Part shown: positions 1-50,524 of the stretch, piece by piece
Position numbering within the stretch: position 1 is the first letter of the stretch
Layout: each line of letters starts with the position of its first letter
Origin: Chloroflexota bacterium
Lineage (GTDB): Bacteria > Chloroflexota > Anaerolineae > Anaerolineales > Anaerolineaceae
NCBI GenBank assembly: GCA_009773005.1
Contig: WOUT01000015.1
Coordinates: 1-50,524 of the forward strand
Direction: 5' to 3'
DNA: 50,524 nt
Position numbers and translations under genes: made by a program
Notes under the pieces: model-generated
The model's input: only the letters and a program-made list of their open reading frames with translations
What the model was told of the DNA's origin: nothing
The model's database searches: none

Positions 1-810
1 GTAGCTGAAGCCCAAAAACTGGGCGGCACGGTGGCTTTCATTGATATGGAACACGCCCTCGACCCGGCATACGCCGCGAAAGTGGGGGTGGATATTGAAG
101 CCCTGCTCGTCTCGCAGCCAGACACTGGTGAACAAGCCCTCGAGATCTGCGAAACCCTCGTTCGCTCCGGCGCGTTGGATGTTGTAGTGATTGACTCGGT
201 GGCAGCCCTGGTGCCACGTGCCGAGATCGAAGGCGACATGGGCGACGCCAGCATGGGCATGCAAGCCAGGCTCATGTCTCAAGCCTTGCGCAAACTCTCC
301 GGCGCCATCAGCCAGACCAAGACTGCTGTGATTTTCACCAACCAATTACGGCAAAAGATCGGCATCATGTTCGGCAACCCTGAAACCACCCCCGGCGGTC
401 TGGCGCTCAAATTCTACGCTTCCGTCCGACTGGATACCCGGCGCATCCAATCCATCAAGGTCGGTCCTGAGATCGTTGGCAACCGCACGCGCGTGAGAGT
501 GGTCAAGAACAAGGTCGCCGCGCCCTTCCGCACTGCCGAGTTTGACATCATGTACAACGAAGGCATCTCCAAGGAAGGCGATATCATTGACCTGGCAACT
601 GCGCTGGAGGTGATCACCAAGCGCGGGGCTTTCTTCTCATACAATGACACCCGCCTCGGTCAAGGCCGCGAGAACGCCAAAGAGTTCCTGCGCCAGAATA
701 TCGAAATGTGCATGGAGATCGAGAAGACCGTCCGCGAACGCGCCATGGGCGGCGAGATTCCCATTGATTTCGGTTCCTCTTCCGGCGGCACCTCCGACGG
801 CGAGGAGTAA
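1..810 (+). CDS. recA: RecA recombinase, 5' part cut by the window edge
   Basis: RecA binds single-stranded DNA and ATP, drives homologous strand exchange, and stimulates LexA-type self-cleavage. The frame is open from the first base, so the start codon and the Walker A region lie outside the window. Visible landmarks are [22 protein letters not shown], the Walker B stretch VVIDSVAAL, the L1/L2-region stretches [19 protein letters not shown] and [20 protein letters not shown], and [12 protein letters not shown]. The C-terminus is short and acidic (GTSDGEE), without a long tail. No intein is present in the visible part. The next gene starts 18 bp downstream on the same strand, so the lipoprotein gene could be co-transcribed. 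The identification is firm; only the missing N-terminus is uncertain. Confidence 0.97.
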
Positions 811-828
811 CCTCCCCTGGATGGGTTT

Positions 829-1383
829 GTGATTATTAAACACGTTTCTCGCGTAATCCTATTACTAATCCTTGCAGCCCTGTCAGCTTCGCTGACGGGC
901 TGCAGGGCCATCCGGCCAGTGCGCATCCTGCCTGCGGAAGGGCAGTCCCCGTTGTTCGTTGCGCCCACCTTTCAACCAACATCCATCCCGGTTGTCACAC
1001 CCTCCAATCTGCAAGACCAGGGTTCATCCCAGCCCGCCAACTGCGCCAACGAATTGCAGTTCATCTTCCCTGACATCACCTACCCTGACGGCTCCCAGGT
1101 ATCCCCCGGCGCGCCGCTTGACAAGCAGTGGCAGGTGAAGAACTCGGGCACCTGCAATTGGGATGAAAACTATTCCTTGCATCTGACCGCTGGCATTGAG
1201 ATGGGCGCTGCTTCACCGCAGGCGCTCGTGCCAGCCCGCAGCGGTGCCGAAGCGGTCGTCCGCATTCAATTCACCGCGCCAACCGAACCGGGCAGATACC
1301 GCAGCGCCTGGCAAGCGTTTGGTCCAAACGGGCAGCCCTTTGGGGACCCGGTTTACATTGAGATCGTCGTCATAACCCAATGA
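829..1383 (+). CDS. Lipoprotein with NBR1-type Ig-like domain
   Basis: This is a 184-residue exported protein of unknown function. The N-terminus is a lipoprotein signal: basic VIKHVSR-like start, hydrophobic LLLILAALSASL, then lipobox LTGC with the acylated Cys near residue 25, so the mature protein should be anchored on the outer face of the membrane. Residues about 75-182 resemble the Ig-like domain first named from NBR1, with the pattern WQVKNSGTCNW followed later by PGRYRSAWQAF. Such domains are common in exported Chloroflexota proteins and probably mediate binding. The start is a GTG; an in-frame ATG is not available. The gene sits between recA and an exported C39-like peptidase on the same strand. 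The domain call is by pattern recognition, and the ligand is unknown. Confidence 0.72.
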   Translation: MIIKHVSRVILLLILAALSASLTGCRAIRPVRILPAEGQSPLFVAPTFQPTSIPVVTPSNLQDQGSSQPANCANELQFIFPDITYPDGSQVSPGAPLDKQWQVKNSGTCNWDENYSLHLTAGIEMGAASPQALVPARSGAEAVVRIQFTAPTEPGRYRSAWQAFGPNGQPFGDPVYIEIVVITQ

Positions 1384-1406
1384 ATCGCGCTTGAACTTTT
1401 CCTTCC

Positions 1407-2324
1407 ATGCTTAACTCTCCCCGCAAATCACGCTGGCTGACCTTTTTTCTGTGGATTCTGAGTATCGGTATTATCGCCATCGTTGCCGCTTTTACCATTC
1501 TCACCCAGGGGTTTGGATTCTTCGCCGTCACACCGCCAGTAGAGCCGACCAGCACGGTCATCCGCTATGGGCAGGCTGCCAATGCCACCGGCACCGCAAC
1601 ACCTTTTCAACCGCTGCCGACCGACACCCTCACGCCCACCGCCACTTCCACCTCCACTCCACTGCCGTCCCCCACGCCGCCGCCCACCAGCGCTCCTCTT
1701 CCAACAAGAACCTCACTTCCACCCGTCACACCAGTTCCACAGCCCACAAACCCGCCGATTGACGGCTTACCCTCACGCGCCAGCGTTTCAGGCGTCGTCG
1801 GTTACCCGCAAAGCCATAACCTGACTTGCGAGTCGCGCTCCGCAGTGGATTGGGCAGCTTTCTATGGCGGCTCAATCAGCGAGAGCGCGTTTCAAGCCAG
1901 CCTGCCGCTGTCAGATAACCCTGATAAGGGCTTCGTGGGGAGCGTTGATGGCGCTGAAGGGCAAATCCCGCCCAATCCTTATGGCGTTCACGCTGAACCT
2001 GTGGCTGCCGCCTTGCGCGAATTTGGCATCCCTGCCACTGCCAGAAAATCAGTTTCATTCACCGAGCTGCGCCGGCAGATCGCCAGCGGCAACCCGGTGA
2101 TCGTTTGGGTGGTCGGCAATACCTGGACGGGCACGCCGATCAGCTACACCGCCTCTGACGGCAGCACAACCACAGTCGCCTATTATGAGCATACGGTGAT
2201 CCTCTTTGGTTATGATGAAACCGGTGTGCTGATCGTTGACGGAGGCATGACCTACAGGCGTTCAACCGCCATTTTCAAAAACTCATTCGCTGCTCTGGGC
2301 AATATGGCGGTCATGCGTCCATAA
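1407..2324 (+). CDS. Membrane-anchored C39-family peptidase-like protein
   Basis: The 305-residue protein has one N-terminal membrane segment (about residues 10-35), then a long Pro/Thr/Ser-rich linker (about 45-120), then a papain-like C39 domain at the C-terminus. Candidate catalytic residues are the Cys in LTCESRSAVDW and the His in YYEHTVILFGYD; the following Asp-rich GVLIVDGG also fits the fold. This layout places the domain outside the cell. C39_2-type domains include peptidases and inactive relatives, and the substrate cannot be read from the sequence. No good Shine-Dalgarno precedes the ATG, which lies 23 bp after the lipoprotein stop, so translation may depend on the upstream gene. 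A hairpin directly follows the stop codon. Confidence 0.7.
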   Translation: MLNSPRKSRWLTFFLWILSIGIIAIVAAFTILTQGFGFFAVTPPVEPTSTVIRYGQAANATGTATPFQPLPTDTLTPTATSTSTPLPSPTPPPTSAPLPTRTSLPPVTPVPQPTNPPIDGLPSRASVSGVVGYPQSHNLTCESRSAVDWAAFYGGSISESAFQASLPLSDNPDKGFVGSVDGAEGQIPPNPYGVHAEPVAAALREFGIPATARKSVSFTELRRQIASGNPVIVWVVGNTWTGTPISYTASDGSTTTVAYYEHTVILFGYDETGVLIVDGGMTYRRSTAIFKNSFAALGNMAVMRP

Positions 2325-2355
2325 AAAAACAGCGAAACCGGTCGGTTTCGCTGTT
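2323..2355 (-). terminator. Rho-independent terminator of the ahcY operon
   Basis: A perfect 12-bp stem (AACAGCGAAACC paired with GGTTTCGCTGTT, 4-nt loop). Read on the minus strand it is followed by seven T residues, so it terminates ahcY. On the plus strand the hairpin also follows the C39 gene directly but has no T-run there, so termination in that direction would be weaker. Confidence 0.85.
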
Positions 2356-2373
2356 CGTTCATCTTTCCTTGAC

Positions 2374-4606
<2,233 letters not shown>

Positions 4607-4609
4607 GGC

Positions 4610-5692
4610 TTAACCATCCAATTTGCTATTATAAACGCAACTTGCCAGATTTCGCTCAAACGGGGGCCTGATCACCCCGACTTCAGTGACCAGAGCTGTA
4701 AGTAATTCATGCGGGGTCACATCAAAAGCCGGGTTTCGGGCTTTGGCGTTGCTTGGCGCAACCGGCTCACCCTTGAATTCAAGACCAAGGACTTCTTCAG
4801 CACATCTTTCCTCGATCGGGACCATATCCCCGTTAGCAACATTCAGGTCAAGCGTGGAGATCGGAAAAACACTGTAAACCGGCACTCCATTGGCGTGGGC
4901 TGCCAGGCTGAGCATATAAGTGCCCACTTTGTTGACGACATCCCCGTTGGCTGCCACCCGATCAGCGCCAAAAAACACTTTCTGCACCTGACCACTGCGG
5001 AGAAAATACCCCGCGGCATTATCAGTGATGATCTCATACGGAATGCCATACTGCTCGCATTCCCAGGCGGTCAGGCGCGCGCCTTGCAATCGCGGACGGG
5101 TCTCATCCACCAACAGATGAATGCGCTTGCCGTGTTCGTGTGCATAACGGATGGCACCCAGCGCTGTCCCCCATTCAACAACTGCCAGCGAGCCAGTATT
5201 GCAGTGATGAATGATGGTGTCACCGTTCTCGATCAGACTGGCGCCGAATTCTGCCAGTTTGAGGTTGGTTTGAACATCTTCTTCTGCCATGCAATGCGCT
5301 TCATTTAGTAAACGACTTGCAAGAGAAGCAACCGGTATTTGCAAGTCATTCACGATACGCAGCATGCGCTTGATACCCCACTCCAGGTTGACCGCGGTTG
5401 GGCGGGCTGAAATAAGTAACTGCGCGGTCTGTCTCAATTGATCACGAAGCTCTAATAGCACAACGCCTTTGCGTTGCAGGGCTGCCAAAGCCATCCCGTA
5501 GGCGCCAGCCACGCCTAAAGCCGGTGCGCCGCGAATCGCCATCGTCCGGACCGCCTCTGCCATTTCCTCTGCGGTTTGGCAGTACACGTAGTCCAACCTG
5601 TGCGGCAGCATGCGTTGGTCAATCATGCGAACTTGGTTTTGTTCAGGGATCCATTCGATCGTGCGCAAGTCTCCACCAAAAAACGCCCTCAT
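4610..5692 (-). CDS. mtnA: S-methyl-5-thioribose-1-phosphate isomerase
   Basis: Aldose-ketose isomerase of the methionine salvage pathway: 5-methylthioribose 1-phosphate to methylthioribulose 1-phosphate. The start chosen is MRAFFGGDLRTIEW (360 residues), because a promoter lies just upstream of it and the longer frame would begin in the promoter's -35 element. Landmarks are RGAPALGVAGAYGMAL, HHCNTGSLA with the active-site Cys, VDETRPRLQGARLTAWE, and FFGADRVAANGDVVNKVGTY with the catalytic Asp. Close relatives include ribose-1,5-bisphosphate and 5-deoxyribose-1-phosphate isomerases, so substrate is probable rather than proven. First gene of a three-gene SAM by-product salvage operon. Confidence 0.93.
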   Translation of the reverse strand: MRAFFGGDLRTIEWIPEQNQVRMIDQRMLPHRLDYVYCQTAEEMAEAVRTMAIRGAPALGVAGAYGMALAALQRKGVVLLELRDQLRQTAQLLISARPTAVNLEWGIKRMLRIVNDLQIPVASLASRLLNEAHCMAEEDVQTNLKLAEFGASLIENGDTIIHHCNTGSLAVVEWGTALGAIRYAHEHGKRIHLLVDETRPRLQGARLTAWECEQYGIPYEIITDNAAGYFLRSGQVQKVFFGADRVAANGDVVNKVGTYMLSLAAHANGVPVYSVFPISTLDLNVANGDMVPIEERCAEEVLGLEFKGEPVAPSNAKARNPAFDVTPHELLTALVTEVGVIRPPFERNLASCVYNSKLDG

Positions 5693-5714
5693 GGGAGAGC
5701 GTTCCTTCCGACCA

Positions 5715-5743
5715 AGTTTAGCATGATTCCGGCCGTTTTGCAA
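5715..5743 (-). promoter_or_regulatory. Sigma-70-type promoter of mtnA operon
   Basis: On the minus strand TTGCAA (5743-5738), a 17-bp spacer and TAAACT (5720-5715). The predicted transcript start is near 5708, about 16 nt before the mtnA ATG, leaving room for the GGAAGGAA ribosome-binding site. It fixes the mtnA start codon choice. Confidence 0.65.
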
Positions 5744-5744
5744 T

Positions 5745-5766
5745 ATTTTTGAGCTATTTTTGAGCT
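5745..5766. repeat. Tandem 11-bp repeat between divergent promoters
   Basis: ATTTTTGAGCT occurs twice without a gap, directly upstream of the mtnA -35 box and upstream of the divergent transglycosylase promoter. One turn of the helix per copy is compatible with a protein site, but it could also be simple AT-rich sequence. Confidence 0.45.
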
Positions 5767-5874
5767 ATGATTTTTGGGTTAACATAATGAAGGGAAATCT
5801 GAAAGAAAATCCAAAATTCTGCATTTTTTGTGTGATTTTGTCTCACGCGTGGCTATCCTTCCACCAAATAGGGA

Positions 5875-5903
5875 TTGACACAACTTTCAACCTCCGGTAT
5901 AAA
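5875..5903 (+). promoter_or_regulatory. Strong promoter giving a probably leaderless transcript
   Basis: Perfect -35 TTGACA (5875-5880), 17-bp spacer, -10 TATAAA (5898-5903). The start of transcription is expected 6-7 bp downstream, at or next to 5910, which is the A of the ATG of the lytic transglycosylase gene. No Shine-Dalgarno can exist on such an RNA. Confidence 0.75.
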
Positions 5904-5909
5904 CTTTTT

Positions 5910-8297
5910 ATGACCAAACGCATCCTGACCATATCAATCGTGTTCGCTTTCCTTCTCAGCTCCTGCGGAGAAGTTCTCACAAATTTGAGTGAGGTTATTA
6001 GTTCCGAGGCAGCTCTTCCCTCACCAACTCCCACAATTACTCCCACTCCGCAGCCGCAAGTCAGAGTAACACTTGGTGAGAAAGATATCCTTAGCGGTGA
6101 TTACGATGCAGCCTATAACGAATTCATGACGAGCAGTAATCAATCGTCGGATTCCGAGGTTGTCACAGCAGCACTGCTTGGAATGGGTCGGGCGCTCCTG
6201 TTGAAATCTGATTTTCGCGGAGCCATTGACCAGTTTTCTTATTTACTGATTAACTATCCTTCCGGAGAATCCCGTGACACTGCTTTCTTCTTTTTAGCGA
6301 AGGCTTACGAAGCTCTGTCACAACCTCGTTTAGCAGCGGATGCTTACGCCAGTTACCTCGCAGCACTGCCCGGCGCTCTGGATCGTGAGATCCTAGAAAT
6401 GCGGGGCGATGCCCTCATGCAAGTTAGTGACCCAACAGCCGCAAAAGCTGTCTACGAACAAGCGCTGACGACTGTCACGAATGCAAATTATGACGATCTC
6501 CAAATCAAGCTCGCACAATCGACCTCCGCTGTCGGGGATGATGCTGGAGCAATCTCACTTTTTCTTGCTCTTTACGATTCAAGCGCCAGTAATTACACCA
6601 AAGCCCAGGTTAACCTGCTACTCGGTCAGATCTATCTTCGATTAGCCCAACCTGAACAAGCCTATGCCCGCTTCCAGGATTCAGTCAATAATTTCCCCGA
6701 ATACTATGACTCTTATTCTGGTTTGGTTGCGCTTGTTGACGCTGGTCAAAATGTCAATCCCCGTCAACGCGGGTTAGTGGATTATTATGCTGGACAATAT
6801 GCTGTCGCGGCAAAAGCACTTGATCAATATCTGCTGGAGACTACCGAACATGATGGCTCTGCTCATTACTTCAAAGCGCTTAGTCTATACGAACTGGGTA
6901 TGTATGAAAGTGAAGTTGCCGAGTGGGAACATTTGATTAAGGATCATGCCACAGATGAGTTTTATTACCCCAAGGCTGTTGTTGAAAAATCACAAACGCA
7001 ATGGGCAAAACTCCAGCAATATGAATCCGCTGCAGAAGCCTGCCTGATATTTGTCGCATCTGTTCCCTCCTCCCCCAAGGCGCCTTTTTTTCTGGAAAGA
7101 GCTGCCAGCATTTATGAGATCGGAAGGTATTTAACCAAAGCCGCAGAAACATACGAACGTGTGTTTAATGAATACCCCGGCTCTGAAGAGGCATATCCCG
7201 GGTTATTCAAAGCCGGCATCCTTTATTACCGTTTAGATGATTTTCTAAAGTCACAGATCACATTCCAACGGCTGCTCGTTCTCGCAGCCACCCCTGAAGA
7301 AAAGGCAGCCGCGAACCTGTGGGTCGCCAAGAGCCTTGAGAAACAGGGAAAATCTGAGGAAGCCCGCATTTATTATCAGCAAGCAGTTAACGCAGATCCA
7401 ACCGGGTATTACAGCATCCGAGCCACTCAAATCCTCAAAGGCCAGACTCCTTTTCCAGGGGCAGTGAATATTGATCTCGCCGTCGACTATACTACTGAAA
7501 AAATGGGAGCGGACCGCTGGATGCGCGACACTTTTAAACTTGATCCATCGATCGACCTAAGCGCTCCGGCTGAGCTTACATCCAATGCACTCTTTCAACG
7601 AGCCGAAGCCCACACAAAGTTGGGAATGCGGGAAGAAGCCCGGGCAGAATATGAATCTCTGCGCATGGAACTTCTAGGAGATGCATTAAACACGTACCGC
7701 TTAATGAACCGGCTGCTTGAATTGGGCTTCTATCGTTCTGCCGCGCTATCCAGCAGGCAAATACTCGACCTGGCAGGCTTCAACGAAATCACCACACTCG
7801 CCGCAGCGCCAAAATATTTTAACCATATCCGTTTTGGGGTCTTCTTTCGCGAGAATGTCATCTCCACCGCAGTGGAACACAATCTTGATCCTCTGCTGCT
7901 CTTCAGCATCATCCGTCAAGAAAGCCTCTTTGACAGCAGCATCATCTCAAGCGCTGGGGCAAAAGGGTTGATGCAGATCATGCCTGCCACTGGGGCCGAG
8001 ATAGTCAAGGATTTTGGTTGGCCAGCCAATTACAGAACTGTTGATCTTAACCGCCCCGTGATCAATGTGCGCCTGGGCGCTCACTATTATAAAAAATGGC
8101 TGGATTACTTTAAAGGAGATCACTTCTCCGCCCTTGCGTCTTATAATGGTGGGCCTGGCAATACCTTCGCCTGGACCCAGCTTTCCGATGGAGACCCAGA
8201 CTTGTTGCTGGAAGTCATCCGCTCAGACGAAACCCGTGATTACATAAAAAAGATAACAGAATACCATGAAATTTACAAAAGCTTCTATACTCGCTAA
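5910..8297 (+). CDS. Lipoprotein lytic murein transglycosylase with TPR repeats
   Basis: Slt-type muramidase that cleaves peptidoglycan with formation of 1,6-anhydromuropeptides, acting outside the cytoplasmic membrane. The start is MTKRILTISIV, chosen because it gives a clean lipoprotein signal with lipobox LSSC and because a longer reading frame upstream contains the promoter. A Pro/Thr linker follows (PSPTPTITPTP), then roughly residues 60-560 of TPR/helical repeats as in Slt70-type superhelices, then a C-terminal SLT domain: RQESLFDSSIISSAGAKGL carries the catalytic Glu, followed by MQIMPATGAEI and ALASYNGGPGN. Total 795 residues. A convergent terminator follows the stop. The assignment of the C-terminal domain is secure; the extent of the repeats is an estimate. 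Confidence 0.93.
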   Translation: MTKRILTISIVFAFLLSSCGEVLTNLSEVISSEAALPSPTPTITPTPQPQVRVTLGEKDILSGDYDAAYNEFMTSSNQSSDSEVVTAALLGMGRALLLKSDFRGAIDQFSYLLINYPSGESRDTAFFFLAKAYEALSQPRLAADAYASYLAALPGALDREILEMRGDALMQVSDPTAAKAVYEQALTTVTNANYDDLQIKLAQSTSAVGDDAGAISLFLALYDSSASNYTKAQVNLLLGQIYLRLAQPEQAYARFQDSVNNFPEYYDSYSGLVALVDAGQNVNPRQRGLVDYYAGQYAVAAKALDQYLLETTEHDGSAHYFKALSLYELGMYESEVAEWEHLIKDHATDEFYYPKAVVEKSQTQWAKLQQYESAAEACLIFVASVPSSPKAPFFLERAASIYEIGRYLTKAAETYERVFNEYPGSEEAYPGLFKAGILYYRLDDFLKSQITFQRLLVLAATPEEKAAANLWVAKSLEKQGKSEEARIYYQQAVNADPTGYYSIRATQILKGQTPFPGAVNIDLAVDYTTEKMGADRWMRDTFKLDPSIDLSAPAELTSNALFQRAEAHTKLGMREEARAEYESLRMELLGDALNTYRLMNRLLELGFYRSAALSSRQILDLAGFNEITTLAAAPKYFNHIRFGVFFRENVISTAVEHNLDPLLLFSIIRQESLFDSSIISSAGAKGLMQIMPATGAEIVKDFGWPANYRTVDLNRPVINVRLGAHYYKKWLDYFKGDHFSALASYNGGPGNTFAWTQLSDGDPDLLLEVIRSDETRDYIKKITEYHEIYKSFYTR

Positions 8298-8302
8298 TAT
8301 CA

Positions 8303-8335
8303 AACCTCCCTGGATACAATCAATCCGGGGAGGTT
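8303..8335. terminator. Bidirectional terminator hairpin between slt and ppdK
   Basis: A stem of about 13 bp (AACCTCCCTGGAT paired with ATCCGGGGAGGTT, one T-G wobble, 7-nt loop) lies between two converging genes. T-runs on either side are short, so its strength is uncertain. Confidence 0.65.
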
Positions 8336-8357
8336 GTTATTTATTGAACTTTCTTGA

Positions 8358-11102
8358 TTATTTGCGGTGCTTTAGTGCAGCCTGACCAGCGGCCAAACGA
8401 GCAATTGGCACGCGGAAGGGTGAGCAAGAAACATAGTTATTGCCAATGCGGTGGCAGAACTCGATGGAGGCGGGGTCGCCGCCATGTTCCCCGCAAATAC
8501 CCACTTCCAGATTCGTGCGTTGTTGGCGCCCATCCTCCACAGCCATCTTCATCAACTTGCCTACACCATCCTGATCCAAAGTCTGGAACGGGTTTTTGGG
8601 TAGAATGCCTTCCTCAACATATTTTACGAGGAAGTTGCGTTCTGCATCGTCACGGCTATAACCATAGGTCATTTGGGTGAGGTCGTTTGTTCCAAAGGAA
8701 AAGAACTCGGCCACACTGGCAATCTCAGCAGCTGTAACCGCGGCGCGTGGAATCTCAATCATGGTACCGAACTTATATGGGAACTGGACGCCTTTTTCTT
8801 CCATGACTGCTTTGGCAATCCGTTCCAGCCTTGGCTGGATCCATGTTAGCTCATTCACGTGCCCGGTGAGAGGGATCATCACTTCAGGTTTGGCATGGAC
8901 ACCGCGTTTGGTACAATCCGCAGCAGCTTCAAAGATCGCTCTCACCTGCATCTCAACGATCAATGGCATGGCAATAGAAAGGCGCACGCCGCGCAGTCCC
9001 ATCATCGGGTTGCTCTCGTGCATCGATTTCACTGCCTCGAGCAGATCTTCTTTCTCTTTCAAACCTTTAGTCTCACCTTTAACCCGCATGGTGATGACTT
9101 CCTCGAACAAACCCTCTTCCGAGGGAAGGAACTCATGCAGAGGTGGATCGATCAGGCGGATGATGACGGGATAACCATCCATCGCCTCGAACAAGCCGTC
9201 AAAATCAGCGCGCTGGAACGGGAGCAATTCATCCAGCGCTGCTTTGCGAACGTCATCTGTTTTTGCCAGGATCATGCTCTGCACAATCGGCAGACGGGCG
9301 GGTTCAAAGAACATGTGCTCTGTTCGGCACAATCCAATACCGACAGCTCCGTAAGAGCGAGCCCGCTGTGCGTCTTTCGGGTAATCAGCATTTGCCCAGA
9401 CCTGCAAACCGGTAGTCGGCCATCCCTCTGGCGCTTGGCGGATGCCCTTGGTCGCGGCGATTTCATCAGCCCAGGTTAGCAGTTTGAGCAGATCAGTTTG
9501 TTCATCCAAAGTTGAAGCAGTCAGGTCCAACTTGCCGATGAATACTTCTCCAGTTGTGCCGTCAAGAGATATCCAATCGCCTTCCTTGATTACCTTGCCA
9601 TCAACATTCATTTCACGTTTATCAAGATCAATCACCACTGATGACGCGCCAACAATGCATGGTACGCCGAATTGGCGGGCAACCACTGCCGCATGAGAGG
9701 TAGCCCCACCTTCACTGGTGAGAATACCCTGGGCGGCGAGCATACCATGCACATCATCGGGTTTGGTGAAAGGGCGCACCATGATGGTGGCCTGTTTTTC
9801 TTCCTTTGCCATTTTTTCAGTTAGATCAGCATCAAAATATATCTGTCCAACCGCGGCGCCAGGCGAGGCATTTACGCCTGAGGCGTAAAAACGGCCGTCC
9901 TTTTTGGCTTGTAATTTAGTCTCAGCAGTAAACTGTGGATGTAAAAGCGTATCCACATCACCCGGGGTGACGCGTTTGACAGCTTCCTCTTTATTGATCA
10001 AGGCTTCGCCGACCATATCCACTGCGATCTTTACTGCGGCGAATGCGGTGCGCTTGCCATTGCGGCATTGCAACATCCACAATCTGCCGCGCTCAATCGT
10101 GAATTCTACATCCTGCATATCGTGATAATGTAATTCAAGTTTCTTAACGATTTCGAGAAATTGTTTATTGGCTTCAGGTAGATCGCGTCCGAGGGTATCG
10201 ATCTTTTCGGTATTGCGAATACCCGCGACAACATCTTCCCCCTGCGCATTTAGCAAATAATCACCGTAGAGAACTCGTTCACCGTTGGATGGGTTTCGCG
10301 TAAATGCGACTCCTGTGCCGGAATCATTTCCCATGTTGCCGAACACCATTGTCACAATATTGACAGCGGTTCCCAAGTCATCCGGGATATTGGTCGCGCG
10401 GCGGTAATCTACAGCGCGTTTGCCATCCCAGGATCTAAATACTGCTTCAGTAGCCAATTTCAGTTGTTCCAATGGTTCCTGTGGAAAGTCAAAACCTTTA
10501 TGGGCTTTAGTTACAGCTTTAAATTTTTCGACTAAAGCCTTTAAATCTTCGGCACTCAATTCAGTATCAGATTTGACGCCTTTGGTTTTTTTAGCTTCAT
10601 CCAAAGGATGTTCAAAAGCCTCATCATCGATCCCCAATACAACAGAACCGAACATTTGAACCAACCGCCGGTAAGAGTCATAAACAAAACGTTCATTGTT
10701 GGTCAGCTTAACCATCCCTTTTGCAGTTTCATCGTTCAAACCGATATTAAGAACTGTATCCATCATGCCTGGCATTGAAAATTTAGCACCTGAACGGCAA
10801 GAGACCAGCAAAGGATTTTCGGTATTGCCAAATTTCTTGCCCGCTTCTTTCTCAGTGGTTTTCAAAGAGTCAAGCATTTGGTCCCACAAACCGACAGGGA
10901 GTTTCTTGTCCCCTTGATAAGCATTGCATGCTTCAGTGGTCACGATGAATCCCGGGGGAACGGGTAATCCGATCCGCACCATCTCTGCCAGATTGGCGCC
11001 TTTACCACCTAATAATCCGCGTAATTTGTCCCAATCACCGCCTACATATTCCTCGGCTTGTTTGATTTCATTGAACAAATAAACCCATTTTTTGTCAGTC
11101 AT
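8358..11102 (-). CDS. ppdK: Pyruvate, phosphate dikinase
   Basis: Cytosolic interconversion of pyruvate + ATP + Pi and PEP + AMP + PPi; in anaerobes it runs in either glycolysis or gluconeogenesis. The start is MTDKKWVYLFNE (914 residues), with GGAGG 7 nt upstream. The N-terminal ATP-grasp part shows GGKGANLAEMVRIGLPVPPGF, the central swivel domain GGATSHAAVVARQFGVPC with the phosphorylated His, and the C-terminal barrel GICGEHGGDPASIEF with the acid/base Cys and CRTEHMFF. All key residues are present. Single-gene unit with its own promoter; a compact GC hairpin (CCCGCCAAGGCGGG, 11137-11150) lies in its leader. Confidence 0.97.
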   Translation of the reverse strand: MTDKKWVYLFNEIKQAEEYVGGDWDKLRGLLGGKGANLAEMVRIGLPVPPGFIVTTEACNAYQGDKKLPVGLWDQMLDSLKTTEKEAGKKFGNTENPLLVSCRSGAKFSMPGMMDTVLNIGLNDETAKGMVKLTNNERFVYDSYRRLVQMFGSVVLGIDDEAFEHPLDEAKKTKGVKSDTELSAEDLKALVEKFKAVTKAHKGFDFPQEPLEQLKLATEAVFRSWDGKRAVDYRRATNIPDDLGTAVNIVTMVFGNMGNDSGTGVAFTRNPSNGERVLYGDYLLNAQGEDVVAGIRNTEKIDTLGRDLPEANKQFLEIVKKLELHYHDMQDVEFTIERGRLWMLQCRNGKRTAFAAVKIAVDMVGEALINKEEAVKRVTPGDVDTLLHPQFTAETKLQAKKDGRFYASGVNASPGAAVGQIYFDADLTEKMAKEEKQATIMVRPFTKPDDVHGMLAAQGILTSEGGATSHAAVVARQFGVPCIVGASSVVIDLDKREMNVDGKVIKEGDWISLDGTTGEVFIGKLDLTASTLDEQTDLLKLLTWADEIAATKGIRQAPEGWPTTGLQVWANADYPKDAQRARSYGAVGIGLCRTEHMFFEPARLPIVQSMILAKTDDVRKAALDELLPFQRADFDGLFEAMDGYPVIIRLIDPPLHEFLPSEEGLFEEVITMRVKGETKGLKEKEDLLEAVKSMHESNPMMGLRGVRLSIAMPLIVEMQVRAIFEAAADCTKRGVHAKPEVMIPLTGHVNELTWIQPRLERIAKAVMEEKGVQFPYKFGTMIEIPRAAVTAAEIASVAEFFSFGTNDLTQMTYGYSRDDAERNFLVKYVEEGILPKNPFQTLDQDGVGKLMKMAVEDGRQQRTNLEVGICGEHGGDPASIEFCHRIGNNYVSCSPFRVPIARLAAGQAALKHRK

Positions 11103-11169
11103 TTTTATCCTCCAGATAAAATTATTACGCATCAACCCGCCTTGGCGGGAAATTAACACCAAATACTAA

Positions 11170-11197
11170 ATTTTACCATAAATCAACCTTGGGTAAA
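11170..11197 (-). promoter_or_regulatory. Probable ppdK promoter
   Basis: Minus strand TTTACC (11197-11192), 16-bp spacer and TAAAAT (11175-11170), giving a leader of about 60 nt. TTTACC and GGTAAA also form an inverted repeat spanning the two boxes. Confidence 0.5.
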
Positions 11198-11249
11198 CCG
11201 CTCGTTAAATTCTAAATTTTCATGACTGAACGTTGTTTTTGTAAACCAG

Positions 11250-11277
11250 TTGCAAGGTAAAATTTTACACTTATGCT
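11250..11277 (+). promoter_or_regulatory. Probable promoter of the response regulator gene
   Basis: TTGCAA (11250-11255), 16-bp spacer, TATGCT (11272-11277). The perfect 12-bp palindrome GTAAAATTTTAC (11257-11268) lies inside the spacer and could be an operator. Confidence 0.45.
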
Positions 11278-11313
11278 TGATAATAGAGAAAGAAAGGTAT
11301 CACTGGAGACTTT

Positions 11314-11724
11314 ATGAAAATACTTGTCATTGATGATGATCCTGCACTGACCGATTTGTTGAAACTAATTCTGGCGCCGACCAACGCTATAGTTTTCAGC
11401 GCAAATTCAGGAGCAGAAGGATTACGATTATTACGTGAAAAAACGCCCTCCATCGTTATCCTCGATCTGATGATGCCCGAGATGGATGGTTGGCAGGTCA
11501 CATCAGAAATTCGTTCCTTCAGTTCAGTTCCAATTTTGGTTCTTTCCGTTATCGATAATCCTGGCATGGTTGCTCTTGCGCTTGACGCAGGCGCAGATGA
11601 TTATCTTATCAAACCTGCGCCAAGTGGTGTGCTGATTGCCCACATCAACAGCCTCACTCGAAGAAAAACAGCCATAAGTCCAGATACTGCTCCCCTGCAT
11701 GTTAATTTGCGCTCCGTAATCTGA
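11314..11724 (+). CDS. Receiver-only response regulator (CheY-like)
   Basis: A 136-residue protein containing one receiver domain and no output domain. MKILVIDDDPAL gives the acidic pocket, LDLMMPEMDGW the phosphoacceptor Asp near residue 52, VLSV the Thr/Ser switch position (Ser), and YLIKPA the invariant Lys. About 20 residues without an identifiable domain follow. It probably acts through protein-protein contacts with a partner kinase or effector that is not encoded nearby. GGAG lies 8 nt before the ATG, and a strong terminator follows, so it is monocistronic. Confidence 0.9.
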   Translation: MKILVIDDDPALTDLLKLILAPTNAIVFSANSGAEGLRLLREKTPSIVILDLMMPEMDGWQVTSEIRSFSSVPILVLSVIDNPGMVALALDAGADDYLIKPAPSGVLIAHINSLTRRKTAISPDTAPLHVNLRSVI

Positions 11725-11726
11725 TT

Positions 11727-11753
11727 AAAACGTCACACAATAGTGGCGTTTTT
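11727..11753. terminator. Terminator after the response regulator, shared with cca
   Basis: A 10-bp stem (AAAACGTCAC with GTGGCGTTTT, one wobble, loop ACAATA) followed by a T-run on the plus strand; on the minus strand the hairpin is followed by TTTT too, so it can also stop the converging cca operon. Confidence 0.8.
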
Positions 11754-11778
11754 ATTTCAAATTATTCTTTATTAATTC

Positions 11779-13146
11779 TTATTTGAGTTTTTTTTCTTCC
11801 ACCCAATCTAATGCTTCTTGTCTTGTCAGCACTTCACCTGCAGCTTGTTCTTCGCGCAAGTTTTCAAGCAACTGTCCAATCAACGGTCCGGGAGTCAGAC
11901 CAAATTCGATTAATAAATCTGTTCCAGATAAAAGCATCTTCGGATCAACCACTTCAGGGTGTTCGAACCAGGTCTCAATAAGTCGACCGCATACCTCAAG
12001 CTCAAGCAGCCACAAATCATGATTCAATTCCGCAGTGACGACACTTGCCGTATCAGCCAAAGTCAACAATGCCAAGTCCAATCCTGCATCGCCTAGCCGC
12101 TTAAAATATTGAAAAATAATTCGATTGTCAAGCACACCACCATTTTCAACGAATTCATGCAGCCAATTCCTGTTCTTTAATAGGATATATAAATGTGTGC
12201 TTTCGTCATTTGACAGAGCCAGTTTCTTAAAAACCTCACACTCATCTACATGAGAAGTGTCCCATAAAAACGCCCCTAAATGATCCAGATCTTTTCTTGT
12301 TCTATATGAATTATTTGGCTGAGCCAAATAATTACTTAGATTTTTCCTTTGTTTCCCTAATCCAGAAATAAAAGAGGCAAGTTGAAAATAATCCCTCTTC
12401 AGCAAGCTAGAATCGTTGCCCAAATAAGACATAAATGAATCAAGAACACGCAGTCGTTGGAGCACTTTTGCAAAATTTGTTAAGTTTTCAATTCCTAGAA
12501 AAGGGAGTATGCCAAAGGAGTGAAGAAGTTGGACTGATACAGAAGTTTTTCCTCTTCCAAGTATTTTGAAAAATTCATCTCGTTTGCGTTCCTTTGAAAT
12601 TTGATCCAGATTGACCACTGTTTCTTTAAGTTCCTGAATTGTCGAGGATTCCATCTTCAGATCAAGCGCAACCGAGTATCGGATTGCTCGGATGACTCGC
12701 AAAGGATCATCTCGAAAACTGGAGCCAGAGCACGGTCGGAGCCATTTTTCTAATAAATCCCGCCCGCCTTTAAGCGGGTCTATCACATGGACAGGGTCAG
12801 TCAAATTGACTGCCATCGCGTTTATTGTAAAATCCCGCTCTCGCAAGTCTGCTTCAAGGGAACCACCCCGAAGTTGTGTAAAATCAAATACGATCCGGTC
12901 CCCATTACTCTCGTTTATGATCACGCGAGAAGTATTTCTTTCTTTATCCAGAATGTAAAAAGCACCTGATGTTTGGTCTGCCAATCGACGGGCTATTTTT
13001 TGAGTGCCGCCTGGGCAAATGATATCAAGATCATTATTACACTTGTTGAGCAGCGCATCACGCACAGCCCCACCCACTAAATAATAATTTTCCCCAGGTT
13101 GGATAAGCTGTTGAACATGTGCAATACTTTGCGGGAGAATGATCAA
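11779..13146 (-). CDS. CCA tRNA nucleotidyltransferase / poly(A) polymerase family
   Basis: A class II nucleotidyltransferase of 455 residues. The head holds YLVGGAVRDALL and the metal-binding NDLDII, then RGGSLEADLRERDFTINAMA, and the tRNA-recognising neck DDPLRVIRAIRYSVAL. The C-terminal half is helical and poorly conserved, as usual in the family. It most likely adds or repairs the 3' CCA of tRNAs, but A-adding and poly(A) polymerases cannot be separated by eye. It lies 9 bp after hpt, at the end of tdk-hpt-cca. Confidence 0.9.
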   Translation of the reverse strand: MIILPQSIAHVQQLIQPGENYYLVGGAVRDALLNKCNNDLDIICPGGTQKIARRLADQTSGAFYILDKERNTSRVIINESNGDRIVFDFTQLRGGSLEADLRERDFTINAMAVNLTDPVHVIDPLKGGRDLLEKWLRPCSGSSFRDDPLRVIRAIRYSVALDLKMESSTIQELKETVVNLDQISKERKRDEFFKILGRGKTSVSVQLLHSFGILPFLGIENLTNFAKVLQRLRVLDSFMSYLGNDSSLLKRDYFQLASFISGLGKQRKNLSNYLAQPNNSYRTRKDLDHLGAFLWDTSHVDECEVFKKLALSNDESTHLYILLKNRNWLHEFVENGGVLDNRIIFQYFKRLGDAGLDLALLTLADTASVVTAELNHDLWLLELEVCGRLIETWFEHPEVVDPKMLLSGTDLLIEFGLTPGPLIGQLLENLREEQAAGEVLTRQEALDWVEEKKLK

Positions 13147-13155
13147 AATATGACC

Positions 13156-13716
13156 CTATGCGCCAGACTGATACTTTTCCAGATCTACGACACCGATAAA
13201 TGGCAAATTGCGATAATAATCGTCAATATCAAGTCCATAACCAAAAACAAATTTGTTCGGGATGGAGAACCCGGTATATTTTACAGGTACATTAACTTCT
13301 CGGCGGTCTGCTTTGTCTAGCAACGTGCAAACGCAGAGACTCGCCGGTTTCCTGGTGGTCAATAGATCTAAAACAGCTGATATCGTGTGTCCGCTGTCAA
13401 TGATATCCTCGACTAGAATTACATGTTTATCCCGGATATCAACGTTCAAGTCAAGTGTAATTCGGACGTGCCCGCTCGTTTCACGGTTTCCGACACCGTA
13501 TGAAGAAACCGCCATGAACTCAATAGCATGCGGGATCGTAATCTTGCGCATCAAATCGGTTAAGAATAGTACCCCACCCCTTAAAATGCAAATTAAAAGC
13601 AAATTGTCAAGTCCCGCAAAATCTCTGCTTATTTCTGACCCCAATTCTGCAATCCTCGATTGCAGTTTGTCCTCAGGAACCAATATTTCACCAAGATATT
13701 CGCGGTAGTCTCTCAT
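13156..13716 (-). CDS. hpt: Hypoxanthine phosphoribosyltransferase
   Basis: Purine salvage enzyme joining hypoxanthine or guanine to PRPP to form IMP or GMP. In 186 residues the PRPP loop is VILVEDIIDSGHTISAVL (residues about 99-116), the pyrophosphate loop ILRGGVLFLTDL, and the purine-contact region KYTGFSIPNKFVFGYGLD. Length and motifs are typical for type I enzymes. The middle gene of tdk-hpt-cca: nucleoside and base salvage next to tRNA maturation. It complements the purine breakdown genes further along the window. Confidence 0.95.
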   Translation of the reverse strand: MRDYREYLGEILVPEDKLQSRIAELGSEISRDFAGLDNLLLICILRGGVLFLTDLMRKITIPHAIEFMAVSSYGVGNRETSGHVRITLDLNVDIRDKHVILVEDIIDSGHTISAVLDLLTTRKPASLCVCTLLDKADRREVNVPVKYTGFSIPNKFVFGYGLDIDDYYRNLPFIGVVDLEKYQSGA

Positions 13717-13739
13717 ATACGCTCCGTAATCTACAAATC

Positions 13740-14315
13740 CTAGTTTCTTGGAACTTTGTGGTGAACCCGGCAGCGAGCTTCGTACATTTCTGAAGCTCCG
13801 ACGATGATCACAGGATCATCGTATCTGGCTGGTTCGCCATTTACAAGTCTCTGCGTCCGGCTGGCAGATTCGCCGCAAACCATGCATATCGCTTGTAATT
13901 TACTCACTTGTTCCGCTCGAGCCATTAACACAGGCATACAGCCAAAAGGCTCTCCTTTAAAATTCTGATCGAGACCAGCCACGATCACTCTTAAGCCCTG
14001 CTCGGCGAGTATGTCAACTATTTCAACAATTTTATCGTCAAAAAATTGCGCTTCATCTATACCAACAACCGTCGTTTCTTTGTCAAGTTGTTCAAGGATT
14101 TGTGAAGATTTTTGGATAGGGCTTGCATCGAATTCAGAACCTGCATGAGAAGTGACTTTTTCGACACTATAGCGGTCATCAATTACGGGCTTAAAAACCT
14201 GTACCTTTTGTTTTGCGATAGTCGCCCGGCGTAGCCGCCGGATGAGTTCGTCCGTTTTTCCACAAAACATAGAACCGCAAATGACTTCTACACTTCCTGT
14301 TTTATGCCGCATCAT
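13740..14315 (-). CDS. tdk: Thymidine kinase (type II)
   Basis: Phosphorylates thymidine with ATP in the salvage route to dTTP. The 191-residue protein has P-loop [17 protein letters not shown], the catalytic region [12 protein letters not shown], the Zn-binding Cys pairs CMVCG and the later CRVH (the fourth ligand of the last pair is His), and the lasso loop before [20 protein letters not shown] lies just before the two adjacent ATG codons, either of which can start. First gene of the operon. A short hairpin lies 40 bp upstream. Confidence 0.95.
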
Positions 14316-14355
14316 TGCCCCTCCAAAATGAGATTTGATACCATTCTACCTTAAA

Positions 14356-14374
14356 CTGATACGGGATGTATCAG
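14356..14374 (-). promoter_or_regulatory. Inverted repeat upstream of tdk
   Basis: CTGATAC-5-GTATCAG, a perfect 7-bp inverted repeat. A candidate promoter, TTGTAG-17-TATCAG, overlaps it on the minus strand, and AAGGTAGAAT follows. It could be an operator or leader hairpin; nothing more can be said. Confidence 0.4.
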
Positions 14375-14394
14375 GTTCCTACAAGAAATCAAAA

Positions 14395-14416
14395 CACCTC
14401 CGGAAATCCGGAGGTG
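14395..14416 (-). terminator. Terminator of the rplU-rpmA-rpmE operon
   Basis: CACCTCCGG-ATTT-CCGGAGGTG on the minus strand, followed by TTTTGATTT, 18 bp after the L31 stop codon. It separates the ribosomal-protein operon from tdk. Confidence 0.85.
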
Positions 14417-14434
14417 CTATTGTATCGTGACTAT

Positions 14435-14911
14435 CTAAACAACGATTTCTTCTGCAGCGGCGGGTAAATCATAACCCAACTGGCGTAAGGTTTTCTTCAT
14501 ATCAATCAATGATTTTCGACCAAAACCTTCAATGGCGAGCATTCCGGCCTCACCTTCAGCCAGTTTTGCCAGGAGTTTACCAATATTATCCAGACCGGCT
14601 TTCTCAAGCGCTTCAGTGGACCGAGTAGGCAAACCAATTTCTCTCACTGATCGCTCAGGAGATACACGAGAGGTTTCTCTCGCTTTTTTCTCATCAACAA
14701 ATTCCTGCCGGGCCTGAAGTTTCTTGTAGAAGCGATCAACCTGACCTTCAATATCGATCATACGTTGCTGCTGACCCGTGAAAAACGGGTGGCATTTCGA
14801 ACAAACTTCAGTGCGAATCTCTTTCTTCGTTGAACCAGTTGCCCAGGTATTGCCACATGAGCAAACCACCTTAGCATCTGGATAGTACGTCGGGTGAATC
14901 CCTTTTCTCAT
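14435..14911 (-). CDS. rpmE: Ribosomal protein L31 fused to an RpoA C-terminal-like domain
   Basis: 158 residues against about 70 for ordinary L31. Residues 1-70 are L31 with zinc ligands C17, C19, C37 and C40 (CSC and CSKC) and the CHPFFTGQQ signature. A charged linker (about 70-88) leads to residues 88-148, which resemble the DNA-binding C-terminal domain of the RNA polymerase alpha subunit: [20 protein letters not shown] and [19 protein letters not shown], a helix-hairpin-helix. R97, G131, K133 and S134 align with alpha R265, G296, K298 and S299; alpha N268 is replaced by Glu100. The L31 part is certain; the second domain is by eye. It could bind rRNA or DNA, or contact polymerase. Confidence 0.9.
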
Positions 14912-14936
14912 TTTCGCTGACCTTCCTGATGTGGAT

Positions 14937-14977
14937 AATCTTTACAATTGTCGGTTGCCGACGGATATGTAAAGATT
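14937..14977 (-). promoter_or_regulatory. Long inverted repeat between rpmA and rpmE
   Basis: AATCTTTACA and TGTAAAGATT (perfect 10-bp arms) enclose a second small stem TCGG-CAA-CCGA. No T-run follows on the minus strand, so it is not a simple terminator. It may be a processing site, a partial attenuator or a protein-binding structure that sets L31 levels. Confidence 0.5.
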
Positions 14978-14983
14978 TTTAGA

Positions 14984-15247
14984 TTATTCAGAGACAGCTG
15001 GTTTTACATGAACCTGTTTCTGACCGTTAGGCAGGGTGTCATATTCCACCACGCCATGAGCAACAGCAAATAATGTATCATCGGTGCCAACTTTTACATT
15101 TAATCCTGGTTTGATTTTCGTTCCGCGTTGACGGACAAGAATGTTGCCAGATAGCACCTTTTCGCCCGCGAATTTTTTTACGCCAAGCCGCTGTGCATTG
15201 CTATCACGACCGTTTCGACTAGAGCCACCACCTTTTTTATGAGCCAT
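14984..15247 (-). CDS. rpmA: 50S ribosomal protein L27
   Basis: 87 residues, starting [20 protein letters not shown] as in mature L27, with no Firmicute-type N-terminal leader to be removed. The extended N-terminal arm reaches the peptidyl transferase centre. [14 protein letters not shown]-type core (here [15 protein letters not shown]) is present. It follows rplU by 5 bp, the usual gene pair. Confidence 0.98.
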
Positions 15248-15252
15248 TCTAC

Positions 15253-15570
15253 CTACTCCACATGAATCGATTCAATTTTCAACCGGGTATAATATTGACG
15301 ATGACCAGTCTTTACACGGATCCGTTTTTTGGGTTGATATTTGAAAATGATCAGTTTCGGTCCTTTTACATGATCAACCACAGACGTGGTAATTTGTGCA
15401 CCTTTTATTGCAGGGGAACCTACTATGTATTTTTCGTCCTCCACCAATAAAAGCACGTAGTCCAAATTTACCTTTGTGCCTATTTCGGCATCTATCAGGT
15501 CCACATCTAACGTAGCCCCTTCGACGGCTTTATACTGTTTGCCGCCGCTTTCAATGATAGCATATTTCAT
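15253..15570 (-). CDS. rplU: 50S ribosomal protein L21
   Basis: The start is [18 protein letters not shown] (105 residues), with GGAG about 10 nt upstream; a longer frame beginning five codons earlier is unlikely. Core features are GGKQYK and the C-terminal [14 protein letters not shown], which bind 23S rRNA domain VI. First gene of rplU-rpmA-rpmE. The leader from the promoter to the ATG is about 110 nt; I could not recognise a known L21 leader motif in it. Confidence 0.98.
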
Positions 15571-15684
15571 TATCAAATTCTCCAATCTTCACTTCGCCGT
15601 TTTCCCGCGCCAGTATCGCGCCGGTGTACGGGGAAGTTGGGAATAAACTTGCCCGCCCCAACATTTTAGGGCAAGGCAGAACGA

Positions 15685-15713
15685 ATTATAAAGGCTGGGT
15701 GTCAGACTGTCAA
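15685..15713 (-). promoter_or_regulatory. Consensus sigma-70 promoter of rplU-rpmA-rpmE
   Basis: TTGACA (15713-15708), 17-bp spacer, TATAAT (15690-15685): both boxes perfect, as expected for a ribosomal-protein operon. It gives a leader of about 110 nt. It also marks the end of the selB unit, whose stop is at 15751. Confidence 0.88.
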
Positions 15714-15750
15714 TGAAGTTGATATAGGAAAATTTCACTAACGTTTCCTT

Positions 15751-17646
15751 TTACCCGTTTAAAACTCGGCCTTCCCCATCACGATGGGTAACCCCGCGGC
15801 GGTCAAGATGCTCTAAAAATGCGAGTGAATATTTACGACTGGTTTGAAAGTGATCTCTGAATTTGGCAAGCATTAATATCCCTTCGTTCTTAATAATCGT
15901 TATTACATACTCAATCATTTCGGCATACTCCTTCGCACGAAATACTATTTCTTCTGAAATCCGGACTATCACACCAGTTTCGACAAGGGAATCAAATAAA
16001 TCTTCGCCTATCGTATCTTTGCATTTTTCAATCGATGGAGGATTGTATCGATCCTTCTCGAATAATTCCCATAGAAGGGCAATTTTCTTTTCTTGGGAAA
16101 TCGTATAACAAACTGCATGAGTTGCCAGCCTAATGCGGTTCTGTTGTAAGGCAATAATTCCAGTTTCTTCTAATTTTTGCATGAGAAGCGTTGCGCTTTC
16201 CCCTGGAATGCCTAATTTTGATTTCCACTCCTCAAGTGGAACACCAATCCGAAGTGGAAAACGGGCATGAAAATCTTGCAAGATTCTTTGATTTTTCTGA
16301 GTGATTTTTTCCCAACCCTGAAAACGAATAACTATATCGCTACCTTTCAGGTTTTCTTGGACGCCAAGTAACAAGAACAATTTTTTTGCCAGTATTAATT
16401 GGTTAATGACTTTTAAACCTTCCGGATCATTAACTCCCGCTTTGTGAATGATCTCTCGAATTAGTGTTGGTTCCCCATCCATTGTCAAATTGAGGATCAA
16501 ATCTTCAGGTGAATTACGTAACATGCTTTCAAGTCGATCCAAGATCCCGGTATCATTTAATTTATATCGTTTACCTGGATGAGCATCGAGGATAATACCT
16601 CCACCTAATGTTTCAGCAGGCGACATTCTCCTGATGATAAACCGGTCACCCTTTTCCACAATCAAAGGTTGCACAGTTTCAATTTGAAGCCACCCTGATT
16701 CGCCAGGTTTAAGCGACCGAGTTCCCAACACGCGCACCCTGGCGATCCGTTCTGATGCTGCGATGAATACTTTGACCATATCATCATGGTTAAGACAAGC
16801 TCCTGCTTCTTCGATCAATCGGATGTGCACATCTACTCTGCGGGTAGGTTGATACAGGTTTGGAAGGGTTAGAACATCACCTCGAGAGACCTGGTCTACA
16901 TTGATACCAGTTAAATTTACCGCTGTCCGGTTGCCAGGCTGGGCGACGGATTCCTTGCGCTTATGGGTCTGCAGACCTCGAATTCTGCACGAAATCCCTG
17001 ACGGCTGGATAAGAACTGACTCCCCTGTCTTAAGCGATCCATCAAGTAAGGTACCGGTTACGATCGTTCCAAAACCAGGCAATAAAAAAACTCGGTCAAT
17101 GGGTAACCGCGGCTTTCCAATATCTTTTTTTAAGGGAGTCACATCCAGGAGATCTGCAATTTGCAGTTTAAGGTTTTCGATTCCTTCACCGGTTTTTGAA
17201 GATACTTTTACAATCGGGGCATTCGCCAAGGCTGAATTGGCAAGAGAATTTCGTAAATCTGTTTCAACAAAACTTAACCAATCGGGATCATTGATCAAAT
17301 CAACTTTAGTTAAGACTATAATTCCAGTCTTTTTATCAAGTAAATTGATTATATTAAGATGTTCGCGAGTTTGCGGCATGATTCCTTCATCTGCAGCAAT
17401 GATCAACAACACCGCGTCAATTCCGCCAACTCCAGCAAGCATATTTTCAATGAAATCTTTATGTCCGGGCACATCAATAATGCTCAGTTCTTCCCCGTTA
17501 GGTAGTGTTAACCATGCGAAGCCCAGATCAATGGTCATTTCACGTTTTTGTTCTTCGACCAATCGATCCGGGTTAATTCCGGATAAAGCAGCTACGAGGG
17601 CAGATTTTCCGTGATCTACATGGCCGGCAGTAGCGATCACGTGCAT
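15751..17646 (-). CDS. selB: Selenocysteine-specific elongation factor SelB
   Basis: GTPase that carries Sec-tRNA to UGA codons marked by a SECIS hairpin. The 631-residue protein has G1 GHVDHGKS, G3 DVPGHKDF, G4 LTKVDL, EF-Tu-like domains 2 and 3 (LLPGFGTIVTGTLLDGSL), and a C-terminal region of winged helices (about 380-631, ending HRDGEGRVL) that would bind SECIS. EF-Tu itself lacks this tail. It implies a selenoproteome in this organism, but selA, selD and tRNA-Sec are not in the window and no selenoprotein gene was found here. Start is 3 bp after the coiled-coil gene, so the two are co-transcribed. Confidence 0.94.
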   Translation of the reverse strand: MHVIATAGHVDHGKSALVAALSGINPDRLVEEQKREMTIDLGFAWLTLPNGEELSIIDVPGHKDFIENMLAGVGGIDAVLLIIAADEGIMPQTREHLNIINLLDKKTGIIVLTKVDLINDPDWLSFVETDLRNSLANSALANAPIVKVSSKTGEGIENLKLQIADLLDVTPLKKDIGKPRLPIDRVFLLPGFGTIVTGTLLDGSLKTGESVLIQPSGISCRIRGLQTHKRKESVAQPGNRTAVNLTGINVDQVSRGDVLTLPNLYQPTRRVDVHIRLIEEAGACLNHDDMVKVFIAASERIARVRVLGTRSLKPGESGWLQIETVQPLIVEKGDRFIIRRMSPAETLGGGIILDAHPGKRYKLNDTGILDRLESMLRNSPEDLILNLTMDGEPTLIREIIHKAGVNDPEGLKVINQLILAKKLFLLLGVQENLKGSDIVIRFQGWEKITQKNQRILQDFHARFPLRIGVPLEEWKSKLGIPGESATLLMQKLEETGIIALQQNRIRLATHAVCYTISQEKKIALLWELFEKDRYNPPSIEKCKDTIGEDLFDSLVETGVIVRISEEIVFRAKEYAEMIEYVITIIKNEGILMLAKFRDHFQTSRKYSLAFLEHLDRRGVTHRDGEGRVLNG

Positions 17647-17649
17647 ACT

Positions 17650-18831
17650 TTAAGTTCTCTTTCCCAAAGATTGATTAAACGAGTCCAACAATTCCTGACT
17701 GAGTGTCAAGAAACCTCTAAATTGTTTTTGAGTTTCTTCATTGACTAGATGTACCGTATCTTTTAATTCCTGTGAAAGATCTTCGAGCGCTATCAAACGA
17801 TCAATGATTCGTGTAATTTGTCGATTCTCATCCCGTTGTTCTTCTTCGCGGCTTAGGTTGTAGTTCGTCCATCTTTTTTGGTCATCAGCCTTAAATGCAA
17901 CCCATTCCTGCCGGAATCGTTCTTCTGCCAGGCGATTCATTTCAGTAATCTCATTGATCCTTCTGTTGAATCGTTCGTTTACTTCGTCCAGATCTGCCTG
18001 AGATCTTTTTACAGATCGGTGAGTTTCTTCTAATGCAAGCAGTTGTGAATGATAGCTACTACTTAACTCCTCAATGTCAGAGAATTGTTTTTGCCAATCT
18101 TTCCAAACATTCTCTTTCTCGACCTGAATTAGGTTTTGTTTTTCAAGAAAGGCAGCTTGTTCCTGTTTTCGTTCCTTCTCAAGGTTCTGAATGTCATTTG
18201 TTCGAGTTTCGATTTTCCGAGTCGTTTCTTTGTATAGGTCAATCAAGTTGCGGTCTTCTTCTAAGCGTTTTCTTATCGTTGATGTCTCAATTTGCAGATC
18301 AGTAATCCGTTTATTTTCAATATTCAGCTCATTCGTCAATACTTTCTGTTGCCGCTGGAGATCGGAATCTGACCTATGTAATTCAGTTAGTGATTTTGAA
18401 ACATCGTCGATTTTTTGACTTAAACGCAATTCTTCTTCTGCTCTTGATTGCATTGTCTTTTTTAGCTCGGAAATCGACTTTAACTGCGCTTGAAATTCTA
18501 ATAATCTTTTGTTAATAAGTTCAGAATCCTCTTTACGTTGTTTTTCAATTTTCGTTTCGGCACTCAATAATTTCTTTTCGATGTCGGAGATTTGTTTTAA
18601 TATCTCCGTTTTGTAATCAGCAAAATCAGCATCTACTTTTTCAGCTCGTGAGGCTGCAGATTTTACAGTCTTCAATTCTGATTCAAGCGATTTGAGCTTA
18701 AGATTCTGTTTTGAATAGTCTTCTTTTATTGCCGCTTGATAATCTAATAATTCAGAAATTGTTTTTCGGTCTTTTTGTCTCTCTGAATCTAACCAATTTA
18801 ACCTTTTTTCCAATTCTTCGATTTCCATCAT
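17650..18831 (-). CDS. Coiled-coil protein of unknown function
   Basis: 393 residues, almost wholly charged heptad-like helix (KSLESELKTVKS, LQIETSTIRKRLEEDR, AAFLEKQNLIQVEKE) without signal peptide, membrane segment or recognised catalytic motif. It resembles SMC-like or myosin-like rods only in composition. GAGAGG precedes two adjacent ATG codons; either may start. It is located between the antiporter-like membrane genes (42 bp upstream) and selB (3 bp downstream), apparently within one operon. Whether it has anything to do with either neighbour is unknown. Confidence 0.75.
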   Translation of the reverse strand: MMEIEELEKRLNWLDSERQKDRKTISELLDYQAAIKEDYSKQNLKLKSLESELKTVKSAASRAEKVDADFADYKTEILKQISDIEKKLLSAETKIEKQRKEDSELINKRLLEFQAQLKSISELKKTMQSRAEEELRLSQKIDDVSKSLTELHRSDSDLQRQQKVLTNELNIENKRITDLQIETSTIRKRLEEDRNLIDLYKETTRKIETRTNDIQNLEKERKQEQAAFLEKQNLIQVEKENVWKDWQKQFSDIEELSSSYHSQLLALEETHRSVKRSQADLDEVNERFNRRINEITEMNRLAEERFRQEWVAFKADDQKRWTNYNLSREEEQRDENRQITRIIDRLIALEDLSQELKDTVHLVNEETQKQFRGFLTLSQELLDSFNQSLGKRT

Positions 18832-18873
18832 TCTAACCTCTCGACTGTTTGTATCCCTTGGATAACCTATATC

Positions 18874-20268
18874 TTACCGCAAGATAGGCAAATAAATAAA
18901 CAAACCAGCAATACTGTCCCCAAAAATGTTTGGAAGTACACCCAAAATGACTAATGCGAGGATTCCTAATGAAAGGTAGATCATTTGACTGACAGACTCC
19001 ACCGCCTGCCATTTTTCCAAGGTTGGGCTTGCTATTCCCGATAAAAGTCTTATAACTGCAAACAGAAAAGCCGTAATACCTACTAAAACCCACATAGCTG
19101 CATTGAGATTTCCTTGTCCAAGTTTTTCAAGAGTAGCCAGGCGAAATGGAAACCCGGCTAAAAGTGGAAAACCCGTAATCGATAACAACGAAACAAGCAA
19201 AGCAGAAGATGCAAAGGGTAGTTTTCTGATCATACCTTTTAAACTACCAATAGTAGGAGAGATTCCATTTTGAATAATCACAGATAGCGCGAGTGCCAAT
19301 ACTGCCAATCCGATCATTCTTGGAACAAATGAAATGAAAAGTGTTTTTACATTAATATTCGATTGCATACTCACTAAGACCAATGAAAAACCGCTTTCGA
19401 GAAGCACGGCATAACCAAATAATCTTCGTGCATCTTGTTCAAATGCTGCCCAAATACCTGTAGAGACGATCATGATCGTTCCAACTAATCTGAGAACTGG
19501 ACCAATGAATAGTGACTCTCGCAACCATACCAACCCGGAGATAAAATCTAGCATGATGAGTAAAGTTACAACCGGGAATAATCCAAGAAAAAAACCTGCA
19601 ATTAGTGGATGGATTTCTGTTGTTAATTGAGGCACCCAACTTTGAAACGGAAAGACAGCCAACCAAATGGCAAATCCTATCCCAAGAAACAATGCCGCCT
19701 GTAGAAGTCTGGAGGCATCTGAGGGGCTCGCCTGAATACCTCCAAGTAACCAACCACCAAATAGAACCAAAGGCATTGCCAAAGATTGAAATATTAAAAA
19801 CCGCAAAACACCTTTACCAACAGGTTTTCCTTTTTGTATCATCAATGGAATCGCAACAATTACAGCGATCTCGACAAGAATCGCAGAATAGAGAAAAGGT
19901 TCTACTGCAAGAGCACCAGTCATTATTGAAATAATTGCCAGTCCGAGCGGGATAAAGCTTACAGATACTCCTACGATGCCAGTAACTCCAAACCACAGCG
20001 CGGAAGAAATAAATACAAAGCTCAAGAAAAACCGGTCTTCGTTAGAAAGTGCAAAAGATCTGCCTAAAAAAGAAAAAGTGGTCTTAATCTCAACAGACAT
20101 GGAGCCAATTTTCAAGACTCCACCAAAATCTTGGAAGATAGCAAACAATGCTATCAAGATACAAGTTAATATTCCAATAAGACTGACCAGACGAGTCTTC
20201 TTTTGTAGCATATACAGAAGTATTGATATGGATAGCGGGAAAAAAATAAAGATTATCGGTGTGCTCAT
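18874..20268 (-). CDS. Complex-I / Hyf-like antiporter subunit, divergent (NuoN/MrpD fold)
   Basis: 464 residues with about 14 predicted membrane helices, of the proton-translocating subunit family of complex I, Mrp antiporters and Hyf-type hydrogenases. Recognisable are a TM5-like VEIAVIVAIPL with E133, the PFQSWVPQ motif (about 207-214; PFHSWLPD in canonical members), and FEQDARRLFGYAVLLES (about 276-292; cf. DLKRLLAYSS). The lysines usually found in TM7 and TM8 are missing: no Lys occurs between residue 153 and about 308. Proton transfer would have to differ. Four-base overlap with the upstream gene shows translational coupling. Function is inferred from fold only. Confidence 0.72.
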   Translation of the reverse strand: MSTPIIFIFFPLSISILLYMLQKKTRLVSLIGILTCILIALFAIFQDFGGVLKIGSMSVEIKTTFSFLGRSFALSNEDRFFLSFVFISSALWFGVTGIVGVSVSFIPLGLAIISIMTGALAVEPFLYSAILVEIAVIVAIPLMIQKGKPVGKGVLRFLIFQSLAMPLVLFGGWLLGGIQASPSDASRLLQAALFLGIGFAIWLAVFPFQSWVPQLTTEIHPLIAGFFLGLFPVVTLLIMLDFISGLVWLRESLFIGPVLRLVGTIMIVSTGIWAAFEQDARRLFGYAVLLESGFSLVLVSMQSNINVKTLFISFVPRMIGLAVLALALSVIIQNGISPTIGSLKGMIRKLPFASSALLVSLLSITGFPLLAGFPFRLATLEKLGQGNLNAAMWVLVGITAFLFAVIRLLSGIASPTLEKWQAVESVSQMIYLSLGILALVILGVLPNIFGDSIAGLFIYLPILR

Positions 20269-20846
20269 TCCTCCCTACTTTCGTATTCACTGACTAAAAT
20301 ATAGCCCCCGACCAGAGAAACCAGCATCATAACAAGTGCCAAAAGACCATTAACGAGTAGAGAGGCTTCATTCGCCGAGTAAATAAGTTCAAATCCAAAA
20401 AACATGAGCAATATCGCCAAGAAAACTTTATACAGTCTCTGTGACATTCCAAGTTGTATAATCCCGAACCCAAGTATGAATAATGCACTGATTATCAATT
20501 CCAACGGGATCGATAGATAATTGGCGACTCGCGTTGATATGAAAATAATAATTAAATATATTAAGGTTAATGCGCCAGTTCGAAATATTTTTTCGGACCT
20601 GGATTTAATATTTTGAATTGAATCATTCCTGTTGATTGAAATTCCAAGAATCGCCAGGGACATTAACCCGGTTATCAATTTCACTATTGAAAAACTAAAT
20701 GACCAAAATTGGATAAGAATGAGAAATGCTGATAGAAAAACGATACCGTTTGAAATCATGTTTTTTTTCCAATCATCAGTCAGCATCATAAAAAAACATG
20801 CTGCGGTGATGACAAGAATCGGTGCAACATTTATCCAGTTTTCCAT
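20265..20846 (-). CDS. Small membrane protein, NuoK/HyfE-like
   Basis: 193 residues with about six to seven membrane helices. The second half, ALFILGFGIIQLGMSQRLYKVFLAILLMFFGFELIYS, keeps the pattern of NuoK/MrpC/HyfE (a short loop, then two helices with a Glu in the middle of the last: FGFELIYS). The extra N-terminal helices are more like HyfE than NuoK. It overlaps the downstream subunit by 4 bp and the upstream one by a single base, so the three proteins are surely made together. Homology is weak by eye and should be taken as probable. Confidence 0.6.
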   Translation of the reverse strand: MENWINVAPILVITAACFFMMLTDDWKKNMISNGIVFLSAFLILIQFWSFSFSIVKLITGLMSLAILGISINRNDSIQNIKSRSEKIFRTGALTLIYLIIIFISTRVANYLSIPLELIISALFILGFGIIQLGMSQRLYKVFLAILLMFFGFELIYSANEASLLVNGLLALVMMLVSLVGGYILVSEYESREE

Positions 20847-22447
20847 TACGGAATTCTATCTCCAATAATTACCGACGCTAATAATGCAAGAAATAGTAAA
20901 GCCCAAAGCAGCCCGCCATCTCCTTCTAAAGTAGAGATGAAGAATTGCATAATACGGAACAAAATTTCATATATTTTCCGTAACAAACGAAACAACCAAT
21001 CGAATGTAAACACTATTTCCAAGTACTTACCAATAAAACCTATGTGACCTATTGCTTTTCGCACATAACTTAACTCTAAAATTTTTCGATCGATTTTGCT
21101 CTTCCTGAAAATTAATAAAGATGCAATCATTATTAACAATAAAACTGGTCCATACCAAAATATAAAGGAACGTATGTCTTTAAATCGCCAGATAAGCGTA
21201 AGCCAAGGGACGATAAAGAGAAGGATTAATCCTATTGCATAAAACATTTTCATCCACCGCTCAATCGCAGGATCAGGATGTTGAATGCGCAATAAATGTC
21301 GGATTACTCCGAGGAAAAGTAAACACAGAGAAATTATTAAAATAAAATCCAAAGCTTTGATTGGAGCAGAAAGAAGACCTACCCACGCAGATGTAACCGG
21401 TGTGTAAGGGAAGCCAGCCATACTGATAACTAGAAAAATGACATAAATAAAAAAATACCGGGAGGATGACGAATGAAGAAAAACCGCTCCTCCACAAACG
21501 ATCATAATCATACTTAGAGCGATCATGCTTTCAATCTGCCCGCGTAGAAAGGTAATAATTACCAATCCAGAAAATGCCAGCATCCAATAAGGACGTCCGA
21601 TTAGTTCATTTTGAGAAATTAACCATTTAATAGCTCCATACAAAGCCGCCACCAACGCAAACAAAAAAATAATTGTAGAAAAAATATCAAGTGTTTTTGG
21701 AGGTTGAATTTGAGAGAGGAAAGAAAAAACTGATATTGGAGCAACAAAACGAAGTATTGTACCTAAACTCCTTCTCACCGGAAGATTTGCTGTAAACGGA
21801 ACGTGCATAGGTAATACACCAAGCCGCAAAACTGAGCCAGATAATATTAGAGAAAGACTCATAGCTGAATAAGCAGAAGCTTCGATTGTAAGATGGTGAA
21901 TATTCGATATCACGACCACGCTAATGATCATGAGTGTTCCTGCAACTCTGGTCGAAAACTCAACTACTGCAGCATAATGGATTTTTTTATGATCGATGAT
22001 CTTAGTCAAAATTCCGATCTCGACAACATCAATAATCGACCAAGTAATGATAACCGCCAAGAGGGTCTGAGATAGTATTGAAAAAAGACCAACCGCCGTC
22101 AATACCATTGAACCAGTCCAAGTTGTTAAATTGTTGCCCTGGTTAAGCCTGATCGTGTCTGTAAAAATGACAGCGACCAATAATGATACTAACAGGAAAG
22201 CGAAAACCCATGTCCTTGGAGAAAATTGATATACAAGCAAGTCAGTTCCAATTCCAAGAGGATACCAATTTTCAATCGTCACTCCGCTTGGCATCAATAC
22301 TCTGAGAATAATCATATAAAACCAAACGAGTAAAACCGAACCGGCTGTTGCTAACCACGTTGAACCGATCGTTAGCCTGTATCTGCCCAGAAACTGAATG
22401 ATCACAGCAAATAGGATGAGAAGAAATATTGGAATAAGAGTCAACAT
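20846..22447 (-). CDS. Complex-I / Hyf-like antiporter subunit, divergent (NuoL/HyfB fold)
   Basis: 533 residues and about 14-15 membrane helices. SILSQTLLAVIITWSIIDVVEIGIL (E143) takes the place of the TM5 Glu region, and VLRLGVLPMHVPFTANLPVRRS (about 206-227) that of the TM7 KSAQFPFHSWLP region, with Arg in place of the usual Lys. A C-terminal amphipathic segment (RKSKIDRKILELSYVRKAIGH, then two more helices) recalls the lateral helix of NuoL. It begins 16 bp after hydantoinase, and is the first of three overlapping membrane genes. No quinone- or hydrogenase-module gene is nearby, so the redox or ion partner is unknown. Confidence 0.7.
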   Translation of the reverse strand: MLTLIPIFLLILFAVIIQFLGRYRLTIGSTWLATAGSVLLVWFYMIILRVLMPSGVTIENWYPLGIGTDLLVYQFSPRTWVFAFLLVSLLVAVIFTDTIRLNQGNNLTTWTGSMVLTAVGLFSILSQTLLAVIITWSIIDVVEIGILTKIIDHKKIHYAAVVEFSTRVAGTLMIISVVVISNIHHLTIEASAYSAMSLSLILSGSVLRLGVLPMHVPFTANLPVRRSLGTILRFVAPISVFSFLSQIQPPKTLDIFSTIIFLFALVAALYGAIKWLISQNELIGRPYWMLAFSGLVIITFLRGQIESMIALSMIMIVCGGAVFLHSSSSRYFFIYVIFLVISMAGFPYTPVTSAWVGLLSAPIKALDFILIISLCLLFLGVIRHLLRIQHPDPAIERWMKMFYAIGLILLFIVPWLTLIWRFKDIRSFIFWYGPVLLLIMIASLLIFRKSKIDRKILELSYVRKAIGHIGFIGKYLEIVFTFDWLFRLLRKIYEILFRIMQFFISTLEGDGGLLWALLFLALLASVIIGDRIP

Positions 22448-22463
22448 ATAAGAATCACAGAGT

Positions 22464-23882
22464 TTATTGATTTACAAATGGCTCGCGGTGGATGTACTTA
22501 CCTCTGCCTGGTTTCCCCAACCAGTTACCACGGTCAACAATCAAATCTCCGCGTGAAAACACTTGAACTGGAAAACCTCGCAGCTTCCAACCTTCGTAAA
22601 GGTTATAATCGGTCCTTTGCTGAGAGTGAGCAACCCCGTAATTTACGATCAAGTTGGAATCCCATATTACCAAATCAGCATCTGAACCAATCTGAATAGT
22701 TCCTTTTTGCGGGTACATCCCGAATATTCGCGCAGGGTTTGCGCATGTTAGTGATACAAATTGACTTGCTGAAAATCTGCCTGAAGATACCATCTCTGTC
22801 CACATGACCGGCATACGGTCGCCCACGCCAGGCAATCCATTAGGAATTTTTGTGAAATCGTTTCTACCCAGTTCTTTTCCTGGAATAGCAATAGGCTTAT
22901 CTTCATACACTATTGGCTTTGTTCCATCATAGAAAAACGGGCAATGATCCGTTGCAATGGTTTGGATCACACCAGTTAAAAGACCCTCCCAAAGGCGCTT
23001 TTGATCTTCTTCTTTACGAACGGGAGGTGAACATATCCATTTTGATCCATCGGGCTTTTTAAGATCTTCTTCTGTAAAGAATAGATACTGAGGGCATGTT
23101 TCTCCCATAACATTTAGTCCTTGTTTTCGGGCATACTCAAGCTGATCTACCTCACCAGCAGCATTCATATGTACGATATATAGCGGAGCGTTTGCAATTG
23201 CCGATAAAGCAGACCCTCGCACGACTGCTTCAACAGACCCCCATACCGGTCTGGTCCTTGAATGCCATTCAGGTGTGATATGACCTTCCGCAATGGCTTC
23301 ATTCACCAATAGTTCGATCACGTCTCCGTTCTCTGCATGAAGCATTGTTAGGATGCCATTATCTCGGGCAATTCTCATAACCTTAAAAATCTCTCCGTCT
23401 AACAACCTAAGTCGATTGTTATATGCAGTGAATACTTTTACACTGGTTATTCCTTCCTTAACCAACGAAGGAATTGCTTTTTCGACTACTGTTGACAGGT
23501 GAGTTATGTTGGCATGCAACCCAAAATCAATTGCTGCATTTCGTTCTGCTTTTTCTCTCAATTGCTTTACATTTTTCAGAAGATTGTCGCTGTTTTGAGA
23601 TACAAAATCAATTACTGTGGTCGTACCGCCGAAGGCAGCTGCCTTTGTACCTGTGTAGTGGTCATCTGAAGAAACCGTCCCAAACATTGGCAGGTCAAGA
23701 TGAACGTGCACATCAACCCCACCCGGCAGCACTAGCAAACCTGTGGCATCAAAGATCCGCGCAGAACTATCTGTCTGGATGGTGTCGCTGATTTGAATGA
23801 TTTTTTCTCCGCCGATCAATAAATCAGCCCGAATGGTCGCTTTCTCGGTTATGATCGTTCCATTTTTTATAAGTGTCTGCAT
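22464..23882 (-). CDS. Dihydropyrimidinase / hydantoinase-family cyclic amidohydrolase
   Basis: Binuclear-zinc amidohydrolase that opens cyclic ureides. In 472 residues: metal ligands GVDVHVHLD (H59, H61), carboxylated Lys149 in SVKVFTAYNN, HAENGDVIE, IVHMNAAGE and ATDHCPFF; the substrate loop begins at MFGTVSSDDHYTGT. It matches D-hydantoinase / dihydropyrimidinase and E. coli HyuA of the purine-breakdown region more than allantoinase, which lacks some loops. Given the neighbouring carbamoyltransferases, the substrate is plausibly a hydantoin-like intermediate of urate breakdown, its product being a ureido acid. It has its own promoter region and is followed within 16 bp by antiporter genes. 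Confidence 0.9.
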   Translation of the reverse strand: MQTLIKNGTIITEKATIRADLLIGGEKIIQISDTIQTDSSARIFDATGLLVLPGGVDVHVHLDLPMFGTVSSDDHYTGTKAAAFGGTTTVIDFVSQNSDNLLKNVKQLREKAERNAAIDFGLHANITHLSTVVEKAIPSLVKEGITSVKVFTAYNNRLRLLDGEIFKVMRIARDNGILTMLHAENGDVIELLVNEAIAEGHITPEWHSRTRPVWGSVEAVVRGSALSAIANAPLYIVHMNAAGEVDQLEYARKQGLNVMGETCPQYLFFTEEDLKKPDGSKWICSPPVRKEEDQKRLWEGLLTGVIQTIATDHCPFFYDGTKPIVYEDKPIAIPGKELGRNDFTKIPNGLPGVGDRMPVMWTEMVSSGRFSASQFVSLTCANPARIFGMYPQKGTIQIGSDADLVIWDSNLIVNYGVAHSQQRTDYNLYEGWKLRGFPVQVFSRGDLIVDRGNWLGKPGRGKYIHREPFVNQ

Positions 23883-23916
23883 TTAAATCTCCGGCATCAT
23901 AAAAAAAACCACTATT

Positions 23917-23947
23917 GAACTCATTCAATTCTACCAGTTTTGAGTTC
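23917..23947 (-). promoter_or_regulatory. Extended -10 promoter inside an inverted repeat, hydantoinase operon
   Basis: On the minus strand TGG-TAGAAT (23936-23928) forms an extended -10 element with no good -35. GAACTC (23942-23947 on the other strand) and GAGTTC arms 19 bp apart enclose it, suggesting an operator. The resulting leader is about 40 nt with a run of nine T. Confidence 0.5.
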
Positions 23948-23950
23948 GAT

Positions 23951-24529
23951 TTATATATCGCTGAAATCAAGATCGGATTGTGTTTTTGAAAGATCAGTGA
24001 TAAGCATTAACAATTTTTTATCTGGAATCTGTTCTTTTAGACTGGAATTATTATGGTTGTAACCGGTCTGGTTTCGTTCACGAAGGTTTTTCCAAAGGAC
24101 TTCTCGTTCATCCGAACGAACGACCAGATCATTAATAATACCAGCCTGGTTGAATAATGAACCCAAGGTATAAATGAAAGTTATGCGTTTCCATTTATCT
24201 GCATGTAATGGGGAATCCAATCGCTGCAATGTACCAATCTGAATTTTATAGTATTCTTCATTTGCTTTAGGATGGCTCTTCTCGTCTCGCAATAACGCTG
24301 ATCGAGTCGTGAGTTCATGCCCGTGAACTGTGGCAAAATATTCGATCATCCACCTGTGATCAACTCCAAAGTTATCTGTTTGATAAAACGCAAGAAAATC
24401 AACATCAATGATTTTTGGAGCCATTCTGAGTGGAATCCGATACCACCCCAAAAGGCGGGCGATTTCAAAATCTTTTTTATTTGGCATGATCGTAACCAGA
24501 ATCAATGAGTTATCCGGGAATTTGTTCAT
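23951..24529 (-). CDS. Conserved-looking hypothetical protein
   Basis: 192 residues from the ATG of MNKFPDNSLILVTIMPNK; a TTG four codons earlier is a weaker choice. Not membrane-bound, no signal peptide. Noticeable segments are LLGWYRIPLRMAPKIIDVDFLAFYQT, FGVDHRWMIEYFATVHG, and KWKRITFIYTLGSLFNQAGIINDL, aromatic- and Arg-rich patterns that look like a nucleic-acid-binding beta domain (PUA/EVE-like size), but I cannot name a family. It stands between the TrpB-like gene, after whose stop a hairpin occurs, and hydantoinase, whose promoter follows. No function is proposed. Confidence 0.7.
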   Translation of the reverse strand: MNKFPDNSLILVTIMPNKKDFEIARLLGWYRIPLRMAPKIIDVDFLAFYQTDNFGVDHRWMIEYFATVHGHELTTRSALLRDEKSHPKANEEYYKIQIGTLQRLDSPLHADKWKRITFIYTLGSLFNQAGIINDLVVRSDEREVLWKNLRERNQTGYNHNNSSLKEQIPDKKLLMLITDLSKTQSDLDFSDI

Positions 24530-24600
24530 TTGCGCATCCAATTTTTCTCATTACTCATTATGTATTTATTAAATTGTATATGATTATTATTAAAACGCAT

Positions 24601-24629
24601 CTGGATCTGAACATTGAGTCCAGATCCAG
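24601..24629 (-). terminator. Hairpin after the TrpB-like gene
   Basis: CTGGATCTG and CAGATCCAG, a perfect 9-bp stem with an 11-nt loop, 24 bp past the stop of the TrpB-like gene; on the minus strand it is followed by ATGCGTTTTAA. The T-run is short, so this is a probable rather than strong terminator, closing the importer/PLP operon. Confidence 0.55.
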
Positions 24630-24652
24630 GATACTGCTTGAACTGGAATTAT

Positions 24653-26122
24653 TTACTTAGATAAGCCTACTCTGTTATTGAATTCAGTGATCAACTCATC
24701 CACTTTTTCAACTTGCCCTGGAATATCAGTCCAGTAATTTGGTTCATACCATTGGGCTTGAATTTCTTCGAAGGACTTGCCTTGTTGTTCAACCCAGGTG
24801 AAGTACTTGAGATTATGAATACGCTTGCGTGATTCATAAGTCAACTCAAGCAGATGATCAGTGGTAACACCTTCCAAATACTGAGCAAAGACCGCTGCTG
24901 CTTCTGATTCGCCAAACTGGCCAAAATCTTTTTGCATTTCATCCATTCGGCTTCCGTAAAGCTGCATTGAATCAGTTAAAACGGTCAATACAACATCGTT
25001 TTCACCGAGTTCATAATATTTGGCAAATTTGATCGCTGACAATGTGTTCGCAATGCCAGAGAAACCCAGGAGGTCTAGCTGATTAACAATCTCTTGAGGA
25101 ACACCTTTTTTTGCCAGATACTTGCGGCCTTCCGGTTCGTTGAAGAGTCTCATGAGCCTGACCACAGCATTATCATCAATGGCTACGACCATATCGGTGG
25201 TTTTGATATTATGAATCCAGGGAACATGCTTATCCCCAATCCCTTCAATACGATGAGAGCCAAACCCATTGTTTAGCAAAGTTGGACATTGCAAAGCTTC
25301 GCTGGCAATGATCTTGCTTGTCGGATAAACATGTTTCATGTAATCACCGCTGGCGATTGTACCAGCGGAACCAGTTGTAAGAGCCACGCCGCGATATTGA
25401 TCCCCAGGCCGCATGACTGTTTTTAACACATCTTCCATGGCGTGACCTGTGATCTCATAATGCCACATATAGTTACCGAACTCTTCAAATTGATTGAAGA
25501 TCATCAGGTCCTGTCCGGATTTTTTCAATTCCCAGCATTTATCAAAGATCTCTTTGACGTTTGATTCGCTTCCAGGAGTGGCTATGACCTCGCTGGCTAT
25601 CGTTTTTAGCCACTCAAACCGTTCACGCGACATTCCTTCTGGCAGAATTGCAATGGATTCACATGCCATTAATGCAGAGTCATATGCTCCACCTCGGCAA
25701 TAGTTGCCTGTGGATGGCCAAACGGCTTTTTGAGTTGTTGGGTCAAATTGTCCAGTAACCAAACGAGGTACCAGACAACCGTAGGCTGCGCCAACTTTAT
25801 GAGCGCCAGTTGGGAACCATTTTCCAACCAAAGCTATCACCCGCGCTTTAGTGCCTGTTAAGCTGCTCGGCAATTCGATAAAGTTTACTCCGTCAAAACC
25901 TCCACCTTTTTCAACAGGTTGGTTTTTCCAGCTGATCCGGAATAGGTTTCTCGGATGAACATCCCATAATCCGATAGATCGAAGCTCTTCTTTATATTTT
26001 GCCGGGATCAAGTCAGGATTTTTCATCTGCGCGAATGTCGGCAAGATAATGTTCTGCTTGCGCATCCGTTCGATTGCTCTTTCGAGTCGGTCTTTGTGTA
26101 TTGTTAGATCTATTTTAGTCAT
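24653..26122 (-). CDS. TrpB-like fold-type II PLP enzyme of unknown substrate
   Basis: 489 residues from MTKIDLTIHK, chosen because GGAG lies 9 nt upstream (two earlier starts are too close to it). WFPTGAHKVGAAYG has the PLP-binding Lys (about K109) in an HK context as in tryptophan synthase beta, and LTTGSAGTIASGDY is a glycine-rich cofactor loop. It is longer than cysteine synthase or YgeX-type diaminopropionate ammonia-lyase and I cannot assign a known reaction. Context, in a purine-catabolic island with carbamoyltransferases and carbamate kinase, suggests an alpha,beta-elimination or deamination on a small amino acid left after carbamoyl removal. That is inference. Confidence 0.75.
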   Translation of the reverse strand: MTKIDLTIHKDRLERAIERMRKQNIILPTFAQMKNPDLIPAKYKEELRSIGLWDVHPRNLFRISWKNQPVEKGGGFDGVNFIELPSSLTGTKARVIALVGKWFPTGAHKVGAAYGCLVPRLVTGQFDPTTQKAVWPSTGNYCRGGAYDSALMACESIAILPEGMSRERFEWLKTIASEVIATPGSESNVKEIFDKCWELKKSGQDLMIFNQFEEFGNYMWHYEITGHAMEDVLKTVMRPGDQYRGVALTTGSAGTIASGDYMKHVYPTSKIIASEALQCPTLLNNGFGSHRIEGIGDKHVPWIHNIKTTDMVVAIDDNAVVRLMRLFNEPEGRKYLAKKGVPQEIVNQLDLLGFSGIANTLSAIKFAKYYELGENDVVLTVLTDSMQLYGSRMDEMQKDFGQFGESEAAAVFAQYLEGVTTDHLLELTYESRKRIHNLKYFTWVEQQGKSFEEIQAQWYEPNYWTDIPGQVEKVDELITEFNNRVGLSK

Positions 26123-26147
26123 TCTCATCAACTCCACTTCATAATTT

Positions 26148-27080
26148 TTAATCGCTAGAAGGCGCTTCGCTGGTTATATACAGCGGACGACCTTTAACTT
26201 CATCGTAAATTCTGCCAATATACTCACCCACGATACCGAGACAAATCAACTGCACTCCGCCTAAAAATAAAACAGCCAACAATGTCGTTGCTTGCCCAAA
26301 GAAAAATTGTGATCCGATTAATCTCAAGACAATCACAACAGGTATCGCCAGGATACTTAGACCCGCTGAGATAAACCCAATCCACATCGCAATTTGCAGC
26401 GGCATGTAAGAAAAACTGGTTACCGCAGTAAGAGCTAATTTAAACATTTTCTTGAAGGGGTATTTTGTTTTACCGGCAAATCGGGAGGCGCGTTTGTAAG
26501 ATACGCCGATGGATTTAAAACCTACCCATGCCGACATGCCCCTCAGAAAACGATGACGTTCCCGCATACTGTTCAACACGTTAACTACTTTTCGGTCTAA
26601 TAGGCGGAAATCACCAGTGTTCATTGGAATCTTTACATCAGTGATGCGGTAGATCATTTTATAAAAGAGTGAGGCTGTTATCACTTTGAACCAGGTTTCA
26701 CCTTCCCGTTCGGATCGTTGAGCGTAAACAACTTCATAACCCTCCCGCCACTTATTAATTAGCTCAAGAATGATTTCAGGAGGATCTTGCAAATCGGCGT
26801 CAATGATAACCACCGCATCTCCACGCGAATAATCAAGACCAGCTGTAACAGCTATTTGGTGACCAAAATTACGGGCAAAAATAACCGGACGAACACGAGA
26901 ATCTCTTTTTGCAAGATTACGGATCATTTCAGTGGAACCGTCTGTTGACCCATCGTCAACTAAAACCAGCTCCCAAATTTCGCCCGTAGAATCCATTACT
27001 TCCGTAACTCTGCGGTGGAGTTCACCGAGGCATGCAATCTCATTAAAGATTGGGGCTATGATTGTAAAAACAGGTTTCAT
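26148..27080 (-). CDS. GT2 family glycosyltransferase with two C-terminal membrane helices
   Basis: 310 residues. The N-terminal GT-A domain has IIAPIFNEIACLGELHRRV, LVLVDDGSTDGST, and DADLQDPPEII, as in polyprenyl-phosphate glycosyltransferases (DPM1/GtrB/ArnC group). MNTGDFRLLD and RHRFLRGMSAWVGF follow, then two membrane helices (about 230-255 and 265-290), then a cytosolic tail. It would move a sugar from a nucleotide sugar to a lipid carrier at the inner membrane face. It is out of place in this catabolic operon, but is only 10 and 14 bp from its neighbours, so it is co-transcribed. Confidence 0.9.
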   Translation of the reverse strand: MKPVFTIIAPIFNEIACLGELHRRVTEVMDSTGEIWELVLVDDGSTDGSTEMIRNLAKRDSRVRPVIFARNFGHQIAVTAGLDYSRGDAVVIIDADLQDPPEIILELINKWREGYEVVYAQRSEREGETWFKVITASLFYKMIYRITDVKIPMNTGDFRLLDRKVVNVLNSMRERHRFLRGMSAWVGFKSIGVSYKRASRFAGKTKYPFKKMFKLALTAVTSFSYMPLQIAMWIGFISAGLSILAIPVVIVLRLIGSQFFFGQATTLLAVLFLGGVQLICLGIVGEYIGRIYDEVKGRPLYITSEAPSSD

Positions 27081-27094
27081 ATTTTATACAACCT

Positions 27095-28342
27095 TTATAT
27101 TTTCAGATGCTTTTTTAAAGCTTTCATTGTCGGTTCAATAATTGGAGCTGCTTGCACAGCCATCATTGCTGCCCTGACATCTTTAAGACCATTACCGGTA
27201 TTGATGACGACGACAGGGTCATCGTGTTGAACTTGACCTGAAATGAGCGCTTTTTTAAGACCGATGAATCCTGTCGATCCGGCAGGTTCAGCAAATATTC
27301 CAAATTTGCCAAGTTCTCCAATCCCTGCAATGATCTCCTCATCTGTGACCGTGATATATTCCCCTCCCGTCTCTTTTGCTGCCCGCACAGCCCGCACTCC
27401 ATCTCGTGGCAAATCCACACTAATTGAATCCGCGATAGTTGTCGCTGAGATTGGAATAATGGTTTCAGAATGTGCAAAAAAAGCGTTTGCTACCGCAGCT
27501 GATTTATCGGATTGAATCCCAAATATTCTGGGCATTTGTTTCAGCCATCCGAGCGCCAATAGGTCCTTAAAGCCTTTATGAATACCTGAGATAATATTGC
27601 CATCCCCGACTGAAACAAAAACGCACAAGGGTCTGGTGCTATCTTCTAAATGCAGACAGATCTGCTCCCAAATTTCAAGCGCTGCGGTTTTTTTCCCTTC
27701 AGCCGTAAATGGATTGTATCCAGTATTTCTGCAATACCAACCAAATTCATTCGCAGCTTCGATTGTCAGATCAAAAGCAGAATCATAATTCCCGTCAACC
27801 AGAATTACCTGAGCGCCATAAATTAGAAGTTGGGCAATTTTTGCTTGCGGAGCTGTCTTTGGTGCAAAGATGACAGCTTTTTGACCAATTGCTGCTGACA
27901 TTCCTGCCAATGCTGCACCGGCATTTCCAGTGGATGCCGTAACAATAATATCGGCCTTAATTTCCCGCGCTCTGCCCACCACGATTGCGCTCGCCCGGTC
28001 CTTAAAGGAAGCGGTTGGGTTTTTCCCTTCATCTTTTAACCAAAATTGTTTGAGCCCCAGTGATTTCATCAGACCTGAAGGCGAATACAACGGCGTCCAA
28101 CCCGCAAAGTGGAGCGGTGTGGCTTCACCACCTGGATCTGCAACCGGTAAAAGGGGTAAATAACGCCAAAGTGAAAAATCTGAGCGGGACGTGATATCCT
28201 CGACCTGGTATTTTTGCTTGATGTGGGTGAAATCCAGGATTACATCCAAATTTCCACCACATTTTGGGCATGTGTAAATCACAGACACCGGAAGAAATTC
28301 TTTCTTGCAAATTGAACATTGATAACCGAGATATTGAGCCAT
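27095..28342 (-). CDS. Threonine-synthase-like PLP enzyme with N-terminal zinc ribbon
   Basis: 415 residues. An N-terminal zinc ribbon (C9, C12, C25, C28: CSIC and CPKC) precedes a fold-type II PLP core: PTASFKDRASA with the PLP Lys (K114), TASTGNAGAALAG as the phosphate loop, VSVGDGNIISG, and C-terminal INTGNGLKD. Sequence alone would suggest threonine synthase (O-phosphohomoserine to threonine). However, no homoserine pathway gene is near, and the gene lies between an ABC importer and a second PLP enzyme in a purine island, where E. coli has the ammonia-lyase YgeX. A role in deaminating a diamino acid is therefore an alternative. I cannot decide between them. Confidence 0.8.
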   Translation of the reverse strand: MAQYLGYQCSICKKEFLPVSVIYTCPKCGGNLDVILDFTHIKQKYQVEDITSRSDFSLWRYLPLLPVADPGGEATPLHFAGWTPLYSPSGLMKSLGLKQFWLKDEGKNPTASFKDRASAIVVGRAREIKADIIVTASTGNAGAALAGMSAAIGQKAVIFAPKTAPQAKIAQLLIYGAQVILVDGNYDSAFDLTIEAANEFGWYCRNTGYNPFTAEGKKTAALEIWEQICLHLEDSTRPLCVFVSVGDGNIISGIHKGFKDLLALGWLKQMPRIFGIQSDKSAAVANAFFAHSETIIPISATTIADSISVDLPRDGVRAVRAAKETGGEYITVTDEEIIAGIGELGKFGIFAEPAGSTGFIGLKKALISGQVQHDDPVVVINTGNGLKDVRAAMMAVQAAPIIEPTMKALKKHLKI

Positions 28343-28352
28343 TTTATTTCAC

Positions 28353-29348
28353 CTATTCATTTTCAAATGGAGTCCCCAATGATGCAGGCGGAGTAGTGCG
28401 CAAAGCACGCAATACCTGAGCAATAAATCGACGCGCAGATTCAGGAAGCCCGGCGAGAGTTCGATCAACCCACTCGGTGTTACCAATGTTTACAAGTAAC
28501 AGCGCAAGAATCATAAGTGGGAATGGTGCCACCTGAAGCACTTGAGAGGGAATATTTTGAAAACTTGGCTGCAAGACGATGCCAAGCCATTGGAGTAATG
28601 CAAAAAGGTAAGCCCCAAATGCTGCGCGAATCGGATTCCATCCGCCAAAGATCGTGATTGCAAGAGCGATCCAGCCAATTCCATCCAATCCTGTAATCGT
28701 CCCTTTCCATCCAGCTTTTGCTGACAGAGAATACATCGGTCCGGCAATGCCGACCAATGCACCTCCGATCATAGTGTAAATGTACCGCATTCGGTTTACA
28801 TTGGCGCCGCGCACAAACGCTGCAGCCGGTCTTTCGCCAATACCCTGCAGCATCAACCCAGGGCGAGTTTTGAAAATCCACCAGTACGCAGCTGCAATCA
28901 ATATAAAACTGAGGTATACCAAAATATCCTGTTTAAAAAACAAGGTTCCAATTAACGGAATATCCTTCAGACCTGAGATTGGAAGCGAAGGAATGCGCGG
29001 TCCGGGCAGACCCATAAATGGGTTTCCTAGGAAATAAGCCAGGTCGCGGCACAGCAGAGTGAGGACGAAACCCACTGCAACCTGTGATTGTTTCAAAGTA
29101 ATGCTTGTAAATGCAATAATCAACGCCACAAATGCGCCAATTGCCGCGCCGGCGAGAAATCCCAACAATAGGGAGTCTGTCTTAACAGATACCACAAACC
29201 CCGCCATGGCGGTCAGCAAAATTGTTCCGTTTAACGATAAGTTGATGACTCCGGCCCGTTCCGTAATCGTTTCACCTATCGTTGCGAAGATGATTGGCGC
29301 AGCAACAGCGATGATTCCGGCCAGACCTATGAGTATGATTTCATTCAT
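28353..29348 (-). CDS. ABC transporter permease, nucleoside/BMP type
   Basis: 331 residues, about nine membrane helices, in the branched BPD_transp_2 family (cf. YufQ/NupQ-type permeases). GETITERAGVINLSLNGTILL is the typical N-terminal motif and WGGWNPIRAAFGAYLFALLQWL-like (here GGWNPIRAAFGAYLFALL) the late cytoplasmic loop that contacts the ATPase. Pairs with the other permease to form the channel. It overlaps the end of that gene region by its ATG-TGA junction, so they are coupled. Substrate inferred as purine nucleosides or bases from the neighbours. Confidence 0.9.
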   Translation of the reverse strand: MNEIILIGLAGIIAVAAPIIFATIGETITERAGVINLSLNGTILLTAMAGFVVSVKTDSLLLGFLAGAAIGAFVALIIAFTSITLKQSQVAVGFVLTLLCRDLAYFLGNPFMGLPGPRIPSLPISGLKDIPLIGTLFFKQDILVYLSFILIAAAYWWIFKTRPGLMLQGIGERPAAAFVRGANVNRMRYIYTMIGGALVGIAGPMYSLSAKAGWKGTITGLDGIGWIALAITIFGGWNPIRAAFGAYLFALLQWLGIVLQPSFQNIPSQVLQVAPFPLMILALLLVNIGNTEWVDRTLAGLPESARRFIAQVLRALRTTPPASLGTPFENE

Positions 29349-29349
29349 C

Positions 29350-30411
29350 TCATTTTCCTCGCTTTTTTGAGAGAAACGTGCGTCTGGCGCCTTCCATTAA
29401 TAGGAAGAATAAAACAAGAGCGCCTTGCAGGACGCCAGATAATGTTGAATCGATTTTCATTACAATTGGTAGTTGAATACTACCGATGTTTAAAGCAGCG
29501 AAGAACAAGGCAACCACACCAGCCCATAAAGCTTGGAAATTCACGAGCATCGCCACCATCATGCCAAGATATCCATATCCGGAGGAGATTGAGGGGATAA
29601 GCCGATGGTAAACGCCAGTCACCTGAATCGCGCCTGCAATTCCGGCAAAAGCGCCACAAATCAGAAAAGCAGCCATAATGTAGCGGGTAGTGGGAACACC
29701 CAACAAGAATGCTGCGCGTCCGTTCTTGCCGACCGCTTTTAACTTCAGACCAAAGTAAGTGCCTTGAAGGATGAAATAAACGACCAACAATCCGACAATT
29801 CCAATCCCGACAGACCAGAGGCTGATCCTCAATCCTTCCAATTGCGGCAGCCACAACGAAGTATCAAAAGGCTCAGTTCCGCTCATGGAACCAGTCCCGG
29901 GGCGTTTCCAAGGACCAAAGATCAACCAGATGGTTAATGCAGTGGATACAAAATTCATTCCCAAACCGCCAAAAATCTCGTTCACCCCACCATAAATTTT
30001 CAATAAGGCAACAATCCCAGCCCACAATGCGCCCCCCAGAATGCCCGCGAGAATTGACAATATAATTGCGAGGGTTGGAGGAACAGAAGTGCCTTGCATC
30101 AGGCGGAGCGCCAATGTTGTGAAGATCGCACCCAGAGTAATTTGTCCTTCAATACCGATATTCCACATTCCAGTGGCATAAGTCATCAGTAAGCCTGAGG
30201 TTACTAATAATAAGGGCACCCAAGCTACCAATGTGTTGGCGATGCCTTTCGAAGACCCTATTGAGCCATTTATAATATTTGCAAAAGCCTCAAAGGGGCG
30301 TGCGTTCGAAAGTAACAGGACAATGCTCGTAAATGCCAGCGCCAGTACGATCGCGGCAATTCGAAAACCAGTATTTATCCAAAGTGAGGATGTTTTTGTC
30401 ATCGTTTTCAT
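29350..30411 (-). CDS. ABC transporter permease, nucleoside/BMP type
   Basis: 353 residues, about ten membrane helices, YufP/NupP-type. GMWNIGIEGQITLGAI and FGGLGMNFVSTALTIWLIFGPW are characteristic, the latter of the substrate pathway loop, and KAVGKNGRAAFLLGVPTTRY is the ATPase-coupling loop. The start is three bases after the ATPase stop. Together with the neighbouring permease, the RbsA-like ATPase and the BMP lipoprotein it completes a four-gene importer. Confidence 0.92.
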   Translation of the reverse strand: MKTMTKTSSLWINTGFRIAAIVLALAFTSIVLLLSNARPFEAFANIINGSIGSSKGIANTLVAWVPLLLVTSGLLMTYATGMWNIGIEGQITLGAIFTTLALRLMQGTSVPPTLAIILSILAGILGGALWAGIVALLKIYGGVNEIFGGLGMNFVSTALTIWLIFGPWKRPGTGSMSGTEPFDTSLWLPQLEGLRISLWSVGIGIVGLLVVYFILQGTYFGLKLKAVGKNGRAAFLLGVPTTRYIMAAFLICGAFAGIAGAIQVTGVYHRLIPSISSGYGYLGMMVAMLVNFQALWAGVVALFFAALNIGSIQLPIVMKIDSTLSGVLQGALVLFFLLMEGARRTFLSKKRGK

Positions 30412-30414
30412 AAT

Positions 30415-31884
30415 TTAGTTTTCCCACCCCTTGCCGCCGATTAACTGACCCAAACTGTCTACTGTAGTGCTGCCCGCGTTTAATGGATTCGACACTTTCC
30501 CTCCAAAAAAGACTAGGATCCGGTCACTGTAATGCAATACCTCGTCTAAATCAGAAGAAGTGAAAATAATCGCAGTGCCAGTCTTGCAGCGTTCTTTTAG
30601 CATGTTCCAAATCCACATGCTGGATTCGATGTCCAATCCGCGAGTTGGATGTTCCAACAATAATAACTGCAATGGGGAACGGAGCAAGGCGAGAAGAGCC
30701 CTTTGTTGATTTCCACCGGACAGTGATTCCACGCGGGTTTCAGGTATTCCCCGGATTGAAAAATCTTTAATGCGTGATTCGGTTAATTTTAATGCCTTGT
30801 CACGATTGATTATGAATCCTTGTTGTTCTCCGGCTAAAATAAAATGTTCCGTTAATGAAAGACCGGAGATCAATCCTTCCTCAAGGCGAGACGCTGGAAC
30901 ATATGAGACCTGGGAATTTAGAAATTGGTGGTAAGGTTTACCAGTAAAATCACGCTGACCGATATACAATTTTCCACCCACTGTTCTTCTTAATCCTGTA
31001 CAAGCCTGGAGAAACAATCGTTGTCCAGACCCTTCCATTCCAGCTAAACCGATTACTTCGCCCTTGCAAATATCCAGGTTTATTCCCGATATATGGAGGC
31101 GGTAATTTTCAACAGCCAAATCTTTCATATGCACGAGAACATCGCACGATGTCGAGTCTATCCTCGGAGCAAGTTCCATTGATTTTCCAAACATCAACTG
31201 CACTAACTGGGGAGTTCGATACGGGGGCATTGCTTGCCCAACATTTTTCCCCTGCCGAAAAACTGCCACCTGATTACAAAGTTGTTCAACTTCATCGAGT
31301 TTATGTGAAACAAAAATTACTGACATTCCTTGCGAAGCAAGGATTTTCAGAGTTGCAAACAACATTTCCTTTTGAGAAGCGCTGATTCCAGTGGTCGGTT
31401 CGTCAAGAATTAGGACCTTCGCTCCCAACCAAAGGAGCCGCAGGATTTCAAGCTGCTGACGTTCTCCTACCGTGAGAGAGTCGACATAAGCATCAGGATC
31501 AATTTTAAAATTAAACCTGGCTTGTAAATCTTCGAATTGCTTCCGGACAACTTTTCGATTCGGGAGAAGACCACCGCTTTGACCGATTATGAGATTATCA
31601 ATGACCGGCATGGGTGGAAAATCCAATGGATCTTGATGCAGCATTCCTACGCCATGTTTGATCGCATCAGCAGGAGATTTTATCCTTGTAAGCTTTCCAT
31701 CTAACCTAATTTCACCTTTATCCGCCTGATAAAACCCGGAAAGGATCTTCATGAGAGTACTTTTCCCCGCACCATTCTCTCCAAGAATTCCCTGGATCGT
31801 TCCAGGCTGGATAGTCATAGAAATATCGTTATTGGCATGAACTTTGCCAAAATGCTTATGGATATTTTTGATTTCAACCTTCAT
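30415..31884 (-). CDS. ABC transporter ATPase with two nucleotide-binding domains
   Basis: 489 residues from MKVEIKNIHK; a TTG five codons upstream is a poorer start. Two fused ATPase domains as in RbsA/NupO. The first has Walker A GENGAGKST, signature LTVGERQQLEILRLLW and Walker B LILDEPTTGIS. The second has the usual degenerate Walker A of this subfamily (GMEGSGQRLF, no Lys-Ser/Thr pair), then signature LSGGNQQRALLALL and LLLEHPTRGLD, with His in place of the usual Asp-Glu pair's Asp. It powers uptake by the flanking permeases. Confidence 0.93.
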   Translation of the reverse strand: MKVEIKNIHKHFGKVHANNDISMTIQPGTIQGILGENGAGKSTLMKILSGFYQADKGEIRLDGKLTRIKSPADAIKHGVGMLHQDPLDFPPMPVIDNLIIGQSGGLLPNRKVVRKQFEDLQARFNFKIDPDAYVDSLTVGERQQLEILRLLWLGAKVLILDEPTTGISASQKEMLFATLKILASQGMSVIFVSHKLDEVEQLCNQVAVFRQGKNVGQAMPPYRTPQLVQLMFGKSMELAPRIDSTSCDVLVHMKDLAVENYRLHISGINLDICKGEVIGLAGMEGSGQRLFLQACTGLRRTVGGKLYIGQRDFTGKPYHQFLNSQVSYVPASRLEEGLISGLSLTEHFILAGEQQGFIINRDKALKLTESRIKDFSIRGIPETRVESLSGGNQQRALLALLRSPLQLLLLEHPTRGLDIESSMWIWNMLKERCKTGTAIIFTSSDLDEVLHYSDRILVFFGGKVSNPLNAGSTTVDSLGQLIGGKGWEN

Positions 31885-31913
31885 AAGTTTTTTCCACAAT
31901 ACTGGAATAATTG

Positions 31914-31939
31914 AGGGGAAGGTGACTAAACCCTCCCCT
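31914..31939 (-). promoter_or_regulatory. Intercistronic hairpin between BMP lipoprotein and ATPase genes
   Basis: AGGGGAGGGT pairs with ACCTTCCCCT (one wobble, loop TTAGTC). No long T-run follows. Hairpins in this place commonly protect the upstream message so that the binding protein is made in excess; this is inferred. Confidence 0.6.
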
Positions 31940-31960
31940 CTTTCTTAACTTTGTTTAGTT

Positions 31961-33211
31961 TTAGGGTAAAGATTTACCTTCCATGCCTTCCAGGAGCTGA
32001 GGCAGGTACCAGATCTGAAGGTCGGTGGCTTTTTCACCGTCTTTCAAATAGACAGTTCCATCCTGAAGGTTCATTGGTCCAGCAAAAAGTTGCAGACCAC
32101 CTGCAAGTTCAGCAATGAATTTGTCCACGTTAGCTTTAGCCTCTGCGGAAAGGGCATCGCCTTCCTTGAAACCGATCATGCTAGTATCGGGATTATTGAT
32201 GTTCGTCCAGTCAGGCCCAACCCACTCAAACAAAGGTTTGTACTCGCCATTCATCGCAGCGGTTACATAACCCAAGTAGGAGGGTCCCCAATTGAAATAG
32301 GGAACGCCCAGGCAGATGTCCGGGGCTTCATCACATGCGCCTTCATAGTCATAAGGGATAGCCCAAACTTCTTTTCCGGCTAATTTCATCTTGTTGGCTT
32401 GCACAATTGCTTCCGTTGTATCAATACCGGAGATGACAACATCATAGTTACTATTGAAGAAATCATCTGCCACCTGAGTAGGATCAGAAGTAAAGCCCGG
32501 GATGTTGAACCAGAAACCAATCCAGGTTACTTTGAATTTCAGCTCTTCAGCGGGTTTACCAAGATAGGTGGTCCAGCAATATTTGGCGCCAAGGTAAGCG
32601 GATGATACTAATCGGCGGGTTTCGTCGTTGATCAGGGGACCAAGGTATCCGATTTGACCAGTTTTTGTAGTGAGGGCTGCAGCACAACCAGCCATCATTT
32701 TACCGTATTCCATTTCGCCCATGACATTGACCATGTTAGGCAGATTCTTAAAATCTTTTCCCTCTGCCCATTGTTGATCACCGGAAGCCATGATTACATT
32801 AATGGTTGGGTTTGCGGCAGCGAATTCAGTGGCACTGTCTTTCATATCATCTGAATTGAAGAGGATAACAGTCGCGCCTTGACCGACAAGTTCATCCGCT
32901 AGCTGGGCTGGCGTTGTGCCAGGGCGGTCAGCGGGATTTACCTTATCAAGATAGATCATTTTTGTTCCGGGTAATTTCTCTTCAACATACAGTCCTGCGT
33001 TGAAATGAGCTTCACTCCAACCATGATCATTGTAAGGACCTACCAGCAGCAGTCCAAAAGTGATTTCTTTGGGTGCCTCTGTGGTTACTACCACTGGCGC
33101 TTCCGTCGCCGGAGCTGCAGTCGGGGCGGCAGTTGGTTTAGCGCATGCTGAAAGCGCAAGTACAACAATCAGCAATAGACTTACAAGCGTCCAAGTTCGT
33201 TTAGAAAACAT
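31961..33211 (-). CDS. BMP/Med-family substrate-binding lipoprotein
   Basis: 416 residues. The signal is TLVSLLLIVVLALSAC with lipobox LSAC (Cys22), followed by an Ala/Pro/Thr linker and a periplasmic-binding-type fold of the basic membrane protein family: GLLLVGPYNDHGWSEAHF is the standard opening, GYLGPLINDETRR and VISGIDTTEAI line the cleft. BMP proteins bind nucleosides (PnrA, NupN) or related ring compounds. The rich setting of purine enzymes supports a purine nucleoside, base or breakdown product as ligand. AAGGAGGAG precedes the ATG, and a promoter with a leader of about 160 nt lies upstream. Confidence 0.93.
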   Translation of the reverse strand: MFSKRTWTLVSLLLIVVLALSACAKPTAAPTAAPATEAPVVVTTEAPKEITFGLLLVGPYNDHGWSEAHFNAGLYVEEKLPGTKMIYLDKVNPADRPGTTPAQLADELVGQGATVILFNSDDMKDSATEFAAANPTINVIMASGDQQWAEGKDFKNLPNMVNVMGEMEYGKMMAGCAAALTTKTGQIGYLGPLINDETRRLVSSAYLGAKYCWTTYLGKPAEELKFKVTWIGFWFNIPGFTSDPTQVADDFFNSNYDVVISGIDTTEAIVQANKMKLAGKEVWAIPYDYEGACDEAPDICLGVPYFNWGPSYLGYVTAAMNGEYKPLFEWVGPDWTNINNPDTSMIGFKEGDALSAEAKANVDKFIAELAGGLQLFAGPMNLQDGTVYLKDGEKATDLQIWYLPQLLEGMEGKSLP

Positions 33212-33314
33212 TTATTCTCCTCCTTGAATTTATACAACTTGTTTCTTAATAAATGAATTACTTTGGAAGCAAGCAAACAAAACCTGGTTTACTGCACCTC
33301 CTTTCAAAAATCAC

Positions 33315-33349
33315 AAGTTAGTTTTCCAACGGGTAAGTCTGTTTTCCAA
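33315..33349 (-). repeat. Direct repeat, 20-bp period, in the importer leader
   Basis: On the minus strand TTGGAAAACAGACTT (33349-33335) and TTGGAAAACTAACTT (33329-33315) are 13/15 identical and start exactly 20 bp apart, i.e. on the same helix face, about 25-55 bp after the predicted transcription start. It could be a repressor site or part of an RNA structure. Also in this leader, AAAGGAGGTG near 33300 is a perfect ribosome-binding sequence with no adequate start codon after it. Confidence 0.55.
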
Positions 33350-33378
33350 GTTATCCATAAAATTCATGAATCCATATT

Positions 33379-33407
33379 ATTGTACACGAACCAGTTATCA
33401 GCGCCAA
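33379..33407 (-). promoter_or_regulatory. Promoter of the importer / PLP-enzyme operon
   Basis: TTGGCG (33407-33402), 17-bp spacer, TACAAT (33384-33379) on the minus strand, after the carbamate kinase terminator. Leader of about 160 nt to the BMP gene. Confidence 0.65.
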
Positions 33408-33445
33408 ATTAAAAAACCAAAAACAACCTTAATATTTGCTGGAAA

Positions 33446-33478
33446 AGAGGGCTTTACTGTATTTAAGTAAAACCCTCT
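33446..33478 (-). terminator. Terminator after carbamate kinase
   Basis: AGAGGGTTTTACT pairs with AGTAAAGCCCTCT (13 bp, one wobble, 7-nt loop), followed by TTTTCC on the minus strand, 11 bp after the arcC stop codon. It closes the 8-oxoguanine deaminase-to-carbamate kinase operon. Confidence 0.82.
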
Positions 33479-33488
33479 TCGTTAAATA

Positions 33489-34445
33489 TTATTCTTTAAC
33501 AACCCGGGTACCGGTCTCGCCCTTCAAGGCTCGGCCGATATTTTCGGGATTGGTAATTAAAGCTTCTGTTCCGCCATTTTCGAGGTACATGATAATTGCC
33601 TCGATTTTAGGAGCCATTGAACCCTTGGCAAAGTGAATCCCTTCAGCAAGGTAGGCTTTGGCTTCAGCAAGGGTCATTTTGTCCAGCCATTTTTCATTGG
33701 GTTTTCCATAGTTGATAGCCACTTTTTCAACAGCGGTTGAAATAACAAAAAGATCGGCTTTTATCAAACGAGCGAGGAGGCTGCTGGCAAAGTCCTTATC
33801 GATCACAGCAGCCACGCCGACACACCCCCCCATACCATCATCTATCACAGGGATGCCACCACCGCCAACCGTAATGACCACAGTGCCTGCATTGATGAGC
33901 GTATGGACAGATTCAATCTCGACGACTTCTTGCGGGATGGGTGAGGCAACGACACGCCTCCAACCACGCCCGGCATCTTCCACCATATTCCAGCCCAGCT
34001 CAGTCTGGCGTTTATTGGCTTCAGCTTCTTCCATGAATCCACCAATAGGTTTGGTCGGGTTCTGGAATGCTTTATCATTTTTATCGACTTTCACCTGGGT
34101 AACGATCGTAGCAACCGGTTTTTTGATTCCACGACGAATAAGTTCATTTTGCAGAGTCTGTTGGATCGAATATCCGATTGCTCCCTGGCTATCGGCTCCG
34201 CACACATCCAATGGGACTTCATGCATCCCCTCATATTTTGCAGCAAGTTCAGATCGGCGAAGGATGAAACCAACCTGCGGGCCATTTCCGTGACCGATCG
34301 CAACATCCCAACCCGCCTCTATCATATCCGCGATATGCTTTGATGTTTGTGCAGCGGCAATATATTGATCTTCTACAGTTACCTTTTTGGGGTCGAGGAT
34401 CAGAGAATTACCACCTATTGCAACTACTGCCAATTTTTTAGCCAT
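33489..34445 (-). CDS. arcC: Carbamate kinase
   Basis: 318 residues. Catalyses carbamoyl phosphate + ADP to ATP, CO2 and NH3; in catabolic settings this is the energy-yielding step. Signature stretches are VVAIGGNSLI, VAIGHGNGPQVGFILRR, VVASPIPQEVVE, VVITVGGGGIPV and VAAVIDKDFASSLLA, with KGSMAPKIEAII near the C-terminus. No arginine deiminase gene is near; instead two carbamoyltransferases lie directly upstream (32 bp), so carbamoyl phosphate probably comes from ureido compounds, as proposed for E. coli YqeA. A terminator follows. Confidence 0.96.
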   Translation of the reverse strand: MAKKLAVVAIGGNSLILDPKKVTVEDQYIAAAQTSKHIADMIEAGWDVAIGHGNGPQVGFILRRSELAAKYEGMHEVPLDVCGADSQGAIGYSIQQTLQNELIRRGIKKPVATIVTQVKVDKNDKAFQNPTKPIGGFMEEAEANKRQTELGWNMVEDAGRGWRRVVASPIPQEVVEIESVHTLINAGTVVITVGGGGIPVIDDGMGGCVGVAAVIDKDFASSLLARLIKADLFVISTAVEKVAINYGKPNEKWLDKMTLAEAKAYLAEGIHFAKGSMAPKIEAIIMYLENGGTEALITNPENIGRALKGETGTRVVKE

Positions 34446-34477
34446 TTTGTATAAATTCCTTTTCTTATGTATTTGTG

Positions 34478-35458
34478 CTAACTCATTGTCAAAGCCATGA
34501 CCGCTTCTTGCGCGTGCATGCGGTTTTCGGCTTCGTCATAAACAACGGATTGGGGACCATCCATCACCGCATCCGTTACTTCTATATTGCGGTCAGCCGG
34601 CAAGGGATGCATGTAAATCGCATCAGGTTTTGCCAATTTCATGCGTCGTTCGTCAGTGATCCAGCTTTCGTACTTCTTGATGATTTTCGCGCCTTCTTCT
34701 GCATCCGGAGTGTGAACCATAGCGCCCCATGATTTGGCATATACCACATCGGCGTTTTTGAAAGCAGCATCCATATCATCTACCACTTCGAAACCAACAC
34801 CAAACTTGCGAGCCTGCTCGTAGGCTTTGTCCATGATCTCGGGCATCAGCTTAAATTCAGGTGGATGGGCAAGCACCACATCCATTCCAAATCGGGGCAT
34901 TTGCAAGACGAGGGATTGAGGAACTGACATGGGTTTTTGGTATGAAGCTGCGTAAGCCCATGAGACCACCATTTTTTTACGTTTTAAATCGCGGCCCTTC
35001 TTTTCGACAATGGTCATCAAATCTGCAAGACATTGGAATGGATGGTAAACATCGCATTGCATATTCAACACTGGCACGCGGGATGCTTTTGCAACCTCGT
35101 TTAAGTAGCCATTACCAATTCCCCAATCTACGTGGCGAATAGCAATTCCGTCAAAATAACGGCCAAAAATCTCACCAATTTCTTTTGGGGTGTCTCCATG
35201 TGAAATCTGGGTTGTGCGGGATTCGATAAAAGCTGCATGTCCACCAAGGTGCGCCATACCTGCTTCAAAAGATCCGCGCGTACGAGTACTACTAAAGAAG
35301 AAGAGCATTGCGAGAACTTTATCTCGCAAGTAAGGCGTCAATTCATTGAGAGCGCGTTTGCGTTTCAAATCAAACGCCACATCTAGGACGGTCTCAACTT
35401 CCTCTTTTGAGAAATCCAGGTCGCCGATCAGATCACGTCCATGTAAAAATGTTTGCAT
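34478..35458 (-). CDS. ygeW: Knotted carbamoyltransferase, YgeW-like
   Basis: 326 residues. Carbamoyl-phosphate site SSTRTRGSFEAGMAHLGG (about 56-73), QISHGDTPKEIGEI, HPFQCLADLMTI, and C-terminal MHPLPADRNIEV in place of the ordinary HCLPR. The segment VSWAYAASYQKPMSVPQSL (about 177-195) followed by FGMDVVLAHPPEF matches the deep-knot loop of E. coli YgeW (SYGKPLSVPQ there), different from ornithine or aspartate carbamoyltransferases. YgeW is part of anaerobic purine breakdown, phosphorolysing a ureido compound to carbamoyl phosphate. Good Shine-Dalgarno (AGGAGGA). The symbol is by resemblance; E. coli YgeW is longer. Confidence 0.82.
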   Translation of the reverse strand: MQTFLHGRDLIGDLDFSKEEVETVLDVAFDLKRKRALNELTPYLRDKVLAMLFFFSSTRTRGSFEAGMAHLGGHAAFIESRTTQISHGDTPKEIGEIFGRYFDGIAIRHVDWGIGNGYLNEVAKASRVPVLNMQCDVYHPFQCLADLMTIVEKKGRDLKRKKMVVSWAYAASYQKPMSVPQSLVLQMPRFGMDVVLAHPPEFKLMPEIMDKAYEQARKFGVGFEVVDDMDAAFKNADVVYAKSWGAMVHTPDAEEGAKIIKKYESWITDERRMKLAKPDAIYMHPLPADRNIEVTDAVMDGPQSVVYDEAENRMHAQEAVMALTMS

Positions 35459-35481
35459 ATGTCCTCCTGCATAATAATTCC

Positions 35482-35518
35482 CCGACCCTGGTGAGAAAAT
35501 ATCTCTCCTCAGGGTCGG
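35482..35518 (-). promoter_or_regulatory. Intercistronic hairpin between the two carbamoyltransferase genes
   Basis: CCGACCCTG and CAGGGTCGG, a perfect 9-bp stem with a 19-nt loop that can extend the pairing (GAGA with TCTC). No T-run follows on the minus strand, so processing or RNA stabilisation is more likely than termination. Confidence 0.55.
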
Positions 35519-35527
35519 AAATCCTTT

Positions 35528-36478
35528 TTATTCCATCTTGCCTAATACTAAACCCAACAATGCCATCCGCATGACAACACCATTGAAGGCTTCCTGCCAG
35601 TAGCGAGACCAACGGGTGATATCCACATCTGGGGGAATCTCATCCATGCGCGGAAGTGAATGCAGCAGGATCGCGTCAGATTTTGCTTTGGAGGCAAGCA
35701 ATTCGCGAGTGATCTTGTAATTCGCGGGGGTCTGGCCATGTTCGCCAGCTTCCTGGCGCGATTTGGTGTAATCCGGTTGAACAACCGGTTCGACCAAGAT
35801 TACGTCAGCTTTCGCAATTGCCTGTTCAACATGCTCGGCTTCAGAAAAATTCACATTGAATTGTTTTAATTCTGCTTTAAATTCATCCGTCAGAGACATT
35901 TCTGGTGGAGCCACAAAAGTGATCGGACAATCAAACTGTGAAAGTGCGTAACCCAATGAGTGCATGGTGCGCATGCGCATATCACCAACTGCCAACCAGG
36001 TTAAGCCGTCAATAGTGCCTTTTTCGGTGAGTACGGTGTACAAATCAGTGAGAATTTGCGTGGGATGTTCACCCCACCCGTCACCGCCATTGATAATGGG
36101 CACTGAAGACCATTTTGCAGCTTCGTGTGGAGCACCCTGCTGGAAATGCCGCATTACGATTACATCGCCATAATACTCAAGCATTTTCACAGTGTCTTTG
36201 ATTGATTCCTGGTACCAGTCTCCGGCCCGAGTCATCTTGGCATCTGAAAAACCGGTTACATGACCGCCCAAACGATGCATTGCAGCTTCATGAGCCAGGC
36301 GGGTGCGTGTACTCGGTTGATAGAACGCAGTAACCATCGTTTTTTCAGCGAGCAAGTCAGTATTGCGGCGGCTTTTGGCAATCGGAGCCATTTCATCCGC
36401 CACTTCAAATACGTGGAAGAACTCTTCCCTTTCGAACTCCTTTAATGAAAGTATGTCACGTCCAGCAAAACTACGCAT
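35528..36478 (-). CDS. Aspartate-carbamoyltransferase-like protein lacking aspartate-site residues
   Basis: 316 residues from MRSFAGRDILS (AGGAGG 6-7 nt upstream). The carbamoyl-phosphate half is PyrB-like: QPSTRTRLAHEAAMHRLGG (STRTR at 56-60), GGDGWGEHPTQILTDLYT, MRTMHSLGYAL, HSLPRMDEIPPDVD. Yet the 80s-loop Lys of PyrB (K84, SxKGE) reads TRAGDW, and the aspartate-binding Arg of the 240s loop (R229, TRVQKER) aligns with EPVVQPD. HPLPR is HSLPR. So ordinary aspartate carbamoyltransferase activity is doubtful, and no pyrimidine genes are near. In the operon with YgeW-like protein and carbamate kinase it probably handles another amino or ureido acid. No regulatory PyrI. Confidence 0.85.
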   Translation of the reverse strand: MRSFAGRDILSLKEFEREEFFHVFEVADEMAPIAKSRRNTDLLAEKTMVTAFYQPSTRTRLAHEAAMHRLGGHVTGFSDAKMTRAGDWYQESIKDTVKMLEYYGDVIVMRHFQQGAPHEAAKWSSVPIINGGDGWGEHPTQILTDLYTVLTEKGTIDGLTWLAVGDMRMRTMHSLGYALSQFDCPITFVAPPEMSLTDEFKAELKQFNVNFSEAEHVEQAIAKADVILVEPVVQPDYTKSRQEAGEHGQTPANYKITRELLASKAKSDAILLHSLPRMDEIPPDVDITRWSRYWQEAFNGVVMRMALLGLVLGKME

Positions 36479-36520
36479 TTCAAGCCTCCTAAAAATATTA
36501 AACAAATTAGAAAATCAATC

Positions 36521-36531
36521 TTGTCAGATTG
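36521..36531 (-). promoter_or_regulatory. Degenerate copy of the putative GntR operator
   Basis: TTGTCAGATTG upstream of the PyrB-like gene matches TTGTCAGACAA of the operon promoter at 8 of 11 positions, one half-site being intact. A weak promoter (TTGATT, 16 bp, TATTTT on the minus strand) lies next to it. Low confidence. Confidence 0.3.
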
Positions 36532-36582
36532 GTAAATCTCAGTCGATAAAAAACTCCTCCTCTCCCGGGATTCAGTTTTCTC

Positions 36583-37332
36583 TTAAGAGATACCGTTATC
36601 CACTCTGCGTACGACGTGAAAACGAAAATATCCGGGTAGAAAATAACTGTTTGAATAATCCACAATCGCGCCAGAATCGCTATATAGTCGCGCAGAAAAC
36701 AATAAAAGCACATCGCCTCGCTGAATCTCAAGCATTTTAGCAATCTCAGAAGATGCGACCACAGCTTGAATATCTGTGAACGATTTCGATAACTTTAAAT
36801 TACCCCGTTTAAGAAGAAAATCAAGCACCGATCCATTAAAACCAATCTGTAAATCCTCTTCTGTAAGGATATTCGGTGGCAACAAGTCGGTTAAGAAAGC
36901 CACAGGGCGGCCATCTGTATAAATCACGCGGGATACTTTAACCAGATGTGTTCCTTCTTCAACCTGCAGTTTTTCGCTGTCTTCCACATTGGCGATTACA
37001 TCCTTGATTTGCAGAGCGCCCATTGAAACACATAGACCGATCCGGTTTGCAAGTCTTTCAATGCTTTCTAAGACCTCTAAACCAGTTTCAATCACTTTGG
37101 ATTGCGGTACGACAAAGGTACCTACTCCTTGCCTGCGACGGATAAGCCCTTGACCTTCAAATGTGCGCATCCCCTCACGGAGTGTCGCTCGAGAGACGCC
37201 AAGAATCCGCGCCAATTCAGGTTCTGCTGGCAGTCGATCACCAGGTGGAGTTTCTGCAATTAATTTCGTCAGCTTCTCTTGCAACTTTTGAAACGGATGT
37301 TGTTTTTCAGGTTTGATAAAGCTATTATCCAT
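36583..37332 (-). CDS. GntR-family regulator, HutC/UTRA subfamily
   Basis: 249 residues. The N-terminal winged helix has PPGDRLPAEPELARILGVSRATLREGMRTFEGQGLIRRRQGVGTFV, the GntR signature. The C-terminal ligand domain (about 95-249) is UTRA-like: VSRVIYTDGRPVAFLTDLLP and VDYSNSYFLPGYFRFHVVRR are its usual strands. Such proteins bind small effectors, releasing DNA at palindromic sites. The gene lies inside the operon, 18 bp after adenine deaminase, so autoregulation through the operators at 40.6 kb is expected. The effector could be a purine or ureido intermediate; unproven. Confidence 0.9.
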   Translation of the reverse strand: MDNSFIKPEKQHPFQKLQEKLTKLIAETPPGDRLPAEPELARILGVSRATLREGMRTFEGQGLIRRRQGVGTFVVPQSKVIETGLEVLESIERLANRIGLCVSMGALQIKDVIANVEDSEKLQVEEGTHLVKVSRVIYTDGRPVAFLTDLLPPNILTEEDLQIGFNGSVLDFLLKRGNLKLSKSFTDIQAVVASSEIAKMLEIQRGDVLLLFSARLYSDSGAIVDYSNSYFLPGYFRFHVVRRVDNGIS

Positions 37333-37350
37333 TTATTTCGAGCCCCAATC

Positions 37351-39156
37351 TCATTGTCGATTGACCGATTCAGTTACCGGAATAAAATCAAAACGGGTCA
37401 CGTCCACCAGACCCAGATCAGTTATGCGCAGTTCAGGAATAACAACCAACCCCAATAAGCTCAATTGCATATTCGGGCTATTCAATGAACAACCGCATTT
37501 CCGAAATCCTTCCAACACTGATGCTGCTTTTTTTGCTACTTGTTCTACTGATTCGTTCGACATTAACCCGGCAATTGGAAGGTCGACGATACCTAGAACT
37601 TTACCATTGTTGACCACAACCTGACCGCCACCGCACTTGGCGAGTTCATTTGCCGCGACCGCCATATCCTCATCATCTGTGCCAACGACGATCATTTGAT
37701 GGCTGTCATGAGCAACTGTGGTTGCCACTGCGCATGGAATATTGAAACCAAACCCATTAACCAGTCCAACCTGCACTCGCCCGGAGCCGTGATGACGTTC
37801 GACCAAGGCGACCTTGGCTATATCCTGTGTGATATCTTGCCTGATTTGGCCTTCTTTCGTTTGCATCTGGATCCTTAGATGACGTGTAGGCGCCTGATTT
37901 TCAATGACACCGATGACATTTGCGACCACTTCTGCATCATTCCCTGAAGTCAGTATGAAATCAGCCGCGATCAACGGTTTTCTCAAATGAACGGATTGAG
38001 CAGCCCAATCAGGATAATTAACCTTGGGCAGGTCAATCAGCCATTCATCGTCTCTGACGACTTCTTTGCCTTTTGCGATCACGATTTCTGCCTTGAAGTT
38101 CTGTAAATCTTTAACAAGCACAACATCAGCATAACGACCTGCAGCGATCAGTCCCATTTCACGTGATACATTAAAATGCTCCGCCGTGTTAATCGTGGCT
38201 AGCTGGATAGCAGTCATCGGGTCAAGCCCTTCTCGAATGGCGTGTCTTACAACCCGGTCCATGTGCCCTTCATTGAATAATGTCTCAGAATGCGAGTCAT
38301 CAGTGCAAAGCAGAAATCCGCGCGGAGATAAGCCTTTTTCAGTGATTGCCTTGACCTGGGTTGCGACATCATGCCATGAAGAACCGTAGCGCATCATCAC
38401 TTTCATACCCTGGCGTGCCCGGGAGACAGCATCTTCTATTCTGGTTCCTTCGTGATCATCCTGTGGGCCACCTGCCACGTAGGCATGGAAAGGTTTGCCA
38501 AGATCTGGCGATGCGTAATGGCCGCCAATTACCTTTCCGGCACAACGGGTTGCGGACATTTCTGCATGGACTTTATCATCTCCGCTGATCACCCCTGGAA
38601 AGTTCATCATTTCACCCAGACCGATGATTCCAGGCCAAGTCATGGCTTCTGTGACCTCGGTGGGTCCAAACACAGCCCCAGGTGTTTCTAACCCCGGAGC
38701 CGACGGGACGCAGGAAGGCATCTGTACAAACACATGGATCGGCTGCATGGCTGCATCATCTACCATCAAGCGGACGCCGCGCAGCCCGAACACATTGGCG
38801 ATCTCATGTGGATCAATAAACATTCCGGTCGTACCATGCGGGACAACTGCGCGGACAAACTCTGTCACCGTTACCATGCCTGATTCAACATGCATATGTG
38901 CATCTAACAAACCTGGCACCAGAAACATTCCTGCAGCATCGATCACTTGGGTCTTTTGATCAATTGTATGGCTTGCGTCCTCACCTACGTAAGCGATACG
39001 CCCTGCGCGGATTGCTATATCAGTGTGGGGAATGATCTCACCGGTTTGAACACAAACCCATTGTCCATTTTTAATGACAAGGTTAGCGGGGATGCGCCCC
39101 ATTGCGCAATCCACCAATTCGCGTGCATTTTGCAACCAGAAAGAATCCATTCCCAT
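37351..39156 (-). CDS. ade: Adenine deaminase
   Basis: 601 residues. Hydrolyses adenine to hypoxanthine and ammonia. The metal-dependent amidohydrolase has VPGLLDAHMHVESGM (binuclear site; the family norm is HMHVESS), FIDPHEIANVFG, GEMMNFPGVI, GGHYASPDLGKPFHAYVAGG-type gate (here IGGHYASPDLGKPF), LCTDDSHSETLF and C-terminal TTVAHDSHQMIVVG, which marks the Ade/AdeC family. AAGGTGA precedes the ATG. It links adenine with the hypoxanthine-xanthine-urate route; xanthine dehydrogenase is not in the window. Confidence 0.95.
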   Translation of the reverse strand: MGMDSFWLQNARELVDCAMGRIPANLVIKNGQWVCVQTGEIIPHTDIAIRAGRIAYVGEDASHTIDQKTQVIDAAGMFLVPGLLDAHMHVESGMVTVTEFVRAVVPHGTTGMFIDPHEIANVFGLRGVRLMVDDAAMQPIHVFVQMPSCVPSAPGLETPGAVFGPTEVTEAMTWPGIIGLGEMMNFPGVISGDDKVHAEMSATRCAGKVIGGHYASPDLGKPFHAYVAGGPQDDHEGTRIEDAVSRARQGMKVMMRYGSSWHDVATQVKAITEKGLSPRGFLLCTDDSHSETLFNEGHMDRVVRHAIREGLDPMTAIQLATINTAEHFNVSREMGLIAAGRYADVVLVKDLQNFKAEIVIAKGKEVVRDDEWLIDLPKVNYPDWAAQSVHLRKPLIAADFILTSGNDAEVVANVIGVIENQAPTRHLRIQMQTKEGQIRQDITQDIAKVALVERHHGSGRVQVGLVNGFGFNIPCAVATTVAHDSHQMIVVGTDDEDMAVAANELAKCGGGQVVVNNGKVLGIVDLPIAGLMSNESVEQVAKKAASVLEGFRKCGCSLNSPNMQLSLLGLVVIPELRITDLGLVDVTRFDFIPVTESVNRQ

Positions 39157-39195
39157 AATGTCACCTTTTAGTTAGCCGAACAATAATAGTACGAG

Positions 39196-40578
39196 TTAGT
39201 CAGCCAATAAACGGCGAGCTGACCGATTGTGCTTCTCAATATGAGCCGGCAACTCCAAACCGATTAATTTACCATTTTTTACAACCGCCTTGCCTTGCAC
39301 GTAATTCATATCCACATTGCGAGTCTGACAGAATACGACTGCCGCCAACGGATCATGTAAAGCGCCTGTGTATTCCAGGTGGTTAAGGTCAATCCCGATG
39401 AAATCCGCGCATTTTCCGGATTCAAGTGAGCCGATGTCCTTTCTTCCTAAAACAGAAGCTCCACCCTTGGTGGCAACTTCCAATGCCTGGCGGGCAGTCA
39501 TGATTTCTTCACCGGTCGATGATAAGGATGCGCCGTCAAGCCCGGCTTTTAACCGCGCCAGCAACATGGCTTGACGTACCTCGGCGAGCATACTGGAACC
39601 ATCATTACTTGCTGATCCGTCAACGCCCAAGCCTACTTTGACGCCTGCCTTTAGATAATTCCGCAGTGGCGCAATCCCTGAAGCCAATCGCATATTGGAA
39701 GACGGGCAGTGCGCTACTCCGCAGCCCTCTTTTGCATACAATTCGATCTCTTTTTGGGAGACGTGCACAGAATGGGCGTACCACACATCATTCCCCACCC
39801 AATCCACCGACTGCATATATTGGACAGGGCGGTAACCGAACTTCTGCAAACAAAATTCTTCTTCATCCTGCGTCTCTGCCAAATGAGTATGAAGTTGCAC
39901 GCCGTAAATACGAGCCAGTTTAGCGCTTTCTTTCATTAACTCGCCGGTGACGCTAAATGGCGAGCAAGGCGCCAAAACAATTTGAACCATCGCGCCCGCT
40001 TCAGACTGATGATATTTTTTGATCAAGCGCTCACTATCAAGCAGGATCTTTTCTTCAGTATCCACGACGCTGTCTGGCGGCAGCCCGCCTTTGCTCTCGC
40101 CCAGGCTCATTGAACCGCGTGAAGCGTGCAAGCGCAAACCTATAGGCCTAGCTGCTTCGATCTCGTCATCCAGACTGGAACCGTTTGGAAAGAGATAAAG
40201 GTGATCCGAGGCGGTTGTGCAGCCGGAAAGCGCCAACTCAGATAGCGCGGTCTGCGTGGAGATTCTGATGTCTTCGGGTGTCATGCGCGCCCAAATGGGG
40301 TAAAGAGTTTTGAGCCAATTGAATAAGTTGGCATTCTGAGCCGCCGGGACGGCACGAGTTAGAGTTTGATAGAAATGGTGATGCGTGTTGATCAACCCCG
40401 GCAGGATAATGTGACCATTCGCATCAACCTCCTCGTCTGCGGCGGATGGAAGACTATTCGTCTGTCCGACCTGCTCAATGAACCCGTCACGAATAAAAAG
40501 ACCGCCATCCGGAATTTCCCGGCGGTGGTCATCCATGGTGACTAGTAATTGAGCATGTTTTACCAGAAGAGTCGACAT
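39196..40578 (-). CDS. 8-oxoguanine deaminase / SsnA-group amidohydrolase
   Basis: 460 residues from MSTLLVKHAQLL; AAGGATAATAGGA lies before this ATG, while a longer frame would begin with the TTG inside an operator. Metal site NTHHHFYQTLTRAVP, then NLFNWLKTLYPIWARMTPE, which I associate with 8-oxoguanine deaminase, HTHLAETQDEEEF, HSVHVS and GLGVDGSASNDGSSM. It would convert 8-oxoguanine to urate; guanine deaminase or the poorly defined SsnA role are alternatives. First gene of the purine operon, with a regulated promoter directly upstream. Confidence 0.88.
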   Translation of the reverse strand: MSTLLVKHAQLLVTMDDHRREIPDGGLFIRDGFIEQVGQTNSLPSAADEEVDANGHIILPGLINTHHHFYQTLTRAVPAAQNANLFNWLKTLYPIWARMTPEDIRISTQTALSELALSGCTTASDHLYLFPNGSSLDDEIEAARPIGLRLHASRGSMSLGESKGGLPPDSVVDTEEKILLDSERLIKKYHQSEAGAMVQIVLAPCSPFSVTGELMKESAKLARIYGVQLHTHLAETQDEEEFCLQKFGYRPVQYMQSVDWVGNDVWYAHSVHVSQKEIELYAKEGCGVAHCPSSNMRLASGIAPLRNYLKAGVKVGLGVDGSASNDGSSMLAEVRQAMLLARLKAGLDGASLSSTGEEIMTARQALEVATKGGASVLGRKDIGSLESGKCADFIGIDLNHLEYTGALHDPLAAVVFCQTRNVDMNYVQGKAVVKNGKLIGLELPAHIEKHNRSARRLLAD

Positions 40579-40621
40579 TCCTATTATCCTTGGGGCATGC
40601 GATTTGAAAAAGGCGTGTGGA

Positions 40622-40632
40622 TTGTCAGACAA
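40622..40632 (-). promoter_or_regulatory. Putative GntR operator, downstream copy
   Basis: TTGTCAGACAA on the plus strand (TTGTCTGACAA on the minus): perfect palindrome but for the central base, centred about 13 bp after the predicted transcription start. Same 11-mer as at 40676-40686. It fits the TNGTNNNACNA pattern bound by many GntR proteins. Confidence 0.65.
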
Positions 40633-40646
40633 TACCTCACGCCTAC

Positions 40647-40675
40647 AGTGTACCGAATATTTGAAAAAAAGTCAA
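40647..40675 (-). promoter_or_regulatory. Promoter of the purine-catabolic operon
   Basis: Minus strand TTGACT (40675-40670), 17-bp spacer, TACACT (40652-40647). Transcription should begin near 40640, giving a leader of about 60 nt. The two operator palindromes touch the -35 box and lie in the early transcribed region. Confidence 0.75.
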
Positions 40676-40686
40676 TTGTCTGACAA
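40676..40686 (-). promoter_or_regulatory. Putative GntR operator, upstream copy
   Basis: TTGTCTGACAA abuts the -35 box. The centre-to-centre distance to the other copy is 54 bp, close to five turns of DNA, so both copies face the same side and looping or cooperative binding by the GntR regulator encoded at 36583-37332 is possible. Confidence 0.65.
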
Positions 40687-40710
40687 GTTTGGTTGCGAAT
40701 TTGCAGGTTA

Positions 40711-41586
40711 TTAATCAGACAAGTTGGCTGCCCGCAGGGTATTTCGCAGCAGCATGGCGATCGTCATTGGGCCTACTCCACCGGGCACGGGTGTAATAGC
40801 TTTGGCGACTTGTGCAACCTCATCGTAAGCAACATCTCCCACCAGGCGATAACCACGCGGTCTGGTGGCGTCTTCCACTCGATTGATGCCCACATCAATC
40901 ACCACGACTCCAGGCTTGACCCAATCTCCGCGTACCATCTCGGGTTTACCCACTGCTGCAACCAGTACATCAGCCTGTCGGACCACCCCAGGCAAGTCGC
41001 GGGTGCGCGAGTGGCATATAGTCACCGTGGCATTGGCGCGCACCAGCAGCAACGCCACCGGCATGCCCACAATATTCGACCTGCCGAGCACCACTGCATT
41101 GATGCCTTCTAAACTTGGTATTTCCTTTTCCAATAGATACATACAACCGGCCGGAGTGCATGGCACGAACAAAGGGTCCCTGCCTTTTTGTGCCAACCTG
41201 CCAATGTTCAATGGGTGGAACCCGTCTACATCTTTTTCGATGGAGATGGCGTTGAGTACGCGTTGCTCGTCCAACCCGGCAGGCAATGGAAGTTGAACCA
41301 GGATTCCGTTCACCCTGGGGTCAGCATTGAGTGTAGACACCAGTTTCTCAACTTCTTCCTGTGTGGCAGAAGCAGGCAGTTCGTGGCCAAAAGATTCGAT
41401 CCCCACTTCAATACAGGCCTTCTGTTTCGAGCTTACATAAACTTGCGATGCTGCGTTGTCGCCAATTAATACGGTTGCCAACCCCGGGCGGGATTTACCC
41501 GCCTTGATGCGTTTATCCACCTCGGCGGCGACTTCAATGCGGATTTGCTCCGCGGTCAACTTGCCATCAATGATCTTTGCAGGCAT
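40711..41586 (-). CDS. folD: Bifunctional methylenetetrahydrofolate dehydrogenase / cyclohydrolase
   Basis: 291 residues; NADP-dependent oxidation of 5,10-methylene-THF and hydrolysis to 10-formyl-THF. Motifs: YVSSKQKACIEVGI with the catalytic Lys, ILVQLPLPAGL, KDVDGFHPLNIGRL, VLGRSNIVGMPVALLL (Rossmann), and PVPGGVGPMTIAMLL. AAGGAAGGT precedes the ATG. Divergent from the sugar-nucleotide dehydrogenase, and its stop is 24 bp from the purine operon's upstream operator. Folate C1 units also link to purine chemistry, but FolD is a housekeeping enzyme, so no functional tie is claimed. Confidence 0.97.
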   Translation of the reverse strand: MPAKIIDGKLTAEQIRIEVAAEVDKRIKAGKSRPGLATVLIGDNAASQVYVSSKQKACIEVGIESFGHELPASATQEEVEKLVSTLNADPRVNGILVQLPLPAGLDEQRVLNAISIEKDVDGFHPLNIGRLAQKGRDPLFVPCTPAGCMYLLEKEIPSLEGINAVVLGRSNIVGMPVALLLVRANATVTICHSRTRDLPGVVRQADVLVAAVGKPEMVRGDWVKPGVVVIDVGINRVEDATRPRGYRLVGDVAYDEVAQVAKAITPVPGGVGPMTIAMLLRNTLRAANLSD

Positions 41587-41660
41587 TTTTCCACCTTCCT
41601 TAGGTCTAGGTTCGTCTTACCTAATTATACAGTCTTTGATTTCGGCTCCCATTAACCTCA

Positions 41661-41669
41661 TGGTAGAAT
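41661..41669 (+). promoter_or_regulatory. Extended -10 element upstream of the UDP-sugar dehydrogenase gene
   Basis: TGG-TAGAAT without a good -35; the same nonamer core appears before hydantoinase and, with TACAAT, before uvrA. Confidence 0.45.
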
Positions 41670-41708
41670 TGCTTAATCATTAGTCGCTCACCTCAATGGA
41701 GGAAATGC

Positions 41709-43016
41709 ATGAGCAAGATTTGCGTCATCGGCACGGGATATGTGGGACTGGTCACCGGAACATGTTTTGCTGACCTCGGCAATCAGGTAACCTGTTTGGA
41801 CCTTGATCCGCAGCGGATCAACAATCTGCTAAACGGGCAGATGCCCATTTATGAACCCGGTCTGGAACAACTGGTCAAACAAAATGTGCAAGCCAAACGC
41901 CTGCACTTTACTACAGACTACAAAAAAGCCCTTGAGGGAATTGAATATGCCTTCATTGCGGTCGGCACTCCTTCCGGCGTGGATGGCGAAGCCGACTTGC
42001 AGTACGTCAAATCCTCGGCTGAATCCATCGCCGATCTGGTGGATTGGCCGATCTTAGTGATCAACAAATCAACTGTTCCCGTAGGCACCGGCGATTGGGT
42101 CGCGGATGTGATCCGCCGTCGGCGAGGCGACCGTCCGCTTCAATTCAGTGTTATCTCGAACCCCGAATTCCTGAGGGAGGGTTCAGCCATCAATGATTTT
42201 ATGAACCCTGACCGTGTTGTGCTTGGTTCTGAGGACCGAGCCGCCGCCGATCATGTGGCTGCTCTTTACCAGACCTTGCGCTGTACTATAATGATCACCG
42301 ACCTGCGCACCGCCGAGATGATCAAATATGCTTCAAACGCGTTTTTAGCTACCCGCATCTCGTTTATTAATGAGATCGGCAATATGTGTGAAGAACTTGG
42401 CGCGGATGTGCGCGAGGTAGCGCTCGGCATGGGCTATGACAAACGCATTGGTCATACCTATCTAGATGCCGGTTTGGGCTGGGGTGGCTCGTGCTTCCCC
42501 AAGGACGTGAAAGCTCTTGAACACATGGCTGTGCTGCATGGCACACAGCCACAGCTACTGCAAGCCGTGATGGAAATCAATCGCAACCAGCGCCGCCGCG
42601 CCGTTATGAAACTGCGGAAGGCGCTCGGTTCGCTCAATGAAAAGACGATCGGCTTGCTTGGGTTATCGTTCAAACCCAACACGGACGACATCCGAGATGC
42701 CCCAGCACTGGAGATCATTCACCTCCTCACCAACGAAGGCGCTCACATTCGCGCCTACGACCCGCAAGCCATGGCAAACGCCGCCAAAGTGCTGAAAAAT
42801 GTCAAACTATGTGAAAACCCTTATCAAGTGGCGGAAGGGGCTGACGCCCTGCTGCTTGCAACGGAATGGAACGAGTTCAAGCAAATCGATTTTGGACGGG
42901 TGAAGAAACTGCTGCGCCAGCCAGTCATCCTGGACGGACGTAACCTGTGGGATTCAGAACAACTTAAGGCAATGGGGTTTACTTATATCGGCATTGGCCG
43001 CGGAAACGGCAAATAA
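41709..43016 (+). CDS. UDP-glucose / GDP-mannose 6-dehydrogenase family protein
   Basis: 435 residues. NAD-dependent four-electron oxidation of a UDP- or GDP-sugar to the uronic acid for polysaccharides. N-terminal Rossmann motif [61 protein letters not shown], active-site Cys in [11 protein letters not shown], and C-terminal [20 protein letters not shown]. These fit UDP-glucose 6-dehydrogenase best. GGAGG 7 nt before the ATG. Followed by a terminator, so monocistronic. Confidence 0.95.
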
Positions 43017-43045
43017 TTCAAGTAATCTCTTACTTATTTATCATA

Positions 43046-43071
43046 AACCGCTGAAAGTTCAGCAGTTTTTT
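43046..43071 (+). terminator. Terminator after the UDP-sugar dehydrogenase gene
   Basis: AACCGCTGA-AAGT-TCAGCAGTT (one mismatch) followed by six T on the plus strand. Confidence 0.75.
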
Positions 43072-43143
43072 GTTTCCAGCAAGGGGTTAGAGGCTGCGAG
43101 TTTCCGGGCTGGATGTTTCCCTTTTCGTCAGATCAAAGCCCAG

Positions 43144-43560
43144 TTAATATTCCAGCGAGTTAAGATAGGTGATGACCTTTTCTTTGATCTCATCCCGCAC
43201 GGCCCGGAATTGCTGCATTTTTTCGTCTTCCGTGCCTTCAAACTTCGCTGGATCCTGAAAACCGATGTGCACTTTCTTGCCATGACCGAGCCAGACCGGG
43301 CAATTCTGTTCGGCATTGCCGCAAACGGTGATCACCTGATCGAAAGTCTGCCCATAGAATTCTTCAACTGATTTTGACCTGCCTGCATGTGTGATGCCGA
43401 TCTCGTGCAAGACCCACACAGCCATTGGGTGCACAAACCCCGCTGGAGCGGTGCCGGCGCTGAAAGCCTGCCAGTAATCCTTACAATATTGATTCACAAT
43501 CGCCTCTGCCATTTGTGAGCGGCACGAATTACCAGTGCAGAGAAACAATACTTTTAACAT
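43144..43560 (-). CDS. arsC: Thioredoxin-type arsenate reductase (LMW phosphatase fold)
   Basis: 138 residues from MLKVLFLCTGN; a frame starting 12 codons earlier has no support. The phosphate loop is CTGNSCRSQMAEA, with further Cys in ITVCGNAEQNCPVW, i.e. the Cys triad of ArsC enzymes that pass electrons to thioredoxin, and DPAKFEGTEDEKMQQFRAVRDEI closes the site. A low-molecular-weight tyrosine phosphatase would lack the two extra Cys. No other ars gene (arsB, arsR) is near. Convergent with the UDP-sugar dehydrogenase gene. Confidence 0.88.
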   Translation of the reverse strand: MLKVLFLCTGNSCRSQMAEAIVNQYCKDYWQAFSAGTAPAGFVHPMAVWVLHEIGITHAGRSKSVEEFYGQTFDQVITVCGNAEQNCPVWLGHGKKVHIGFQDPAKFEGTEDEKMQQFRAVRDEIKEKVITYLNSLEY

Positions 43561-43683
43561 GATCTTCAATTCCCTTTCTATTCCATCGTAGCACACTGCT
43601 ATTAAGAGAATGTAAAGGTTTGGTTAAGGATATCAGTGGATATTCCCCCGGTGGATATTCCTTCTTGACTTAAACGTTACGTC

Positions 43684-43711
43684 AAAAAAACTGCTCAAGC
43701 CAATGAGCTGG
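43684..43711 (-). terminator. Terminator after uvrA
   Basis: CCAGCTCA-TTGGCT-TGAGCAG hairpin followed by seven T on the minus strand, 8 bp after the uvrA stop. Just beyond it, GTGGATATTCC occurs twice (43635-43660). Confidence 0.75.
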
Positions 43712-43718
43712 TTTATGA

Positions 43719-46610
<2,892 letters not shown>

Positions 46611-46644
46611 AATCTATCCATTAGAATTTATTTTCTATACCAGT

Positions 46645-46653
46645 ATTGTACCA
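46645..46653 (-). promoter_or_regulatory. Extended -10 promoter of uvrA
   Basis: Minus strand TGG-TACAAT, 35 bp before the ATG, with no clear -35 box. Direct repeat AACCCTCACTG (twice, around 46673-46700) lies upstream. Confidence 0.5.
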
Positions 46654-46699
46654 CAACGCAACTAATAATTATAACCCTCACTGACAACCCTCACTGTCA

Positions 46700-47155
46700 A
46701 ATCTTCTTAACAAGTCTTTTTATTACACGCACGCAAACCGTGAAGACGGCGTTGGAGATTCGATTCAATTTCTAAAAAAATCGAATCGCAACGAATCGGG
46801 TACTGTGCGGAAATTTGGATCTCAGAGGTTCTCCTCTTTTTCGTTTTTGGGATTGGGATTGATTGATTTTCTGATATTTTTCTCATTTTATGGGATTAAG
46901 GTGATAGGATCACTGATTAGTAACGGGAATTGTTTCGTGGAAACAATAAGAATCAATTCAGAGGCGTGAAAAAAGAAATTTTCTAAATTTTGATCAACAT
47001 AAACAGGAAATTAAGGGGATGGCTTCAGGCTCAAAAAACCAGCCTTGGCAATGACAGATGAACATAATAGCACTATTGTTCTATTATGTCAAGCGTTTTT
47101 AAAAATTTTAAGGTTAATTTTGGAAAATTTAAGATAAGGTCGCTGTCTAAAGACC
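46700..47155. other. AT-rich intergenic region with several inverted repeats, no gene seen
   Basis: No coding frame with a ribosome-binding site was found. Structure present: GATTCGATT / AATCGAATC (about 46758-46790), ATTGTTTC-GTG-GAAACAAT (about 46929-46947), ACATAATAG / CTATTATGT (about 47061-47089), and ATAAGGTC / GACCTTAT followed by TTTTT (about 47135-47163), a possible plus-strand terminator at the end of the transposase relic. It probably is decayed mobile DNA. Confidence 0.5.
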
Positions 47156-47735
47156 TTATTTTTCCTGAGCATTTTCAGCATCAGTGATCCAGTTGATGGG
47201 ATTGGTGTAGATGTAATCCGCGATCTGGTTATATTCGCGGTCACCTGAGAGGATGTGTTCATAATAATTGCGCTGCCAAACGGGATCGGATGGGGTGTGA
47301 CGCAGGATATTGATGTGTTTGGTAACGGCGGATTTGAATCCTCGCACCAAGGCACCGACCGATCTTGATGGTGAATGTAATTGTTGAGTAAAGGGTTGTT
47401 GTAGGGGCGTATGGCCATACGCCCCTACGGGTTTCGATGTATTTAACGGGTCGCAAGCAGACAGGGAATCGATGATGTGGAATATGGCATGAAAATGGTT
47501 GGGCATGATGACATTTATGTCCAATTCAATTTCGCGCCGGATATCGGCAGACCGAAGCCATTCATGTTCAACAATTTTTCCGTATTTATTCAATTGCATT
47601 TCTCCGTCAAGGATTTGACCAAAGAGGTGTTTGCGGTTGTGGGTGACGATGGTGATGAAATAGCAGCCCTCAGAGGAAGACGTATCCTTTGAGGCGTATC
47701 GAACGGCGGTGATTTGGAGGTAAGGGAAGGGTCAT
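47156..47735 (-). pseudogene. REP-associated tyrosine transposase (RAYT, Y1 family), frameshifted
   Basis: The longest open part (47599-47156) gives MQLNKYGKIVEHEWL, the HUH-type metal motif MPNHFHAIFHI, and the tyrosine region RNYYEHILSGDREYNQIADYIYTNP. Its N-terminus continues upstream in the same frame as SEGCYFITIVTHNRKHLFGQ, the family's first strand, but the beginning (MTLPLPPNHRRSIRLKGY, ATG at 47735) is in another frame. A single-base shift near 47670-47680 explains both, so the gene is broken. A REP-like palindrome inside the gene encodes AYGHTP-type residues, an insertion relative to normal members. RAYTs mobilise REP sequences. Confidence 0.8.
47401..47428. repeat. REP-like perfect 28-bp palindrome inside the transposase gene
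   Basis: GTAGGGGCGTATGG and its exact complement CCATACGCCCCTAC side by side. This GTAGGGGC...GCCCCTAC design is a frequent dispersed palindrome in bacterial genomes with RAYT genes. Confidence 0.75.
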
Positions 47736-47782
47736 TTCGTTTTGGCGGTTGTGGATGGCATGACGATAAATGGGATGGTTGT

Positions 47783-47808
47783 CAGGGGCACGGCGCGCTA
47801 TGCCCCTG
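47783..47808. repeat. Second REP-like palindrome
   Basis: CAGGGGCA and TGCCCCTG arms around a 10-bp GC-rich loop, related in design to the palindrome at 47401-47428. Located between the transposase relic and a methylase-gene remnant. Confidence 0.6.
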
Positions 47809-47812
47809 CGGA

Positions 47813-47893
47813 TTAATTGGCTTCGACGATTTTGATCTCGTCCGGGGTGAGGTTGTAGAGGGCGTAGACAAGGGCATTGATCTCGCGGTCGCT
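47813..47893 (-). pseudogene. Remnant 3' end of an Eco57I-type methylase gene, copy 1
   Basis: Reads DREINALVYALYNLTPDEIKIVEAN and a stop codon, matching the last residues of the complete gene at 48834 (DREIDKLVYELYGLSAEEIKIVEGG). It shares a 35-bp identical stretch with copy 2. Upstream it is cut off by the MITE-like repeat at 47898. Confidence 0.8.
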
Positions 47894-47897
47894 TTGC

Positions 47898-47994
47898 TGT
47901 CATTGCGAGTCCCGCAGGGATGAAGCAATCTCTTGCTCACCTCTTGAAAAGTAAAGGTGGGATTGCTTCGCCGTAAACCTGGCTCGCAATGACA
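47898..47994. repeat. MITE-like inverted repeat
   Basis: TGTCATTGCGAG...GAAGCAATCT on the left and GGGATTGCTTCG...CTCGCAATGACA on the right: the outer 12 bp are perfect inverted repeats, the inner 10 bp nearly so, around a centre of about 30 bp. This TCATTGCGAG / GAAGCAATC design is a widespread non-coding inverted repeat in bacteria. It has been inserted in or next to the end of methylase remnant 1. Confidence 0.8.
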
Positions 47995-48002
47995 ATCAGG
48001 GC

Positions 48003-48200
48003 TTAAGTGCCTTCAACGATTTTGATCTCGTCCGGGGTGAGGTTGTAGAGTTCGTAAACGAGCTTGTCGATCTCGCGGTCGGTGGAGGCGATGTCGCGCG
48101 CCAGGCGTTCTTGTTCCTGCGGGGTTTGGGCGGTGCGTTTGTGCAGGTCGAGCATGCGCTCTAACCTCGCTACTGTGCACCAGTTCGTGAAGACAATAAT
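48003..48200 (-). pseudogene. Remnant 3' end of an Eco57I-type methylase gene, copy 2
   Basis: In one frame: FTNWCTVARLERMLDLHKRT, then QTPQEQERLARDIASTDREI, DKLVYELYNLTPDEIKIVEGT and stop. It parallels the C-terminus of the complete gene (VERMLDLHKRTA...TPQEQERLARDIASTDREIDKLVYELYGL). FTNW also occurs in the complete protein, about 45 residues before its ERMLDLH, so copy 2 may carry an internal deletion; this could be chance. The frame is continuous with the preceding gene's stop codon at 48201. Confidence 0.85.
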
Positions 48201-48833
48201 TTAGCGGTATTTCGTTTTTCTTTTTTTACTCAATTTACCAATTTGTTGAGTTAAGTCATTATTCTTTTTATTCGTCTTCTCAAGCAATTCAAGTATTAAA
48301 GGGTCAATTCCTGGACTTTCAATAATGTTTTGTAAGGTATGAAGGTTTTTATTCAATTCAGAAATAAATTCAAAGGCTAATGTCGCATTATTATTGATTT
48401 TTGATAGAATAAATTTTTCATATAAGATATTACATTTTTGTGTCGAAGCATAAAAATTCGCAAATACTTGTACAACAATTGGTTCAAATAATGTTGGTAT
48501 GTCACCACTAGATTTGTAAATCTCCCAATAGGATGTATCAAACATTAGAAAAGGGTATTCTTCTCCAAATAAGAAACGGCCTTTTTGTTCGAATTTTGGG
48601 ATATTATTTTTAATTTGAATAGCAATGTCTTCAATTTCAACTCTTATTATTTTTAAGAAATCAAGAATTCTATTTGTATCGTTTATACCTTTTTCAAGAT
48701 CTACCAATTTCTTTTCTTCGTCTCGTAAAAATCGAGTTATTATTATCGTTGCAATTGATCCAAGTAAAACTCCTGCAATTAATGTCGCTCCGCTATTTGA
48801 TAAAAAACTAAACCAAAACTCTTCCCAAGTCAT
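48201..48833 (-). CDS. Small membrane-anchored protein of unknown function, AT-rich
   Basis: 210 residues. One N-terminal membrane helix (SNSGATLIAGVLLGSIATIIITRFL, about 12-36), then a cytosolic helical region rich in Lys, Ile and Asn, ending KLSKKRKTKYR. No recognised domain. The ATG directly follows the stop codon of the methylase gene (TAAATG), so translation is coupled. Base composition is far more AT-rich than the flanking methylase ends, which suggests recent acquisition with the new specificity region. It may be a partner of the restriction system, but this is only a guess. Confidence 0.65.
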   Translation of the reverse strand: MTWEEFWFSFLSNSGATLIAGVLLGSIATIIITRFLRDEEKKLVDLEKGINDTNRILDFLKIIRVEIEDIAIQIKNNIPKFEQKGRFLFGEEYPFLMFDTSYWEIYKSSGDIPTLFEPIVVQVFANFYASTQKCNILYEKFILSKINNNATLAFEFISELNKNLHTLQNIIESPGIDPLILELLEKTNKKNNDLTQQIGKLSKKRKTKYR

Positions 48834-50524
48834 TTAACCACCCTCAACTATCTTGATCTCTTCCGCGGACAATCCGTACAACTCATAGACCAGCTTGTCA
48901 ATCTCCCGATCCGTGGACGCGATATCCCGCGCCAGGCGCTCCTGCTCCTGCGGGGTGGTCGCGATCTTTGCGCCCCCGAGCGCAGCGAGAGGGGCAGCGG
49001 TGCGTTTGTGCAGGTCGAGCATGCGCTCCACCAGTGCCACCATACGGTCATGCTGGGAAACCTCCTTTTTGTTGCTCATATTTAACTTTATTATAGGTAT
49101 CTTATTTGTTGTTGGTCCATCAAAGTGCATTGTTCTTATCGCTTTTGCGAAAACAAAACGATAAGTGTACCAATTAGTAAATTTCGATAACAACAACCCT
49201 AATAGAAATTTACTTGAATATTCAGAATTAGTGATTAATTGGTTGACAGTATCGAGAATTACATATTCCTGTTTATTCATTTCCGAACTTATTGTTCCAA
49301 TTAATTTTACATGAGGTACAGGGTTTTCTATGTGAGCAATAATATTTTGAAATAATAAACTCTCGTTTTGAATAATTGAATTTGGAAATTCTTTAATCGC
49401 TTTTATTTTACAAAAACCCTTAATCCCAGTGAACGAATACCTTGATATCTGTTTTCCGCCTAACACTTTCAAATCACTCGTTTCAGAAATTAAATGCTTT
49501 TGAAACATTCCTCCCCTAGTATTTGAAATAAGTTCATTAAATCTACGGCTATTTCTCCATACTTTCTTTGCTATGTGGATTTCATTATTTGTCAGGTCAT
49601 TTAGAATGAATCCAAAAAAACTACAATCATTTTTATCCACTTCAGATATCAATTCAAAACTATGTAATGTATTCTTATAAGACTTGTAATTATTTTGATT
49701 AATACCTTTTTTCAATACGTAAATTACTTGTTCTAATAAAACTTCCTTCCAAGCCCGATTTACATCACATACTGATAATAAGTTGTTTAAGATAATATTC
49801 CTTGTTTGTTCCCAAACTGAAGAATATAAGAATGGTTTTGGAACAATAAAACCATTTAATCCTAGTGGTTTCGTGCTTTGTAGTGATCTAATCATCATAA
49901 GAGCAGCTGAATCGGTTGAACCAACATCGAAGGTTTTTAGATACTCCCGCTCTCTAATCGAGAAATCAGCCCCATACGGCGGATTGCCGATCACCGCGTC
50001 AAAACCGCCTTTCGCGAACACCGCCGGAAACGCCCTTTTCCATTCGAAGGGGTTGACCCGCTCGCGCTCTTTTTCATCCACCGCCAACTGACCCTCAAAG
50101 TAATCCTCGCCGATGAGCGAGTTGCCACACTGGATGTTCCTGCCCAGATCAGGCAGCACGCGCTCCAAGCCCAGGCTCAACTGCCCGCTTTCCTCTTCCA
50201 AGACCTTCAAGAGCAGGCTCAGCTTGGTGACCTCAACGGCCTGGGCGTCAATATCCACCCCGTGGATGTTGTTGACTAATATCTCTTTTTTCTTCGCGGT
50301 CGTCAGCTTCCAACCGCCACCGCTCGCCGCTGCCAGCGCCGGGTTCCTGCCCTTCGCCCACTTTTGCGGGTCATTTTCGGTGTACCACTGCACGTGCCAG
50401 TCCAGCAGGCGCTGGTAAGCCCCCAGCAGGAACGAACCGCTGCCGCAGGCGGGATCCACGAGCTTCAGTTCCGCCGCACCCTCCGGGGTCTTGCCTTCCA
50501 GCAGCTTGCCAACCGTGTTCGCCA
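48834..50524 (-). CDS. Eco57I-type DNA methylase / type IIG restriction enzyme, N-terminus outside the window
   Basis: At least 562 residues; the frame stays open to the window edge (ANTVGKLLEGKTPEGAAELKLV precedes the first listed motif), so a start at the GTG of VDPACGSG is wrong and the nuclease part, if any, lies beyond. AdoMet motif I is DPACGSGSFLLGAY, motif IV is GNPPYGADFSIRE, typical of N6-adenine methylases. The C-terminus (LVERMLDLHKRTA...DREIDKLVYELYGL) is the helical end typical of type IIG/Eco57I enzymes. The middle (about 49080-49980), expected to be the target recognition region, is strikingly AT-rich, while both ends are GC-rich. Confidence 0.88.
   Translation of the reverse strand, partial: ANTVGKLLEGKTPEGAAELKLVDPACGSGSFLLGAYQRLLDWHVQWYTENDPQKWAKGRNPALAAASGGGWKLTTAKKKEILVNNIHGVDIDAQAVEVTKLSLLLKVLEEESGQLSLGLERVLPDLGRNIQCGNSLIGEDYFEGQLAVDEKERERVNPFEWKRAFPAVFAKGGFDAVIGNPPYGADFSIREREYLKTFDVGSTDSAALMMIRSLQSTKPLGLNGFIVPKPFLYSSVWEQTRNIILNNLLSVCDVNRAWKEVLLEQVIYVLKKGINQNNYKSYKNTLHSFELISEVDKNDCSFFGFILNDLTNNEIHIAKKVWRNSRRFNELISNTRGGMFQKHLISETSDLKVLGGKQISRYSFTGIKGFCKIKAIKEFPNSIIQNESLLFQNIIAHIENPVPHVKLIGTISSEMNKQEYVILDTVNQLITNSEYSSKFLLGLLLSKFTNWYTYRFVFAKAIRTMHFDGPTTNKIPIIKLNMSNKKEVSQHDRMVALVERMLDLHKRTAAPLAALGGAKIATTPQEQERLARDIASTDREIDKLVYELYGLSAEEIKIVEGG

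Follow-up and report, generated by a model that had tools for sequence, protein, structure and literature searches.

The gene rpmE lies on the minus strand at 14435-14911 of the window, by which we mean the whole stretch of 50,524 nucleotides that was analysed. It is an ATG-started open reading frame of 158 aa, encoding ribosomal protein bL31 joined to a domain that resembles the C-terminal domain of the RNA polymerase alpha subunit (alpha-CTD). An earlier note on this DNA had given this span for such a fusion without stating a strand; the frame fits the span exactly on the minus strand, and the plus-strand reading has stops. The following features surround or make up the gene.

14396..14421, minus strand: GC-rich hairpin, then TTTT, directly after the rpmE stop; terminator-like, read by eye
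14435..14911, minus strand: rpmE, bL31 plus RNA polymerase alpha-CTD-like domain, 158 aa; from Pfam, the translation and the sole PF01197 match of the genome
14483..14662, minus strand: RNA polymerase alpha-CTD-like domain, residues 84-143; from PF03118 (5.4e-9), profile matches in the PDB and VIA-align
14663..14752, minus strand: arm, residues about 54-83; from a predicted long helix 54-82 (AlphaFold2) and length comparison
14717..14911, minus strand: bL31 domain, residues 1-65, with CxC...CxxC; from Pfam PF01197 (1.9e-26)
14922..14982, minus strand: predicted RNA hairpin of irregular shape, located after the L27 stop and before the L31 Shine-Dalgarno region; from genus-wide covariation
14984..15247, minus strand: rpmA (bL27), conserved upstream neighbour
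15253..15585, minus strand: rplU (bL21), upstream neighbour, here without an added domain

rpmA adjoins the fusion in 80/81 loci and rplU is found in 79/81, the loci lacking L27 or L21 being at contig ends and some of the 81 loci representing the same organism in two collections. Next to the L21 gene is what appears, by sequence reading, to be a SelB-like translation GTPase (15751-17646, minus strand). Downstream of rpmE are presumably genes for a thymidine kinase and a phosphoribosyltransferase, names that we take from homology and familiar gene order.

The predicted hairpin upstream of rpmE has an asymmetric inner loop and is conserved in the genus. Among 13 sequences, four of its 12 pairs are changed on both sides and 94.9% of cells pair, and its covariation score exceeds those of all 500 shuffles, the related sequences scored having also built the structure. 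It gives one match per genome in 14 of the 16 genus members, including one (G002) that was outside the model, and none in 45 other genomes of the order. Among single sequences, the one from the window has an unusual folding energy (z of -3.64), unlike most of the others (z of -0.2 to -2.0). A search of 11000-18500 against Rfam gave no match at E up to 1, whether to known L31 leader RNAs or otherwise. The hairpin is a candidate for an autoregulatory operator or a processing site of the rpmE cistron, and either is possible. It is alike in kind to the rpmE operator of gamma-proteobacteria, a likeness that does not imply homology.

The fused protein

Both parts of the protein are recognized by Pfam. 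Ribosomal_L31 (PF01197) covers residues 1-65 (E 1.9e-26; 92.5 bits, cut-off 27), the NF000612 match ends at residue 69 (89.5 bits, cut-off 70; E 7.8e-26), and the zinc cysteines are C17, C19, C37 and C40. RNA_pol_A_CTD (PF03118) covers residues 84-143 (E 5.4e-9; 36.1 bits, cut-off 23.8). Compared with the genome's own rpoA, residues 81-158 reach a BLOSUM62 score of 106, the best of 500 shuffles being 57. This rpoA lies elsewhere in the genome, complete and with its own CTD kept, and Pfam found no alpha N-terminal dimerisation domain in the 158 aa of the fused protein, which is thus not a polymerase alpha subunit. Given only one PF01197 match in the genome, fused bL31 is the sole bL31 detected and must serve the ribosome; from this and from homology, we infer that it would belong to the 70S ribosome and form a bridge from 50S to 30S.

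The added domain is related to RNA polymerase alpha by several measures. When a profile of 19 L31-CTDs was compared with the PDB, 51 of 51 sequence matches at E <=0.01 were to RNA polymerase alpha. An AlphaFold2 model of the CTD by itself (pLDDT 78.3) retrieved only RNA polymerase alpha among its best 50 Foldseek rows against the PDB, at a modest E of 3.7e-3 at best, and VIA-align superposed the model on alpha-CTD with Z up to 10.2 and an rmsd of 1.9 over 67 residues; helix-hairpin-helix domains of RAD51 came next (Z 7.4-7.6). The model of the whole fused protein has one helix at 54-82 and is of moderate confidence (mean pLDDT 75.8, pTM 0.42).

The architecture proposed in the earlier note, an L31 zinc ribbon followed by a charged linker and an alpha-CTD-type helix-hairpin-helix, is thus supported by Pfam, by the residues and by the fold. 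The note had suggested structure prediction and superposition on alpha-CTD as a check and had named two results that would speak against the idea. Neither came about: Foldseek and VIA-align do find RNA polymerase alpha for the CTD-only model, and the fusion is not an artefact of assembly or frame. Of 41 relatives, 38 have the open frame, as does the isolate Thermanaerothrix daxensis GNS-1. In one relative, G002, the fusion is in two pieces, as expected if two genes had been artificially joined elsewhere, but the break coincides with unknown bases (Ns). With an unbroken frame in dozens of independent genomes, including that of an isolate, and with L21 and L27 as conserved neighbours, we reject an artefact, the chance of which is negligible. 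The bL31-CTD fusion is real and maintained.

The two parts have evolved at different rates. Pooled over 13 genus members, for which synonymous sites are near saturation, pN/pS is 0.076 for the L31 part, 0.282 for the linker and 0.198 for the CTD, the CTD thus evolving more rapidly than L31 itself; dN/dS of the CTD is 0.04 to 0.06 in the five closest pairs examined. In part of one class the fusion is widespread and subject to purifying selection. The GQVDRF motif of L31 is invariant in 22/22, leaving the residues that reach the 30S head intact, and the distance from this motif to position 8 of the CTD profile is nearly constant, with an offset of 26 in 76 of 89 fusions (24 in two, 27 in two, 31 in L126, and 32 in eight proteins of families f30, f55 and f59). 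The tails of unfused L31 relatives in the phylum vary, with total lengths of 90 to 163 aa among those read.

Distribution and origin of the fusion

The fusion is present in 39 of the 41 relatives, the one broken by Ns included, and G006 and G029 have no L31 row. In the class, 48 of 199 genomes drawn carry it, a tally counted by hand from the matches listed. Its presence follows clades: fused genomes make up 10/10 of those sampled from the order, 5/5 of f24, 7/7 of f34, 9/9 of f49, 3/3 of f55, 3/3 of f59, 5/5 of f64, 1/1 each of f48, f60 and f62, 2/3 of f30 and 1/3 of f39. Re-listing the 49 class genomes that first had no visible L31 row gave no fused protein, with 13 of the 49 still lacking any L31 row. 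Among the matches listed for 251 phylum genomes, all full-length fused ones came from this class, and when 80 of the 96 genomes of other classes that fell outside this listing were re-run, none was fused. In a scan of GTDB contigs, 23 of 80 loci (a subset of 574) were fused, under titles such as Chloroflexi and Anaerolineae, and 56 of the 57 non-fused loci had an L31 of 64-108 aa (L069 was left out). Of 88 distinct fused proteins, 83 have all four zinc cysteines, with CxxC as the first pair in 17 of the 83. We observed loss of zinc cysteines in four fused proteins of f49 (L298, L143, L300 and L154) and one of f59 (L153).

An insertion in the CTD bears on where the domain came from. The equivalents of alpha 274 and 296 are separated by 26 or 27 residues in 80/80 L31-CTDs and in the rpoA of 84/84 class genomes; the spacing is 23 in 30/30 rpoA from other classes and in B. 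subtilis. This three-residue insertion, common to the L31-CTD and the rpoA of the class (84/84) and found in 0/30 from other classes, suggests that the L31-CTD was probably copied from the class's own rpoA, the best-supported origin. The insertion cannot carry that argument by itself, since NusA has the 26-residue spacing as well (6/6). NusA is nevertheless disfavored as the source by lower scores and a separate branch: the L31-CTD profile gives 22.7-44.1 bits for six NusA and 57.7-69.1 for rpoA of the order, and a 99-supported branch separates five of the six NusA from the rpoA and L31 domains in a tree with 35 of the 80 L31-CTDs. Two sequences, L153 and L163, are long branches in the trees.

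The number of fusion events is less clear-cut. In a tree of the rpoA N-terminal part from 45 fused, 39 unfused and 30 outgroup genomes, four changes of fusion state are needed, of which at least three are forced by starred branches; the genomes of unfused rows with no listed L31 were re-listed, and none was fused. These state changes, together with the linker-length classes, are hints of more than one fusion event. Holding all 42 L31-CTDs of a tree together was not rejected (p-AU 0.914), in a sample made of a random 30 of 76 plus named ones and without L132, L168 and the NusA of L163. L126 (G126 C87:19001-19474) is fused, and the other genome of its family with a listed L31 row is unfused; with its CTD near its own family's rpoA on the tree, L126 is perhaps a separate fusion.

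Comparison of 80 distinct L31-CTDs (among them L153, the most divergent module) with B. subtilis rpoA and 18 rpoA of the order, L160 and L161 being classed as such by length and sequence, reveals which parts of the alpha surface were kept. In rpoA, R265, N268, K271, R272, R293, N294, G296, K298, S299 and E302 are each present in 19/19. The window protein has R97, G131, K133 and S134 in the places of R265, G296, K298 and S299, and E100 at N268, an A at C269, G129 at N294 and D137 at E302. Across the 80 L31-CTDs, R265 is kept in 70, G296 in 74, K298 in 57 and S299 in 44, whereas N268 is kept in 11 (E or D in 47), N294 in two (G in 77) and E302 in five (D in 54). The hairpin reads GhG, in contrast to NFG in rpoA. 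The equivalents of K304, K305 and R308 are kept in 75, 73 and 77, K305 being a reversal of rpoA's usual D/E, and the mean net charge is +0.4 for L31-CTDs and -0.2 for rpoA CTDs. The earlier note had pointed to R265, G296, K298 and S299 as kept; this holds for the window protein and largely across the 80, but the rest of the UP-element surface is mostly replaced. The L31-CTDs (n=80) do not have the complete set of what we take to be the alpha determinants for UP-element DNA, namely R265, N268, C269, G296, K298, S299 and E302. Since N268 and N294 are mostly replaced, classical UP-element binding by the L31-CTD appears doubtful.

Alpha-CTD-like domains on other proteins of the class

bL31 is not alone, as alpha-CTD-like modules have spread onto other core proteins in the class (bS16, bL21, beta' and a kinase). 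Nine genomes read encode a bS16 with a C-terminal module (loci L310-L316, L324 and L331): G045, G139, G196 and G212 of f20, G081 and G225 of f54, and G113, G159 and G178 of f58. bL21 has an alpha-CTD-like C-terminal domain in G045, G139, G212 and G113 (L307, L308, L309 and L333). The four bS16 and bL21 proteins tested with Pfam match PF00886 or PF00829 as well as PF03118 above the cut-off, PF03118 scoring 43.0 and 40.5 bits in two bS16 and 51.8 and 44.0 bits in two bL21. The modules of the three f20 bL21 have the 23-residue spacing, without the insertion, and may thus stem from another source.

On the transcription side, the beta' subunit of RNA polymerase carries a module inside the Rpb1 domain 3 region in eight loci read (L318, L319, L320, L321, L326, L334, L339 and L340; families f29, f31, f33, f35, f47 and f52), and of two tested with Pfam one is above the cut-off (26.4 bits) and one below it (21.5 against 23.8). 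The C-terminal domain is alpha-CTD-like in all six NusA read from the order. Other hosts include a deoxynucleoside kinase interrupted in frame by the domain (L325, G064 C298; 47.5 bits), an HTH regulator (28.7 bits) and large proteins with two to six repeats (L327, L328, L329, L330 and L317), one repeat protein showing six modules with the A6 profile and five stretches with Pfam. One of these five large proteins also matches sigma-70 region 4. A membrane protein, bactofilin-like by reading (L159, G024 C8:593459-593734), ends in an alpha-CTD-like domain, which the tree places among L31-CTDs.

We took a census of modules in 39 class genomes, one per family, plus two genomes of other classes. The L31-CTD occurs in six of the 39, the bS16-CTD in three and the bL21-CTD in two, the latter two being bS16-CTD carriers as well. 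Nine genomes have a module in a beta'-sized frame, three of these frames read as beta' and the remainder named by length only, and these nine genomes do not overlap with the six that carry an L31-CTD. The two genomes from other classes gave matches of rpoA size only. Among 18 modules from different hosts, the R265 and G296 equivalents are identical in 18/18 and S299 in at least 90%, in keeping with a shared grip on the backbone. With the helix-hairpin-helix grip kept on every host, contact with nucleic acid is the simplest shared function.

Possible roles and comparison with known systems

In two papers, the N-domain of bL31 is placed on the 50S central protuberance and the C-terminal end at uS13, uS19, uS14 and 16S helices 41/42 of the 30S head (PMC7530986, PMC9966373). 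Because known bL31 ends there, we expect the extra arm to start at the 30S head and the CTD to lie on the head past uS14. There, we suggest, the helix-hairpin-helix face (R97, G129-x-G131, K133 and S134) and a basic helix (K139, K140 and R143) would grip nucleic acid. The target would most likely be 16S rRNA or a neighboring protein, and the CTD would give the intersubunit bridge one more foot, staying on the ribosome permanently instead of binding promoters. Such docking is suggested by a fixed arm on a protein that belongs permanently to the ribosome, and the near-constant arm, set against the variable tails of unfused relatives, argues for a fixed reach, unlike a floppy tether. We favor this reading tentatively, giving it somewhat less than an even chance. 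In 47/80, the N268 position holds E or D, which might push nucleic acid away, the mean net charge is just +0.4, and the AlphaFold models are of moderate confidence. The constancy of the arm could come in part from common descent. Moreover, no one docking site can account for all carriers, bS16, bL21 and beta' being located elsewhere, and the existence of these carriers lowers the odds of a structural foot specific to L31 and raises those of looser tethering or neutral spread.

This last alternative, in which the domain is a loose tether to DNA or the nucleoid, or a largely neutral add-on arising from chance fusions tolerated at exposed ends of abundant proteins, is a serious rival in view of the many unrelated hosts (bS16, bL21, beta', the deoxynucleoside kinase, the HTH regulator, the membrane protein and the multi-copy proteins) and of the 151 of 199 class genomes in which no fused L31 was seen. 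We nonetheless regard it as the lesser prospect, since the CTD is under purifying selection, the arm is constant, and the fusion is kept in 42/42 sampled genomes of the order, f24, f34, f49, f55, f59 and f64, with six further fused genomes in f30, f39, f48, f60 and f62. The CTD might instead couple transcription to translation by holding the NusA C-terminal domain, sigma, regulators or the polymerase near the uS14-uS10-uS3 block. The bL31 C-terminus reaches uS14 (PMC9966373), uS3-uS10-uS14 form a rigid block (PMC11711686), the NusG-CTD binds uS10, and the AR2 domain of NusA binds alpha-CTD (the last two among PMC12820379, PMC10953045, PMC12297416 and PMC4642336). The six NusA of the order with an alpha-CTD-like C-terminal domain would fit such a link, as would the occurrence, in this class, of related modules on the transcription machinery (beta' and NusA) as well as on the ribosome (bL31, bL21 and bS16). 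However, of the alpha surface that the lineage's rpoA keeps without exception, the L31 copy has lost a part (N268, K271, R272, R293 and N294), bS16 and bL21 are not known to lie near the uS14-uS10-uS3 face of the ribosome, and the genomes with an L31-CTD and those with a beta'-sized carrier are disjoint in the census, which suggests that the two are not co-required. We therefore consider a coupler unlikely; rRNA binding fits somewhat better than a bridge between ribosome and polymerase.

Autoregulation, with free fused bL31 binding its own operon DNA or RNA through the CTD, has a precedent of sorts in gamma-proteobacteria, where bL31 represses its own mRNA through a hairpin, the repressor part being the N-terminal segment (PMC10931766). 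The covarying hairpin just before rpmE, once per genome in the genus, is in line with this idea. The N-terminal position of the known repressor segment implies that the hairpin does not need the CTD, and a search of 61 relatives gave the hairpin in 14, all of this genus, whereas the fusion occurs across many families. A role for the CTD in autoregulation seems to us very improbable, even though a conserved hairpin does precede rpmE in the genus. A broader proposal is that alpha-CTD serves as a shared docking module on ribosomes (bL31, bL21 and bS16) and transcription machinery (beta' and NusA), providing a lineage-specific link between ribosome and polymerase or to the nucleoid. We think this distinctly unlikely; if true, the shared module would be a built-in code for transcription-translation coupling with no known counterpart in model bacteria.

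Some ribosomal proteins are known to carry lineage-specific extensions, and helix-hairpin-helix extensions of L21 are annotated in other bacteria. In the open-access literature searched, which excludes most subscription papers, we found no report of an RNA polymerase domain on bL31, bS16 or bL21, or of its spread, and the accessible part of a paper on RNA polymerase insertions does not mention the alpha subunit, its CTD, helix-hairpin-helix domains or Anaerolineae (PMC11515920). Here, a ribosomal protein universal among bacteria has acquired a domain copied from RNA polymerase and has retained it, and like domains occur on two further ribosomal proteins and within the polymerase in sister families. 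These observations make it testable whether peripheral ribosome domains can be recruited from the transcription machinery and whether shared modules link the two machines in some bacteria. They also matter for annotation: a PF03118 match in this class is no proof of an alpha subunit, and the lengths of L31, L21 and S16 vary among families of the class.

Compared with known systems, fused bL31 shares with the zinc form (PF01197; NF000612) the domain over residues 1-65/69 and the four cysteines, and it is about 59% identical over the domain to chains of Thermus thermophilus in the Foldseek list; the zinc form lacks the roughly 90 extra residues of arm and alpha-CTD-like domain. The RNA polymerase alpha-CTD (PF03118) has in common with the L31 copy the Pfam match, the fold and the three-residue insertion of class rpoA, but it sits on the alpha subunit, and the L31 copy has N268 and N294 mostly replaced, K305 for D/E and GhG for NFG. 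The AR-like helix-hairpin-helix at the C-terminus of NusA has a related fold, the 26-residue spacing and the GhG hairpin; it differs in its lower L31-CTD profile scores and in the placement of five of six on their own 99-supported branch. The bS16-CTD and bL21-CTD of other families in the same class likewise join a ribosomal protein to an alpha-CTD-like domain, although at other ribosome sites and, for the f20 bL21 modules, without the insertion.
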